Source: a virus
Strand: one strand, 5' to 3'
Virus record (IMG/VR): IMGVR_UViG_3300024999_000186
Span: 1 to 43,358 of that record
Length of the DNA stretch: 43,358 nt
Every line of letters begins with the position of its first letter. Position 1 is the first letter of the stretch. The position numbers and the translations under genes were made by a program. Below are positions 1 to 43,358 of this stretch, in pieces. Under the pieces are notes generated by a model. The model worked only from the letters and a program-made list of their open reading frames with translations. It was not told where the DNA came from and did no database searches.

Positions 1-46
1 AAATCATTCTTTTTCTTTATTTTCTTAATAAATGGTATATATGCAC

Positions 47-74
47 TTGATAGTGGATAAAAATAGTGTATAAT
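47..74 (+). promoter_or_regulatory. sigma-A-type promoter of the DndB-like gene
   Basis: TTGATA at 47-52 and a perfect TATAAT at 69-74 are 16 bases apart. Transcription would begin near 81, right at the ribosome-binding site AAAGGGG (81-87), so the leader is very short. The promoter overlaps the GTG at 66, which rules out that upstream start. Confidence 0.7.
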
Positions 75-95
75 CATTCGAAAGGGGTAATTTAT

Positions 96-1682
96 ATGAT
101 TTTTAAATTTGATAAAAGTGGAAATATGGAAAATATGAGAATGGAAGGTGATTTTGATATGGGTAGGAAAGGTAATAAGGATAAGTTTCAACAGGTGGAT
201 GTTAGTTTGATTAATCAGGTGAAGGAAGAGGTAATGAGTATGGTAAATGAGACAGCAAGTCAAACAGCAGTTGGGTATCAAGAAGCAATGGATGAGAATG
301 ATGAGGATATGGTTCAACAACATGAAATAGAGTTAGTTAAGGAAATGGAAAATGAGAATGATAAGATTTGGGACAAGGGGAGTAGAGATGGGGTTGTTGG
401 GGATAGTGGGGAGAATAAGGATGATGAAGGAAATCAGAGGCCACCATTTGGGAGTTTGAGTAGTTTGAGTGAAAAAGTGAAAATGGAGGATAATGGGGAT
501 AATCAGATTCCGAAGGATGAGTTTAATGAAGAATATACTGATGTTCAAAGAAAAAAGGATGAATTGGCGAAGAAACGAGAAATTAAGAAACTTAAACAAG
601 AGATAAAACAAAATGACTTAAAATTAAAAGAAAATAAGAATTGGTCATTTTCTCCAGTAATTCCCGTTTATAACCAAGGTGAAATTACCAAGTACATTTG
701 TACAATTTCTTCATTTGATCTTGCCTCCTACTTTGAAAACTCAATTATACGTTTTATCCCTAGTATCCAGAGGGGAAGCGTTACTACTTCATCTGGAAAA
801 GAAAAAGACAATTTTTCTAATAAACATGTAAATGATATTTTCTTAGCCTTCACTCAAAAAAGAATTTTTGGGAACACAATTGTTTTAAATTATTCATTGG
901 ATAACGAATCAGAGTTAGTGTATAATCCAGAAGATAATAGTATTTCTGGTGAAGGGTATTTACAAGGGATTGATTTTTCCCACCGTGCTAGGGCGTCCAT
1001 TAAGTGGAAAAATGCTTGGATTAAAAACCCAGATCAATATGACGATCCTAGACAATTTCAATTTAATTGCGAAGTTAACACCGTCTCTGACGATGCAGCT
1101 AGGCAGATGTTTTCAGAACTGAATAATTTTTCACTTCGCGTCAACCCCACAAGAACACGTTATCTTGACAATATTAATTATGCCAACAAAATTGCAAGAA
1201 GGATTGAACAAGAGTCAGACTGGAAAAACAAGATCGAAACAGTTAGCACAACCATTAAGAGTTCTAGTTTTAATATTTGTAGTTATGGTGTTTTGACAAA
1301 TGCAATCAAAAAGAATTACAACGAACCACAAACTAAAGCAGAACAAAAAAATATTGAGAATTGGTTAATAGAATATATAGACCAATTAGTTTTTCTCTTT
1401 CCTCAATTTATGGCAAATTCTGATTTAGAATCTAAGAACAATTTTAAGAAACAATACTTCACAATCGAACCTTTAGCAATTGGTGCAATGATAGCGTTAA
1501 GTGCTGTTTTAAAAGATGATCCAGATTGGAAGATTAAACTTGCTAAATTAACTGAAGATGATTTCTTTTTAAGAACTGCTAGTCGATGGAGGCCAGTCCT
1601 TAAAGAGGGAGGAAAAATTATCAATGGCACATCGAGTGTTAAGTATTTTAATGAGACGGTAATCAATTGGTGTGCTAAGTAA
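96..1682 (+). CDS. DndB/DGQHR-like protein with acidic N-terminal extension
   Basis: 528 residues from the ATG at 96, which has AAAGGGG eight bases upstream. Residues 1 to about 180 are low-complexity, acidic and then lysine-rich, probably disordered. The rest resembles the DndB / DGQHR family: SIQRG near 223, a degenerate D-F-S-H-R near 292-296 where the family has DGQHR, and a segment with A-R-Q-M-F-S-E-L-N followed by N-P-T, like the 'lF..iN' segment of DndB. Known DndB proteins regulate DNA phosphorothioation genes; phage homologues are of unclear role. No dnd modification genes are nearby, so a modification function is not supported. Base composition changes sharply inside the gene: bases 120-530 are almost free of C. 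It is convergent with the next gene and shares a terminator with it. Confidence 0.55.
   Translation: MIFKFDKSGNMENMRMEGDFDMGRKGNKDKFQQVDVSLINQVKEEVMSMVNETASQTAVGYQEAMDENDEDMVQQHEIELVKEMENENDKIWDKGSRDGVVGDSGENKDDEGNQRPPFGSLSSLSEKVKMEDNGDNQIPKDEFNEEYTDVQRKKDELAKKREIKKLKQEIKQNDLKLKENKNWSFSPVIPVYNQGEITKYICTISSFDLASYFENSIIRFIPSIQRGSVTTSSGKEKDNFSNKHVNDIFLAFTQKRIFGNTIVLNYSLDNESELVYNPEDNSISGEGYLQGIDFSHRARASIKWKNAWIKNPDQYDDPRQFQFNCEVNTVSDDAARQMFSELNNFSLRVNPTRTRYLDNINYANKIARRIEQESDWKNKIETVSTTIKSSSFNICSYGVLTNAIKKNYNEPQTKAEQKNIENWLIEYIDQLVFLFPQFMANSDLESKNNFKKQYFTIEPLAIGAMIALSAVLKDDPDWKIKLAKLTEDDFFLRTASRWRPVLKEGGKIINGTSSVKYFNETVINWCAK
377..411 (+). other. potential G-quadruplex motif
   Basis: Four runs of GGGG lie at 377-380, 390-393, 399-402 and 408-411, with loops of 9, 5 and 5 bases. 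They are on the coding strand, so both DNA and mRNA could fold. Such a motif is unexpected in DNA this AT-rich. It lies in the disordered-region coding part of the DndB-like gene. Confidence 0.6.
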
Positions 1683-1695
1683 AAAGTGTAAAAAA

Positions 1696-1735
1696 TAGAG
1701 AGCAATCACATTAATTTGTTTGTGATTGCTCTCTA
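1696..1735. terminator. bidirectional terminator between convergent genes
   Basis: A perfect 15-bp stem (1696-1710 with 1721-1735) and a 10-base loop lie between the DndB-like gene and the zinc-ribbon endonuclease. A T-run follows the stem in the leftward direction (A-run at 1690-1695 on +). The rightward side has a weaker T-rich stretch. Confidence 0.85.
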
Positions 1736-1745
1736 AAAATTATTT

Positions 1746-3371
1746 TTATCTTACAAAGAATTTACTATCTATATTCCTATTTACCAATACATCTACTAAT
1801 ATTTCTTCAATATTTAAACGTTCCCAATATGGAATTCTAAGTAAAAGAATTTTATTTTCAATGCAATAATTATTTTTTATTAAATCATGATATTGAGTTA
1901 ATTTAAAAATCTCTTCTGCCTTCTCTTGAGATATATCTCCAAATTTTACTGGTTCAAAATGTTGTTTCCCATCATATTCTAAAATAATATGTAGTTGAGT
2001 TTTTAATTCATCTTTATAAACTGCTACATCAAAGGGAAGTGGGAGTTTATCTCTACAATCCTTAAATCTTAACTGCCCAATATGAGGGAATTTATATTTT
2101 TCTAACATTACTTTTAACTGTTTTTCTCCCCATTTAATTAAACATTCTGGGCATCCACAATCATTGTTTCTATGATTTATTCGTGCATACCATTCATGTC
2201 CACATTCTCTACAAATCCACCAAGCATATTGACCACTACCAGGAACAACTTCTTCAGGTAATTTATCATTTTTATTATAATTCCATTCTTCGCATAATTT
2301 AGGATTGCAAATTAATAAATTATAATCTTTTGACGGTAATTTATGAGTACAATAAGGGCAAGCAGAATTAAAATATACTCTTTGCCCAACATCTATTTGC
2401 CATTCATGTCCTTTATCGCATTGCCACCAAACTTGTTCTGTACTGTTAATATTAGTAACGTCAAAAGGTGTTAATTCACCATTCCTTATTGGATGCCATT
2501 CAGATGCAATTTCAGGATTAAGAGTTGCTAAACAATTTGATAAGCATACTTTTAGTTTACTACAATAAGGACAACCCTGCTTTTTACTACTATTACTTAT
2601 TACATCCCATGGTAATTCAAATATTTCTCCGTCTTTTAAGCATTTCCATTTTAAATTCTTATTTGCATTTATATATATTTGTCCATCTACTAATTCGAAT
2701 GGTTTATCATTGATTTTACACCATAATTTTATATTCTGAATTGAATAAGGATTGGATTTGTGCAATTTTATAGTGAATGAAGATGTTTGTATAGTACATA
2801 ACGATACAAAATAATAATAACCTTCTTTATCTTTGACAGTTAATTTATCGCAATTTCTTAAATATTCTTTACTTATTAATTCAAGTTCTTTTGATTCAAC
2901 AATAATTTTGACTTCTTCATATGTATGCTTTAAACTACTTGAGTATAAAATATTTCCACATTCATTACATTGTCTTTTTGGTTTGTCTTTCTTTGTAAAT
3001 GCTGAATAGGTAGTACTAAAAGGTTCACCGCATTTACACTCCAAATCTAATTTGTGACTATTTCTTGTATATTCCTTACTTTTTAACTTACATCCACTAT
3101 TACTTTCTACTTCTATAAAATGTTTGACGTTTTCATATTTTAATGTTCTATTTTTCCCAGTAAGATTTAATTCTTTCATACAATCTTTACACATTCTACG
3201 ACTTGCTTTCTTGTTAAAATCACGAAAACTTTTCTCGAATGGATTTCCACATTTACACTCTAATTGCAATTGTTTCTTAGCACCCAAATATTCTGTACTT
3301 TTTAACTTACAACCGCTATTACTTTCCACTTCAATAAAATTCTTAACCTCTTTATAAGATTTTTCAAACAT
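1746..3371 (-). CDS. zinc-ribbon-repeat homing endonuclease (PD-(D/E)xK/Vsr-like)
   Basis: 541 residues, start ATG with GAAAGGAAGG upstream. Two N-terminal copies of a module of about 70 residues each carry CxC...CxxC zinc-ligand patterns. These are followed by a YEEVK module and three 'LATLNPEIASEWHP'-type zinc-ribbon domains with W-W-x-C and C-P-Y-C/C-P-E-C pairs (DUF4379-like). The C-terminus has PFDVAVY, then EYDGKQH, then HDLIKN and LLRIPYW, matching the catalytic order of Vsr-like EDxHD-type nucleases. It should be a free-standing homing endonuclease that binds DNA with zinc fingers and cuts an intergenic or genic target. It is related to the genes at 25408-26604 and 38604-39971. Confidence 0.8.
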   Translation of the reverse strand: MFEKSYKEVKNFIEVESNSGCKLKSTEYLGAKKQLQLECKCGNPFEKSFRDFNKKASRRMCKDCMKELNLTGKNRTLKYENVKHFIEVESNSGCKLKSKEYTRNSHKLDLECKCGEPFSTTYSAFTKKDKPKRQCNECGNILYSSSLKHTYEEVKIIVESKELELISKEYLRNCDKLTVKDKEGYYYFVSLCTIQTSSFTIKLHKSNPYSIQNIKLWCKINDKPFELVDGQIYINANKNLKWKCLKDGEIFELPWDVISNSSKKQGCPYCSKLKVCLSNCLATLNPEIASEWHPIRNGELTPFDVTNINSTEQVWWQCDKGHEWQIDVGQRVYFNSACPYCTHKLPSKDYNLLICNPKLCEEWNYNKNDKLPEEVVPGSGQYAWWICRECGHEWYARINHRNNDCGCPECLIKWGEKQLKVMLEKYKFPHIGQLRFKDCRDKLPLPFDVAVYKDELKTQLHIILEYDGKQHFEPVKFGDISQEKAEEIFKLTQYHDLIKNNYCIENKILLLRIPYWERLNIEEILVDVLVNRNIDSKFFVR

Positions 3372-3536
3372 TATTTATTACCGCCTTCCTTTCTAAAGCT
3401 ACAAATGGAATAAGAAGCTTAAACTTGTAAAGGTCAAATTTTCGCTTCTCGTTTTACACTCTGTCATCAGGTATCGATCCCTAATGGAGAAACCATAAAA
3501 TTATCCAACCTAAACTTAAAAAACCACAAACAAAAA

Positions 3537-3558
3537 GAGAGCACCCAATCGCACTCTC
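3537..3558 (-). terminator. leftward terminator hairpin
   Basis: On the minus strand GAGAGTGC pairs with GTGCTCTC (two G-U wobbles) around a 6-base loop, then TTTTTG. It would end leftward transcripts coming from the small zinc-finger gene before they reach the endonuclease gene. Confidence 0.6.
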
Positions 3559-3601
3559 AAAAAATAAATCAATATAAAATTCAACTTACTAGGAAAACAT
3601 A

Positions 3602-3672
3602 CTTTTATTGGATAAATAACTCTATCCATCCCAAAACCCAAAACCTTTGCAACTCAATCCAATCCATGCTAC
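3602..3672 (-). pseudogene. possible decayed relic related to the gene end at 43241-43358
   Basis: Read on the minus strand, this stretch gives V-A-W-I-G, a seven-residue insertion, then M-D-R-V-I-Y. The truncated gene at the right edge ends M-A-W-I-G-Y-D-R-V-I-Y-G-K-I-R. The shared words at DNA level are GCATGGATTGGAT and AGAGTTATTTA, in the same order. No intact reading frame surrounds it. The match is short, so homology is only suggested. Confidence 0.3.
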
Positions 3673-3675
3673 AAT
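3647..3675 (+). promoter_or_regulatory. promoter of candidate small RNA
   Basis: TTGCAA at 3647-3652 and TACAAT at 3670-3675 have an ideal 17-base spacer. The predicted start is near 3682, at the first stem of the candidate RNA. Confidence 0.55.
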
Positions 3676-3681
3676 AAGCAC

Positions 3682-3794
3682 ATTGAGTTATTTTCAGCAT
3701 TCTTCTAGCTCAAATTAACTCAATGGCTTCTATTATTTCAAGGTCTCAATTAAAATGAAGAATGGTGTGTACAGCCAATCTTCATTTCTTTTTT
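3682..3794 (+). ncRNA. candidate small structured RNA, about 113 nt
   Basis: This rightward unit lies in a gene-free stretch whose neighbours are all leftward. A promoter at 3647-3675 is followed by a perfect 10-bp stem (3681-3690 with 3716-3725, CATTGAGTTA / TAACTCAATG). It ends in a terminator: AAATGAAGA at 3753-3761 pairs with TCTTCATTT at 3779-3787, with an inner TGG/CCA, followed by six T. No start codon with a ribosome-binding site is seen in it. It could be a regulatory or antisense-type RNA; the target is unknown and I do not recognise a known family. Confidence 0.5.
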
Positions 3795-3795
3795 G
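3753..3795 (+). terminator. rightward terminator of the candidate small RNA
   Basis: A 9-bp stem, one A-A mismatch, 3 bp more, a 9-base loop and CTTTTTTG downstream. The T-run is on the + strand only, which fixes its direction. Confidence 0.75.
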
Positions 3796-3829
3796 TTTGT
3801 TATAATTTATTTTGTTATTTATTTATTTA

Positions 3830-3916
3830 TTATCCCCTCAAATCATAAAAATCATCATCACTCATATCTTCTTGCATTTGCTGAATAATTCTTTTAACAT
3901 CGTCAAGCAACAAATG
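3830..3916 (-). pseudogene. possible tail end of a lost gene
   Basis: The minus-strand frame ending in TAA at 3830 encodes a coding-like, acidic stretch (L-L-D-D-V-K-R-I-I-Q-Q-M-Q-E-D-M and on to D-L-R-G). It has no ATG/GTG start with a ribosome-binding site and is closed by TGA at 3917-3919. It may be the 3' end of a gene broken by rearrangement, or chance. Confidence 0.25.
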
Positions 3917-3953
3917 TCAAGAAATATTTTATTTTAGTGTTTTGTTTAAGAAA

Positions 3954-4169
3954 TTACTTACCATATAATTTCCTTCCGCACATAGGGCAATAATTAATTA
4001 CCTTATCTCCAAGATAACTTGAACCATTATCATTCGCATCTATTAATGTTAATAAATTATTATTTATGTATACAAGATAATATTCGTCACGATATTCATT
4101 TTCCTCAGTTGAAAGAATTACATCGTCCAAAGTATTATCACAACATTTACATGAATTATCCCTAACCAT
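3954..4169 (-). CDS. small zinc-finger phage protein
   Basis: 71 residues. An N-terminal C-K-C-C pair and a C-terminal Y-C-P-M-C-G-R-K-L motif make a four-cysteine zinc-binding site, a pattern common in small phage proteins of unknown role. The middle is acidic and beta-rich. The ribosome-binding site is weak (AGAAAAGAAT). It lies 23 bases downstream of the GIY-YIG gene and may be co-transcribed with it. No function can be assigned. Confidence 0.6.
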   Translation of the reverse strand: MVRDNSCKCCDNTLDDVILSTEENEYRDEYYLVYINNNLLTLIDANDNGSSYLGDKVINYCPMCGRKLYGK

Positions 4170-4192
4170 TTGATAATTAAATTCTTTTCTAT

Positions 4193-4516
4193 CTATATTA
4201 TTCTTAAAACTATACTTGGAGTAAGATTTATATTATAAATATATTCTTTCCCCATTATTTTTAAGTAAGCATTAATTTCATCTTCTTCTTCTCTTTCTAA
4301 GGAATCTCTATTTTCTACTGTATTGATAAAGAAGAAATTAAAATTATTCTCACCATATTTATCATAATCATTTTGTAGTTTGAAATTGCAATGATCACCA
4401 TTCTTTAAATCTTCTATATGCTTTTTCTTTCTTTTATCAAAATTAGTTGTACTCCCAATATAAATCATTTTATTAGCTTTATTTTCTATTTTATAAATTC
4501 CCATTTGTTTTGTCAT
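4193..4516 (-). CDS. GIY-YIG nuclease, probably a homing endonuclease
   Basis: 107 residues. G-I-Y at 6-8 and Y-I-G at 19-21, an Arg near 29 (F-D-K-R) and an E-rich segment near 73-80 match the catalytic order of I-TevI-like GIY-YIG nucleases. The protein stops after the catalytic domain, with no NUMOD or other DNA-binding module, so it is either minimal or truncated. The next codons downstream do not restore such a domain. It sits between the primase gene and a small zinc-finger gene, a typical site for a free-standing mobile nuclease. Confidence 0.8.
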   Translation of the reverse strand: MTKQMGIYKIENKANKMIYIGSTTNFDKRKKKHIEDLKNGDHCNFKLQNDYDKYGENNFNFFFINTVENRDSLEREEEDEINAYLKIMGKEYIYNINLTPSIVLRII

Positions 4517-4749
4517 TATTAATACATCTCCTTTATATATTTATTTATATCTTTATTTTAATACTTCTTCCAAAATTTCCCATGTCAGGATTACACATAA
4601 TAGGTTTATTTATATATTAACGTTGGGTTCTTCGTTCCTAACCTCGTTGGGTAACCCCATAGGTCTCTTAGTCCTTATCTTAATCTTTAGTATTGATTAC
4701 TATTAATTAGAGTATTATTATTATAAGTATTAAATAGAATAGAATAGTT
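4517..4749. other. intergenic leader with paired GTTGGGT motifs
   Basis: No gene seen. Between 4622 and 4665 there are two CGTTGGGT copies. The first can pair with CCTAAC a few bases on, and the second is part of GGGTAACCC. This G/C-rich patch stands out in AT-rich DNA and lies in the untranslated leader of the GIY-YIG gene, where RNA structure often limits nuclease expression. Confidence 0.35.
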
Positions 4750-6303
4750 TTAAACATTAATATCACATTTATTATCTTTATAATCCATTAATTCTTCATA
4801 ATGTCTTCTGCCACACAATTCTTTAATATCTTTATTATTAAACCATCCTAATAAACAATTATTAAAAGATTCTATATAATTATCTCCTTCATTATAATCA
4901 AACACTTTATCACTTATATTATCTAAATTTTGAATTATATTTAAGGTAATTTTATATTTATTTGATTCTTTCATAAACTTATGCTCTATGCCTTTGTTCC
5001 TAGAAATAATTTCAATAAATTTACTTCCTTCTAATAAATTAACCATCTTTATTAATGTTTTTCTTGTAAGACCTGTCGCCTGTTCCATCAAACTATACGG
5101 AAAATAAAATACGCCTGATTTTGTGGCGTATCGTTTACTGTGTATTAACATACTATACAATGTTAGTTTCTCATTTTTACTCTTTGCCTTAAGGATTTCC
5201 CTAACTTCTACATATGTAATCTCTACTTTCTTAACTCCACCCACAAGAGCACAATTATGACTATAAACATAATCAACAATTTCATTAATTTCTTTTAAAA
5301 TATCTTCCCATTTTGTTTTGTAAAATTTCTTATCCTGTTGATCCATCCATTCTGTAACCCATTCAGTACAATCTGTTTTCGATACTTCTAAGTGCTTATA
5401 GTATTTGCAAATTTTTAAAATGGAATTATGTGAAGTTCCTGTTCTTGTTAATCCTGTTTCTATTAATGTTTGTATTGCTTCTACAGTTACGTCTTCATCA
5501 ATATTCTGATCATAAATTTTAAGTGGTTTATTTTGTTCCTTAATTTTCTTGTAATGAGATACATTTTTACTATTAACATCTTCATCTGTTCCATCATCAA
5601 ATATTTTATCGAGTATGAGTCTGAATAATATATTATCCATCTTCTTAATTTTGGTTATGTATAATGGATCTTTAATAGGAGATAATCCTTTACCATAATC
5701 ACAAAAATAACATTGATTTGTTAATGAATTTGTATTTCTGAAATTAATTCCTAGAGGTATTTTAACTCCTTGGGTATAAGTTGGCCTAAATTCTACCTCT
5801 CCATAACCTTCTATTTCCATTTCTTTTTTAGTTAAGTTCTCTTCTATTAAGACATAATTATAAAATTGATGAAGTAAATTTACTTCAATTGGAGCATCAA
5901 AGAACATATCTACATGATAACCTTTGTTTCCTGAGAAATTAATATGAATAAATTCATCATCTATTCCCAAGTCTTGAATCACATGTACTATTTTATCTAC
6001 AACCCATTTTGCTAATTCCTTATCTGGAACGTCTACATCAAATGTGATAAATTTACTGACTTCAATATTATTTAATTTACCTGCGAATACTCCCAAAGTC
6101 TGCTTACCATTAATATGATGATAAACCATCCAGTCACTTAATGGTTTTGGTTGATATTTTCCTTCTTCTACAGGATTATTTTTATAATATTGAGTAGTAT
6201 AATATATGCCTTTCTGATCAAGTGTTAGATATTTCCACCTATTTAACACATATAAATCATTTATAGCACTTACAATCGCATCCTTTTCTACATTTATTAT
6301 CAT
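4750..6303 (-). CDS. archaeo-eukaryotic-type primase fused to a winged-helix domain
   Basis: 517 residues, ATG preceded by AAGGAGAT. Residues about 60-200 hold the primase-polymerase core: D89-V-D91 (motif I), S124-G-N-K-G-Y-H130 (motif II) and E171-F-R-P with K-I-P-L-G-I-N, like the AEP domain of TOTE-type proteins. Two cysteines (199, 201) follow. A PriCT-like helical part is followed at about 365-450 by a winged-helix module (F-P-Y-S-L-M-E-Q-A-T-G-L-T-R-K-T). There is no helicase domain. It probably synthesises primers and/or initiates replication of the phage or a plasmid form of it; the winged helix would bind an origin. No iterons were seen within or beside it. Confidence 0.75.
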   Translation of the reverse strand: MIINVEKDAIVSAINDLYVLNRWKYLTLDQKGIYYTTQYYKNNPVEEGKYQPKPLSDWMVYHHINGKQTLGVFAGKLNNIEVSKFITFDVDVPDKELAKWVVDKIVHVIQDLGIDDEFIHINFSGNKGYHVDMFFDAPIEVNLLHQFYNYVLIEENLTKKEMEIEGYGEVEFRPTYTQGVKIPLGINFRNTNSLTNQCYFCDYGKGLSPIKDPLYITKIKKMDNILFRLILDKIFDDGTDEDVNSKNVSHYKKIKEQNKPLKIYDQNIDEDVTVEAIQTLIETGLTRTGTSHNSILKICKYYKHLEVSKTDCTEWVTEWMDQQDKKFYKTKWEDILKEINEIVDYVYSHNCALVGGVKKVEITYVEVREILKAKSKNEKLTLYSMLIHSKRYATKSGVFYFPYSLMEQATGLTRKTLIKMVNLLEGSKFIEIISRNKGIEHKFMKESNKYKITLNIIQNLDNISDKVFDYNEGDNYIESFNNCLLGWFNNKDIKELCGRRHYEELMDYKDNKCDINV

Positions 6304-6345
6304 TTTTAATCAATCTCCTTTTATATCGGGACATGTTAGGTTAAA

Positions 6346-6540
6346 TTATTTAAGTTTATCTTTTTTACACCATTCTCTAAATGCTAGTTGAAGTTCATCC
6401 GTATTAAGAAACTGAACATATAAGTCACCCTTTGAACCAAAATCAATTTTCAATGGTACAATTCCTTTACTAAAATAAAATTCATATTGAAATTTATTGT
6501 AAATAAAAGCATATTTATTTTTTGTAATAGTATTTGTCAT
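6346..6540 (-). CDS. hypothetical small protein
   Basis: 64 residues, ATG with AAGGAATG upstream. Basic, with F-Y-F-S-K-G and an alternating beta pattern; ends K-K-D-K-L-K. No recognised family. It lies 42 bases upstream of the primase gene in the same direction, so probably belongs to the same early operon. Confidence 0.55.
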   Translation of the reverse strand: MTNTITKNKYAFIYNKFQYEFYFSKGIVPLKIDFGSKGDLYVQFLNTDELQLAFREWCKKDKLK

Positions 6541-6597
6541 AAAATCATTCCTTTTTTATTATTTTCTCTAATAGAGTGTGTTGTTAAAATGTACATG

Positions 6598-6636
6598 CAA
6601 AAGGAGTTATCCATATTGATTGGACAACCCCTTTTG
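6598..6636 (-). terminator. hairpin after the BRO-N/RusA gene
   Basis: Long imperfect stem: CAAAAGG with CCTTTTG, then GTT/AAC and TCCA/TGGA. There is no strong T-run in the leftward direction, so it may be a partial terminator or processing site. Confidence 0.5.
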
Positions 6637-6656
6637 TATAATTTATTTATGTATTA

Positions 6657-7751
6657 TTAATCAACATTTCTGATGTAATAATAAATTTTTCCATCTTTAT
6701 AATTGTCTACATCCATATTCTTTTCCACAATTATTTTATCAATTATATTATCGTTTTCGCCTAATTCTCTTGTGATTATTTGATCGATTGTAGCCTTCAG
6801 GAGATTCTGTTTGTCAAATCTTTCCATTAAATCAAATTTAATAAATACAACGATTGGTTTATCCCAATCTACATTTAATTCATCTTTTGGGATTACTTGA
6901 TGTGATGGAAAATTTCTGATCCAATTCTTATATGTATTAGTTTTTACTGTGATATTTTTGCCCGTATAGTCGCTTACAACTGTCTCATAAAGATAATTTT
7001 CTGAAATTCCATGTACATTTATACACATATATTTTTCCATTGAAGGATTAAGACTGGCTATTTCATTTTCTAATCTAGCTATTGTTTTATCCTTATAATA
7101 AATTATTTGTCCTCTACTCTTATTATTAGTTTCTTTTTGTTTCTTCACTATGGAATTAATTACCTCCGCTAAAACTAATGCGAATGACCCCTTGCCACTA
7201 TTTATTAATGTTTGTTTTCTGTCACTCAAAGCATTGATTATCGTATTCTGAATACTATTTTTCTCTTTACCATCTTTATTCTTATGATATATCATACATT
7301 CACGATACTCATTTTCTATTGATTCTATATTACAAGTCTTGAATGTGTTCTTCATCTTTTTATTTGTTGAGAACCTATCTAACTTGATTTCTTGCTCTTC
7401 TGTAATATATGGAGAAATATATGCTCCATTTTGTTTAATGGATGGTAATACTTCATCAAATACCCAAGATTCAAACAATTCTGCTGAAGGCAATTTAGAT
7501 TTAGCAATAAGTCTATATAAGTTTCCTTCAGTAATCATATTGATTTCTTGTTTCCTTCCCATATTATCTATGACCTCGTGTTTTACGACTCCATTTTTCT
7601 TACAATGTCTTCCAATTGCATCATGTGGATTTGCATATCCTAACATCTTTGCCGTATTTGTAGCTCCAAAATATTCTTTACCATCAATCACGCATATTTG
7701 CAATTCTCCAAATTGTTCGCTATTAAATACTGTTAAATTTTTATTTTCCAT
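6657..7751 (-). CDS. BRO-N domain protein with a RusA-like C-terminal domain
   Basis: 364 residues from the ATG at 7751; a GTG four codons upstream is the alternative. Residues 6-110 are a BRO-N domain (K-E-Y-F-G-A-T-N-T-A-K-M-L-G-Y, then T-E-G-N-L-Y-R-L-I, and F-E-S-W-V-F-D-E-V-L-P-S-I), typical of phage antirepressors. A charged helical linker leads to residues about 240-364. These fit the RusA Holliday-junction resolvase fold: R-F-D313-K-Q-N316-L-L-K, then G-E-N-D334, then V-E-K. RusA normally has DxDN; here the second Asp is Gln, so cutting activity may be lost while DNA binding may remain. A two-part regulator/structure-specific DNA binder is inferred. Confidence 0.65.
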   Translation of the reverse strand: MENKNLTVFNSEQFGELQICVIDGKEYFGATNTAKMLGYANPHDAIGRHCKKNGVVKHEVIDNMGRKQEINMITEGNLYRLIAKSKLPSAELFESWVFDEVLPSIKQNGAYISPYITEEQEIKLDRFSTNKKMKNTFKTCNIESIENEYRECMIYHKNKDGKEKNSIQNTIINALSDRKQTLINSGKGSFALVLAEVINSIVKKQKETNNKSRGQIIYYKDKTIARLENEIASLNPSMEKYMCINVHGISENYLYETVVSDYTGKNITVKTNTYKNWIRNFPSHQVIPKDELNVDWDKPIVVFIKFDLMERFDKQNLLKATIDQIITRELGENDNIIDKIIVEKNMDVDNYKDGKIYYYIRNVD

Positions 7752-7777
7752 TTTAAAACACACTTCTTTCTTTAAAT

Positions 7778-7942
7778 TTATTTTTTATAATTCTTAATAA
7801 TATTTCTGAGTAATTCACTATCTCTAAACAGATAAACATTTCTTCCTTCATTTTTTGCATCAATTCTAATACTGTGCATAGGAAATCCATTCATCAAAAT
7901 AAATCCTGCTAATCTTTGTGAAAAACAATTATAAACATTCAT
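7778..7942 (-). CDS. DUF5659-like small protein
   Basis: 54 residues, ATG with AAAGGAGAT nine bases upstream. S-Q-R-L-A-G-F-I-L-M-N-G-F, then G-R-N-V-Y-L-F and D-S-E-L-L-R, matches the pattern of DUF5659 proteins, which are small and of unknown function, found in Bacillota phages and mobile elements. It ends 26 bases before the BRO-N gene and is probably in the same transcript. Confidence 0.7.
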   Translation of the reverse strand: MNVYNCFSQRLAGFILMNGFPMHSIRIDAKNEGRNVYLFRDSELLRNIIKNYKK

Positions 7943-7971
7943 ATTTAAATCTCCTTTTAGACATAGTAATA

Positions 7972-7997
7972 GAGAGGATATATAAATTTATCCTCTC
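7972..7997. other. inverted repeat in the leader of the DUF5659 gene
   Basis: GAGAGGATA (7972-7980) pairs with TATCCTCTC (7989-7997) around an 8-base loop. There is no T-run in either direction. It lies just upstream of the ribosome-binding site and could be an operator or leader stem. Confidence 0.4.
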
Positions 7998-8042
7998 CTC
8001 ATAACATAAATCTGGAATTTTAAGTGATAATTATTTATTTAT

Positions 8043-8129
8043 TTATGTCTTATGTTCTTGAATTGAAATCCACATAATGAAAATAGAATAAACTATGATT
8101 GAAAATATTACTGCTACAAAATTAATCAA
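8043..8129 (-). CDS. possible 28-residue membrane peptide
   Basis: A TTG start with AGGGTAGG upstream opens a frame of 28 residues. Most is one hydrophobic helix (N-F-V-A-V-I-F-S-I-I-V-Y-S-I-F-I-M-W), ending Q-E-H-K-T. It lies between the lysis genes and the early genes. It could be a small toxin- or holin-like peptide or a chance frame; no ATG start. Confidence 0.25.
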   Translation of the reverse strand: MINFVAVIFSIIVYSIFIMWISIQEHKT

Positions 8130-8229
8130 TATATTTGTACCTACCCTTATTCTTGAGTGTGAGTGTGATTTTTGATCTAAAAACTAACATTTTTACAATC
8201 CTGAAACCTTACTCTAGCAACACTTTTTC

Positions 8230-8345
8230 AGGCCCAGAATATTATGATTCGCACAGAAATGGGTCTATTTTTAGTCAGAATTATCTGTTTGACTAATTGT
8301 GCCACCAAACAAAATAGTGCCTTTAGATTGGCCTATATTTTGTGA
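8230..8345 (-). other. structured untranslated region after the holin gene
   Basis: No gene seen. Nested inverted repeats: AGGCC (8230) with GGCCT (8340), GCACA (8251-8255) with TGTGC (8298-8302), TTAGTCA (8271-8277) with TGACTAA (8290-8296). Together they could fold as one branched structure at the 3' end of the lysis transcript. No obvious terminator T-run. Confidence 0.35.
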
Positions 8346-8469
8346 TATTATTAATATTCAATCAAGTCAAGTTTTAATAAAATTTTTCTACAGCCAAAAT
8401 AAATAGTGATACAAATGTTTGTGTACAATTTATCTAATTTATTAACAATATTTTTAATTGTTTTCATTA

Positions 8470-8853
8470 TTATTTCTCCTCTTCAATAGTAATAGATTTG
8501 TTTTCTACTGTTGCAATTTCCTCTGTTTTATATTTCCCACTAACAAAACTAGACAATTTAACTAAAACCTCTTTACCGTAGAAAATATAAGAGGAAAGCA
8601 TTAACATATGAGTTGCGGTAAATAAATCAACATTTATTCCATTTACATTAATCACAATAATATTAGGAGTCAATTTCCCAACATAAATAACTGCCACAAA
8701 ACACGCTGTTACCACTAACCCCTTTATGATTCCTTGAAACAATTTTGTTTTGTCAAATTGTTGTTGGAATAATGAACTGACAGAACCTAAGATTATGTTT
8801 ATTGTAACGAGTGCTAATAGCGAAATCCCCAAGTATAAAATACTTTGATCCAT
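8470..8853 (-). CDS. holin
   Basis: 127 residues from the ATG at 8853, which is nine bases from AAGGAG; an ATG nine bases further up is too close to that site. Three hydrophobic segments (about 5-27, 40-62 and 75-98) and a charged C-terminal tail with acidic end (I-E-E-E-K) fit the phage/toxin-secretion holin (family 4) type. It makes the membrane hole that releases the endolysin encoded upstream. It is 30 bases downstream of the XhlA-like gene. Confidence 0.75.
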   Translation of the reverse strand: MDQSILYLGISLLALVTINIILGSVSSLFQQQFDKTKLFQGIIKGLVVTACFVAVIYVGKLTPNIIVINVNGINVDLFTATHMLMLSSYIFYGKEVLVKLSSFVSGKYKTEEIATVENKSITIEEEK

Positions 8854-8882
8854 ATTAATCATTCTCCTTAAATTTTATTTTA

Positions 8883-9281
8883 TCATATAGAAATTTTAAT
8901 TCCATATTTATTAGCTAAATATCCTGCTATACAAGCTCCTAAGATAGCCAAAACTTTAATAATTATATCTTTTTTGTTATTATTTGATGTTGTTGCAATA
9001 TCTTTATTATTGTTACTAGTGTTAATTACAACTTGCGAAAGAGTCCCCATCATTGAGCTAGTAGTCTGCAAATAACTAGTTTTAAATTCTGTTACAATTT
9101 CTTTAACATCATTCATTTGTACTTTAATGGAATTTAGTTGCTCTTTTGTGGACGCATTATCAATTTGAAGGTCTTGAATCTTATCAGTATGTTCTTCTAA
9201 GATTTTTTTATGATCATCCAATACTTCCTTTATTTCTGGCTCAATACTCAAATTTAACACCTCTTCCATTTGATATTTCAT
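8883..9281 (-). CDS. XhlA-like lysis-accessory membrane protein
   Basis: 132 residues. The ATG at 9281 is preceded by AGGAGGGC. A long amphipathic coiled coil (residues 5-85, with E-E-H-T-D-K-I-Q-D-L) is followed by an N/K-rich spacer and one C-terminal membrane segment (V-L-A-I-L-G-A-C-I-A-G-Y-L-A) with a short basic end. This is the architecture of XhlA-type proteins, which act with holin and endolysin. Its place between endolysin and holin supports the call. Confidence 0.65.
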   Translation of the reverse strand: MKYQMEEVLNLSIEPEIKEVLDDHKKILEEHTDKIQDLQIDNASTKEQLNSIKVQMNDVKEIVTEFKTSYLQTTSSMMGTLSQVVINTSNNNKDIATTSNNNKKDIIIKVLAILGACIAGYLANKYGIKISI

Positions 9282-9359
9282 AATTAATACTTGCCCTCCT
9301 TTATTTTGTGTGTTACAATACATCAATGGATGCATTAGCTAGTACCTAGTGCAAACAGA

Positions 9360-9395
9360 GCAGTCTCAGAATCGGGCAATAATTCTGAAGACTGC
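9360..9395 (-). other. leader hairpin upstream of the XhlA-like gene
   Basis: GCAGTC (9360-9365)/GACTGC (9390-9395) plus TCAGAAT (9366-9372)/ATTCTGA (9382-9388): 13 bp with one bulged base and a 9-base loop. No T-run follows, so it looks like a processing or stability element rather than a terminator. Confidence 0.5.
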
Positions 9396-9453
9396 AAAAT
9401 ACATATACAACTAAATATAAATATAAATATAATATTAATAGGTTTGTTAACAA

Positions 9454-9480
9454 AGAGGTGTAAAATAAAATTACACCTCT
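9454..9480 (-). terminator. hairpin after the endolysin gene
   Basis: AGAGGTGTAA pairs with TTACACCTCT (10 bp, 7-base loop) 41 bases after the endolysin stop. On the minus strand it is followed by TTTGTTAAC, a weak T-tract. Confidence 0.6.
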
Positions 9481-9520
9481 AACTGGCATTTAATTTCCTT
9501 ATTTTATTACTTAAAACTTA

Positions 9521-11059
9521 TCAAAATTTATCAAAACCACCACTCCAATGGGTAAATCCTGTCTTTTGACCTTTTGGTGTATTATACATAATCTTTAGAA
9601 ATCCATTTTTACGATATAATGGAGTAGCTGTTTCATATGGGTCTAATTTCCCGAAAGCAATATTATTATCATTATATGTGGATTCAGGAGTTGAACCATT
9701 TTTAAACACTCCTTGATAATAATAAGAAAAACAATTTACAATATTTTTAACATAACCGCTCTTAACTCCGCTACTTGTAGGATACTCCAACAGAACAAGT
9801 TGTTTTTCATATAAAATTTCTATTACCGTAACATCGTCACCCTTGCTGACATATCTGTTAGGTATTTGTACTCCATTTATATCCCTAATATACAAATCAT
9901 CATTAATTATTTTAGCATTATTAGGATAAGTAAAAATTAATGAAGGTAATGGTATACTAGGGGGAACAACAGGAGTAACTATAATTGGAACTGGTTGAAC
10001 AACTGTTGCAGTTTCTTTACAAATTTGATTATAGATTTTACAAATATCTTCACCATATCCAATACCTGGAACTGCCCATCTACCATTCAAATCTTCCCAT
10101 GTGGTAGCAATACCCCTAGCAACCAAATCAAATCTAGGATCAATTTTTGGTAAATTAGATGGCAATGAATCCTTACAGCAATAAGCATATAAATGTTCCA
10201 TATGAGCCAAAACTCCTAATTCTGGTGAATCAAAATATACTCCTTTTACTCCCCCTCCAATTGTTCCTAAACCACAATAATTATTTTTGGCTAATACGAC
10301 ATCACCTCCAAAACGTAAATAATTTGTTTCCTTAACCATTTGTGAAAAAGCATATCCCCATTTAATTCCAAGTAACTCACCATATTTTTTATAATATTGA
10401 GCAATATTAATTGCGTTAGGATTGACTTTGCGAATAAATTGATTGCATTGTTCAACTGTGATTGATTCTGCACCAAGAATTGGAGTTTTTTGATTTGATT
10501 GTTCTTTTACATATTCCAACCCCAAATACTGTTGAATCCCTTTAACTATAGAAATAGCACATTTTCTTTGAAAATCTGGATTTGCTAATAATGCCTCTTC
10601 TGTAGAATTACTAATAAAAGGCAATTCCACTAAACAACTAGGACAATTAGTGTATTTATTTACATACAGACCACTAACCTTGATTCCCCTATCCGTTAAT
10701 TTTATGTCATTGATTAAATTAGATTGAATTGCTCTCGCCAACTTCTCTGCGTTTGAACCTAAAGCAGATATGTGCGTTTCTATTCCATGTGCAGATTTAT
10801 CAGTGTAGCTATTATTATGAATACTCACGAACCATTCAGATTTAAAATTATTAGATGAGTCAACAACTGCCCATAAGTCTCCACTTTGAATAAAATTAAT
10901 ATCATGACCCAATCTTTTCAATTCAGAAACTACTATTGTTCCAACTGCTTTTACAACATCTGATTCTTTAAGTCCTGTTTGACCTACACTTCCAGGATCA
11001 AATGTTCCATCTGATTTTTCACCATGTCCAAAATTTATTGTACCTTTGCTTTGAACCAT
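9521..11059 (-). CDS. bifunctional endolysin: amidase plus glucosaminidase
   Basis: 512 residues, ATG with AAAGGAAGG. Residues 1-180 are an Amidase_3 domain: G-H12-G, E32, S-I-H81-N-N and catalytic E145 (V-E-L-P-F-I) give the zinc site and acid. Residues about 197-345 are a glucosaminidase domain with K-E244-T and N-N-x-C-G-L-G. A proline/valine-rich linker (353-373) leads to a beta-rich, SH3-like cell-wall-binding region (375-512) ending W-S-G-G-F-D-K-F. It cleaves both the peptide stem and the glycan strand of peptidoglycan. No signal peptide, so release depends on the holin. Confidence 0.9.
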   Translation of the reverse strand: MVQSKGTINFGHGEKSDGTFDPGSVGQTGLKESDVVKAVGTIVVSELKRLGHDINFIQSGDLWAVVDSSNNFKSEWFVSIHNNSYTDKSAHGIETHISALGSNAEKLARAIQSNLINDIKLTDRGIKVSGLYVNKYTNCPSCLVELPFISNSTEEALLANPDFQRKCAISIVKGIQQYLGLEYVKEQSNQKTPILGAESITVEQCNQFIRKVNPNAINIAQYYKKYGELLGIKWGYAFSQMVKETNYLRFGGDVVLAKNNYCGLGTIGGGVKGVYFDSPELGVLAHMEHLYAYCCKDSLPSNLPKIDPRFDLVARGIATTWEDLNGRWAVPGIGYGEDICKIYNQICKETATVVQPVPIIVTPVVPPSIPLPSLIFTYPNNAKIINDDLYIRDINGVQIPNRYVSKGDDVTVIEILYEKQLVLLEYPTSSGVKSGYVKNIVNCFSYYYQGVFKNGSTPESTYNDNNIAFGKLDPYETATPLYRKNGFLKIMYNTPKGQKTGFTHWSGGFDKF

Positions 11060-11087
11060 TTTACTTCGCCTTCCTTTAAAAATAAAT

Positions 11088-11122
11088 AAAATAAGAAAAC
11101 CACCAAATCAGCTTCTTATTTT
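11088..11122 (-). terminator. terminator/attenuator upstream of the endolysin
   Basis: AAAATAAGAA pairs with TTCTTATTTT (10 bp, 15-base loop). In the leftward direction it is followed by ATTTATTTTT just before the endolysin ribosome-binding site, so it could reduce read-through into the lysis genes. Confidence 0.5.
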
Positions 11123-11195
11123 CTCATCATTATTTTCTCAACATTTGATATTTATTTCTTCTTTACATGATCGTGCTATACGTTTCTCATTGTTG

Positions 11196-11247
11196 ATATT
11201 AGTGGGTATGAGAATAATTATATTTATTATTATTTACCCACTAATAT
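11196..11247. other. 13-bp perfect inverted repeat
   Basis: ATATTAGTGGGTA (11196-11208) is exactly complementary to TACCCACTAATAT (11235-11247), with a 26-base AT-only-rich loop. It follows the stop codon of the small frame ending at 11249. There is no T-run, so it is probably an mRNA structure or a protein-binding site. Confidence 0.5.
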
Positions 11248-11248
11248 T

Positions 11249-11377
11249 CTAACTCCCAAGCGTAATAATAATTGAAGCACCTTTGTAGGATGTGCTGCGT
11301 ACTACGGTCTGACTGGGAGTTGTGGCAACAGCTTCCCAGTCTATTTTGTTATTAGTGAAGATTTTATTTACTATTGT
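11249..11377 (-). CDS. possible small protein without a standard start codon
   Basis: The minus-strand frame from about 11374 to the TAG at 11249 encodes roughly 40 residues that look strongly protein-like (D-W-E-A-V-A-T-T-P-S-Q-T-V-V-R-S-T-S-Y-K, then G-A-S-I-I-I-T-L-G-S). No ATG, GTG or TTG occurs; it overlaps the end of the upstream gene in the +1 frame, so translation could come from an ATA start, from coupling, or from a frameshift. The segment is richer in G+C than its surroundings and also holds a stem at 11311-11341. Function unknown. Confidence 0.4.
   Translation of the reverse strand, partial: TIVNKIFTNNKIDWEAVATTPSQTVVRSTSYKGASIIITLGS
11311..11341 (-). other. strong compound hairpin
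   Basis: GACTGGGA (11311-11318) pairs with TCCCAGTC (11334-11341), with an inner GTTG/CAAC stem (11319-11322, 11326-11329). It lies inside the small frame 11249-11377 and could be either RNA structure or a by-product of the coding sequence. Confidence 0.45.
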
Positions 11378-11588
11378 CTATATTTTCGTCATATTCAATA
11401 GAATCAATACAATGATTTTGATCAATTTTATTTAATAATTTACATATAAAACAACTTAACCAACTATCTTTCTTAATCAAATGTTTGCCCATACGAGAAC
11501 TCATTGTCTCGTCTGGACATCCTCCTAAAATAGTGTTAAATAATTGATCAATTGAAATAAGTAGATTCCATAAATATCTCTTAATAAT
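11364..11588 (-). CDS. conserved lysis-associated small protein, apparent ATT start
   Basis: 74 residues. The core R-Y-L-W-N-L-L-I-S-I-D-Q then G-G-C-P-D-E-T-M-S-S-R-M-G-K is a pattern I know from small proteins beside holin/endolysin genes in many phages; their biochemical role is not known to me. There is no ATG, GTG or TTG in frame near the front. A strong GGAGGTG (11593-11599) is four bases before ATT at 11588, giving the expected [M]-I-K-R-Y-L start. ATT initiation is known for infC-type genes. C-terminal half is acidic. Confidence 0.65.
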   Translation of the reverse strand: MIKRYLWNLLISIDQLFNTILGGCPDETMSSRMGKHLIKKDSWLSCFICKLLNKIDQNHCIDSIEYDENIDNSK

Positions 11589-11612
11589 ATTTCACCTCCA
11601 AACAATAATAAA

Positions 11613-11638
11613 GAGAGAACTAATTAAAATCCTCTCTC
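11613..11638 (-). terminator. terminator after the 112-residue tail-region gene
   Basis: GAGAGA (11613-11618) and TCTCTC (11633-11638) form the stem; leftward it is followed by TTTATTATT. It separates the tail transcript from the lysis genes. Confidence 0.6.
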
Positions 11639-11667
11639 ACACAAAATAAAATCCGTATTTTAAATTA

Positions 11668-12006
11668 TTAAATTAACCCTTCTTCTTTTAACCTCGCATC
11701 TAAATAAATCTTTTGAATATCTCTAATATATTTTTTCTTCTCAAGAGCAACAGGAATCTTATATGCCTGAAATGGACTATCCAAATCATTCCAGTCCACA
11801 CTAGACAAAGCATTAAATTGTCCAAGATAACCCAATAATTCTTTTGTTTGTATGTCTAATAATGTTGGTTCAATAGCATCACTTAGTTTCAGAATTATAA
11901 AACTCTGTAAATCAATTAAATGCTCAAGATAACTTATTAAATTCAAAGGATCTCCAATATTATCTTCAACATCTTTTCTAACGATTGACCATAAATCCTT
12001 ATCCAT
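11668..12006 (-). CDS. hypothetical tail-region protein
   Basis: 112 residues from the ATG at 12006, which overlaps the stop of the upstream gene as TGATG; the ribosome-binding site GGAGGT is inside that gene's last codons. Mostly helical (L-I-S-Y-L-E-H-L-I-D-L, I-Q-T-K-E-L-L-G-Y). Translational coupling implies that it works in fixed ratio with the 239-residue protein. Similar small helical proteins often follow fibre genes, but I recognise no family. Confidence 0.6.
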   Translation of the reverse strand: MDKDLWSIVRKDVEDNIGDPLNLISYLEHLIDLQSFIILKLSDAIEPTLLDIQTKELLGYLGQFNALSSVDWNDLDSPFQAYKIPVALEKKKYIRDIQKIYLDARLKEEGLI

Positions 12007-12725
12007 CAACACAAACCTCCAATCGCATAAAGTTCTAAATTCCTATTCGTAGGATTGGATACTTTAATAATTATCTTATTTGTTAAAGCACTTAATTTCA
12101 CTTTACCACTAGTTGCAACGACATCATTAACCTCAAACAATAATCCTTTTTGACTTTCTATGTATAATTCAATAATATTTTTATCATTTTGTAAATTAAT
12201 AATCTGAGTTGATAAACTTCCTCCAGAATATACAATTATCACCCCATCACCTGTGCTACAATGTGATAATATTATTTCTTCTTTTGAATCAAAGTCCTCA
12301 TCGTAGAAGAATAATCTGGTTAATGAATTATTATTAATAGACTCAATCTTCCCTTCTAAAACCTCCTCATAAGTAAATACACTACAATTATCTGCAAAAC
12401 CATAATTCTTATCAACAAATTCATCAATCATTACTGGTTCTAATTGCACTAATTCTAATTCTTCACCTTCATTATCTTGATTATAAATATAAGATTCAAT
12501 TGTTTCTTCATAAGTTTCATTACCAAATTCATCAATAATTACATTTGACTTGTATAATAGATTTCCATCTGAATCAGTTTTTTGGGTCTGTTCCCCTGTT
12601 TTTTCTGAGATTGTTTTTGCTAAATTTATAGGATAAGGCAATTTTACTTCATACTCATAAAGTCTAACTTCTCTGTTAATTGCAATTACTTGGTCTGTTT
12701 CTCTATCAAACACAACATTATTCAT
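12006..12725 (-). CDS. hypothetical tail-fibre-associated protein
   Basis: 239 residues, ATG with AAGGAGG. An N-terminal part (D-R-E-T-D-Q-V-I-A-I-N) is followed by an acidic middle with G-E-E-L-E-L-V and a beta-rich C-terminus. It follows the giant NHL fibre gene and overlaps the next gene by one base. It may be a fibre attachment or assembly protein; that is inference from position only. Confidence 0.55.
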   Translation of the reverse strand: MNNVVFDRETDQVIAINREVRLYEYEVKLPYPINLAKTISEKTGEQTQKTDSDGNLLYKSNVIIDEFGNETYEETIESYIYNQDNEGEELELVQLEPVMIDEFVDKNYGFADNCSVFTYEEVLEGKIESINNNSLTRLFFYDEDFDSKEEIILSHCSTGDGVIIVYSGGSLSTQIINLQNDKNIIELYIESQKGLLFEVNDVVATSGKVKLSALTNKIIIKVSNPTNRNLELYAIGGLC

Positions 12726-12744
12726 AATTTTCCTCCTTCTTAAA

Positions 12745-12774
12745 TTAGGGACTCACCATTTAAATGAATCCCTA
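12745..12774 (-). terminator. hairpin after the NHL fibre gene
   Basis: TAGGGA and TCCCTA close a stem interrupted by a two-base mismatch and continued by CA/TG. It lies between the fibre stop and the next ribosome-binding site. Weak T-tract. Confidence 0.4.
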
Positions 12775-12781
12775 TTTTGAT

Positions 12782-15700
12782 TTACTTCTCTAAGATACTT
12801 TCGTCTAGGCGTAGTGGGATATAGAAGTAGTTGCTTTGTATATTTGTATTAATCATTGGTGTTATTAAATTAATTATTTGACCAATTATTATCAATATAA
12901 GTTCGTTATTGTATTTAATAACAATTGGTAAGAAAGAACATCCTGAAATTGAATTTGTCAAAATTAAATCAGATGTCAAGAATGTTAAAGATATATAACC
13001 ATCAATATAAAGCTTTAAAGTATTTACATCCCTATATAATTCATAGCCAAAAGTCTGACTATTTGACATATCCATCCACCCTGCCTTAATCAGCCCACTC
13101 TTATACCTAGCGTCTAATGCTTTTAAATCAGTAGGATTCAATTTATAAGGAGCAGTTACAGCACTACTTCCAAACTGATTCACAACGCTACCATAAATTC
13201 TATCATAGACATTTAACACTTGTTCTCCTGCTACACTATACTTTCCACCACTACCACAGCATGTAAAATACATCCTCTCAGGCTTCGCTAATACTTGATA
13301 ATTAGCACTTGTGATCCCAGTAGGAACTAATCGCTGACTAGGAATATATTCATAAGCGACTGCAATATCTGGTACTGGGTTATTAAAGGCTACTTTGAGT
13401 TCTCTGGTGTATTGGTCTGACATGTATGCTTGGAATGGGGAGATTTTTACTACTCTACGATTTGTAGTATCTACAATAACTAGATTTCCTAAATTATCCA
13501 CAGCACACCCGTATGGTGTATTCAACCCAGTATTATCTGTTTTACTAACTCCTGTTACTCCAAACTGAGACACATATTGCAAGGAAGAATTTAGTTTAAC
13601 TAGACGATGATTGTTCTGATCAACTATATAAATACTCCCGGAAGAATCAACAGAACAACCTCTAGGACTATTTAATCCAGTATTATCAATCTTGGCACTA
13701 CCAGTTACACCAAATTGTCCTACATATTGGAGTGAAGAGTTTAATTTAACTAACCTATAGTTAGCGTAATCACTCACATAGATATTATCTAAAGAGTCTA
13801 ATACACACCCATAAGGATTTCTCAATCCTGTATTGTCAGTTTTAAATATGCTAGTTACTCCAAACTGACCTACATACTGAAGAGAAGAATTAAGTTTGAC
13901 TAGACGATGATTAGTTGTATCTGCAATATAGATATTCCCCATTGTATCAACAGCACATCCACTAGGGGCGTATAACCCAGTATTATCGGTTTTATAAGTC
14001 CCAGTGACTCCAAATTGCCCTACATATTGTAAGGAAGAATTTAGTTTGACTAGTCTATGATTAGTTAAATCGGCTATATATATATTACCACTAGAATCTA
14101 CTGCACAACCATAAGGAGTATTTAATCCAGTATTGTCAGTTTTTGTGACCCCTGTTACACCAAATTGTGATACATACTGTAATGATGAATTTAATTTTAC
14201 TAAACGTTGGTTAGTTGTATCTGCAATATAGATATTCCCTGAAGAATCAACAGTACATCCACTAGGATTATTCAACCCAGTATTATCGTTCTTACTCGTC
14301 CCAGTAACCCCAAATTGCTTCCAAGTAGCATCAACACCACCAACCTCAACACTCAATACCTGACTATTCTCAGGAAGATATTGAAGTCCCTGACCTTGTG
14401 GATAAATAACTGTTGACAATACATTTAATTCAGCACTTCCTAAACCTCCATTATTACTCGTTAATGCTCCTACAGTAAATATAGCAGTATTCGTAGCAAG
14501 TCCAGTCCATGTTCCTGCAACTGTGATTACTCCACTGATTTGATAAACTGAAGTTGCATCTGGAGCAATTGTCCATGCTGGAACTGTTAATACTTTAGTT
14601 GAGCCTATATAAGATGAAACTGTCCTTGATTGTCCTGCACCTGTTCCAGATACGATATTAATGTTTAGTCCATTATAGGCACTATCAACACTTGAAGCAG
14701 TATCATCCAAAGTAATAGTCGTTGCATCACCTGCTGTAGCAGTCCCACTAATATCTATAAATGCTTTAACCAAAGGTACAGAAGTACTTGCTGTGTTCTC
14801 TACGATTAAATCGCTAGGAGAAACCGTTACAGAAGATCCTACAGTAATCGTTAAATTCGTAGCATCTACAGCAGATATGGTTAAATCAGCAGACACAGTA
14901 TTTGTTGCTTGATAATAAAGTTTTACAGTATCATTGACTGCTAAACCAGTTACACTAGACACAGGAATAATAGTTGAAGCTACTACCGACTTCGTAATAC
15001 TTGTATAAACAGTATCGGCATCTAATACCCCTGATACAATACCAGATAAAAGCTTGATTTCAATGGTATCGTTTGCTGACCAAGGCTGGTCTTGTGTTCC
15101 TGCTTTCTTTTGGGAAGTCGTAAACTCAAAGGTTGTATCTTGTGGAAGAGATGTATTACCGTAAGTTCTTTGAACCCCATCCATGTTTTGTGTACCCATG
15201 ATGGCATTAGGGTATTTTTCATTCCATTGCATCCACATATCGTCTGGTGGATTGGTGATTTTGATGAGGCGGTGGTTGGAGGTGTCAGCGATATAGAGGT
15301 TTCCATAAGAATCTATCGTACAACTTTGCGAATAATTTAATCCAGTATTATCGCTCTTAGATGTGCTAGTTATTCCAAATTGACCAATATACTGTAGTGA
15401 TGAGTTTAATTTTACTAAACGATGGTTACCAGCATCAGATATATAAATATTATCATCTGAATCAACTGCACAACCATAAGGACTATTTAACCCTGTATTA
15501 TCAGTTTTAGTTGTCCCAGTAATCCCAAATTGGGTTACGTATTGTAGGGATGAATTTAATTTGACTAATCTATGGTTAGTCAAGTCTGCAATATAAATAT
15601 TACCAGATGAATCAACCGTACATCCATAAGGATTATTTAATCCACTATTATCAGCTTTACTTACACCTGTAACTCCATATTGGCCTATATATTGCAAAGA

Positions 15701-18262
15701 TGAATTCAACTTGACTAAACGCTGATTACTACTGTCTGCAATATAAATATTACCTGATAAATCAATGGAACAACCTCTTGGGGAATTTAAACCAGTATTA
15801 TCAGTTTTAGCCACCCCAGTGACACCAAATTGAGATACATATTGTAATGATGAATTTAACTTCACTAAACGGTGGTTACTAGCATCGGCTATATAGATAT
15901 TACCTGAAGAATCTACTATACAACCATACGGGTATTTTAGTCCTGTATTATCTGATTTATAAGTTCCTGTTACTCCGAATTGACTAATATACTGAAAAGA
16001 TGAATTTAACTTCACTAAACGGTGATTACTAGTGTCAGCAATATAAATATTACCAGATGAATCAACCGTACATCCATAAGGATTATTTAATCCACTATTA
16101 TCACTCTTACTAACCCCTGTAACCCCAAACTGCTTAAACCGTCCAATATACTCCTTAACTAACCTCTTCCCTGCCATAGTAGTCAACTTACCTGTCATAA
16201 ACTTCTGAATACCATCATTCATGAGTTGCTGATAATTGTTGCCTGTTAATGATACTTTATGGCGAAGTGGGATGATGTCACGAGGGTCGATGACGTTAGC
16301 ATATAAACCATCTGGCCTATCAGAAATATATGGTTTAATAGTTGCACTTCCAGTAATAGAACCAGTAGTTCCAGTTGCTAATATCAAATTAACTGTAAAT
16401 GTTGTAGCACTATCAATAGAAACGATAGAATATAAAACAGTTGTGGCATTAGATGAAAATACAGTATCTCCAACATTCATATTTGCTGTGCTATCTACTG
16501 TTAATTGAGATGGTGTTCCTAATGTTATTGTTACTGTACCTATGTTTTTAGTAGCAGAATAATATGATTTTGCACCATTAGGATTTAAACGAGAATATAT
16601 AGTGGAATTGCGTCTTGGAATCTTAAATAATGGAATTGAATATGAATATCCATCAAATGAAACTAAAGTTGTTTTATCCCCTGCACTTCCACTTCCACTC
16701 AAAAATAATCCACTATCCGTAGCTGATTTTGTATAAGTCAAAACAGTATCAGCAGAATTTCCTCCCCATGCTTTTACATTAGTTGTATCATTAATTCCTT
16801 CTGCATAAGTATTAAAATTAACATTAGCAACTGTTCTAAGTCTATAGCTCATTTGATAAGAATTTGTTGTTGGAAAATATGCTTCAAGGAATACCAAATC
16901 TTCTCTATATCCTGAAATATCTGATACAGGTAACGTTACGACAGTTTGTGGAACAGTTATTTTATATCCATTTATAAATGCTTCAAATGCAGATATTGTT
17001 ACTCCATTAAGATTAGTTGTTGAACCTGTGATAGTAGGAAGTATAGTTACTCCAGAATATATCGAATTCTGAACTATTCCTGCTTGTGCTTGTGCGACAA
17101 CCGATAAATTATTCCAATTTGCTGTATCTGTATCTGCAACAAATCTATGAGTTGAATCATTTAAAATAACTGCAGCAGGAGTTTGACCATTACTATCTAA
17201 TTTTAATATTTTATTTGCACCAGAATTACCACTATTTAAAGTCAGAACTGGAGTAGTAGTTCCTGTAGCAATTGATATATCAGTATTTGCAGAAGTTACA
17301 CTAACAACTGAACCTGCTTGTGCAATTAATATAAAATAAGTAGCATTTGTTGGAAGATTACCTGTTGAAGCAAGAATACATTGATATGTACTACCAAGAT
17401 ATATAACTTTATTTAAAGGGATATAAGAATTAGAAGGGTTGTATGGTTCTATTAATTGGAAGGCTGTATTATTATTTTGCCTAATGGCTTCTTGATTTCC
17501 TCTAGTTACTTCATTTGACGATCTTATAGTCTCACTATTCCCTCTAGTAATTTCATTTGTAACTCTTAATCCCTCTGCTGTCAATCTTTCTTGCTCTGTA
17601 CTGTTTCTAGATTGTTCTGACGCGATTCTAACATTTTCTGACTCTACACGAATTTCCTCTGCTATAACTCTATTTCCCTCAGATGAAACTCTACTTAATT
17701 CTACTGTTTCACGTAAATCTTCTGATACAACACGACCATTCTCATTTAATTCTCTTTGAGATTCATTGGATTCTCTCTGAATTTCATTTAATTCTCTTTG
17801 AGATTCATTGCTAATTCTAATTACTTCTGCTCCTTGAGCTAATTCATTTGTTGCTTCTGTTGCAATTCTAACTTGATCCGTAGCGTCAGTTAAGCTTTGT
17901 AATGTTTGAGTTACATTATTATTTTCATCTAATACAGTATAAATCATGCTGGTTGGAACATAATGTAATCCTGTACCCATAAAATCAAATTGTAATTGTA
18001 ATCCATTTCTACTTAAATGGAATGTAATTATATTAATATCATAATCAACTACATAGGTATTTTCAGTAGGTATTCCACTTGTCTGTTCTATCCAAGTAAT
18101 ATTCTCTCCTGTGACAATTACCTTAGAAAATGAGTCTGGTATTTCAGAAAGTTGAACTGTTGAATTTGTGATAGTGTGAGATTCGCTGATGGATAAAAAT
18201 GGCGATTCTGTATTTCCGATTCTGCGTTTTGTAATTATACTGTTATTAAATAGAAATGACAA
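12782..18262 (-). CDS. giant tail fibre/adhesin with two NHL beta-propellers
   Basis: 1826 residues; start is TTG at 18262 behind AAAGGAGG. Order: N-terminal virion-attachment part (1-120); a charged coiled coil of repeated R-x-x-x-E/N-E blocks (about 130-280); a beta-rich stretch (300-700); six NHL repeats (about 710-1005); a beta-rich Ig-like stretch (1010-1315); six more NHL repeats (about 1316-1608); and a C-terminal domain. Each repeat is 50 residues with the core Q-F-G-V-T-G, D-N-T-G-L-N, G-N-I-Y-I-A-D, N-H-R-L-V-K-L. Two six-bladed propellers are therefore predicted, a likely receptor-binding device. NHL domains bind proteins, glycans or RNA in other systems; the ligand here is unknown. 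Confidence 0.75.
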   Translation of the reverse strand: MSFLFNNSIITKRRIGNTESPFLSISESHTITNSTVQLSEIPDSFSKVIVTGENITWIEQTSGIPTENTYVVDYDINIITFHLSRNGLQLQFDFMGTGLHYVPTSMIYTVLDENNNVTQTLQSLTDATDQVRIATEATNELAQGAEVIRISNESQRELNEIQRESNESQRELNENGRVVSEDLRETVELSRVSSEGNRVIAEEIRVESENVRIASEQSRNSTEQERLTAEGLRVTNEITRGNSETIRSSNEVTRGNQEAIRQNNNTAFQLIEPYNPSNSYIPLNKVIYLGSTYQCILASTGNLPTNATYFILIAQAGSVVSVTSANTDISIATGTTTPVLTLNSGNSGANKILKLDSNGQTPAAVILNDSTHRFVADTDTANWNNLSVVAQAQAGIVQNSIYSGVTILPTITGSTTNLNGVTISAFEAFINGYKITVPQTVVTLPVSDISGYREDLVFLEAYFPTTNSYQMSYRLRTVANVNFNTYAEGINDTTNVKAWGGNSADTVLTYTKSATDSGLFLSGSGSAGDKTTLVSFDGYSYSIPLFKIPRRNSTIYSRLNPNGAKSYYSATKNIGTVTITLGTPSQLTVDSTANMNVGDTVFSSNATTVLYSIVSIDSATTFTVNLILATGTTGSITGSATIKPYISDRPDGLYANVIDPRDIIPLRHKVSLTGNNYQQLMNDGIQKFMTGKLTTMAGKRLVKEYIGRFKQFGVTGVSKSDNSGLNNPYGCTVDSSGNIYIADTSNHRLVKLNSSFQYISQFGVTGTYKSDNTGLKYPYGCIVDSSGNIYIADASNHRLVKLNSSLQYVSQFGVTGVAKTDNTGLNSPRGCSIDLSGNIYIADSSNQRLVKLNSSLQYIGQYGVTGVSKADNSGLNNPYGCTVDSSGNIYIADLTNHRLVKLNSSLQYVTQFGITGTTKTDNTGLNSPYGCAVDSDDNIYISDAGNHRLVKLNSSLQYIGQFGITSTSKSDNTGLNYSQSCTIDSYGNLYIADTSNHRLIKITNPPDDMWMQWNEKYPNAIMGTQNMDGVQRTYGNTSLPQDTTFEFTTSQKKAGTQDQPWSANDTIEIKLLSGIVSGVLDADTVYTSITKSVVASTIIPVSSVTGLAVNDTVKLYYQATNTVSADLTISAVDATNLTITVGSSVTVSPSDLIVENTASTSVPLVKAFIDISGTATAGDATTITLDDTASSVDSAYNGLNINIVSGTGAGQSRTVSSYIGSTKVLTVPAWTIAPDATSVYQISGVITVAGTWTGLATNTAIFTVGALTSNNGGLGSAELNVLSTVIYPQGQGLQYLPENSQVLSVEVGGVDATWKQFGVTGTSKNDNTGLNNPSGCTVDSSGNIYIADTTNQRLVKLNSSLQYVSQFGVTGVTKTDNTGLNTPYGCAVDSSGNIYIADLTNHRLVKLNSSLQYVGQFGVTGTYKTDNTGLYAPSGCAVDTMGNIYIADTTNHRLVKLNSSLQYVGQFGVTSIFKTDNTGLRNPYGCVLDSLDNIYVSDYANYRLVKLNSSLQYVGQFGVTGSAKIDNTGLNSPRGCSVDSSGSIYIVDQNNHRLVKLNSSLQYVSQFGVTGVSKTDNTGLNTPYGCAVDNLGNLVIVDTTNRRVVKISPFQAYMSDQYTRELKVAFNNPVPDIAVAYEYIPSQRLVPTGITSANYQVLAKPERMYFTCCGSGGKYSVAGEQVLNVYDRIYGSVVNQFGSSAVTAPYKLNPTDLKALDARYKSGLIKAGWMDMSNSQTFGYELYRDVNTLKLYIDGYISLTFLTSDLILTNSISGCSFLPIVIKYNNELILIIIGQIINLITPMINTNIQSNYFYIPLRLDESILEK
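13440..14317 (-). repeat. second NHL array: six 150-bp tandem repeats
   Basis: Six units of about 150 bases encode the second propeller. The amino-acid core is nearly constant while third codon positions differ between units, so the array is old or under selection to vary at DNA level. The last unit is the most divergent (V-V-K-I-S-P). Confidence 0.85.
15250..16133 (-). repeat. first NHL array: six 150-bp tandem repeats
   Basis: Six units of about 150 bases encode the first propeller. The final unit (N-Y-S-Q-S-C, L-I-K-I-T-N-P) is degenerate, as expected for a closing blade. Units are as similar to those of the other array as to each other, suggesting duplication of a whole propeller or gene conversion. 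Confidence 0.85.
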
Positions 18263-18313
18263 GATAAACCAAACCTCCTTTATGTTTTTGTAAATATTAT
18301 TTTATAAGAATAA

Positions 18314-18339
18314 AAGAAGAGGTTTGTTTACCTCTTCTT
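18314..18339 (-). terminator. terminator after the 48-residue gene
   Basis: AAGAAGAGGT pairs with ACCTCTTCTT (10 bp, 6-base loop); leftward it is followed by TTTATTCTTAT. It may lower expression of the fibre gene. Confidence 0.65.
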
Positions 18340-18357
18340 AGAAAATTTTATTTATTA

Positions 18358-18504
18358 TTATTTTTGTTCTATATCTTGTTGTATTGGATTTTGCAAAGCA
18401 TTTAATATTGAAATATATGCAGGGACTTCACTACCCTTTAAATCAGTTCTTTGCAAAAATGCAATTAAATTATTTAATACTTGTTCGCTTAATTCATATT
18501 TCAT
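18358..18504 (-). CDS. small conserved phage protein
   Basis: 48 residues, ATG behind AAGGTGGAG. The core L-N-N-L-I-A-F-L-Q-R, then L-K-G-S-E-V-P-A-Y then L-N-A-L-Q-N-P, is a pattern I recognise from small proteins in many tailed phages, often near tail or lysis genes; function unknown to me. Lies between the protease and fibre genes in the same direction. Confidence 0.65.
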   Translation of the reverse strand: MKYELSEQVLNNLIAFLQRTDLKGSEVPAYISILNALQNPIQQDIEQK

Positions 18505-18535
18505 TGTTATATTCTCCACCTTTATTATTTTATTA

Positions 18536-19954
18536 TTATGTAATATTATTAAAATCTGTAGCTAATTGTGTAAAATAACTTGAATATATTAAACCATTTG
18601 TTGCGACCACTGGTACAGATGTTGTTATCATACTAGATATTCCATTTCTCACTTCGTTGAAAATTACTGCTGTCAAAACAGTTCCAGTAGTTACATTTGT
18701 AAATATAATTGTAGATAATCCTTTGGTAGCACGTTTTAAATTTATTTTTGTACAAAATTGGCTCCAGTCATAAGATGTTATATTAAAAGTTGAACCTGAT
18801 GGATTAGGTGTCGTACTCCAATAAAAATCACTAGAAGCAATATAGTCCAATACAGTATAAAAACTATAAATATAATCCCATTCAATTGAGATGTATGCTC
18901 TGCCAGCATCAGCACTGTCACCCCATGTAGCACCCCAATTGTTATGTATAATCCACCATGTTTTTCCACCAATAATCTTCCACCCTATAATATTCACACA
19001 ATGGTATCCCCTAATAGTTGTACTAAATGTATCTGGAACATAACCTGTAGAAACATAATCAACAGCACCTACTGACAGTCGATCTAATGCAGGAGGCATT
19101 CCAATACTTAATAATACAGTACCATCACTAATTATTCTTTGTTTTATATTTTCAATTATATTTTTACCAAATCCATTTTGTGTTCCCATCCAATCATTAC
19201 TTCCATATTGAGTAAATGAATCTATCTTTTGTTTAATTGCGTCATTTGTAATAGATATGGTATTTTTATTGTTATTAACTAAAGTTTTTGCTCCAATTGC
19301 CACAGGAGTAGGATCATAAGTCCCAACAACATTATCATAATAATAATAATTATCAGGATAATATCTTAAACTATTTTCAGGCAATAAATTCCACTGTGGC
19401 ACACCTTCTGCTTTTACCCTATTTAAAGCTTGATTGACATCCATTCCTTCTGTCTGTAGATCTGTAGAGAGTCTGTTTCCGTATACCCAACCTGTAGAAT
19501 AAGATAAATAAGATGTTCCTCTTTCTCTTTTTTCATGAATTTCTTTCATTGTTGCAATACTTGTTGCAACACAATTATTTGCTTGACCAGACCAAGTTCC
19601 ATTTGCCGTATTCCACACCCATTGATGTGTAGTTTGAGGTTTATAAGGTGGATAATAATCAGTAGGCAAACTAGTAGGATAAGCAGGAGTAGTAACCGAA
19701 GTATAGCTACTCCAATCTGATGTTACACCAGATAAAGTAATTCTTGCACGAAATGTATGAGTTGTTTCTGATTTCATATTACTAAAATTAACAGTAGTAT
19801 ATGGTAATGTAAAATTATAAACTTTGATATATCCACTACTTCTACTTACTTCTATATCAATCGCACTAGCACTAGAATAAGATATATTTACACTAATTCC
19901 ATAAACATTTCCATCATATGAATATGAGCAACTAACTGAAGGTGGGGTAGGCAT
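18536..19954 (-). CDS. papain-like (C1) cysteine protease with fibronectin-like N-terminus
   Basis: 472 residues. Residues 1-90 look like a fibronectin type III domain. The peptidase follows: Q124-A-N-N-C128-V-A (nucleophile region), G-Y-H318-C-V-N-I-I-G-W, and H-N338-N-W-G-A-T-W-G-D in the place of the papain N-S-W-G. All three catalytic residues are present, but Q and C are only four apart, against six in papain. The last 90 residues are a beta-rich, T-rich module. No signal peptide. Its place among fibre genes suggests a virion-borne protease that acts on host surface proteins or matures the tail. The start overlaps the upstream gene by 23 bases. Confidence 0.75.
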   Translation of the reverse strand: MPTPPSVSCSYSYDGNVYGISVNISYSSASAIDIEVSRSSGYIKVYNFTLPYTTVNFSNMKSETTHTFRARITLSGVTSDWSSYTSVTTPAYPTSLPTDYYPPYKPQTTHQWVWNTANGTWSGQANNCVATSIATMKEIHEKRERGTSYLSYSTGWVYGNRLSTDLQTEGMDVNQALNRVKAEGVPQWNLLPENSLRYYPDNYYYYDNVVGTYDPTPVAIGAKTLVNNNKNTISITNDAIKQKIDSFTQYGSNDWMGTQNGFGKNIIENIKQRIISDGTVLLSIGMPPALDRLSVGAVDYVSTGYVPDTFSTTIRGYHCVNIIGWKIIGGKTWWIIHNNWGATWGDSADAGRAYISIEWDYIYSFYTVLDYIASSDFYWSTTPNPSGSTFNITSYDWSQFCTKINLKRATKGLSTIIFTNVTTGTVLTAVIFNEVRNGISSMITTSVPVVATNGLIYSSYFTQLATDFNNIT

Positions 19955-20321
19955 TTATAAATTCACTCTCCTCAACGATTGCTCCACCATTATGTTTTCC
20001 ATCATGTGGTAAAGGAACGTCATTATTATTTGAAGTTGTGATATATTTGCATCTACCAAATGTATCAAACCATTCATTATTATATAAAACTTGACCAATT
20101 ACTTCATATACTGTAAATGTCTCTAGATTATTAAAAATTACTATTCTTGTTTCATGATAATCACTATTTGAAACTTGAATGTCTATAAATGTAAATTCAT
20201 CTTCTTCTCCTCTAAGTCCAATCTGAAATCCTTGATATTCTTTTTCTTCTAACTTTAATTCTCTAATAAAAAAAGCAAGTTGAGTTTCAGAACACAAACT
20301 TGCCATTCTAATTACTTCCAT
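19932..20321 (-). CDS. hypothetical tail-region protein
   Basis: 129 residues, ATG with AAAGGAGAA. Beta-rich with acidic middle (L-R-G-E-E-D-E-F-T-F), then I-V-I-F-N-N-L-E-T-F-T-V-Y-E-V-I. Overlaps the protease gene by 23 bases, so the two are translationally linked. No family recognised; a protease-partner or baseplate role would be inference only. Confidence 0.55.
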   Translation of the reverse strand: MEVIRMASLCSETQLAFFIRELKLEEKEYQGFQIGLRGEEDEFTFIDIQVSNSDYHETRIVIFNNLETFTVYEVIGQVLYNNEWFDTFGRCKYITTSNNNDVPLPHDGKHNGGAIVEESEFINAYPTFS

Positions 20322-20356
20322 ATTGTTTTATTCTCCTTTGATAATTTAGATTAAAA

Positions 20357-22180
20357 TTATGCAAATACAGCAGTTGCACCAGTATATAAAACCCCATTTT
20401 TATAGATATTTCCTGAGAAATTAATATCTCCACTAACATCTAAAGTATAGCTAGGAAAGTTTGAACCTATGGCTACATTACCACCATTAAAATATGATAT
20501 TCCTCCTGCTGATATTTGAATTGTTGTATTTTGGGAATTATTAGTCAGTGCCAACAAACCTCCTCCTCCGATAATAGGACTAGCTTGTAATGTAGCTCGT
20601 ATTTTATTATCAGAACCAGATAAATTAAATAATCCACCACCGGAAGAACTACCAATTCCAGCAGAAACCCTAACATATTGAGTTATATCTGAATTAGGAG
20701 GTGCATCATCATATAAAACTAATGTTCCAGCTCTGTTAGCACCAGTTCCACTTTCTGTTCCTATTTTTATATCAAGGTTTCCTATTGCATCGTAAATTAA
20801 AATTTTTCCTCCATATGTATCTTGATATACATCTGTGGTAATAATACTTCCTGTTTTAGCAATTAATCTTTGTGCTGTTACATTTAACGCATCAATATAA
20901 CTTGCTGTTACGGTTCCATTTACAATACTTACCACATCACTACTTGTTGTTTTTGTGGCAGGATTATAACCAGAAGCAAAATTTGTCGTTGAGCCAACTG
21001 TAATTTGGTTTGCGAATAAAGTGCCATCAATATTGGCAGCAGAAACATGTAAATTTGTTGCATCAATATTTGTTGCTGTAATTGTTCCTAATTTAGTTGT
21101 AAATTTACTAAAATCAATTGTTTTTGTAGAAGCATTAATTAGGACATCTGAATTATTTACAATGCTTCCAGTAAAATTAATATCCCCGCTAGTATTTACA
21201 GAGAAATTTGTTTGCCATGAGGGGGAGGCATATGTTCCAATATTTTTTTGAATTTTTAAACCATCCGTTGCGTTAAGGACAATTTGATTTGTTAGTGTTG
21301 CAAAACCATCAGTTTTTTGAATTACTAAACCATTTTCACTATTTATTTTCACTCCATTGTATGTATTGCTTAAATTTAAAAAACTATTAGTAAAAGACGG
21401 ATCAATTTGTGAAGATGGTAGTCCTCCATCAGTAATTTCAAGTGCTAAACCTGAAATTTTAACTCCTGTAGAATCTACTTTAAATATTTGTTCAGAACTA
21501 GAATTTGTCGCATCAATAGTAAGGTTATTACCACAAATTATTTGACCTTGGAGACGTTCAGCTACAATAAGATGATTAGTGCTATTCAAACTGATTCGTT
21601 TTATTTCATCTTTTTCTTGAATATTATTCTCATAAGTTAAATCAATATTATTTTCGTCTAATTTATAAACATTTAACTTACCGCCAATACCCTCAGATGA
21701 AATAAAGTCAAATGTATTCTGATATACCGACATTAGAGGTATATTATTCATTATTTCTTTATGAGCCACACTAAAACATTCATTAGTTTTGATACCACCA
21801 GTCCACAATCCAATATCATTACCATTTACTGTTTTCTCTATGATATCAAATTTATTATAAGAAGATAATTGATATACAATTGTTTTGCCATCTTTAAGAT
21901 AACCAATTACTATTTCTAATAACGATTTTCCATCATAACAAAATATAGCTAATTCTTTCAATGTTTCAATAGATTTATTTTCTATACTTGCGTATTGATT
22001 CATTATCTTATAAGAAATATCCATATTTCCAGAACAGAATATCAATTTATCTTCTACAATCCATATTTTTTTACCATTTTCGCTTATTCTATATATTTTA
22101 TTATCTATAGTCGTAGATATGGCACTGTCGGAACCAAAGTATAACTCCTTTTCCTTTTGGATTATTAATATAGCACTGAT
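20357..22180 (-). CDS. Ntn-hydrolase (proteasome-like) domain fused to a tail fibre
   Basis: About 607 residues if it starts at ATC (22180). The frame is open from there; the first ATG would delete a conserved strand. The N-terminus S-A-I-L-I-I-Q-K-E-K-E-L-Y-F-G-S-D-S-A matches the first strands of 20S-proteasome-like Ntn hydrolases (usually 'TAIL...ADSA'); residues about 1-200 form this domain. The rest is a beta-repeat fibre (D-G-L-K-I-Q-K, G-D-I-N-F-T-G, D-V-S-G-D-I-N-F-S-G-N-I-Y-K-N-G) ending near a trimeric-fibre motif. No Thr/Ser/Cys at residue 2 other than Ser; activity is uncertain. AGGAGGTGA lies in the last codons of the upstream endonuclease gene. Confidence 0.6.
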   Translation of the reverse strand: MSAILIIQKEKELYFGSDSAISTTIDNKIYRISENGKKIWIVEDKLIFCSGNMDISYKIMNQYASIENKSIETLKELAIFCYDGKSLLEIVIGYLKDGKTIVYQLSSYNKFDIIEKTVNGNDIGLWTGGIKTNECFSVAHKEIMNNIPLMSVYQNTFDFISSEGIGGKLNVYKLDENNIDLTYENNIQEKDEIKRISLNSTNHLIVAERLQGQIICGNNLTIDATNSSSEQIFKVDSTGVKISGLALEITDGGLPSSQIDPSFTNSFLNLSNTYNGVKINSENGLVIQKTDGFATLTNQIVLNATDGLKIQKNIGTYASPSWQTNFSVNTSGDINFTGSIVNNSDVLINASTKTIDFSKFTTKLGTITATNIDATNLHVSAANIDGTLFANQITVGSTTNFASGYNPATKTTSSDVVSIVNGTVTASYIDALNVTAQRLIAKTGSIITTDVYQDTYGGKILIYDAIGNLDIKIGTESGTGANRAGTLVLYDDAPPNSDITQYVRVSAGIGSSSGGGLFNLSGSDNKIRATLQASPIIGGGGLLALTNNSQNTTIQISAGGISYFNGGNVAIGSNFPSYTLDVSGDINFSGNIYKNGVLYTGATAVFA

Positions 22181-22181
22181 T

Positions 22182-23399
22182 TTAAATCACCTCCTCTACC
22201 TTCCAATCATCTAATATAATTTGCGTAAATGTTCTATCCGAATTGACAAGTTTATTTATTGATTCAATTAATTGTTCTAGTGTAGGAATTTTATGACTAC
22301 TTTTAATTCTTAATATCTTCCATCCTTGAGACTTTGTGAATTCATCTCGTTTTCTATCCTTTTGCTGATCTTTATGAAAATACTGAGCATCATATTCTAA
22401 ATTTATTTTTATATTGTCAATAAAAATAGCTACATCTAAATTCATTCTACTTAATGGATAATTTAACTCTACTATGTAATTATTTTCTTTTAACATACCA
22501 AATATTTCTAATTGTTGTGTTGATGTAGGACATGTTCCATTTTTATAAAATGATTTTGCTACTTTTGCTTTAATAAAAGCATTTTGACTTGGATTCTCCT
22601 TCCCCCAATTTTTTAGTGACGTTTCTTTAAATCTGATCTTAAATTCTTCTGTTTGTGAATAGTATTCTGTTCCATATGTATCCAGATTAGTTTGTTTCAT
22701 TTTTTCACGGACTTCTGCATTAGAAGAGGGTGATTTCCCTCCGTACCTATCTATATTTGTTTGACTTGCCTTTTCTTTAATATCTATATTCTGCATAGCA
22801 TAATCTACATCATATTTTTCTTGGCATGTATCTTTAGATTTTTGTTTAATTTTTTCATTTTGAAAAACATTATCTACACCGTATTTCTTATTGACTGTAA
22901 TCTTTGTTTTATCTTTTACGTGTTGGTTTTGACCTGGATGATCGAACCCATATTTTTTATTACTTGTTATTTTATATTTCAATTTAAATTCGTCTGTTTT
23001 AGTATAATTATCTACTCCATATTTCTCGTTAAGAGTAATTTTGCTTTTTTCTTTAGCACTTTCTAATTGAAATATACTATTAACTCCATATTGTACAAAA
23101 TTTGATTCTTTTACCTTAAATTTTGTACATTTCTTGCAACAGTCTTTTGTTATTAAACTATTTTTAGTTTGCCTAATATATGTTGAATATGCTGTCTTTT
23201 TTAAAGTGAATATATTACATTCTAAACAATAATCACACAAAGTTACTATCTCCACGCTACTACCATTACTTAAATCTTCTACTTTTACTTCAAATTCATC
23301 ATTCCATTTAGTAAAAGTATAATCAAGTTTTTCATACCATTCTCTAGTTTCTGAACGCCATTTTACTTTTACACTTTTAGTCAATATCATTATCTTCAC
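22182..23399 (-). CDS. KYG-repeat homing endonuclease (Vsr-like, EDxHD type)
   Basis: 405 residues; GTG at 23399 behind AGAAGGGAT, or ATG three codons later. An N-terminal domain (K-V-K-W-R-S, D-L-S-N-G-S-S-V-E-I) carries C-x-x-C pairs and resembles the N-terminus of the HNH gene at 27529-28662. Eight repeats of about 24 residues follow (K-Y-G-V-D-N-x-x-Q-x-x-x-x-K-x-K), a DNA-binding array known from phage homing endonucleases such as I-Bth0305I. The C-terminus has L-D-V-A-I-F, L-E-Y-D, H-K-D, R-D-E-F and W-K-I-L-R-I: a Vsr-like nuclease core. Its last codons contain the ribosome-binding site of the next gene. Confidence 0.8.
   Translation of the reverse strand: MKIMILTKSVKVKWRSETREWYEKLDYTFTKWNDEFEVKVEDLSNGSSVEIVTLCDYCLECNIFTLKKTAYSTYIRQTKNSLITKDCCKKCTKFKVKESNFVQYGVNSIFQLESAKEKSKITLNEKYGVDNYTKTDEFKLKYKITSNKKYGFDHPGQNQHVKDKTKITVNKKYGVDNVFQNEKIKQKSKDTCQEKYDVDYAMQNIDIKEKASQTNIDRYGGKSPSSNAEVREKMKQTNLDTYGTEYYSQTEEFKIRFKETSLKNWGKENPSQNAFIKAKVAKSFYKNGTCPTSTQQLEIFGMLKENNYIVELNYPLSRMNLDVAIFIDNIKINLEYDAQYFHKDQQKDRKRDEFTKSQGWKILRIKSSHKIPTLEQLIESINKLVNSDRTFTQIILDDWKVEEVI
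22185..22194 (-). promoter_or_regulatory. ribosome-binding site inside the endonuclease 3' end
   Basis: AGGAGGTGAT, complementary to the 16S rRNA tail, overlaps the endonuclease codons E-E-V-I and ends one base before its stop. Only ATC occurs at the correct distance in the frame of the Ntn/fibre gene. Confidence 0.7.
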
Positions 23400-23441
23400 A
23401 ATCCCTTCTAATATTATAATCTATCCCCTGTGAACATAAAA

Positions 23442-23518
23442 AATTAAGGGGTGTGGTTACATGGATTAAATAAACCATTATTAGCAGAATTAATTACTTT
23501 CTGCGCAACCCCTTAATT
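23442..23518 (-). other. branched stem with two inner hairpins (Y-type element 1)
   Basis: Outer 11-bp stem AATTAAGGGGT (23442-23452)/ACCCCTTAATT (23508-23518), followed leftward by TTTTTTATG. Inside: TGGTT/AACCA (23454-23458, 23473-23477) and GCAGAA/TTCTGC (23484-23489, 23499-23504). It lies directly after the endopeptidase stop and upstream of the KYG-repeat endonuclease. It acts most likely as a terminator. Confidence 0.65.
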
Positions 23519-23523
23519 AAAAA

Positions 23524-25350
23524 TTACAATTTAATTATTTTAAACTTGATATATTCTAGTACACTACCACTAGGAGTAATTGCAGTTTTAAAATCTGTGG
23601 AATTCTGTGTAAGTCCTATACACCCGTTTGTCATACGAATAAATTTATTTGGATCATTAGAATCATAAATAGTTAACCCTCTCGAATTCATCACCACCGA
23701 CTGATTCACACCGGAATTTATTGCATTTTTAGCACTATCCCAACTATTATTTAATATATCACTAACACTATTTTTAACACTTCCAATGTTATTCCACTGT
23801 GATACATTATTATTTACAGTAGTAGATGTTGTTATAGCTCCATATAAATTCTTATAAAATTTCTGCTCATCACTTAAAACCAATGTTACATTTGCAATAG
23901 TCAATGAAACAGACGCACTCTCATAATTAATAGTAAACTCTACAATTTTGCATTTAATATTTATATTTAATTTCGGATAATAAACTGAACACCAATCACC
24001 TAAATTTAATTTATTCCAATTATTCTGTTCCTCTAACACTTCTAAGAAATTTATAATATCTAAAGTTACGGATATTTGTGGCTCTTTGATCTTTTCAAAT
24101 TCTTTAATTCCCCAATCATATAAATCCTGAGCATCCGATATATTTGAATTGGCAATCTCTTTTTCTATTATAAAATAGTTTCTTTCAGCAATCTGTTCAA
24201 TAGTAAAATTATTTTCTATAGAAATTGTATCTTGCAAATTTGTTATTTGTAAATTCACATCGATTATACTTGCATTTGTAGCATCTATTTCTACCTGTTT
24301 TGCATCGATTAATACTTGTTGTGCGACTTTTTGCGCCAATAAAATTGTAGTATCTGCAGAAGTTGATTGTGCAATATCTAAATTATTAAGAATTATATTC
24401 ATTGCTGTATTTAAATTTGTTAGTTCTGTGCTTTTAGTAATTAATGTTTCTCGAAATGCATTTAAATTACTTAAATACGTAGTAAAATTACCTTTGGATG
24501 AAGTTATTAAAGCATTATAACTTACCATTGCATCTATGAGACTTTGACTCATATAATCAGTATTCATAAAATATCCATAATTTTCAATAAAATTATTTCC
24601 CGTTTGTGATACTGAAGAAATAGTTAAATCATCTTTTCCAAATACTTTAAGTCTTGTTACCATTTCATCTGCAGAGGAAATTAATGTTACTTCCTTCATC
24701 AATTTTTGAGTTGAAAATCTTAGTCCACGATTAACACCAAAATCATCTGGATTGTACATTGATATTGTTCTGTCTGTAGTATTCCAAATAATTAATGCAG
24801 TGAATGTTGAAGCTATCTGATTTATACTGTCTAAGACACTAGCAGAAGAAATTTCTATTGGCCTATAAAGGATATCAAAAGATGCGTCTATATAATCGAT
24901 TTTCCATAAAGTTTCTGCTAAAATTTCATTTAGTGCAGTAGAGCAATTACTTGGCATTGCTTCTCCATTAATAGGGGCAGATTTATAATTTTTAATGCTT
25001 TTGGATGCTAATTCATAAGGAAGAGAGTATGCATGAACAGTTCTTGAATCGGTAGAATCATTAGTTTGATCAGTAATTTTATTAATTATGTAAAATTCTA
25101 TATAATCACCTTTTATAAATTTTAATAAATACTTTTCTTTTATCTTATCAAAATTTGGATTACTTTGTAAAACATGATGAATTTCAATTTCTGATGTAAT
25201 TTCAAAAGAAATTTCATTGATAGAAGCTAATTTATAATTTGAAGTAATATTATAAGCTTCTGATAATTTAGCTACAATTGTACGATTTGGCATACATAAA
25301 TATATTTCTGGTTTTACAACTGTTTTTGTAAAATCTATAGATGCAAGCAA
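23524..25350 (-). CDS. tail endopeptidase/tail-associated structural protein
   Basis: 608 residues; TTG start with GGTGG upstream. N-terminal part (K-P-E-I-Y-L-C-M-P, A-Y-N-I-T, N-E-I-S-F-E-I-T) resembles the prophage tail endopeptidase (Prophage_tail) family that follows Dit in siphophages of Bacillota. A long coiled coil (about 270-400) and a region with D-I-I-N-F-L-E then W-C-S-V-Y-Y-P follow. Its order after Dit supports the assignment as the baseplate hub/tail-associated lysin type; a separate peptidase site cannot be pointed to. Confidence 0.65.
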   Translation of the reverse strand: MLASIDFTKTVVKPEIYLCMPNRTIVAKLSEAYNITSNYKLASINEISFEITSEIEIHHVLQSNPNFDKIKEKYLLKFIKGDYIEFYIINKITDQTNDSTDSRTVHAYSLPYELASKSIKNYKSAPINGEAMPSNCSTALNEILAETLWKIDYIDASFDILYRPIEISSASVLDSINQIASTFTALIIWNTTDRTISMYNPDDFGVNRGLRFSTQKLMKEVTLISSADEMVTRLKVFGKDDLTISSVSQTGNNFIENYGYFMNTDYMSQSLIDAMVSYNALITSSKGNFTTYLSNLNAFRETLITKSTELTNLNTAMNIILNNLDIAQSTSADTTILLAQKVAQQVLIDAKQVEIDATNASIIDVNLQITNLQDTISIENNFTIEQIAERNYFIIEKEIANSNISDAQDLYDWGIKEFEKIKEPQISVTLDIINFLEVLEEQNNWNKLNLGDWCSVYYPKLNINIKCKIVEFTINYESASVSLTIANVTLVLSDEQKFYKNLYGAITTSTTVNNNVSQWNNIGSVKNSVSDILNNSWDSAKNAINSGVNQSVVMNSRGLTIYDSNDPNKFIRMTNGCIGLTQNSTDFKTAITPSGSVLEYIKFKIIKL

Positions 25351-25407
25351 TATATTTTCACCACCTTAAATTAACTTTTATATTTATTTAACTATTAAAA
25401 AATCTTT

Positions 25408-26604
25408 TTATGATACTTCTTCTAGTTTAGATGTTAATATTTCTTCTATGTTATTAAAATCATAATACCAAATTTCAAGAAAGTTATACCCATTTGATAA
25501 AGCATATTCCTTCTTGCGTCTATCATGTTCTTGTTGAATTCTAAATTCTTCTGGTGTTTGATTTCCTGCCGTCCCATCATGGTATTCACCTTGATACTCT
25601 ATAAGTAAATTATATTTAGGTAAATAAAAATCATAAGATAATAATCCATTTCCAACACCTAATAAGTTTTTAAATGTTTTTTGTGGAATAAAATATATGT
25701 TATTATTTTTATTTATTAATTTATCATACTCTTCTTGAATTATTTCTATATATTCTTTAGATATAAAAACTCTTTTACATTCTTTTTCACCTTTAGACTT
25801 ATTACATTCTGGACATCCTCTATTATTATTTCTTTTTGCAATCTGTGTAAACCATTCATTACCACATTCTTTACATTTCCACCAAACTTCTTGATTGGCA
25901 TTTGGACAATACTCCTCTGGATTTTTCTTGTTTTTATCATAATTCCATTCTCCACACAATCCAGGATTACAGACCAATAAATTATATTCTTCTGAAGGGA
26001 CTTTACCTGAACAATAAGGACAATTAGTATTATTCCTATTATTTATGGATGTTTTCCAAATGTGCTTAGAATTATTGTGACATAACCACCAAACTTCTTT
26101 ACTACTACATGAAGTTACATTCCAAGGAGTTAAATCACCGTTAAACGTAGGATGAAATTCTTTGGCTAATTCAGGATTCTTAGTAGCAAGACAATTAGAC
26201 AAAGTTACTTGATTGCCTGAACAAACACCGCAACCATGATCACAAAAAATATCATTCCATGTATTAGAAAATATTTCTTGACACCCATCTTTTAAACATT
26301 GCCATTTTAATTTAATAGTATTACCTTGATATATTTGATTATCGATCAATATAAAAGGCTTATTATTTAATTTACACCATAATTTTATATTTTGTATTGT
26401 ATATGGATTTCGTTTTTCAAATTTAGAAGGTTTTCTGCATGATATTAAATTACATAATGTAACAAAATATAAATATCCTTCTACATCTTCTAAAATTAAT
26501 TTTATTTTAGTATTACTGTATTTCTCACTTATTAGTTTATATCCTAAATTATTAACTATTATTTTCACTTCTTCATATGTATATCTAGTAGTTTTTCCTC
26601 TCAT
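25408..26604 (-). CDS. zinc-ribbon-repeat homing endonuclease (PD-(D/E)xK/Vsr-like)
   Basis: 398 residues, ATG behind GAGGAG. N-terminal T-Y-E-E-V-K module, then three DUF4379-like zinc ribbons (L-A-T-K-N-P-E-L-A-K-E-F-H-P; W-W-L-C; W-W-K-C; C-P-E-C). The C-terminus has L-S-Y-D-F-Y-L-P, I-E-Y-Q-G-E-Y-H-D, E-H-D-R-R-K and F-L-E-I-W-Y: the catalytic D...ExQGxxH of a Vsr-like nuclease. It is a close relative of 38604-39971 and shares its N-terminal architecture with 1746-3371. It is inserted between Dit and the endopeptidase. Confidence 0.8.
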   Translation of the reverse strand: MRGKTTRYTYEEVKIIVNNLGYKLISEKYSNTKIKLILEDVEGYLYFVTLCNLISCRKPSKFEKRNPYTIQNIKLWCKLNNKPFILIDNQIYQGNTIKLKWQCLKDGCQEIFSNTWNDIFCDHGCGVCSGNQVTLSNCLATKNPELAKEFHPTFNGDLTPWNVTSCSSKEVWWLCHNNSKHIWKTSINNRNNTNCPYCSGKVPSEEYNLLVCNPGLCGEWNYDKNKKNPEEYCPNANQEVWWKCKECGNEWFTQIAKRNNNRGCPECNKSKGEKECKRVFISKEYIEIIQEEYDKLINKNNNIYFIPQKTFKNLLGVGNGLLSYDFYLPKYNLLIEYQGEYHDGTAGNQTPEEFRIQQEHDRRKKEYALSNGYNFLEIWYYDFNNIEEILTSKLEEVS

Positions 26605-26668
26605 AATATCAACTCCTCAAATTTGATTCATATTCTTCTTCATTCCCTCAAAAACTACACAACAAAAT

Positions 26669-26726
26669 AGAGCAGAAGTGTTGAGGACACTTTGTCGTTG
26701 GTTTGCAATTCCAACCCATCTGCTCT
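26669..26726 (-). other. branched RNA element, copy A (Y-type element 2)
   Basis: Outer stem AGAGCAGA/TCTGCTCT (26669-26676, 26719-26726). Inside are AAGTGT/ACACTT (26676-26681, 26687-26692) and GTTGG/CCAAC (26697-26701, 26711-26715). It lies after the Dit stop, upstream of an endonuclease gene. Nearly identical to copy B at 28723-28780; most differences are in the loop. Confidence 0.7.
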
Positions 26727-26774
26727 AAAAATTTTCTTATTAAATTAACAAATATTAATAAAATCATATTTAAT

Positions 26775-27563
26775 TTATACGAGAAATCGAAATTCGTAAT
26801 AAAATTGTAATTTAACATTTCCGTATATTTGTAAAGAATTTATTCCATATGGTATAGTCATAAAAACTGAATCAGATGAAAGTTTGTCATACCTATAAGT
26901 TAAAATTTGATCTGTTGTTATATCTTCATTTTCAGTATTAATTGTAATAATTTCATTATTTGCAATTCCTGTAAAACTCATTTTCTTTCCTCCATCAGAC
27001 AAATTCACAATAGAAAAAGTTCCACCAGATATTACTTGAATTGTAGCAACAAAAAACATATTAATATCGCCACTATTAGTTAAAGTTATATTCGTTCCAC
27101 CTACTTCATTAGAAGATAAATCATATAAAACTGTAGAATAAACTGGAGAAAATACATATGGTGAATTTAATCTGAATTGCAGACTAATATATCCTTGACT
27201 ATTTCCAGTATGTATTAAATTATTTTCATCGATGCATAAAGCGTAATAAATCTTATCTGGATTCTCTGAAAAAATCAATGGACAATAATAATCCTTTTTT
27301 AATGCTCTAGCTACTGCATGAAGTTTATCTTCGTCAAATCCATTATAAAATGCAAAAGATACTTGAATTTGTTTAGGACTTTCTATTGCTTCGATAAAAT
27401 ATGGTTTTTGATTATATCTGGTTGTTTGTTCAATTATGTTTCTGTTCGATAAAAATGTTTCCTGATATAATCCTGAATTATCAACATGAATATTCATAAT
27501 GCCAAATTCTTCATAAAAGTTAATTCCATCATATGTAAAATAGAGGGATTCTGAAATTGACAT
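26775..27563 (-). CDS. distal tail protein (Dit)
   Basis: 262 residues, ATG behind GAGGTG. N-terminus with Y-D-G-I-N-F-Y-E-E-F-G-I and later K-Q-I-Q-V-S-F-A-F-Y-N and L-H-A-V-A-R-A-L-K-K fits the phage Dit/Sipho_tail family; the C-terminal half is a beta-sandwich-like region. It forms the hub joining the tail tube to the baseplate. It is directly downstream of the tape measure apart from an inserted HNH gene, whose last 35 bases overlap its start. Confidence 0.7.
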   Translation of the reverse strand: MSISESLYFTYDGINFYEEFGIMNIHVDNSGLYQETFLSNRNIIEQTTRYNQKPYFIEAIESPKQIQVSFAFYNGFDEDKLHAVARALKKDYYCPLIFSENPDKIYYALCIDENNLIHTGNSQGYISLQFRLNSPYVFSPVYSTVLYDLSSNEVGGTNITLTNSGDINMFFVATIQVISGGTFSIVNLSDGGKKMSFTGIANNEIITINTENEDITTDQILTYRYDKLSSDSVFMTIPYGINSLQIYGNVKLQFYYEFRFLV

Positions 27564-28662
27564 GTTTATTCACCTCGCTTTTATTGAGACTATTACTAAC
27601 AAATTCATACCATTGCTCAGGAGTGTTATCCCCATATCCATAAATAGAATGAAATTTTTTATGATCTATAGAATTAACAAAAACCCCTAAAAGATTATTA
27701 TTTTTATTTACAAATAATGTTTCTATATTTTGTAATTCTTCTAATGTATATTTATTAACTTCATCATAAATAGGCAAATCTAATTCCTTTAATGTTTCTT
27801 TCAGTATAATATTTACAGACAATAAATGATGAACTTCAAAAGTGCCATCGGAATCTTTATTTGTTAATACACATCTATAATGACTTTGTTGCATACTTTT
27901 TTGTTTCCACTTATATAATAAATGTCTTAAATGAACTGCAAGAGGTGATATACCACCTTTCCAATTATAATTATTTTTCCCAGATACTTTTTCAAGTCCA
28001 CAATAATAACATCCAAAAACTGAAGATAAGAGAGACGTAAATTTAATTTTCTGAACCCATTTTTCAGGATGTTTAGGACATATATATAACAACTCTTGAT
28101 TTCCGTTTTTATAAATATTACTTAATAAAATTAAATTCTTTCTATTAAATTCCTTTTTTATAACATCATTACTTAGTCGTGAGGCATCTGCACCAATTTC
28201 AGACGCACAAATTCTACAGCCGCTTTTATTGTATTTATTTTTATTACTTTTAATTGCACTATAACTCGTTGTTTGTATTCCTACCTCAATATGTTTTAAA
28301 CAAATATATTTTAAACTTGTATTAAAATTTTTAAATTCATTAATATCACTTATCAATATAAAATTATTTTCTTTGAATCCTTTTTTAACAATCTCAAATC
28401 TGTTTTCTCTATCGCATTTTCTACAAAAATCAGTATTATCATACAACTTTTTATGTTTTTGTAAATACTCGCGAAATGGTATTGGAATTTCTTTTCCACA
28501 TTTATCACATTTGTAAACTATCTTTACATGACTCTGATCTGTCAAATCTTTTACGTCAATAGATATTTCATCACCTTTTTTTGTATATATGTAACCATTA
28601 TTTTCTAAATTAATTCTATTTGACATATTCCACTTAACCACAACTGTTTTTGTAATTAACAC
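27529..28662 (-). CDS. HNH homing endonuclease
   Basis: 377 residues; GTG start with GAGGAG upstream. N-terminal domain (V-V-V-K-W-N-M-S, D-L-T-D-Q-S-H-V-K-I) with C-x-x-C and C-R-K-C zinc pairs is shared with the KYG-repeat endonuclease. Two further zinc-knuckle-type segments follow (C-L-K-H, C-P-K-H-P-E). The HNH nuclease lies at about residues 235-290: Y-R-C-V-L-T then F-E-V-H-H-L-L, with a final H-K-K-F-H. Inserted between the tape measure and Dit genes; its 3' end overlaps the Dit start by 35 bases, so its C-terminus (V-N-F-R-I-P-L-F-Y-I) was recruited from the Dit start region. Confidence 0.8.
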   Translation of the reverse strand: MLITKTVVVKWNMSNRINLENNGYIYTKKGDEISIDVKDLTDQSHVKIVYKCDKCGKEIPIPFREYLQKHKKLYDNTDFCRKCDRENRFEIVKKGFKENNFILISDINEFKNFNTSLKYICLKHIEVGIQTTSYSAIKSNKNKYNKSGCRICASEIGADASRLSNDVIKKEFNRKNLILLSNIYKNGNQELLYICPKHPEKWVQKIKFTSLLSSVFGCYYCGLEKVSGKNNYNWKGGISPLAVHLRHLLYKWKQKSMQQSHYRCVLTNKDSDGTFEVHHLLSVNIILKETLKELDLPIYDEVNKYTLEELQNIETLFVNKNNNLLGVFVNSIDHKKFHSIYGYGDNTPEQWYEFVSNSLNKSEVNKHVNFRIPLFYI

Positions 28663-28722
28663 TTATTATCATCTCCTCAAATTTGATTTCGCATAATATC
28701 TCAAAAATTTCACAACAAAAAT

Positions 28723-28780
28723 AAAGCAGAAGTGTTGAGGACACTTTGTCGTTGGTTTATAACTCCAACCTATCTGCTCT
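28723..28780 (-). other. branched RNA element, copy B (Y-type element 3)
   Basis: Same structure as copy A: outer stem AAAGCAGA/TCTGCTCT with one mismatch, inner AAGTGT/ACACTT and GTTGG/CCAAC. The loop of the second hairpin differs between copies (TTTGCAATT against TTTATAACT) while its stem is kept. It lies after the tape measure stop, upstream of the HNH gene. The following ribosome-binding leader (CAAATTTGAGGAG) is also shared. Confidence 0.7.
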
Positions 28781-28828
28781 AAAAAATATCTTATTAATAA
28801 ATTAAAAATAAAGAAGTGGTGAAATTAA

Positions 28829-31800
28829 TCACCACTTACCCATTTTTTTTAGACCATTTGCTATTGTCGAAAATACCAAATCTGCTCCAGATTTATCTCC
28901 ATTCATGTTTTCAATAGTTAAATTCAGATTATAATTAATAGGGTTATTAGAATTACCTGCTACGACAGGTTGAAATGAAGGGATATTGAATGTTGGTAAT
29001 TTAAAATTAGACATAAATGTTCTAGACAAATCTACTGCTTTTAAAATATTAGACGTATCTATTTTATTTAAGACTAATTCTTTTGAATGTAACATTGCTA
29101 ATTTACCAGAAGAACCTCCCCAATCGCCTGTATACCCACCAGTATCATACGAACCAGTCTTACTAGCTTTAAATTTCTGCACAATTCCATCTGCCGTAAG
29201 AGTATATGTTTGACCATCAACATATGATTGTAAAGGAGTTACAGCATAATTAGATTCATTTGTCTTTGTTATATTAACCGCAACTTCTTTACCTTGACTA
29301 TCTACAACATTAACAACTGGTGTTCCATGAGCACTAGAATATCCAATATTCCAAACCTTATCAACATTTACAGTAGGAGTATTGCCATTTGCATTATTAG
29401 CATCCATTTCTGCTGATTGCTCTTCATTTGAAGTATTTGCTCTTGCTTGTTGTGCTGATGATGCTTGAGCTTGAGACGCTTGCAATGCCGCTTGTGCTGC
29501 TAATGCTGATTGAGCATTTTGACTAGCTGCTGTTACTTGATCAATAATTTTCTGTAAACCTTGCCAACTAACACCTAAATCATCAAGAGTCGCTTTATTT
29601 TGGGATGAAAAATATGCGTTAAAAGCATCAAAATCACTTTGAATTTCAGCAAAATTTCCAGCATAAATTTCTTGTCTAATTCTAGCAAATTCTCGTTCAT
29701 CATTTATCAGACCATCATAGTAAGCAGTAGTTATTTCTTTCTGTTTTTCAACTGCTTTCGTATTGTTTTCCTTTTGCTCCTCTAAATTATTTTTCTGTAA
29801 CTCAGTATCTCTATGTCTTTGCTTAGTTGCTATAGCGGTTTGTTGTTCAGATAATTGCTTAGATAATTCTAATTTTTTTGCTTTACCCTCAATACTATTG
29901 TCTAAAGATAAAGCGTCAATTTTACTTTGCAATTCTAATGCTTTTTTCTGATCACTTGCTAAATCTTCATTATAATCTGTATCAGAAGAAGCATCACTTA
30001 AAGCTTTAATTTTAGTATCAATTAATTCATCATAAGCTTCTTTTTGTTTTTCAATACTAGCTAATGCAATTTCTTCTTGTTGCTTATATGCTGCTTTATA
30101 AGCTTCAATAACTTTATCCGCAATATCACTATAAGATTGAGCAATAGAAATTTGTGTATCAACAATTGATGATTTTGAAGCATCTATCGCTGCTTTTGTT
30201 TTTAACCATTCAGCAGTTCCCTCTTTTTGAGTTTTTAACAATGCTTCTAATGCAACTAATTCTGATTGTTGTGATTCCAATTTAATATTTTGATCTTTAA
30301 TACTATCTGCTTCTATTTTAGAAATTTCTTCCTGAGATTTACCCTGTAATTTTGCAAGAGCAATTAATTTTTCATTATAAGCAATCTCTGTTTCTAAATT
30401 AGATTGAATATCATCAAATGGTTTTGTTAAATTATCAAATTTAATATTAGCAATTTCTTGAGCAGTTTGTTCAATTGCAATTTTAGCGTCAATAATTTTT
30501 GTATTAACTTCTCCAAGTTTTTCAGATGCTTGTTGAAATTCTTGTGAATTTGCTAATGCATTTGCTAAATCAGTTTCGGTATAATCTTTATCTACCAGTG
30601 CTAAACTTGCCCTTACACTTGCTTCAGCTTCAGCTTTATCTTTTTCTAATTGAGCTTTCTCAGCTAAAAAAGTAGTTTGTTCTCCTTGCTTTGTCTTTAG
30701 AATTTCTTCTTCCGTTGCTAATTGATCCTCAATGCTTGCACCGATTAGTTTTTGATATTCTAATGTCTTTTGCAAATCTGAAACTTGATTTTCGGCAAGT
30801 TGCTGTGCTTTATCAAATCCCTCATATTCTGCTTCAAATTTTTCTTTAACGAGTTGTTTGATTGATAATTGAGCAGATTTTTGAGCATCAAAATTGGATT
30901 TAATCTTTCCTAAAACATCTCTTGTTTGCTCATTGTCATCATATGTTCCATCATCATTTTTATATTTAGCAATAGAATCATATAATTCATCAATATTAGC
31001 AGATGCAACAGTTATGGCTTCTTGATAAAGATTTATTTTCTGTTCAATATATTGGGCGGAATTTAAATTAGCTAATGCTTTTTGAGTTGCAATAAGTTTT
31101 TGAGTGAAGTCAGTTTTTGTAGCTTTTTGAGCATCAAGAATAGCTTGATCTGATTCTGCTTTTGTTACTAGTTCAGAATTTTTTGATGTTTCTTTCTCAA
31201 TATTTTTTTGTGTTCTAGCAACTGTTCTTTCAGCACTTCTTGAACCAACATATTTATCTTTATATGTTCCATCTTCATTTAGGTATTTTGATAAAGTTTT
31301 TTCATATCCAGCAATTTTCTTATCCGATTTTTCTACGGCAGTATTGTCTTTTGCAACTATCTTTGTTGTTTTTGCAATTTCTTTACTAATGTCAGAAATT
31401 GATTGAGCAAATTCATCTAAACTATCATTAAGAAAATCAATATCAGTGATGTGAGAACCAGTGCCAGTTTCGTATGCAGGGATTCCATTTTTCTTAAGAA
31501 ATTCTTCAGTTTCGGAATTTGGATAAATCTTTGTTCCCTTTGGCAAATCTGATATTGTTGCTTTATCATCACTTAAAAATATTGTTCCATTTGGTAATTC
31601 AACTAATTCTCTACCAGCTTCACCATAGATAGCATTTCCACCTGGATGAGAATCTGTGCCTTTAGCATTTACAGTTGCTTGAGTTACAGTTTTTACGTAA
31701 ATGGTATGAATTGATGATGTATCAATTTGTAATTCTGCTATAGCTTGTTTTGCAGCAATGTCATCTGCGATAATTGTTAGAGTTGCATCATATTCTTTAG

Positions 31801-34800
31801 ACATTAATTCAAGAATTTTATCATCTGCAGGTTTTGTATTGGCATCTACATCAATAGCACCAATTTTTTCTTTTACTAAATTTAAACTTGCTTGTGCATC
31901 AGCAGTCATTTCAAATTTAGGAACAGCAAGAACTTCTAAATCTGCAACTTGAATTGCTTTTAGTCTTTCATCAAAATCTTCTTGAGATATTTCACCATTC
32001 TTTAAACTGATGTTAAGCCCTACTTCTGCTTCTGATGCTGTTTTAGAAAGAGTAGTTAATACATCTTGAATTTTTTGATAATAACCAAGGACTTCAGTTT
32101 GATTAGTAGGAGTTATTTCTCCTAGAGAATTGATTTTTAATGTTAGGTCTGCTACATCATTTTTAGCCTTTAATACAGCATTTGTGAATTCGTCGTGGAT
32201 AAAGGTAACAAATGTTGTAGGTGGTTCAAAATCATATTCATCAACATTGGGTTTAGGGATTTCGTCGATGCTTTCTTGAACTGTTTTATAATCGATTACA
32301 GGGACAATTTCCATATCAATTTTAGGAACTGATGATGATATTCCACCTTTTGATAATTGTTGTTGTTGGTCTACTTGGTCGATCTGATCCATAATATTGG
32401 CTAAATCACGGTCAGTAGATTCAAATAAAGAAGCTTGCTTTTGCTTATCCACTTCCTTCTGGTAAGCAACCTGTGCTTTTAGGGCGTCTGCTGCCTTTTT
32501 GGCACTGTCTGATAAAAGATCATTATATTTCTGCTGTCCTGCTAAAGTCGTAGGGGAACCCAGTTTTTCTAATTCTTCTTGAAGCCTTTTTGTTACATCT
32601 GCCCAATCTGACGTAGCTGTGATATTGTCTTTGATCCATGATTCAATATCAAGATTCGCAAAAGAGGATTCGAGTTTGGAAACTTCGTCAGAAGAGAGTT
32701 TTTTAGATTGTTCTTCTAATGCTTTTATGGTATCTTCGCGTGATTGTTTTGTAAAATCTCTGGATTTTTCAATATTCTCTTCAATGGCTTTAGTGACAGA
32801 CATCCAACCATTTCTAAGTATTTGCGAAGATTTAAATTCTTCATCCATCGCTTTGCGAACTTCTTCAGACTGAGCATTTTTCTCTTGTACAAACGCTACG
32901 CTTTCTTTATTATCTTGCCCCGTATACCAACGATTAATATCACCAAATTTAGAAGATGACAAAGCGGAATCTTTTAAGGAATTTATTTTGTCTCTTGCTG
33001 ATTGGAGTTGAGACAGTTCTTTCGCTTGATTTGAGATGAGTCCATTTTGTTTTTCAAGGATTAAAGTGTAGTCTTTAGCAGACTTGGCCTGTTCCAATTC
33101 TTTAGATATCTTATCAGATTGAGTTTTAGTCAAAAGATGTTCTGCTTCAATTTGATCAAGAAGAGCCTGTGTGATTGATTCTATTGAGAGTTCTTTTTTG
33201 TCTTTATCCTTTTTATCTTTGTTAGAACTAGGAGGATCAAAACTGTTACCGCTACTATCTGAAACACCTTTTTTCAAATCATCAATACTCATATTTGATA
33301 ATGTATTCCATGCACCAAGAGTCTGTTTGGCTGTTTGTAATTGCTTGTATGCTCCACTTAAGTCTATTTTTAATTTAGGAGTAATAGTGTCTTTAAAAAT
33401 AGTACCATTTTTGAATTCCATAAAAGTCTGTGCTGAGCCTTGTTCTAATAATTTTTGATACTGTACATTTGCATTTGCAGAACCCATTGCTTCATTTTTT
33501 CCTTGGAGAGCATCTATTTCGGCCTGAATTGCATGTATTCTTGCTTCTGTATCAGCAATTATTTGTTTTGTGGCTAATGCACTTGACTCTGCTTTTGCTT
33601 TCATAGCATTGAATGAAACTATGGCTAGTGCTTCTTCGGCAGTTTGATTGGATTTTAAAGCATCAATATCAAGACCAACGGCTGTGGTTTTATCATTTAA
33701 AACCTTTGTATACTCAGGATATTTATCAATCATCTTCTGATTTAAATTGGCTTCTTCTTTGGTTAACTCGTTCCCTTGTACCATTTTATCATGAACTTTT
33801 TGATAACTATCAATTAATTGTCTATTAGATTCATTTTCACGAATCTTTAACGCAATTTTCTTATTTCCTGCTTGGACAGACTCATAATCCAATGCAGTAG
33901 CGATTTTTTGTTGTTCGTTATATTTAGACTGTGCATCTGTATATGGTTTTATCGATGCTGTTAATTCTTCTATATCTTTAGTTTTACTTGCAATTGTCTT
34001 TGTCCAGTCTGCTCCTTGTTCAACTTCAGATTCCTGCAGTTCTGCTATTTCATCTTTTAATGTTTGAATTTTTTTAATTGTTTCATCATAATCAACAGCT
34101 TTTTTTATTTTTTCTAAACTTGTTGCCATATCATCTATCTTTTTAGGATCTAAAGTATTTTGAAAATCTTCAACAGATTTAGTAAAATCTTTTTGTGCAC
34201 TTCCTGTTGCTTCTAACTGTTCTTTGACTTTTTTTTGATGGTTAGCATAAGAGACAAATGCATATGTTAAAGCACCAATGGCAGCAATAGCTAAAAAAAT
34301 TGGATTAGTAATTAACCCTAACATTGCAGTTGATAATGCTTTAATACCCATTGATAATCCGAGCGAAGCTGTTTCTGCTAAACCGAAACTTATAACCCAT
34401 TGTGAAATGCTTGTTACCACTCCAGCAATTGCTTGACTTTTAAATATTGCCAAAGCAGCGATAGTTACATATATTGCAGTAGTTAACCCACCATAAGTTG
34501 AAGTTACACTGTCAATAACACCAACAAATTTAGTCATTCCCTCAATTGCACTATTTATAGCTTCAGATGACAATAAATTCAGCCAAATTTTCTGAACTGC
34601 ATTTGTTAGATCATTCAACTTTGCTTCTGTAGATTTTGCAAATTCTCCGTAGCGAGTCATACTTGAACCACTTGAATCCAATTGAGCTGATTGTAATTTT
34701 AATGCTGTATCCATATTGTTCATAAGAATTAAGAAATTCTCTCTTTGTCTCGTTCCGGCCAGAGCTTTTGAAGCCGCACTCTGAGCCACTTCTGAAAGCG

Positions 34801-36865
34801 TATTCCACTTAGAACTAAGCTCATTTATTACAATTGAGAAGTCCTTGAACTCACCAGATGTTTCTCTTATAGATATATCTGCATATTTTTTAAAATCACG
34901 TTCTACGTTTGAGATATCTTGATTTTCTGCATCAAAATTCTTTCCACCACGTACATCTTGAAATCTGGAAAATATTGTCTTAAAGCTTTCGCCAATAGAA
35001 CTCGCACTTTTTCTGGAAATACTAGAAACCGTACCAATATATGAAACTAATTCTGAAAATGAAGTTCCTGCCATCTGTGCCGAAACCGAAGTTCGTTCTA
35101 GTGCAGTTCCTAATTCTTTTGTCGAAGTAGCAGACATATTGTCGACCGTTGTCAGTTTGTCGACTACATCTATAGCCTGATCTGCACTCATTTTAAAACC
35201 ATTTGTAATTGCAATTAATTGATCTGCACTTGACTTTGAATCCTGACCTGCAATAGCCCCCATCACTGTAGCAGATTGAATTAATTTTAAAGTTTCTTCT
35301 TGATTGTGACCTGCTCGTAAAAATTCTTCAGCAGATTTCATTGCCTCGCCAGTAGTAGTATGTAATTGTGTCGCTAAATCCGCATATGCCTTAGTCATCT
35401 CAACAATAGAATTTCTAGATTTACCAGTAATCATAGAAATATTTGTCATCGCTTTATCTAGATCATTTATAAAAGAGAATCCATCCTTAATTTGTCGAAG
35501 CGTGCCGAATATTACACCACCAACTAATCCCCAAGTCATCATTTTCCCTGCATTTTTTACTAAATCAGTGGCAAAATTATTAGATGCAGTTCTTGCTTCA
35601 TTTAAACTTGCTCTAATTCCACTTATGGCTGTATTTATTTGAGCAGATTGAGTTCTAAAACCATTTGCATCTAAAACAGAACTACTTAAACCACCAACTG
35701 TACCACGAATAGCAGAAATTTGAGACTGTATTTCAGGTGTTCTAGCTAAACTACCATATTGTGATTGTAGATTCCTAAGTTGTATTGCATTTTGTTCTTG
35801 ATATAGTGCAACTTGTCTTTGCAATTCTGCCGTTTGCTGTCTTTCTGCTTGTAAATTTCTAGTAGAAGCAATGAGTCTTTGAGATTCAAGTTCGGCATTT
35901 CTAACATCTAATGCTCCTCGTTCTCTACTTGCTTGTAAAAACATTTGCTCATATCTATAACCATTTGCTTGAGATGAGTTCATTCTTGCTTGTTGTTGTG
36001 CAATGGTTTCATTAGATCCTGAAATCGCTTGTTCTATTCTTCGTTGAGCATTGGTAGTTGTGGCAACCCTTTGATTTTCTTCATCTGCCATCATTCTACG
36101 AGCAGTATCACTTGCTTCTTGTCTTGCTCTTAGTCTTGCTTGTTCGTCTCTTTGTGCTTGAACGTAAGCACTGTCAGAAGCGTTATTGATTGCTGTATTT
36201 TGAGCTAAATCACTCTTATTGCTTTGAGAAGAAACCCTCGCTTGTGATTGCTCGTTCATTCTACCCATTGTATTTGCTAATCTTAATTCTTCTGCTTCTA
36301 CTCTTTGAAATGCTTTTAACCAAACTTGCTCATAGTTATTTGCATTAACAGAATTCATTCGTTTTTGTTGTTCTGAAATAGTTTGATTACTGCCTAATAT
36401 TTTTTGCTCAATTCTTTTTTGTGCTTCTGTAACAGTAGATATTCTTTTATTCTCTTCATCTACACTCATTTTTCTGGCTGTATCAGAAATAGTTTGTTGA
36501 GATTTCTTTACTGCTTCAGTGACTTTTTTTGCCCCGGCAGCTTGAGCTTTTAGGTTATCAACTATTTTAATCCCAGAGACAGCCATAGTATTTATTTCTT
36601 TATTGTAAGCTTGAGTTATTTGTACTAATTTTCCTTCTTCTGTTGCTATATTAATAATGTTTTTTTGTATTCTTGAAGTTCCATCTGTAGCAACTTTAAT
36701 GCTAGTTGATACTTTATCAAATTCTTTTGCTAAAGTATCACTATTTATTTTTATATTCAATGGTTTTAAAAGGTCTTGAACTTTTTGCACTTGTTGTTTT
36801 ATAATAATAGTTGACTGAGATATATTCAATCCTGCTTGTAAATTAATTCCTATATTTTCACTCAT
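28829..36865 (-). CDS. tail tape measure protein
   Basis: 2678 residues, ATG behind GAGAGGTGATG. Long coiled coils at both ends; TP901-type core at about 440-760 (T-G-K-S-R-N-S-I-V-E-M, then T-S-F-S-E-L-V-S-Y-I-G-T-V-S-S and A-L-A-G-T-R-Q-R-E-N-F); hydrophobic helices at about 795-870; a later G-E-A-G-R-E-L-V-E-L motif and a C-terminal G-G-Y-T-G-D-W-G-G. It sets tail length; at about 0.15 nm per residue this predicts a tail near 400 nm. Residues about 127-185 and 250-310 are a visible internal duplication (D-T-A-R-K/R-M...E-E-N-K/Q-R). Proteins of this class can also help DNA entry. Confidence 0.9.
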   Translation of the reverse strand: MSENIGINLQAGLNISQSTIIIKQQVQKVQDLLKPLNIKINSDTLAKEFDKVSTSIKVATDGTSRIQKNIINIATEEGKLVQITQAYNKEINTMAVSGIKIVDNLKAQAAGAKKVTEAVKKSQQTISDTARKMSVDEENKRISTVTEAQKRIEQKILGSNQTISEQQKRMNSVNANNYEQVWLKAFQRVEAEELRLANTMGRMNEQSQARVSSQSNKSDLAQNTAINNASDSAYVQAQRDEQARLRARQEASDTARRMMADEENQRVATTTNAQRRIEQAISGSNETIAQQQARMNSSQANGYRYEQMFLQASRERGALDVRNAELESQRLIASTRNLQAERQQTAELQRQVALYQEQNAIQLRNLQSQYGSLARTPEIQSQISAIRGTVGGLSSSVLDANGFRTQSAQINTAISGIRASLNEARTASNNFATDLVKNAGKMMTWGLVGGVIFGTLRQIKDGFSFINDLDKAMTNISMITGKSRNSIVEMTKAYADLATQLHTTTGEAMKSAEEFLRAGHNQEETLKLIQSATVMGAIAGQDSKSSADQLIAITNGFKMSADQAIDVVDKLTTVDNMSATSTKELGTALERTSVSAQMAGTSFSELVSYIGTVSSISRKSASSIGESFKTIFSRFQDVRGGKNFDAENQDISNVERDFKKYADISIRETSGEFKDFSIVINELSSKWNTLSEVAQSAASKALAGTRQRENFLILMNNMDTALKLQSAQLDSSGSSMTRYGEFAKSTEAKLNDLTNAVQKIWLNLLSSEAINSAIEGMTKFVGVIDSVTSTYGGLTTAIYVTIAALAIFKSQAIAGVVTSISQWVISFGLAETASLGLSMGIKALSTAMLGLITNPIFLAIAAIGALTYAFVSYANHQKKVKEQLEATGSAQKDFTKSVEDFQNTLDPKKIDDMATSLEKIKKAVDYDETIKKIQTLKDEIAELQESEVEQGADWTKTIASKTKDIEELTASIKPYTDAQSKYNEQQKIATALDYESVQAGNKKIALKIRENESNRQLIDSYQKVHDKMVQGNELTKEEANLNQKMIDKYPEYTKVLNDKTTAVGLDIDALKSNQTAEEALAIVSFNAMKAKAESSALATKQIIADTEARIHAIQAEIDALQGKNEAMGSANANVQYQKLLEQGSAQTFMEFKNGTIFKDTITPKLKIDLSGAYKQLQTAKQTLGAWNTLSNMSIDDLKKGVSDSSGNSFDPPSSNKDKKDKDKKELSIESITQALLDQIEAEHLLTKTQSDKISKELEQAKSAKDYTLILEKQNGLISNQAKELSQLQSARDKINSLKDSALSSSKFGDINRWYTGQDNKESVAFVQEKNAQSEEVRKAMDEEFKSSQILRNGWMSVTKAIEENIEKSRDFTKQSREDTIKALEEQSKKLSSDEVSKLESSFANLDIESWIKDNITATSDWADVTKRLQEELEKLGSPTTLAGQQKYNDLLSDSAKKAADALKAQVAYQKEVDKQKQASLFESTDRDLANIMDQIDQVDQQQQLSKGGISSSVPKIDMEIVPVIDYKTVQESIDEIPKPNVDEYDFEPPTTFVTFIHDEFTNAVLKAKNDVADLTLKINSLGEITPTNQTEVLGYYQKIQDVLTTLSKTASEAEVGLNISLKNGEISQEDFDERLKAIQVADLEVLAVPKFEMTADAQASLNLVKEKIGAIDVDANTKPADDKILELMSKEYDATLTIIADDIAAKQAIAELQIDTSSIHTIYVKTVTQATVNAKGTDSHPGGNAIYGEAGRELVELPNGTIFLSDDKATISDLPKGTKIYPNSETEEFLKKNGIPAYETGTGSHITDIDFLNDSLDEFAQSISDISKEIAKTTKIVAKDNTAVEKSDKKIAGYEKTLSKYLNEDGTYKDKYVGSRSAERTVARTQKNIEKETSKNSELVTKAESDQAILDAQKATKTDFTQKLIATQKALANLNSAQYIEQKINLYQEAITVASANIDELYDSIAKYKNDDGTYDDNEQTRDVLGKIKSNFDAQKSAQLSIKQLVKEKFEAEYEGFDKAQQLAENQVSDLQKTLEYQKLIGASIEDQLATEEEILKTKQGEQTTFLAEKAQLEKDKAEAEASVRASLALVDKDYTETDLANALANSQEFQQASEKLGEVNTKIIDAKIAIEQTAQEIANIKFDNLTKPFDDIQSNLETEIAYNEKLIALAKLQGKSQEEISKIEADSIKDQNIKLESQQSELVALEALLKTQKEGTAEWLKTKAAIDASKSSIVDTQISIAQSYSDIADKVIEAYKAAYKQQEEIALASIEKQKEAYDELIDTKIKALSDASSDTDYNEDLASDQKKALELQSKIDALSLDNSIEGKAKKLELSKQLSEQQTAIATKQRHRDTELQKNNLEEQKENNTKAVEKQKEITTAYYDGLINDEREFARIRQEIYAGNFAEIQSDFDAFNAYFSSQNKATLDDLGVSWQGLQKIIDQVTAASQNAQSALAAQAALQASQAQASSAQQARANTSNEEQSAEMDANNANGNTPTVNVDKVWNIGYSSAHGTPVVNVVDSQGKEVAVNITKTNESNYAVTPLQSYVDGQTYTLTADGIVQKFKASKTGSYDTGGYTGDWGGSSGKLAMLHSKELVLNKIDTSNILKAVDLSRTFMSNFKLPTFNIPSFQPVVAGNSNNPINYNLNLTIENMNGDKSGADLVFSTIANGLKKMGKW

Positions 36866-36889
36866 ATAACATCACCTCTCTTTTAATTT

Positions 36890-36924
36890 GGGGTATAAAA
36901 ATACACCCCCACTAAAAGTAGGGG
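36890..36924 (-). promoter_or_regulatory. switch-like leader before the tape measure gene
   Basis: In the leftward transcript CCCC (36924-36921), GGGGG (36910-36906) and CCCC (36893-36890) occur in turn. The central G-run can pair with either C-run. The first choice (with ACT/AGT) is followed by TGTATTTTT, like a terminator; the second uses up that T-tract. It ends just before the ribosome-binding site of the tape measure gene, so it could be an attenuator. Confidence 0.45.
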
Positions 36925-36932
36925 ATAAATAC

Positions 36933-37424
36933 CTATATCACTGAGCAATTAAATCCATATTTCCCTAAAAATTTGATCATTCTTTTTCTTAAATAATCAT
37001 TATCTTCGATCCATTCCTTTGTTATTTTCACAGGATGTACTCCTTGATACTCAAATAAAGGAGAATTATTGCCCTCTTCAATATAATATGGAATTTGAGC
37101 AGAAACATCTTCTCCGTAAATACTTGCATGTTGATTCCACTCACCATTTGGACTCATATAGGGCTGAATCAAATCTGTAGCAAAATATATCTCAACCCTA
37201 TATTGACCATTTGAAATTTTTGTAGCTTTTGAACATACAATTGAATTTATATACTCCATACTTCTAGTATAGTGAGTTGGAGTAAATGGTCTGTCATACC
37301 AAAGTTGCTGAACATTATCTCTTAATATTTTTTTAACTTCTTCTCCAATTGCCTCTAAACTAACAGGAATTTGTTTTTGTAAATATATCATTAATTCTTC
37401 AATAGTGTTAAATGTCTTTGCCAT
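36933..37424 (-). CDS. possible HK97 gp10-like tail-completion protein
   Basis: 163 residues. Helical N-terminus (I-E-E-L-M-I-Y-L-Q), then beta strands with R-V-E-I-Y-F-A and P-Y-Y-I-E-E-G, the form seen in HK97 gp10-like neck/tail-completion proteins, which join head and tail. It is 3 bases from the upstream gene and probably coupled to it, with a weak AAGG ribosome-binding site. The family call is by shape only. Confidence 0.4.
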   Translation of the reverse strand: MAKTFNTIEELMIYLQKQIPVSLEAIGEEVKKILRDNVQQLWYDRPFTPTHYTRSMEYINSIVCSKATKISNGQYRVEIYFATDLIQPYMSPNGEWNQHASIYGEDVSAQIPYYIEEGNNSPLFEYQGVHPVKITKEWIEDNDYLRKRMIKFLGKYGFNCSVI

Positions 37425-37427
37425 AAT

Positions 37428-37976
37428 TTAACCTTGATTCTTCTTGGAGGGAGTTTTCTTTTTAACTTGCTGATTGAATGAGTTTAATAATGCAGGAAGA
37501 TCCCCAATCAAAGAATTTACACTATTTTCTGATGGAAGTTTGCCAGCAATACTATTTAATACTTGCGACAAAACAGAACTTACACTATTTTTAATATTAA
37601 TTTCTTGTGTTATCTCATTTTCTAATATTTCAACAAAATCTTTGCAGTCATCTTGATTAAATATAAATTTATCTAATTTATTTTCCTTAAATAAATCATA
37701 AATCTCAAATGCAAAATTAGAATTTAGGTTATATTCTTCATCATATAATTCTTCAAATTCAACATTTGTAAAATTTACTGAAACATAAAGAAGTTTAAAT
37801 AGATTTTTAAAAACGTAGTCTATACTCAAAAGACCATTATTATCTTCCTTTAAGCATATAGATTTTATATTATCTATCATTATTTTTTGAGACATAAGTG
37901 GAACATATTCAAATTTAATAAGTTCAGATACATTTACCCCTAATTGGATTTGTTCTTTTAATTCGCTAAATTTCAT
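37428..37976 (-). CDS. hypothetical tail-assembly protein
   Basis: 182 residues, ATG behind AAAGGAG. Starts M-K-F-S-E-L-K-E-Q-I-Q-L-G-V-N-V; acidic helical middle; ends in a lysine-rich tail (K-K-K-T-P-S-K-K). I have seen similar N-termini in proteins upstream of tape measure genes in Bacillota phages. Its position suits a tail-assembly or neck protein, but no chaperone frameshift site (gpG/gpGT-type) was found. Confidence 0.5.
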   Translation of the reverse strand: MKFSELKEQIQLGVNVSELIKFEYVPLMSQKIMIDNIKSICLKEDNNGLLSIDYVFKNLFKLLYVSVNFTNVEFEELYDEEYNLNSNFAFEIYDLFKENKLDKFIFNQDDCKDFVEILENEITQEINIKNSVSSVLSQVLNSIAGKLPSENSVNSLIGDLPALLNSFNQQVKKKTPSKKNQG

Positions 37977-37998
37977 TGTGATTCATTCTCCTTTTTTA

Positions 37999-38027
37999 TA
38001 GACATATTTTACAAAATAGGGTAATAT
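37999..38027 (+). promoter_or_regulatory. promoter of the + strand membrane protein gene
   Basis: TAGACA (37999-38004) and TAATAT (38022-38027) with a 17-base spacer. It is divergent from the tail module, so this gene is controlled separately. Confidence 0.5.
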
Positions 38028-38058
38028 TAATACATATGGAAGGAAGGTGCTTTATTCT

Positions 38059-38541
38059 ATGGACAAAATTCTTATTGGACTTATTTTAATTTTTATTGTT
38101 AGCCTAATTGCGATAATAACTGCTTTAAAAAATGCGAAACAAGGAAAACTTACACCTATAAAATTCAGACATATACAAGGGATGCCAAATTTAATAGAAG
38201 GTGAAATAGTAAGAATATCAAGTGATAAAATATCTGTAAAAATAGACAATAAACATTTAATCCCAAAAGAAAGAATTAAGTATAAAACAGTTACTAATTC
38301 AAAAATGCTAACTGATAAGCAGAAGAGTGTAATTCAAAGATCCTTAGTAGGAGTTGTGGTTGCAGGGCCATTAGGTGCAATAGTTGGAGGACTTAGTGGG
38401 ATCGGAAGCAAACAAACAATTGAGTTAGTACATTTCTTAAATTTAGATTATATAGATGACAATGGAATTGAACAAAATACTTTGTTTGCATTAGAAGATG
38501 TCTCTCATTTGATGTATTTGAATATGTTTGCTAAAAGTTAA
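38059..38541 (+). CDS. membrane protein with glycine-zipper segment
   Basis: 160 residues from the ATG at 38059, behind AAGGAAGG; a GTG 12 bases upstream lies on top of that site. One N-terminal membrane helix (I-L-I-G-L-I-L-I-F-I-V-S-L-I-A), a small basic beta domain (E-G-E-I-V-R-I-S), a V-G-V-V-V-A-G-P-L-G-A-I-V-G-G glycine-rich hydrophobic stretch, then a globular end. It stands alone on the + strand between leftward modules with its own promoter and terminator, which is typical of a 'moron' gene expressed in the lysogen. Function unknown; surface-exclusion or host-envelope roles are possible. Confidence 0.6.
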   Translation: MDKILIGLILIFIVSLIAIITALKNAKQGKLTPIKFRHIQGMPNLIEGEIVRISSDKISVKIDNKHLIPKERIKYKTVTNSKMLTDKQKSVIQRSLVGVVVAGPLGAIVGGLSGIGSKQTIELVHFLNLDYIDDNGIEQNTLFALEDVSHLMYLNMFAKS

Positions 38542-38585
38542 TACAAAAAAGGATGGGTTTGATAATAAACTCATCCTTTTGTATT
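38540..38585. terminator. bidirectional terminator between convergent genes
   Basis: AATACAAAA pairs with TTTTGTATT, extended by AGGATG/CATCC and GTTT/AAAC with one bulged A. It serves the + strand membrane gene and the leftward endonuclease gene. Confidence 0.75.
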
Positions 38586-38603
38586 AACTTTTATTTGATT
38601 TAT

Positions 38604-39971
38604 TTATATCGCTTGTTTAATTTCTATGCTGTTTAAACATTTATTCAAAATAATTTCAATATTATCAAAATCCCAATACCAAATTTCTATGAAATTATAT
38701 CCATTAGTTAAAACATATTCCATTTTACGTTTATCATGTTCTTTTTGTTTTAATAATCTTTCTTCAGCTAATTCTCTTGGTTCGTTTTTATAATATAAAA
38801 TTATCTTATCATGATATTCGCCTTGGTATTCTATTAATAGATTATATTTAGGCAGATAAAAATCATAAGATAGTTTACCATTACCTAAACCTAATAAATC
38901 ATCAAATTCTTTTTGAGGAATGTAATAAATATTTATTAAATCAAAAATTCTCTTAATTTCTTTTTCTCCTTTGGATTTATTACATTCAGGGCATCCAGAA
39001 TTTTTTCCGTCTTTTCTATTTCTATCTCCAATACTAGCACTCCATTCATGACTACACTCTAAACATCTCCAATATACGTGCTTACTACTACTAGGAGTAT
39101 ACTCATATGGCTGTTTATCGTTCTTGTTATAATCCCATTCTTCACATAATTTTGGATTATTGATTAATAAATTATAGTCTTCACTAGGTAACTTACCTGA
39201 ACAATATGGACAATTACAACCATCTATTCCATTTCTATTATTGATTGTAGAATCCCATTCATGATTATTTTTACACTTCCACCATACTTTTTGTCTGCCA
39301 CTTTCCGTTACATCATAAGGAGTTAAATAACCATTCTTAGTTGGATGCCATTCAGAGGCTAGTTCTGGATTTTTAGTTGCAAGACAATTAGATAAACTTA
39401 CTTGCCTTCCATCGCAAACTCCACATCCACCTCCTTGTTGAATGTCAGACCAAGTTGATTGAAATATTTCTCTACAACCATCCTTTAAACATCTCCATTT
39501 TAATTTTTTATAGTTATTCTCATAAATCTGTTCTCCAATTAATTCAAAACACTTTTTATTTAACTTACACCACAATTTTATATTTCGCATTGTAAATATA
39601 TTTGATTTATAGAATTTATTTGGATTTCTTCGAGAATACAAATTATCAAAAGAAATTGAGTAATAATATCCATCTTTGTCTTTAAAAATCAATTCCGTCT
39701 TATTGTTCTTATACTCTTTACTAATTATTTGTAGATTAATATTATTTAATAATAACCATAATTTTATATTCTGGATTGCATATGGATTACTTTTATGAAA
39801 TTTATACGGAATACGACCACTTTTAATATCATTAAGTGTAATTTTATAAAAATATTCTTCGGTGTCCTTTATAATTAATTTACTAAAAACACCTAAATAT
39901 TCTTTACTTATTAGTTCATATCCTAAATCATTAACAAACTTCTTAACTTCTTCATATGTATATTTTTTCAT
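38604..39971 (-). CDS. zinc-ribbon-repeat homing endonuclease (PD-(D/E)xK/Vsr-like)
   Basis: 455 residues, ATG behind TGGAGGT. Begins Y-T-Y-E-E-V-K-K-F-V; two tandem 'isKeYl...yfYkIt/YsIsf...NiklW' modules, then three DUF4379-like zinc ribbons (L-A-T-K-N-P-E-L-A-S-E-W-H-P, W-W-K-C, Y-W-R-C, C-P-E-C). The C-terminal nuclease has L-S-Y-D-F-Y-L-P, I-E-Y-Q-G-E-Y-H-D, E-H-D-K-R-K and F-I-E-I-W-Y. It is the closest relative of 25408-26604. It has an extra N-terminal module compared with that one. Confidence 0.8.
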   Translation of the reverse strand: MKKYTYEEVKKFVNDLGYELISKEYLGVFSKLIIKDTEEYFYKITLNDIKSGRIPYKFHKSNPYAIQNIKLWLLLNNINLQIISKEYKNNKTELIFKDKDGYYYSISFDNLYSRRNPNKFYKSNIFTMRNIKLWCKLNKKCFELIGEQIYENNYKKLKWRCLKDGCREIFQSTWSDIQQGGGCGVCDGRQVSLSNCLATKNPELASEWHPTKNGYLTPYDVTESGRQKVWWKCKNNHEWDSTINNRNGIDGCNCPYCSGKLPSEDYNLLINNPKLCEEWDYNKNDKQPYEYTPSSSKHVYWRCLECSHEWSASIGDRNRKDGKNSGCPECNKSKGEKEIKRIFDLINIYYIPQKEFDDLLGLGNGKLSYDFYLPKYNLLIEYQGEYHDKIILYYKNEPRELAEERLLKQKEHDKRKMEYVLTNGYNFIEIWYWDFDNIEIILNKCLNSIEIKQAI

Positions 39972-40034
39972 TTCTTTCTACCTCCAATATTTTATCTACT
40001 CCAAACCTAAATAAAAAATAAATATAAATATAAA

Positions 40035-40093
40035 TACAGAGGAGGGTGGAGTATTCCCATTGAGTTTATAACTCTCAATTTTTATCCTCTGTA
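40035..40093 (-). other. branched stem with two inner hairpins (Y-type element 4)
   Basis: Outer 9-bp stem TACAGAGGA (40035-40043)/TCCTCTGTA (40085-40093). Inside: GGG/CCC (40044-40046, 40056-40058) and ATTGAG/CTCAAT (40059-40064, 40074-40079). Leftward it is followed by TTTATATTTAT. It lies after the 57-residue gene and upstream of the endonuclease gene, the same arrangement as elements 1-3. Confidence 0.55.
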
Positions 40094-40121
40094 AAACTAA
40101 TAAATTCAAAAACTAAAATAA

Positions 40122-40295
40122 TCACAATCTCATCAAAATAAACATTAATACTTTCCTAATAAATTCTCTAACACAATTTTCTTTAACTAAAACTTCATAA
40201 TCTTGATTCATATCATTAAATTCTTCATCATAATAGTCTTCGTATTGCCAATCTTCATAATGATCAACGCAAGGGAATTGAATCAATTTTCCCAT
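40122..40295 (-). CDS. small acidic hypothetical protein
   Basis: 57 residues. ATG at 40295 is two bases after the stop of the upstream gene, so translation is probably coupled. N-terminal M-G-K-L-I-Q-F-P-C-V, an acidic Y/D/E-rich middle (Y-E-D-W-Q-Y-E-D-Y-Y-D-E-E-F), then a basic, hydrophobic end. DNA-mimic-like acidity is seen but the function is unknown. Confidence 0.55.
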   Translation of the reverse strand: MGKLIQFPCVDHYEDWQYEDYYDEEFNDMNQDYEVLVKENCVREFIRKVLMFILMRL

Positions 40296-40296
40296 A

Positions 40297-40734
40297 TTAC
40301 ACCAACTGTACTATGTATTCCTTTGTTTTATACTTCCTATAAATATCCCTCACTGCTCTTCGATGTGCTCCAATACAGCCTTTCTCAATATCCTTCATTT
40401 CAATTGAAGAGGTATAATGACTCACCATCATACGATCTACACCTAATGCTATATATTTCTTATGACAGTCATCAATCATAACTTCCCACTGTTCATGGGT
40501 AAATTCCACAATTTCCCAAGTTAAATCATATTTTGCCAAAGCATTCAACTCTTCAAGTTTCTGGATTTTAAGTTCAACAGATTCTTTACCATTGACAATT
40601 ACTGTCATTGGAATTTCCGTCGAGTAGTAGTCCCATTTCCAGTCGGAATTTGGTTTAGTCATTGAATTTGAGCAGATATTGATATGACCACCAAAACGAC
40701 CATTAGAATCCTTGATGCAGTAAACTTTTTCCAT
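40297..40734 (-). CDS. hypothetical early protein
   Basis: 145 residues, ATG behind GAGGAG. K-V-Y-C-I-K-D-S-N-G-R-F-G-G start, W-K-W-D-Y-Y middle, and a basic C-terminus. It is the first gene after a consensus promoter at 40805-40833 and an inverted repeat at the transcription start, so it is regulated, perhaps by the XRE protein encoded just upstream. No family recognised. Confidence 0.6.
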   Translation of the reverse strand: MEKVYCIKDSNGRFGGHINICSNSMTKPNSDWKWDYYSTEIPMTVIVNGKESVELKIQKLEELNALAKYDLTWEIVEFTHEQWEVMIDDCHKKYIALGVDRMMVSHYTSSIEMKDIEKGCIGAHRRAVRDIYRKYKTKEYIVQLV

Positions 40735-40768
40735 ATAAATATAGCACTCTCCTCTATACTTCTAAAAT

Positions 40769-40797
40769 GTTAAGGCAATTAATTTGCATTCCTTAAC
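40769..40797 (-). promoter_or_regulatory. candidate operator at a transcription start
   Basis: GTTAAGG (40769-40775) and CCTTAAC (40791-40797), with a 15-base gap that itself contains CAA/TTG, begin one base after the predicted start site of the 40734 gene. Suitable as a repressor operator or as a 5' mRNA stem. Confidence 0.45.
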
Positions 40798-40804
40798 TAA
40801 TATT

Positions 40805-40833
40805 AGTATAGAGTATTATATACTTAATGTCAA
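40805..40833 (-). promoter_or_regulatory. consensus promoter of the 40734 gene
   Basis: On the minus strand TTGACA (plus 40828-40833) and TATACT (plus 40805-40810) are 17 bases apart. One of the best promoters in the window. Confidence 0.8.
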
Positions 40834-40847
40834 TAGTATTTTTACCA

Positions 40848-41090
40848 TCAGTCTATAATATTTTTACTATTTTCTATAACCTTATAATCAAATAAATCAT
40901 CTAATTTACAATCGAAAAAGATTGCAAACTTCATAGCTACATCCAACATCATATTTTCTGTTCCACATATCTGATAAAGTCTCGACTTACTAATACCTAA
41001 TTGATCAGCAATCCAAACTTGACTTGTTCCTGTTTTTGATTGATACTCTTTAATTTTTTGTCTTATCTTATTGTTAACTTCAATTTTCAT
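40848..41090 (-). CDS. XRE-family helix-turn-helix regulator
   Basis: 80 residues from the ATG at 41090, behind AAGGAG; longer upstream starts would run through the promoter. The helix-turn-helix is clear: T-S-Q-V-W-I-A-D-Q-L-G-I-S-K-S-R-L-Y-Q-I, followed by D-V-A-M-K-F-A-I-F-F-D-C-K-L-D-D-L-F. It probably represses nearby early or lysogeny promoters as a Cro/CI-type protein. The downstream promoter and operator candidate at 40769-40833 is an obvious target. Confidence 0.8.
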   Translation of the reverse strand: MKIEVNNKIRQKIKEYQSKTGTSQVWIADQLGISKSRLYQICGTENMMLDVAMKFAIFFDCKLDDLFDYKVIENSKNIID

Positions 41091-41356
41091 ATCCCAATCA
41101 CTCCTTATCCCTCTATTATACCACATTGCCCATATGCCTATCAAAAATCATAAACATATGTATAAGGAGTAAAATCTTCAACAATAAAATAATCATTAAT
41201 AAATAAAATATAAAACCAGTAACCTTTTCTCTATATCAGCATATTACCACACATCAATATCCGTGTCAAATAATTTTATTTCTTGATTATACAAAACTTA
41301 ACACAATTAGCATAAACAAATTCCATCTCACCATATTCAATTTCCAAAATTTATGA
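41091..41356. other. intergenic control region
   Basis: No gene seen. It holds the XRE promoter at 41115-41144 and, at its right end, the run-up to the toxin promoter. The remainder is plain AT-rich DNA. Confidence 0.4.
41115..41144 (-). promoter_or_regulatory. promoter of the XRE regulator
   Basis: On the minus strand TTGATA (plus 41139-41144), an 18-base spacer and TATAAT (plus 41115-41120). The TG one base before TATAAT makes it an extended -10 promoter. Confidence 0.75.
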
Positions 41357-41362
41357 TATAAT
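41357..41362 (+). promoter_or_regulatory. extended -10 promoter of the toxin mRNA
   Basis: TGATATAAT: TG at 41354-41355 and TATAAT at 41357-41362. The -35 region is poor, as is common for extended -10 promoters. The start is near 41369, six bases before the first direct repeat. Confidence 0.6.
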
Positions 41363-41374
41363 ATCAATGTGGTT

Positions 41375-41587
41375 AGCGTCCATACTACCTAGAGTTGTGT
41401 GTTTGTGAGAGGTTTTACTTTATTTTTAACTATTACAAGCCCATGAAAGGAGGTGGATGGCGATGGATATTATTATTTTTGGTGCTCTCGGCACACTGTT
41501 GGGTAGTTTATTGTCTGATTACATAAACTCAAAAATGGGAAAGTAAAAGAGCGTCCTGAGAAAACGCCCTAGTCACACTTAGAGAGG
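41375..41587. repeat. three ordered short direct repeats of an Fst/par-like locus
   Basis: AGCGTCC (41375-41381), CCTAG (41388-41392) and GAGAGG (41407-41412) in the toxin leader recur in the same order after the toxin gene at 41550-41556, 41568-41572 and 41582-41587. A convergent antisense RNA copied from the right-hand set would be complementary to both sets, as with DRa/DRb of the par system. Confidence 0.6.
41463..41546 (+). CDS. Fst-like type I toxin candidate (membrane peptide)
   Basis: 27 residues from the ATG at 41463, nine bases after GGAGG; an ATG two codons earlier (29 residues) is very close to that site. The peptide is one hydrophobic helix (D-I-I-I-F-G-A-L-G-T-L-L-G-S-L-L) with a polar, basic end (N-S-K-M-G-K), the layout of Fst/Ldr-type toxins. 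Leader repeats, an overlapping convergent antisense promoter and a shared terminator fit a par-like type I toxin-antitoxin. A second frame from 41443 also encodes a hydrophobic peptide. Sequence is not close to Fst itself, so the family is inferred from the organisation. Confidence 0.55.
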   Translation: MDIIIFGALGTLLGSLLSDYINSKMGK

Positions 41588-41615
41588 GTAGCCGCCCTCT
41601 CACTTATTTTGTTAT
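41545..41615 (-). ncRNA. candidate antisense antitoxin RNA, about 70 nt
   Basis: Promoter on the minus strand: TTGCAA (41645-41650), 17-base spacer, TAATAT (41622-41627), start near 41615. The RNA would pass through GAGAGGG/CCCTCTC and end after a GCGT/ACGC stem followed by TCTTTT near 41545. It overlaps the toxin mRNA tail and carries complements of all three repeat words found in the toxin leader. Confidence 0.5.
41582..41601. terminator. shared terminator hairpin of the toxin locus
   Basis: GAGAGGG (41582-41588) pairs with CCCTCTC (41595-41601), loop TAGCCG; rightward it is followed by ACTTATTTTGTT. It also forms in the antisense RNA. Confidence 0.65.
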
Positions 41616-41621
41616 AACCAT

Positions 41622-41650
41622 ATATTATCATATAATGTTTAAGGTTGCAA
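41622..41650 (-). promoter_or_regulatory. antisense promoter of the toxin locus
   Basis: TTGCAA and TAATAT on the minus strand with a 17-base spacer, reading toward the toxin gene. Confidence 0.5.
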
Positions 41651-41664
41651 ATTAATATACAATA

Positions 41665-41958
41665 TCATTTCCTTAACTTATCCAACAACTCACTTGCTCT
41701 CTTATTTCTTGCAATAGCTCCAGCAGAAGGTTTCTTTAATAATTCTTTTCTAATCTCATCAGCAAATTCGCCCGTAATTACATTATCTTCTTCCTTTTCA
41801 ATTCCAAGCATACGCTCAAAATCATTTAATGTATCCCATGCTTTAGATTGCTCTCTTGGATTATCTAGTTTAGATCCCTTAATACATTGAATTAATATCT
41901 TAATCTCTTCTTCTGTGGTTTCTAGTGTGAAATATGTTATCTTTCGTTTAAGATGCAT
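41665..41958 (-). CDS. hypothetical helical protein
   Basis: 97 residues, ATG behind AGGAGG. Basic start (M-H-L-K-R-K-I-T-Y-F), then helices with E-E-E-I-K-I-L-I-Q-C-I, W-D-T-L-N-D-F-E-R-M-L-G and a lysine-rich end. It reads toward the toxin locus and is divergent from the BRO-N gene. No family recognised; size and place suit a regulator. Confidence 0.55.
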   Translation of the reverse strand: MHLKRKITYFTLETTEEEIKILIQCIKGSKLDNPREQSKAWDTLNDFERMLGIEKEEDNVITGEFADEIRKELLKKPSAGAIARNKRASELLDKLRK

Positions 41959-42002
41959 TTATAATCCTCCTAATATTTTTATCAAATTATTTTATTTTAT
42001 AC

Positions 42003-42031
42003 TTTACAAATCAATTCCAAGCATGTATAAT
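42003..42031 (+). promoter_or_regulatory. promoter of the BRO-N/ORF6C gene
   Basis: TTTACA (42003-42008) and TATAAT (42026-42031) with a 17-base spacer. It leaves a leader of about 145 bases before the start codon. Confidence 0.7.
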
Positions 42032-42103
42032 AATGAAGGTGATACAAATAGAAAATATAATATAGAAAGGAGTTAAGAGTTATAATAAGAGATGGGCCTG
42101 AGA

Positions 42104-42126
42104 GGACACTGCCATTGTCAGTATCC
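42104..42126 (+). other. leader hairpin of the BRO-N/ORF6C gene
   Basis: GGA-ACTG pairs with CAGT-TCC across one C-A mismatch, with a 7-base loop (42112-42118). The patch is richer in G+C than the rest of the leader and could affect translation. Confidence 0.4.
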
Positions 42127-42181
42127 TTGTAAACAATATAAAAATAAAATAATTAATTTAAAGAAAGAAGGAAATAAAAAC

Positions 42182-42991
42182 ATGACAACAACAATGACAA
42201 ATAATTTAATGATGTTCGAAGGTAAAAATGTAGAGGTATTTGATTGGAATGGAACTATCTTATTTAATTCAAAACATGTAGCAGATATTTTAGATATTAA
42301 AAATGTTAGAGATAATATCTCAAGAATGAACTCAAAACAGGTTGTAAAGCTTACAAATTCTATTGTCGGCGATACCGACTTTAGAAAATTACATAATACA
42401 GGAGAAAATTTTCTAACTGAAAGTGGAGTTTATAAGCTTATTTTCAAAAGTCATAAAGAAGAAGCTGAAAAATTTCAAGATTGGGTTACAGATATTGTCT
42501 TACCAACAATTCGTAAGACAGGAGGATTTGTTGCAGATCCAGAACAATTCATCAATACATATTTACCATTTGCAGATGAACCAACTAAATTACTATTCAA
42601 ATCAACATTAGCAGTTATTACTAATCAAAATGGTATAATTGCTAAACAACAAAATGATATTGATTATAAATCTGATATTATTAAAGGATTGGTAGAAGAC
42701 ATACCTCTTGCTTCCAAAAGACAAATTCTTAATCGCGTAGTAATGAAATGCAGTAATTTTAATGATAGATGGTCTGAACTTTATAAAGCATTTGAACTAA
42801 AATATAAAACTAGAATAAATACTAGAATGGAATTTTATAATAAAACCCATAAATCTAAATTAAGAAGCAAATTAGAATATATTGAGGAAATTGGCATGAT
42901 AGATGAATTATATTCCATTGCATGTAAATTGTATGAGAACGAGGTGAATGTTTTAGTAGAAGAAATGTATAGATTACATGAGATTGTATAA
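42182..42991 (+). CDS. BRO-N/ORF6C phage antirepressor
   Basis: 269 residues from the ATG at 42182, behind AAGAAGGAA. BRO-N domain at about 5-120 (I-L-F-N-S-K-H-V-A-D-I-L-D-I, L-T-E-S-G-V-Y-K-L-I-F, F-Q-D-W-V-T-D-I-V-L-P-T-I). The C-terminal I-I-K-G-L-V-E-D-I, S-K-R-Q-I-L-N, W-S-E-L-Y-K-A-F-E segment matches ORF6C. Such proteins counteract the lysogeny repressor during induction. Own promoter and long leader; ends before a strong terminator. It is the second BRO-N protein in the window. Confidence 0.8.
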   Translation: MTTTMTNNLMMFEGKNVEVFDWNGTILFNSKHVADILDIKNVRDNISRMNSKQVVKLTNSIVGDTDFRKLHNTGENFLTESGVYKLIFKSHKEEAEKFQDWVTDIVLPTIRKTGGFVADPEQFINTYLPFADEPTKLLFKSTLAVITNQNGIIAKQQNDIDYKSDIIKGLVEDIPLASKRQILNRVVMKCSNFNDRWSELYKAFELKYKTRINTRMEFYNKTHKSKLRSKLEYIEEIGMIDELYSIACKLYENEVNVLVEEMYRLHEIV

Positions 42992-43022
42992 TATAAATAT
43001 AAATAAATAATCTTATTCATAA

Positions 43023-43049
43023 AGAGACTCTAAATCCACTAGAGTCTCT
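43023..43049 (+). terminator. terminator after the antirepressor
   Basis: AGAGACTCTA pairs with TAGAGTCTCT (10 bp, 7-base loop), followed by ATTCTTTT. Confidence 0.8.
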
Positions 43050-43129
43050 ATTCTTTTGATAATTTTATCACATAATCATCACAAATCCTCTCCAAATACA
43101 AAAATCAATCCAACCCATACAATCACACC

Positions 43130-43175
43130 AACAACAAATTCTGACTCAACCCAGACAGTCCTGACGCTTGCGATA
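43130..43175. other. unexplained G/C-richer intergenic patch
   Basis: Contains CTGAC twice (43141, 43161), GACTC/GAGTC-like words and CGCTTGCG. No gene with a ribosome-binding site is seen on either strand; on the minus strand an ATG opens an 18-residue frame (M-L-S-Q-A-S-G-L-S-G-L-S-Q-N). Possibly a binding site or relic. Confidence 0.3.
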
Positions 43176-43186
43176 ACATAATAAAA

Positions 43187-43210
43187 GACCCCCGAAACAA
43201 ATCAGAGGTC
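43187..43210 (-). terminator. terminator of the truncated gene at the right edge
   Basis: On the minus strand GACCTC pairs with GGGGTC (one wobble), followed by TTTTATTATG. Confidence 0.6.
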
Positions 43211-43240
43211 AAATTTTAATTCAAATCAAATCAAACAATT

Positions 43241-43358
43241 CTAACGAATTTTCCCGTAAATAACTCTGTCATATCCAATCCATGCCATTCCTATCAAAGA
43301 ACTACCTTTCTTAAAATAAAATATAGAATAACCTTGATAATCAACATCACTATCATAA
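43241..43358 (-). CDS. C-terminal part of a gene cut by the window edge
   Basis: The last 38 codons are visible: Y-D-S-D-V-D-Y-Q-G-Y-S-I-F-Y-F-K, then L-I-G-M-A-W-I-G-Y-D-R-V-I-Y-G-K-I-R and TAG. Aromatic- and beta-rich. A terminator follows the stop. A possible decayed relative is at 3602-3672. Function cannot be judged from this fragment. Confidence 0.6.
   Translation of the reverse strand, partial: YDSDVDYQGYSIFYFKKGSSLIGMAWIGYDRVIYGKIR

What the first reader, a model, noticed from the sequence alone, without database searches (positions are those of the whole stretch)
26669..28780. Near-identical branched RNA element and leader in front of two different nuclease genes
Copies at 26669-26726 and 28723-28780 share the outer stem, both inner hairpins and the downstream CAAATTTGAGGAG leader. 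One precedes a zinc-ribbon/Vsr-like gene, the other an HNH gene, and these proteins are unrelated in the nuclease domain. Differences fall mostly in one loop while the stem is kept, which argues that structure is selected. The element may travel with nuclease genes, or serve as a recombination handle for nuclease exchange.
Basis: partly seen in the sequence, partly recalled or inferred. Interest (0 to 1): 0.65.

Follow-up and report, generated by a model that had tools for sequence, protein, structure and literature searches.

The report
RNA switch-like leader of mobile nucleases
Just before many selfish DNA-cutting genes in phages of Clostridia-type bacteria lies a small three-armed RNA whose one loop can pair either with the gene's ribosome-binding site or with a nearby copy of it, so it probably controls when the cutting enzyme is made; it is related to an RNA family of unknown function, int-alpA, and suggests what that family does.

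Summary
Two near-identical (53/58) three-way-junction elements lie on the minus strand, 26726-26669 and 28780-28723, directly upstream of a DUF4379/Vsr-type and an HNH nuclease gene. A covariance model built from five leaders of other contigs finds both copies, and a wider model finds two more in the window, again before nuclease genes. Across 26 aligned relatives all 15 base pairs show two-sided changes. The element is a leader of homing-endonuclease-type genes of several nuclease classes (Vsr/DUF4379, HNH, GIY-YIG, DUF7487). In a search of Clostridiaceae genomes not chosen for nucleases, the four new strong hits all precede such genes.

Loop 3 is complementary to two downstream copies of one short sequence: site A, 12-22 nt after the junction, and site B, the Shine-Dalgarno. 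Loop, A and B change together (0/1000 swaps reach either value), even where the sequence is not SD-like (GATTGG, CGGA).

Four sibling leaders match Rfam int-alpA (RF02996); the window copies do not. E. coli int-alpA has the same core and similar double complementarity. Best reading: a cis-acting translational switch. A nuclease-free relative lacks the element; a close relative keeps the leader but with a different nuclease remnant.

The parts
26669..26726 (-). Element A, three-way junction. P1 26726-26719/26676-26669; J1/2 TGG; P2 26715-26711/26701-26697; L2 26710-26702; J2/3 GACAA 26696-26692; P3 26691-26687/26681-26677; L3 CCTCA 26686-26682
   Evidence: R1 E=0.042, R2 E=2.2e-6 (sequence is in that model); fold z=-3.35
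26646..26651 (-). Site A of element A: TTGAGG, complementary to L3
   Evidence: sequence; family-wide test
26614..26620 (-). Site B of element A: TTGAGGA within the Shine-Dalgarno of the Vsr-type gene, complementary to L3 and its closing pair
   Evidence: sequence; family-wide test
25408..26604 (-). DUF4379 (treble-clef zinc fingers) + Vsr-like homing-endonuclease-type gene
   Evidence: Pfam PF14311 E=6.7e-31; C-terminal Vsr-like reading from the sequence
28723..28780 (-). Element B, three-way junction, same anatomy as A
   Evidence: R1 E=3.3e-5, R2 E=2.9e-8 (sequence is in that model); fold z=-3.10
28700..28704 (-). Site A of element B: TTGAG
   Evidence: sequence
28674..28680 (-). Site B of element B: TTGAGGA within the Shine-Dalgarno of the HNH gene
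   Evidence: sequence
27529..28662 (-). HNH homing-endonuclease-type gene with zinc-binding N-terminal part; its 3' end runs into the start of the Dit gene
   Evidence: translation; weak DUF4379; tblastn to SPbeta yomD endonuclease
23442..23513 (-). Third element of the family, upstream of a DUF7487 nuclease-type gene (22182-23399); its loop 3 matches are weak
   Evidence: R1 E=0.06; R2 E=5.3e-6 (this sequence is in the model)
22182..23399 (-). DUF7487 + DUF559/MTES_1575-like nuclease-type gene
   Evidence: Pfam
40030..40093 (-). Fourth element, upstream of another DUF4379/Vsr-type gene; L3 TACTCCA vs site A TGGAGTA and site B TGGAG
   Evidence: R2 E=0.024-0.052, not in the model
38604..39971 (-). 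DUF4379/Vsr-type homing-endonuclease-type gene
   Evidence: Pfam PF14311 E=3.8e-36

Best explanation
The element is the 5' leader RNA of homing-endonuclease-type genes, a divergent relative of the int-alpA RNA family, and acts in cis on translation. P1, P2 and P3 form a three-way junction with a conserved core (J1/2 UA, J2/3 YGANAAG). Loop 3 can pair with the Shine-Dalgarno (site B), blocking the ribosome, or with a duplicate of that sequence just after the junction (site A), leaving the Shine-Dalgarno free. The two pairings exclude each other, so the leader would be a two-state switch that limits or times nuclease synthesis. Shown by comparison: the junction, its association with nuclease genes, and the joint evolution of loop 3 with both sites. 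Inferred: that loop 3-SD pairing represses, and that site A is the competing state. Not known: what sets the balance (folding during transcription, a ligand, or a protein).
For: Covariation: 15/15 pairs with two-sided changes, 97.8% of cells paired, 0/500 shuffles, sliding controls collapse. Loop 3 versus downstream, not part of any model: best site 6.15 bp vs 4.54 swapped, second site 5.36 vs 3.77; with regions fixed, site A 5.18 vs 3.62 and site B 5.79 vs 4.27, 0/1000 swaps each. Site B usually ends 8-13 nt before the start codon. Examples outside the SD consensus: L126 L3 TCCGAA vs TTCGGA and TCGGA; L157 L3 ACCAATC vs GATTGG and GATTGGT; L160 L3 TTCCGAG vs CTCGGAA and TCGGA. Of 51 distinct elements 47 are followed by an ORF over 100 aa, 33 of them DUF4379, others GIY-YIG, HNH_repeat, DUF7487. 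In searches not centred on the hit, 11/11 further hits on the phage contigs and 4/4 new strong hits in Clostridiaceae precede nuclease-type ORFs. Several elements have a sigma-70-like promoter ending at P1 (L005, L101, L106, L131, L147), as for a 5' leader. Precedent: T4 and Aeh1 nuclease genes have the SD sequestered by RNA structure (PMC2988022).
Against: No experiment exists. The loop 3 pairings are short (4-9 bp) and no pseudoknot energy was computed. Site B must resemble the anti-SD complement, so part of its similarity to site A is constrained; the swap control covers this only on average. One relative precedes a helicase-like gene and E. coli int-alpA a gene not known to be a nuclease, so the control is not nuclease-specific. 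The window's third element (23442) has weak loop 3 sites. -10 boxes are not enriched at a fixed place over the whole set.
Confidence: 0.68

Rival explanations
1. The element is a DNA-level recombination handle: identical flanks let nuclease genes be exchanged by homologous recombination, and its conservation serves mobility.
For: L112 and the window share flank and leader at TMP-Dit, but the ORFs diverge at the start codon; A and B are 91% identical in front of unrelated nucleases.
Against: Family members are widely divergent in sequence while keeping structure and loop 3-SD matching; a handle needs sequence identity, not compensatory changes. Position relative to the start codon is fixed.
Confidence: 0.08
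2. The nuclease protein, for example through its zinc-finger N-terminus, binds the junction and represses its own translation; the loop 3 pairing is the output of that autoregulation.
For: 33 of 47 downstream proteins have DUF4379 zinc fingers; the arrangement suits operator-type control.
Against: The same leader type serves GIY-YIG, DUF7487 and HNH_repeat proteins and a helicase-like gene, which share no obvious domain.
Confidence: 0.1
3. It is a trans-acting small RNA, as Rfam types int-alpA, released from the nuclease transcript and acting on other mRNAs through the pyrimidine-rich loop 3.
For: Rfam lists int-alpA as sRNA; loop 3 resembles an anti-SD.
Against: Loop 3 tracks its own downstream sites, including non-SD sequences; the elements sit 34-94 nt before a start codon.
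Confidence: 0.05
4. It is an RNA stability or processing element at the 5' end of the transcript, with the loop 3 contacts forming only a compact pseudoknot.
For: Three-way junction with complementarity to downstream sequence; promoters ending at P1 in some.
Against: Does not explain why the second site coincides with the Shine-Dalgarno and covaries.
Confidence: 0.07

Closest known systems
int-alpA RNA (Rfam RF02996, typed as sRNA)
   Same: Same P1-P2-P3 junction, J1/2 UA, J2/3 GAAAAG, loop 3 matching its own 3' tail; four sibling leaders score above Rfam's cut-off (48.4, 46.8, 44.6, 38.3 vs 35.8 bits). E. coli copies show loop 3 matches to a site after P1 and, in L151 and L156, to the SD of the next gene.
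   Different: The window copies and most relatives do not reach the Rfam model; they are in Firmicutes-type phages and precede nucleases, whereas E. coli copies follow an integrase and precede a prophage gene of unknown function.
SD-sequestering hairpins of T4/Aeh1 homing endonuclease genes (I-TevI, segB, mobE)
   Same: Cis RNA structure over the ribosome-binding site of phage nuclease genes (PMC2988022).
   Different: Those are simple gene-specific hairpins coupled to a late promoter; here one conserved junction with an alternative pairing serves many nuclease classes.
HEARO / IscB omega-RNA
   Same: Structured RNA upstream of an HNH-type nuclease gene (own knowledge).
   Different: About 60 nt instead of 150-200 nt (own knowledge); no Rfam HEARO match; the loop matches the mRNA's own SD.
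Translational riboswitches with alternative SD pairing
   Same: Junction followed by mutually exclusive pairings, one covering the SD.
   Different: No ligand is known; no Rfam riboswitch match.

Membership tests
int-alpA RNA RF02996 | Reaches the Rfam gathering score (35.8 bits) | tested here: not met
   Window copies: no match at gathering or at E up to 10. Siblings L005:3918, L060, L063, L080 do reach it.
int-alpA RNA RF02996 | Three-way junction with J1/2 UA and J2/3 GAAAA-type core | tested here: met
   T 46/51, A 49/51 in J1/2; G 41, A 46, A 47, A 46, G 42 of 51 in J2/3 and P3 start; Rfam consensus.
int-alpA RNA RF02996 | Genomic place beside integrase and alpA genes | tested here: not met
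   Window copies lie after tape measure and Dit genes, before nucleases.
int-alpA RNA RF02996 | Linked to it by a model not built from it | tested here: met
   R1, built from five leaders, finds the Rfam-positive L063 and L060 (and their near-copy L064) at E=0.003-0.012 in 444 kb; on E. coli int-alpA it is weak (E=0.13).
RBS-sequestering leader of homing endonucleases | Upstream of a homing-endonuclease-type gene, structure can cover its SD | tested here: met
RBS-sequestering leader of homing endonucleases | Measured effect on translation | not testable with these tools
   Needs reporter assays.
Riboswitch | Binds a ligand and changes expression | not testable with these tools
   Only the alternative pairings are seen; no Rfam riboswitch match.
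HEARO RNA | Match to its Rfam model | tested here: not met
   No Rfam match in the window at gathering.

The most novel reading that the evidence does not exclude
int-alpA and these leaders form one large superfamily of two-state translational switches that sense a signal (ligand, protein or infection stage) and travel with mobile genes of unrelated kinds, the junction being a true aptamer.
Probability: 0.3. Interest if true: 0.85.

Novelty: new variant of a known kind. Interest (0 to 1): 0.7.

Why it matters
int-alpA is an RNA family without a known function, typed as a small RNA in Rfam. The comparison here gives a concrete, testable mechanism for it and shows a much wider group in phages of Clostridia-type hosts, where it fronts nuclease genes of at least four classes. 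It would mean that selfish nuclease genes share a common, exchangeable control module, and it offers a simple natural design: one loop, two near-identical target sites, one of them the ribosome-binding site.

Tried and rejected
Chance or duplicated terminator: rejected by independent model hits and covariation. Known Rfam families on the window: none. blastn of the element against annotated phages: only chance matches. Relatives by the HNH protein in viral contigs: no loci. Reference phages SPbeta, Goe17, E3, Lietuvens and C. difficile phages: no significant element. Bacilli 0/399 and first Clostridia sample 1/391 at strict filters; these do not show absence. Rfam int-alpA over 196 Clostridia: none, controls also silent. 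Pooled promoter test: no fixed -10 peak, so only single cases are cited. Several MAFFT alignments misplaced the 3' arm of P1/P3 and were discarded. R1's hit L018:74 lies antisense in a gene, R2's L161 inside an ABC-transporter gene, and R2's window hit at 28804-28901 on a terminator-like hairpin after the tape measure gene: taken as false. RNA-guided nuclease reading (bridge RNA, omega-RNA) considered; loop 3 complements its own leader, no support.

Full report
What is there. The two copies lie on the minus strand at 26726-26669 (A) and 28780-28723 (B). Each has an outer stem P1 (8 bp), P2 (5 bp, 9-nt loop) and P3 (5 bp, loop CCUCA). They differ at 5 of 58 positions, three in loop 2. The window is from an SPbeta-like phage (tape measure and Dit). 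A precedes a DUF4379/Vsr-type gene, B an HNH gene.

Is it more than chance. Five leaders from other contigs (L041, L071, L075, L081, L019), found upstream of relatives of the Vsr-type gene, were aligned and made into model R1. R1 finds B at E=3.3e-5 and A at E=0.042 in 444 kb, and a third place at 23442-23513 at E=0.06. Model R2, built from 26 matches, adds 40030-40093 (E=0.05). On the 26-sequence alignment all 15 pairs have changes on both sides, 97.8% of cells pair, no shuffle of 500 comes near, and sliding the partner destroys the signal. That alignment is fitted to the structure, which inflates the count, but the margin is very large. Conserved unpaired letters are J1/2 UA and J2/3 YGANAAG.

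Association with nucleases. Of 51 distinct elements, 47 are followed within about 95 nt by an ORF longer than 100 aa; 33 of these have DUF4379, three GIY-YIG, two HNH_repeat, two DUF7487, one is helicase-like. The first loci were fetched by nuclease, so this is biased. Two less biased sets: in whole-contig searches eleven hits lie outside the fetched loci (L125, L127, L128, L132, L137, L138, L140-L143, L147) and all precede nuclease-type ORFs. In 195 Clostridiaceae genomes, drawn by taxonomy, four new hits below 1e-3 (L157-L160) all precede nuclease-type genes (GIY-YIG, Vsr-type, and one short ORF with the N-terminal domain of such genes); a fifth at 0.009 is a false match in a transporter gene.

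Loop 3 and its two targets. In nearly every leader loop 3 is complementary to a site after P1 and to the Shine-Dalgarno. With 39 distinct loops the best contiguous match averages 6.15 bp against 4.54 when loops and downstream sequences are swapped between leaders, the second best 5.36 against 3.77. With fixed regions, site A gives 5.18 against 3.62 and site B 5.79 against 4.27; none of 1000 swaps reaches either. Site A starts mostly 12-22 nt after P1, site B mostly ends 8-13 nt before the start codon. The covarying sequences include ones far from the SD consensus, such as TTCGGA (L126), GATTGG (L157) and CTCGGAA (L160). L3:B is on average the stronger duplex (-8.3 vs -6.3 kcal/mol), while site A is nearer and made first. 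Function inferred: L3:SD pairing represses, L3:site A frees the SD.

Relation to int-alpA. Rfam finds int-alpA (RF02996) above its cut-off at the leader of L005:3918, L060, L063 and L080, all members of this set. The window copies and most others are not recognised, so they are not members by Rfam's rule; they are relatives by structure, core letters, layout and the R1 link. In E. coli int-alpA lies between an integrase gene and a gene of about 300 aa without a known family. Its loop 3 also matches a site after P1, and the SD of that gene: L151 AAACCTTA vs TAAGGT and AAGGT; L156 AAACCCTA vs TAGGG and AGGGT; in L152 and L153 the SD match is only 4 bp. The function of int-alpA may therefore be cis control of the next gene. 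The literature library holds one paper that mentions int-alpA, as a listed sRNA; the original description was not held.

Mobility. In L113, a relative with 55% identical Dit, tape measure and Dit are 60 nt apart with neither element nor nuclease, and the Dit-Tal junction is also empty, although that phage carries elements with nucleases elsewhere (L132, L141). In L112, 97% identical over Dit and the Vsr-type gene, the A site is unchanged, but at TMP-Dit the B-type flank and leader are followed by a short remnant of a Vsr-type gene. Leader and nuclease thus come together, and the nuclease behind a leader can change; direction and mechanism of the change are inferred from one case.

Known precedent. 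T4 and Aeh1 nuclease genes are held back by hairpins over the SD (PMC2988022). The present leaders would be a second, structured and widespread solution of the same task.

Noticed in passing
L108:636-691: An element of the family, with loop 3 matching both sites, precedes a 659-aa helicase-like gene instead of a nuclease.
   Followed up: partly
L020:6983-7041 (also L023, L096, L103, L129): Solitary element with no gene directly behind it and no clear sites; perhaps a remnant after loss of the nuclease.
   Followed up: partly
window 3372-3530 (minus strand); L031, L037, L042, L045, L087: Another leader type before DUF4379 genes, with P1 AATGG/CCATT and GTGTAAAACGAGA; loop 3 seems to match only the SD (L042 CCTATA vs TATAGG; L045 CCTTTAA vs TTAAAGG).
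   Followed up: partly
L047, L059, L077, L079, L089 and the L020 nuclease: A third leader type with GGAGGATA... CCTCC before DUF4379 genes (GGAGGATATGNCATGTCGTGA in some).
   Followed up: no
window 28804-28850: Terminator-like hairpin right after the tape measure gene, just upstream of element B; similar hairpins stand before other elements (L013, L014, L066).
   Followed up: no
window 27529-27563: The HNH reading frame runs into the start of the Dit gene, as if its own end had been lost on insertion.
   Followed up: no
window 13445-16159: Two arrays of about 150-nt direct repeats within the 1826-aa ORF 12782-18262.
   Followed up: no
L005, L101, L106, L131, L147: Consensus-like sigma-70 promoters (TTGACA...TATAAT or TTTAAT) end a few bases before P1.
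   Followed up: partly
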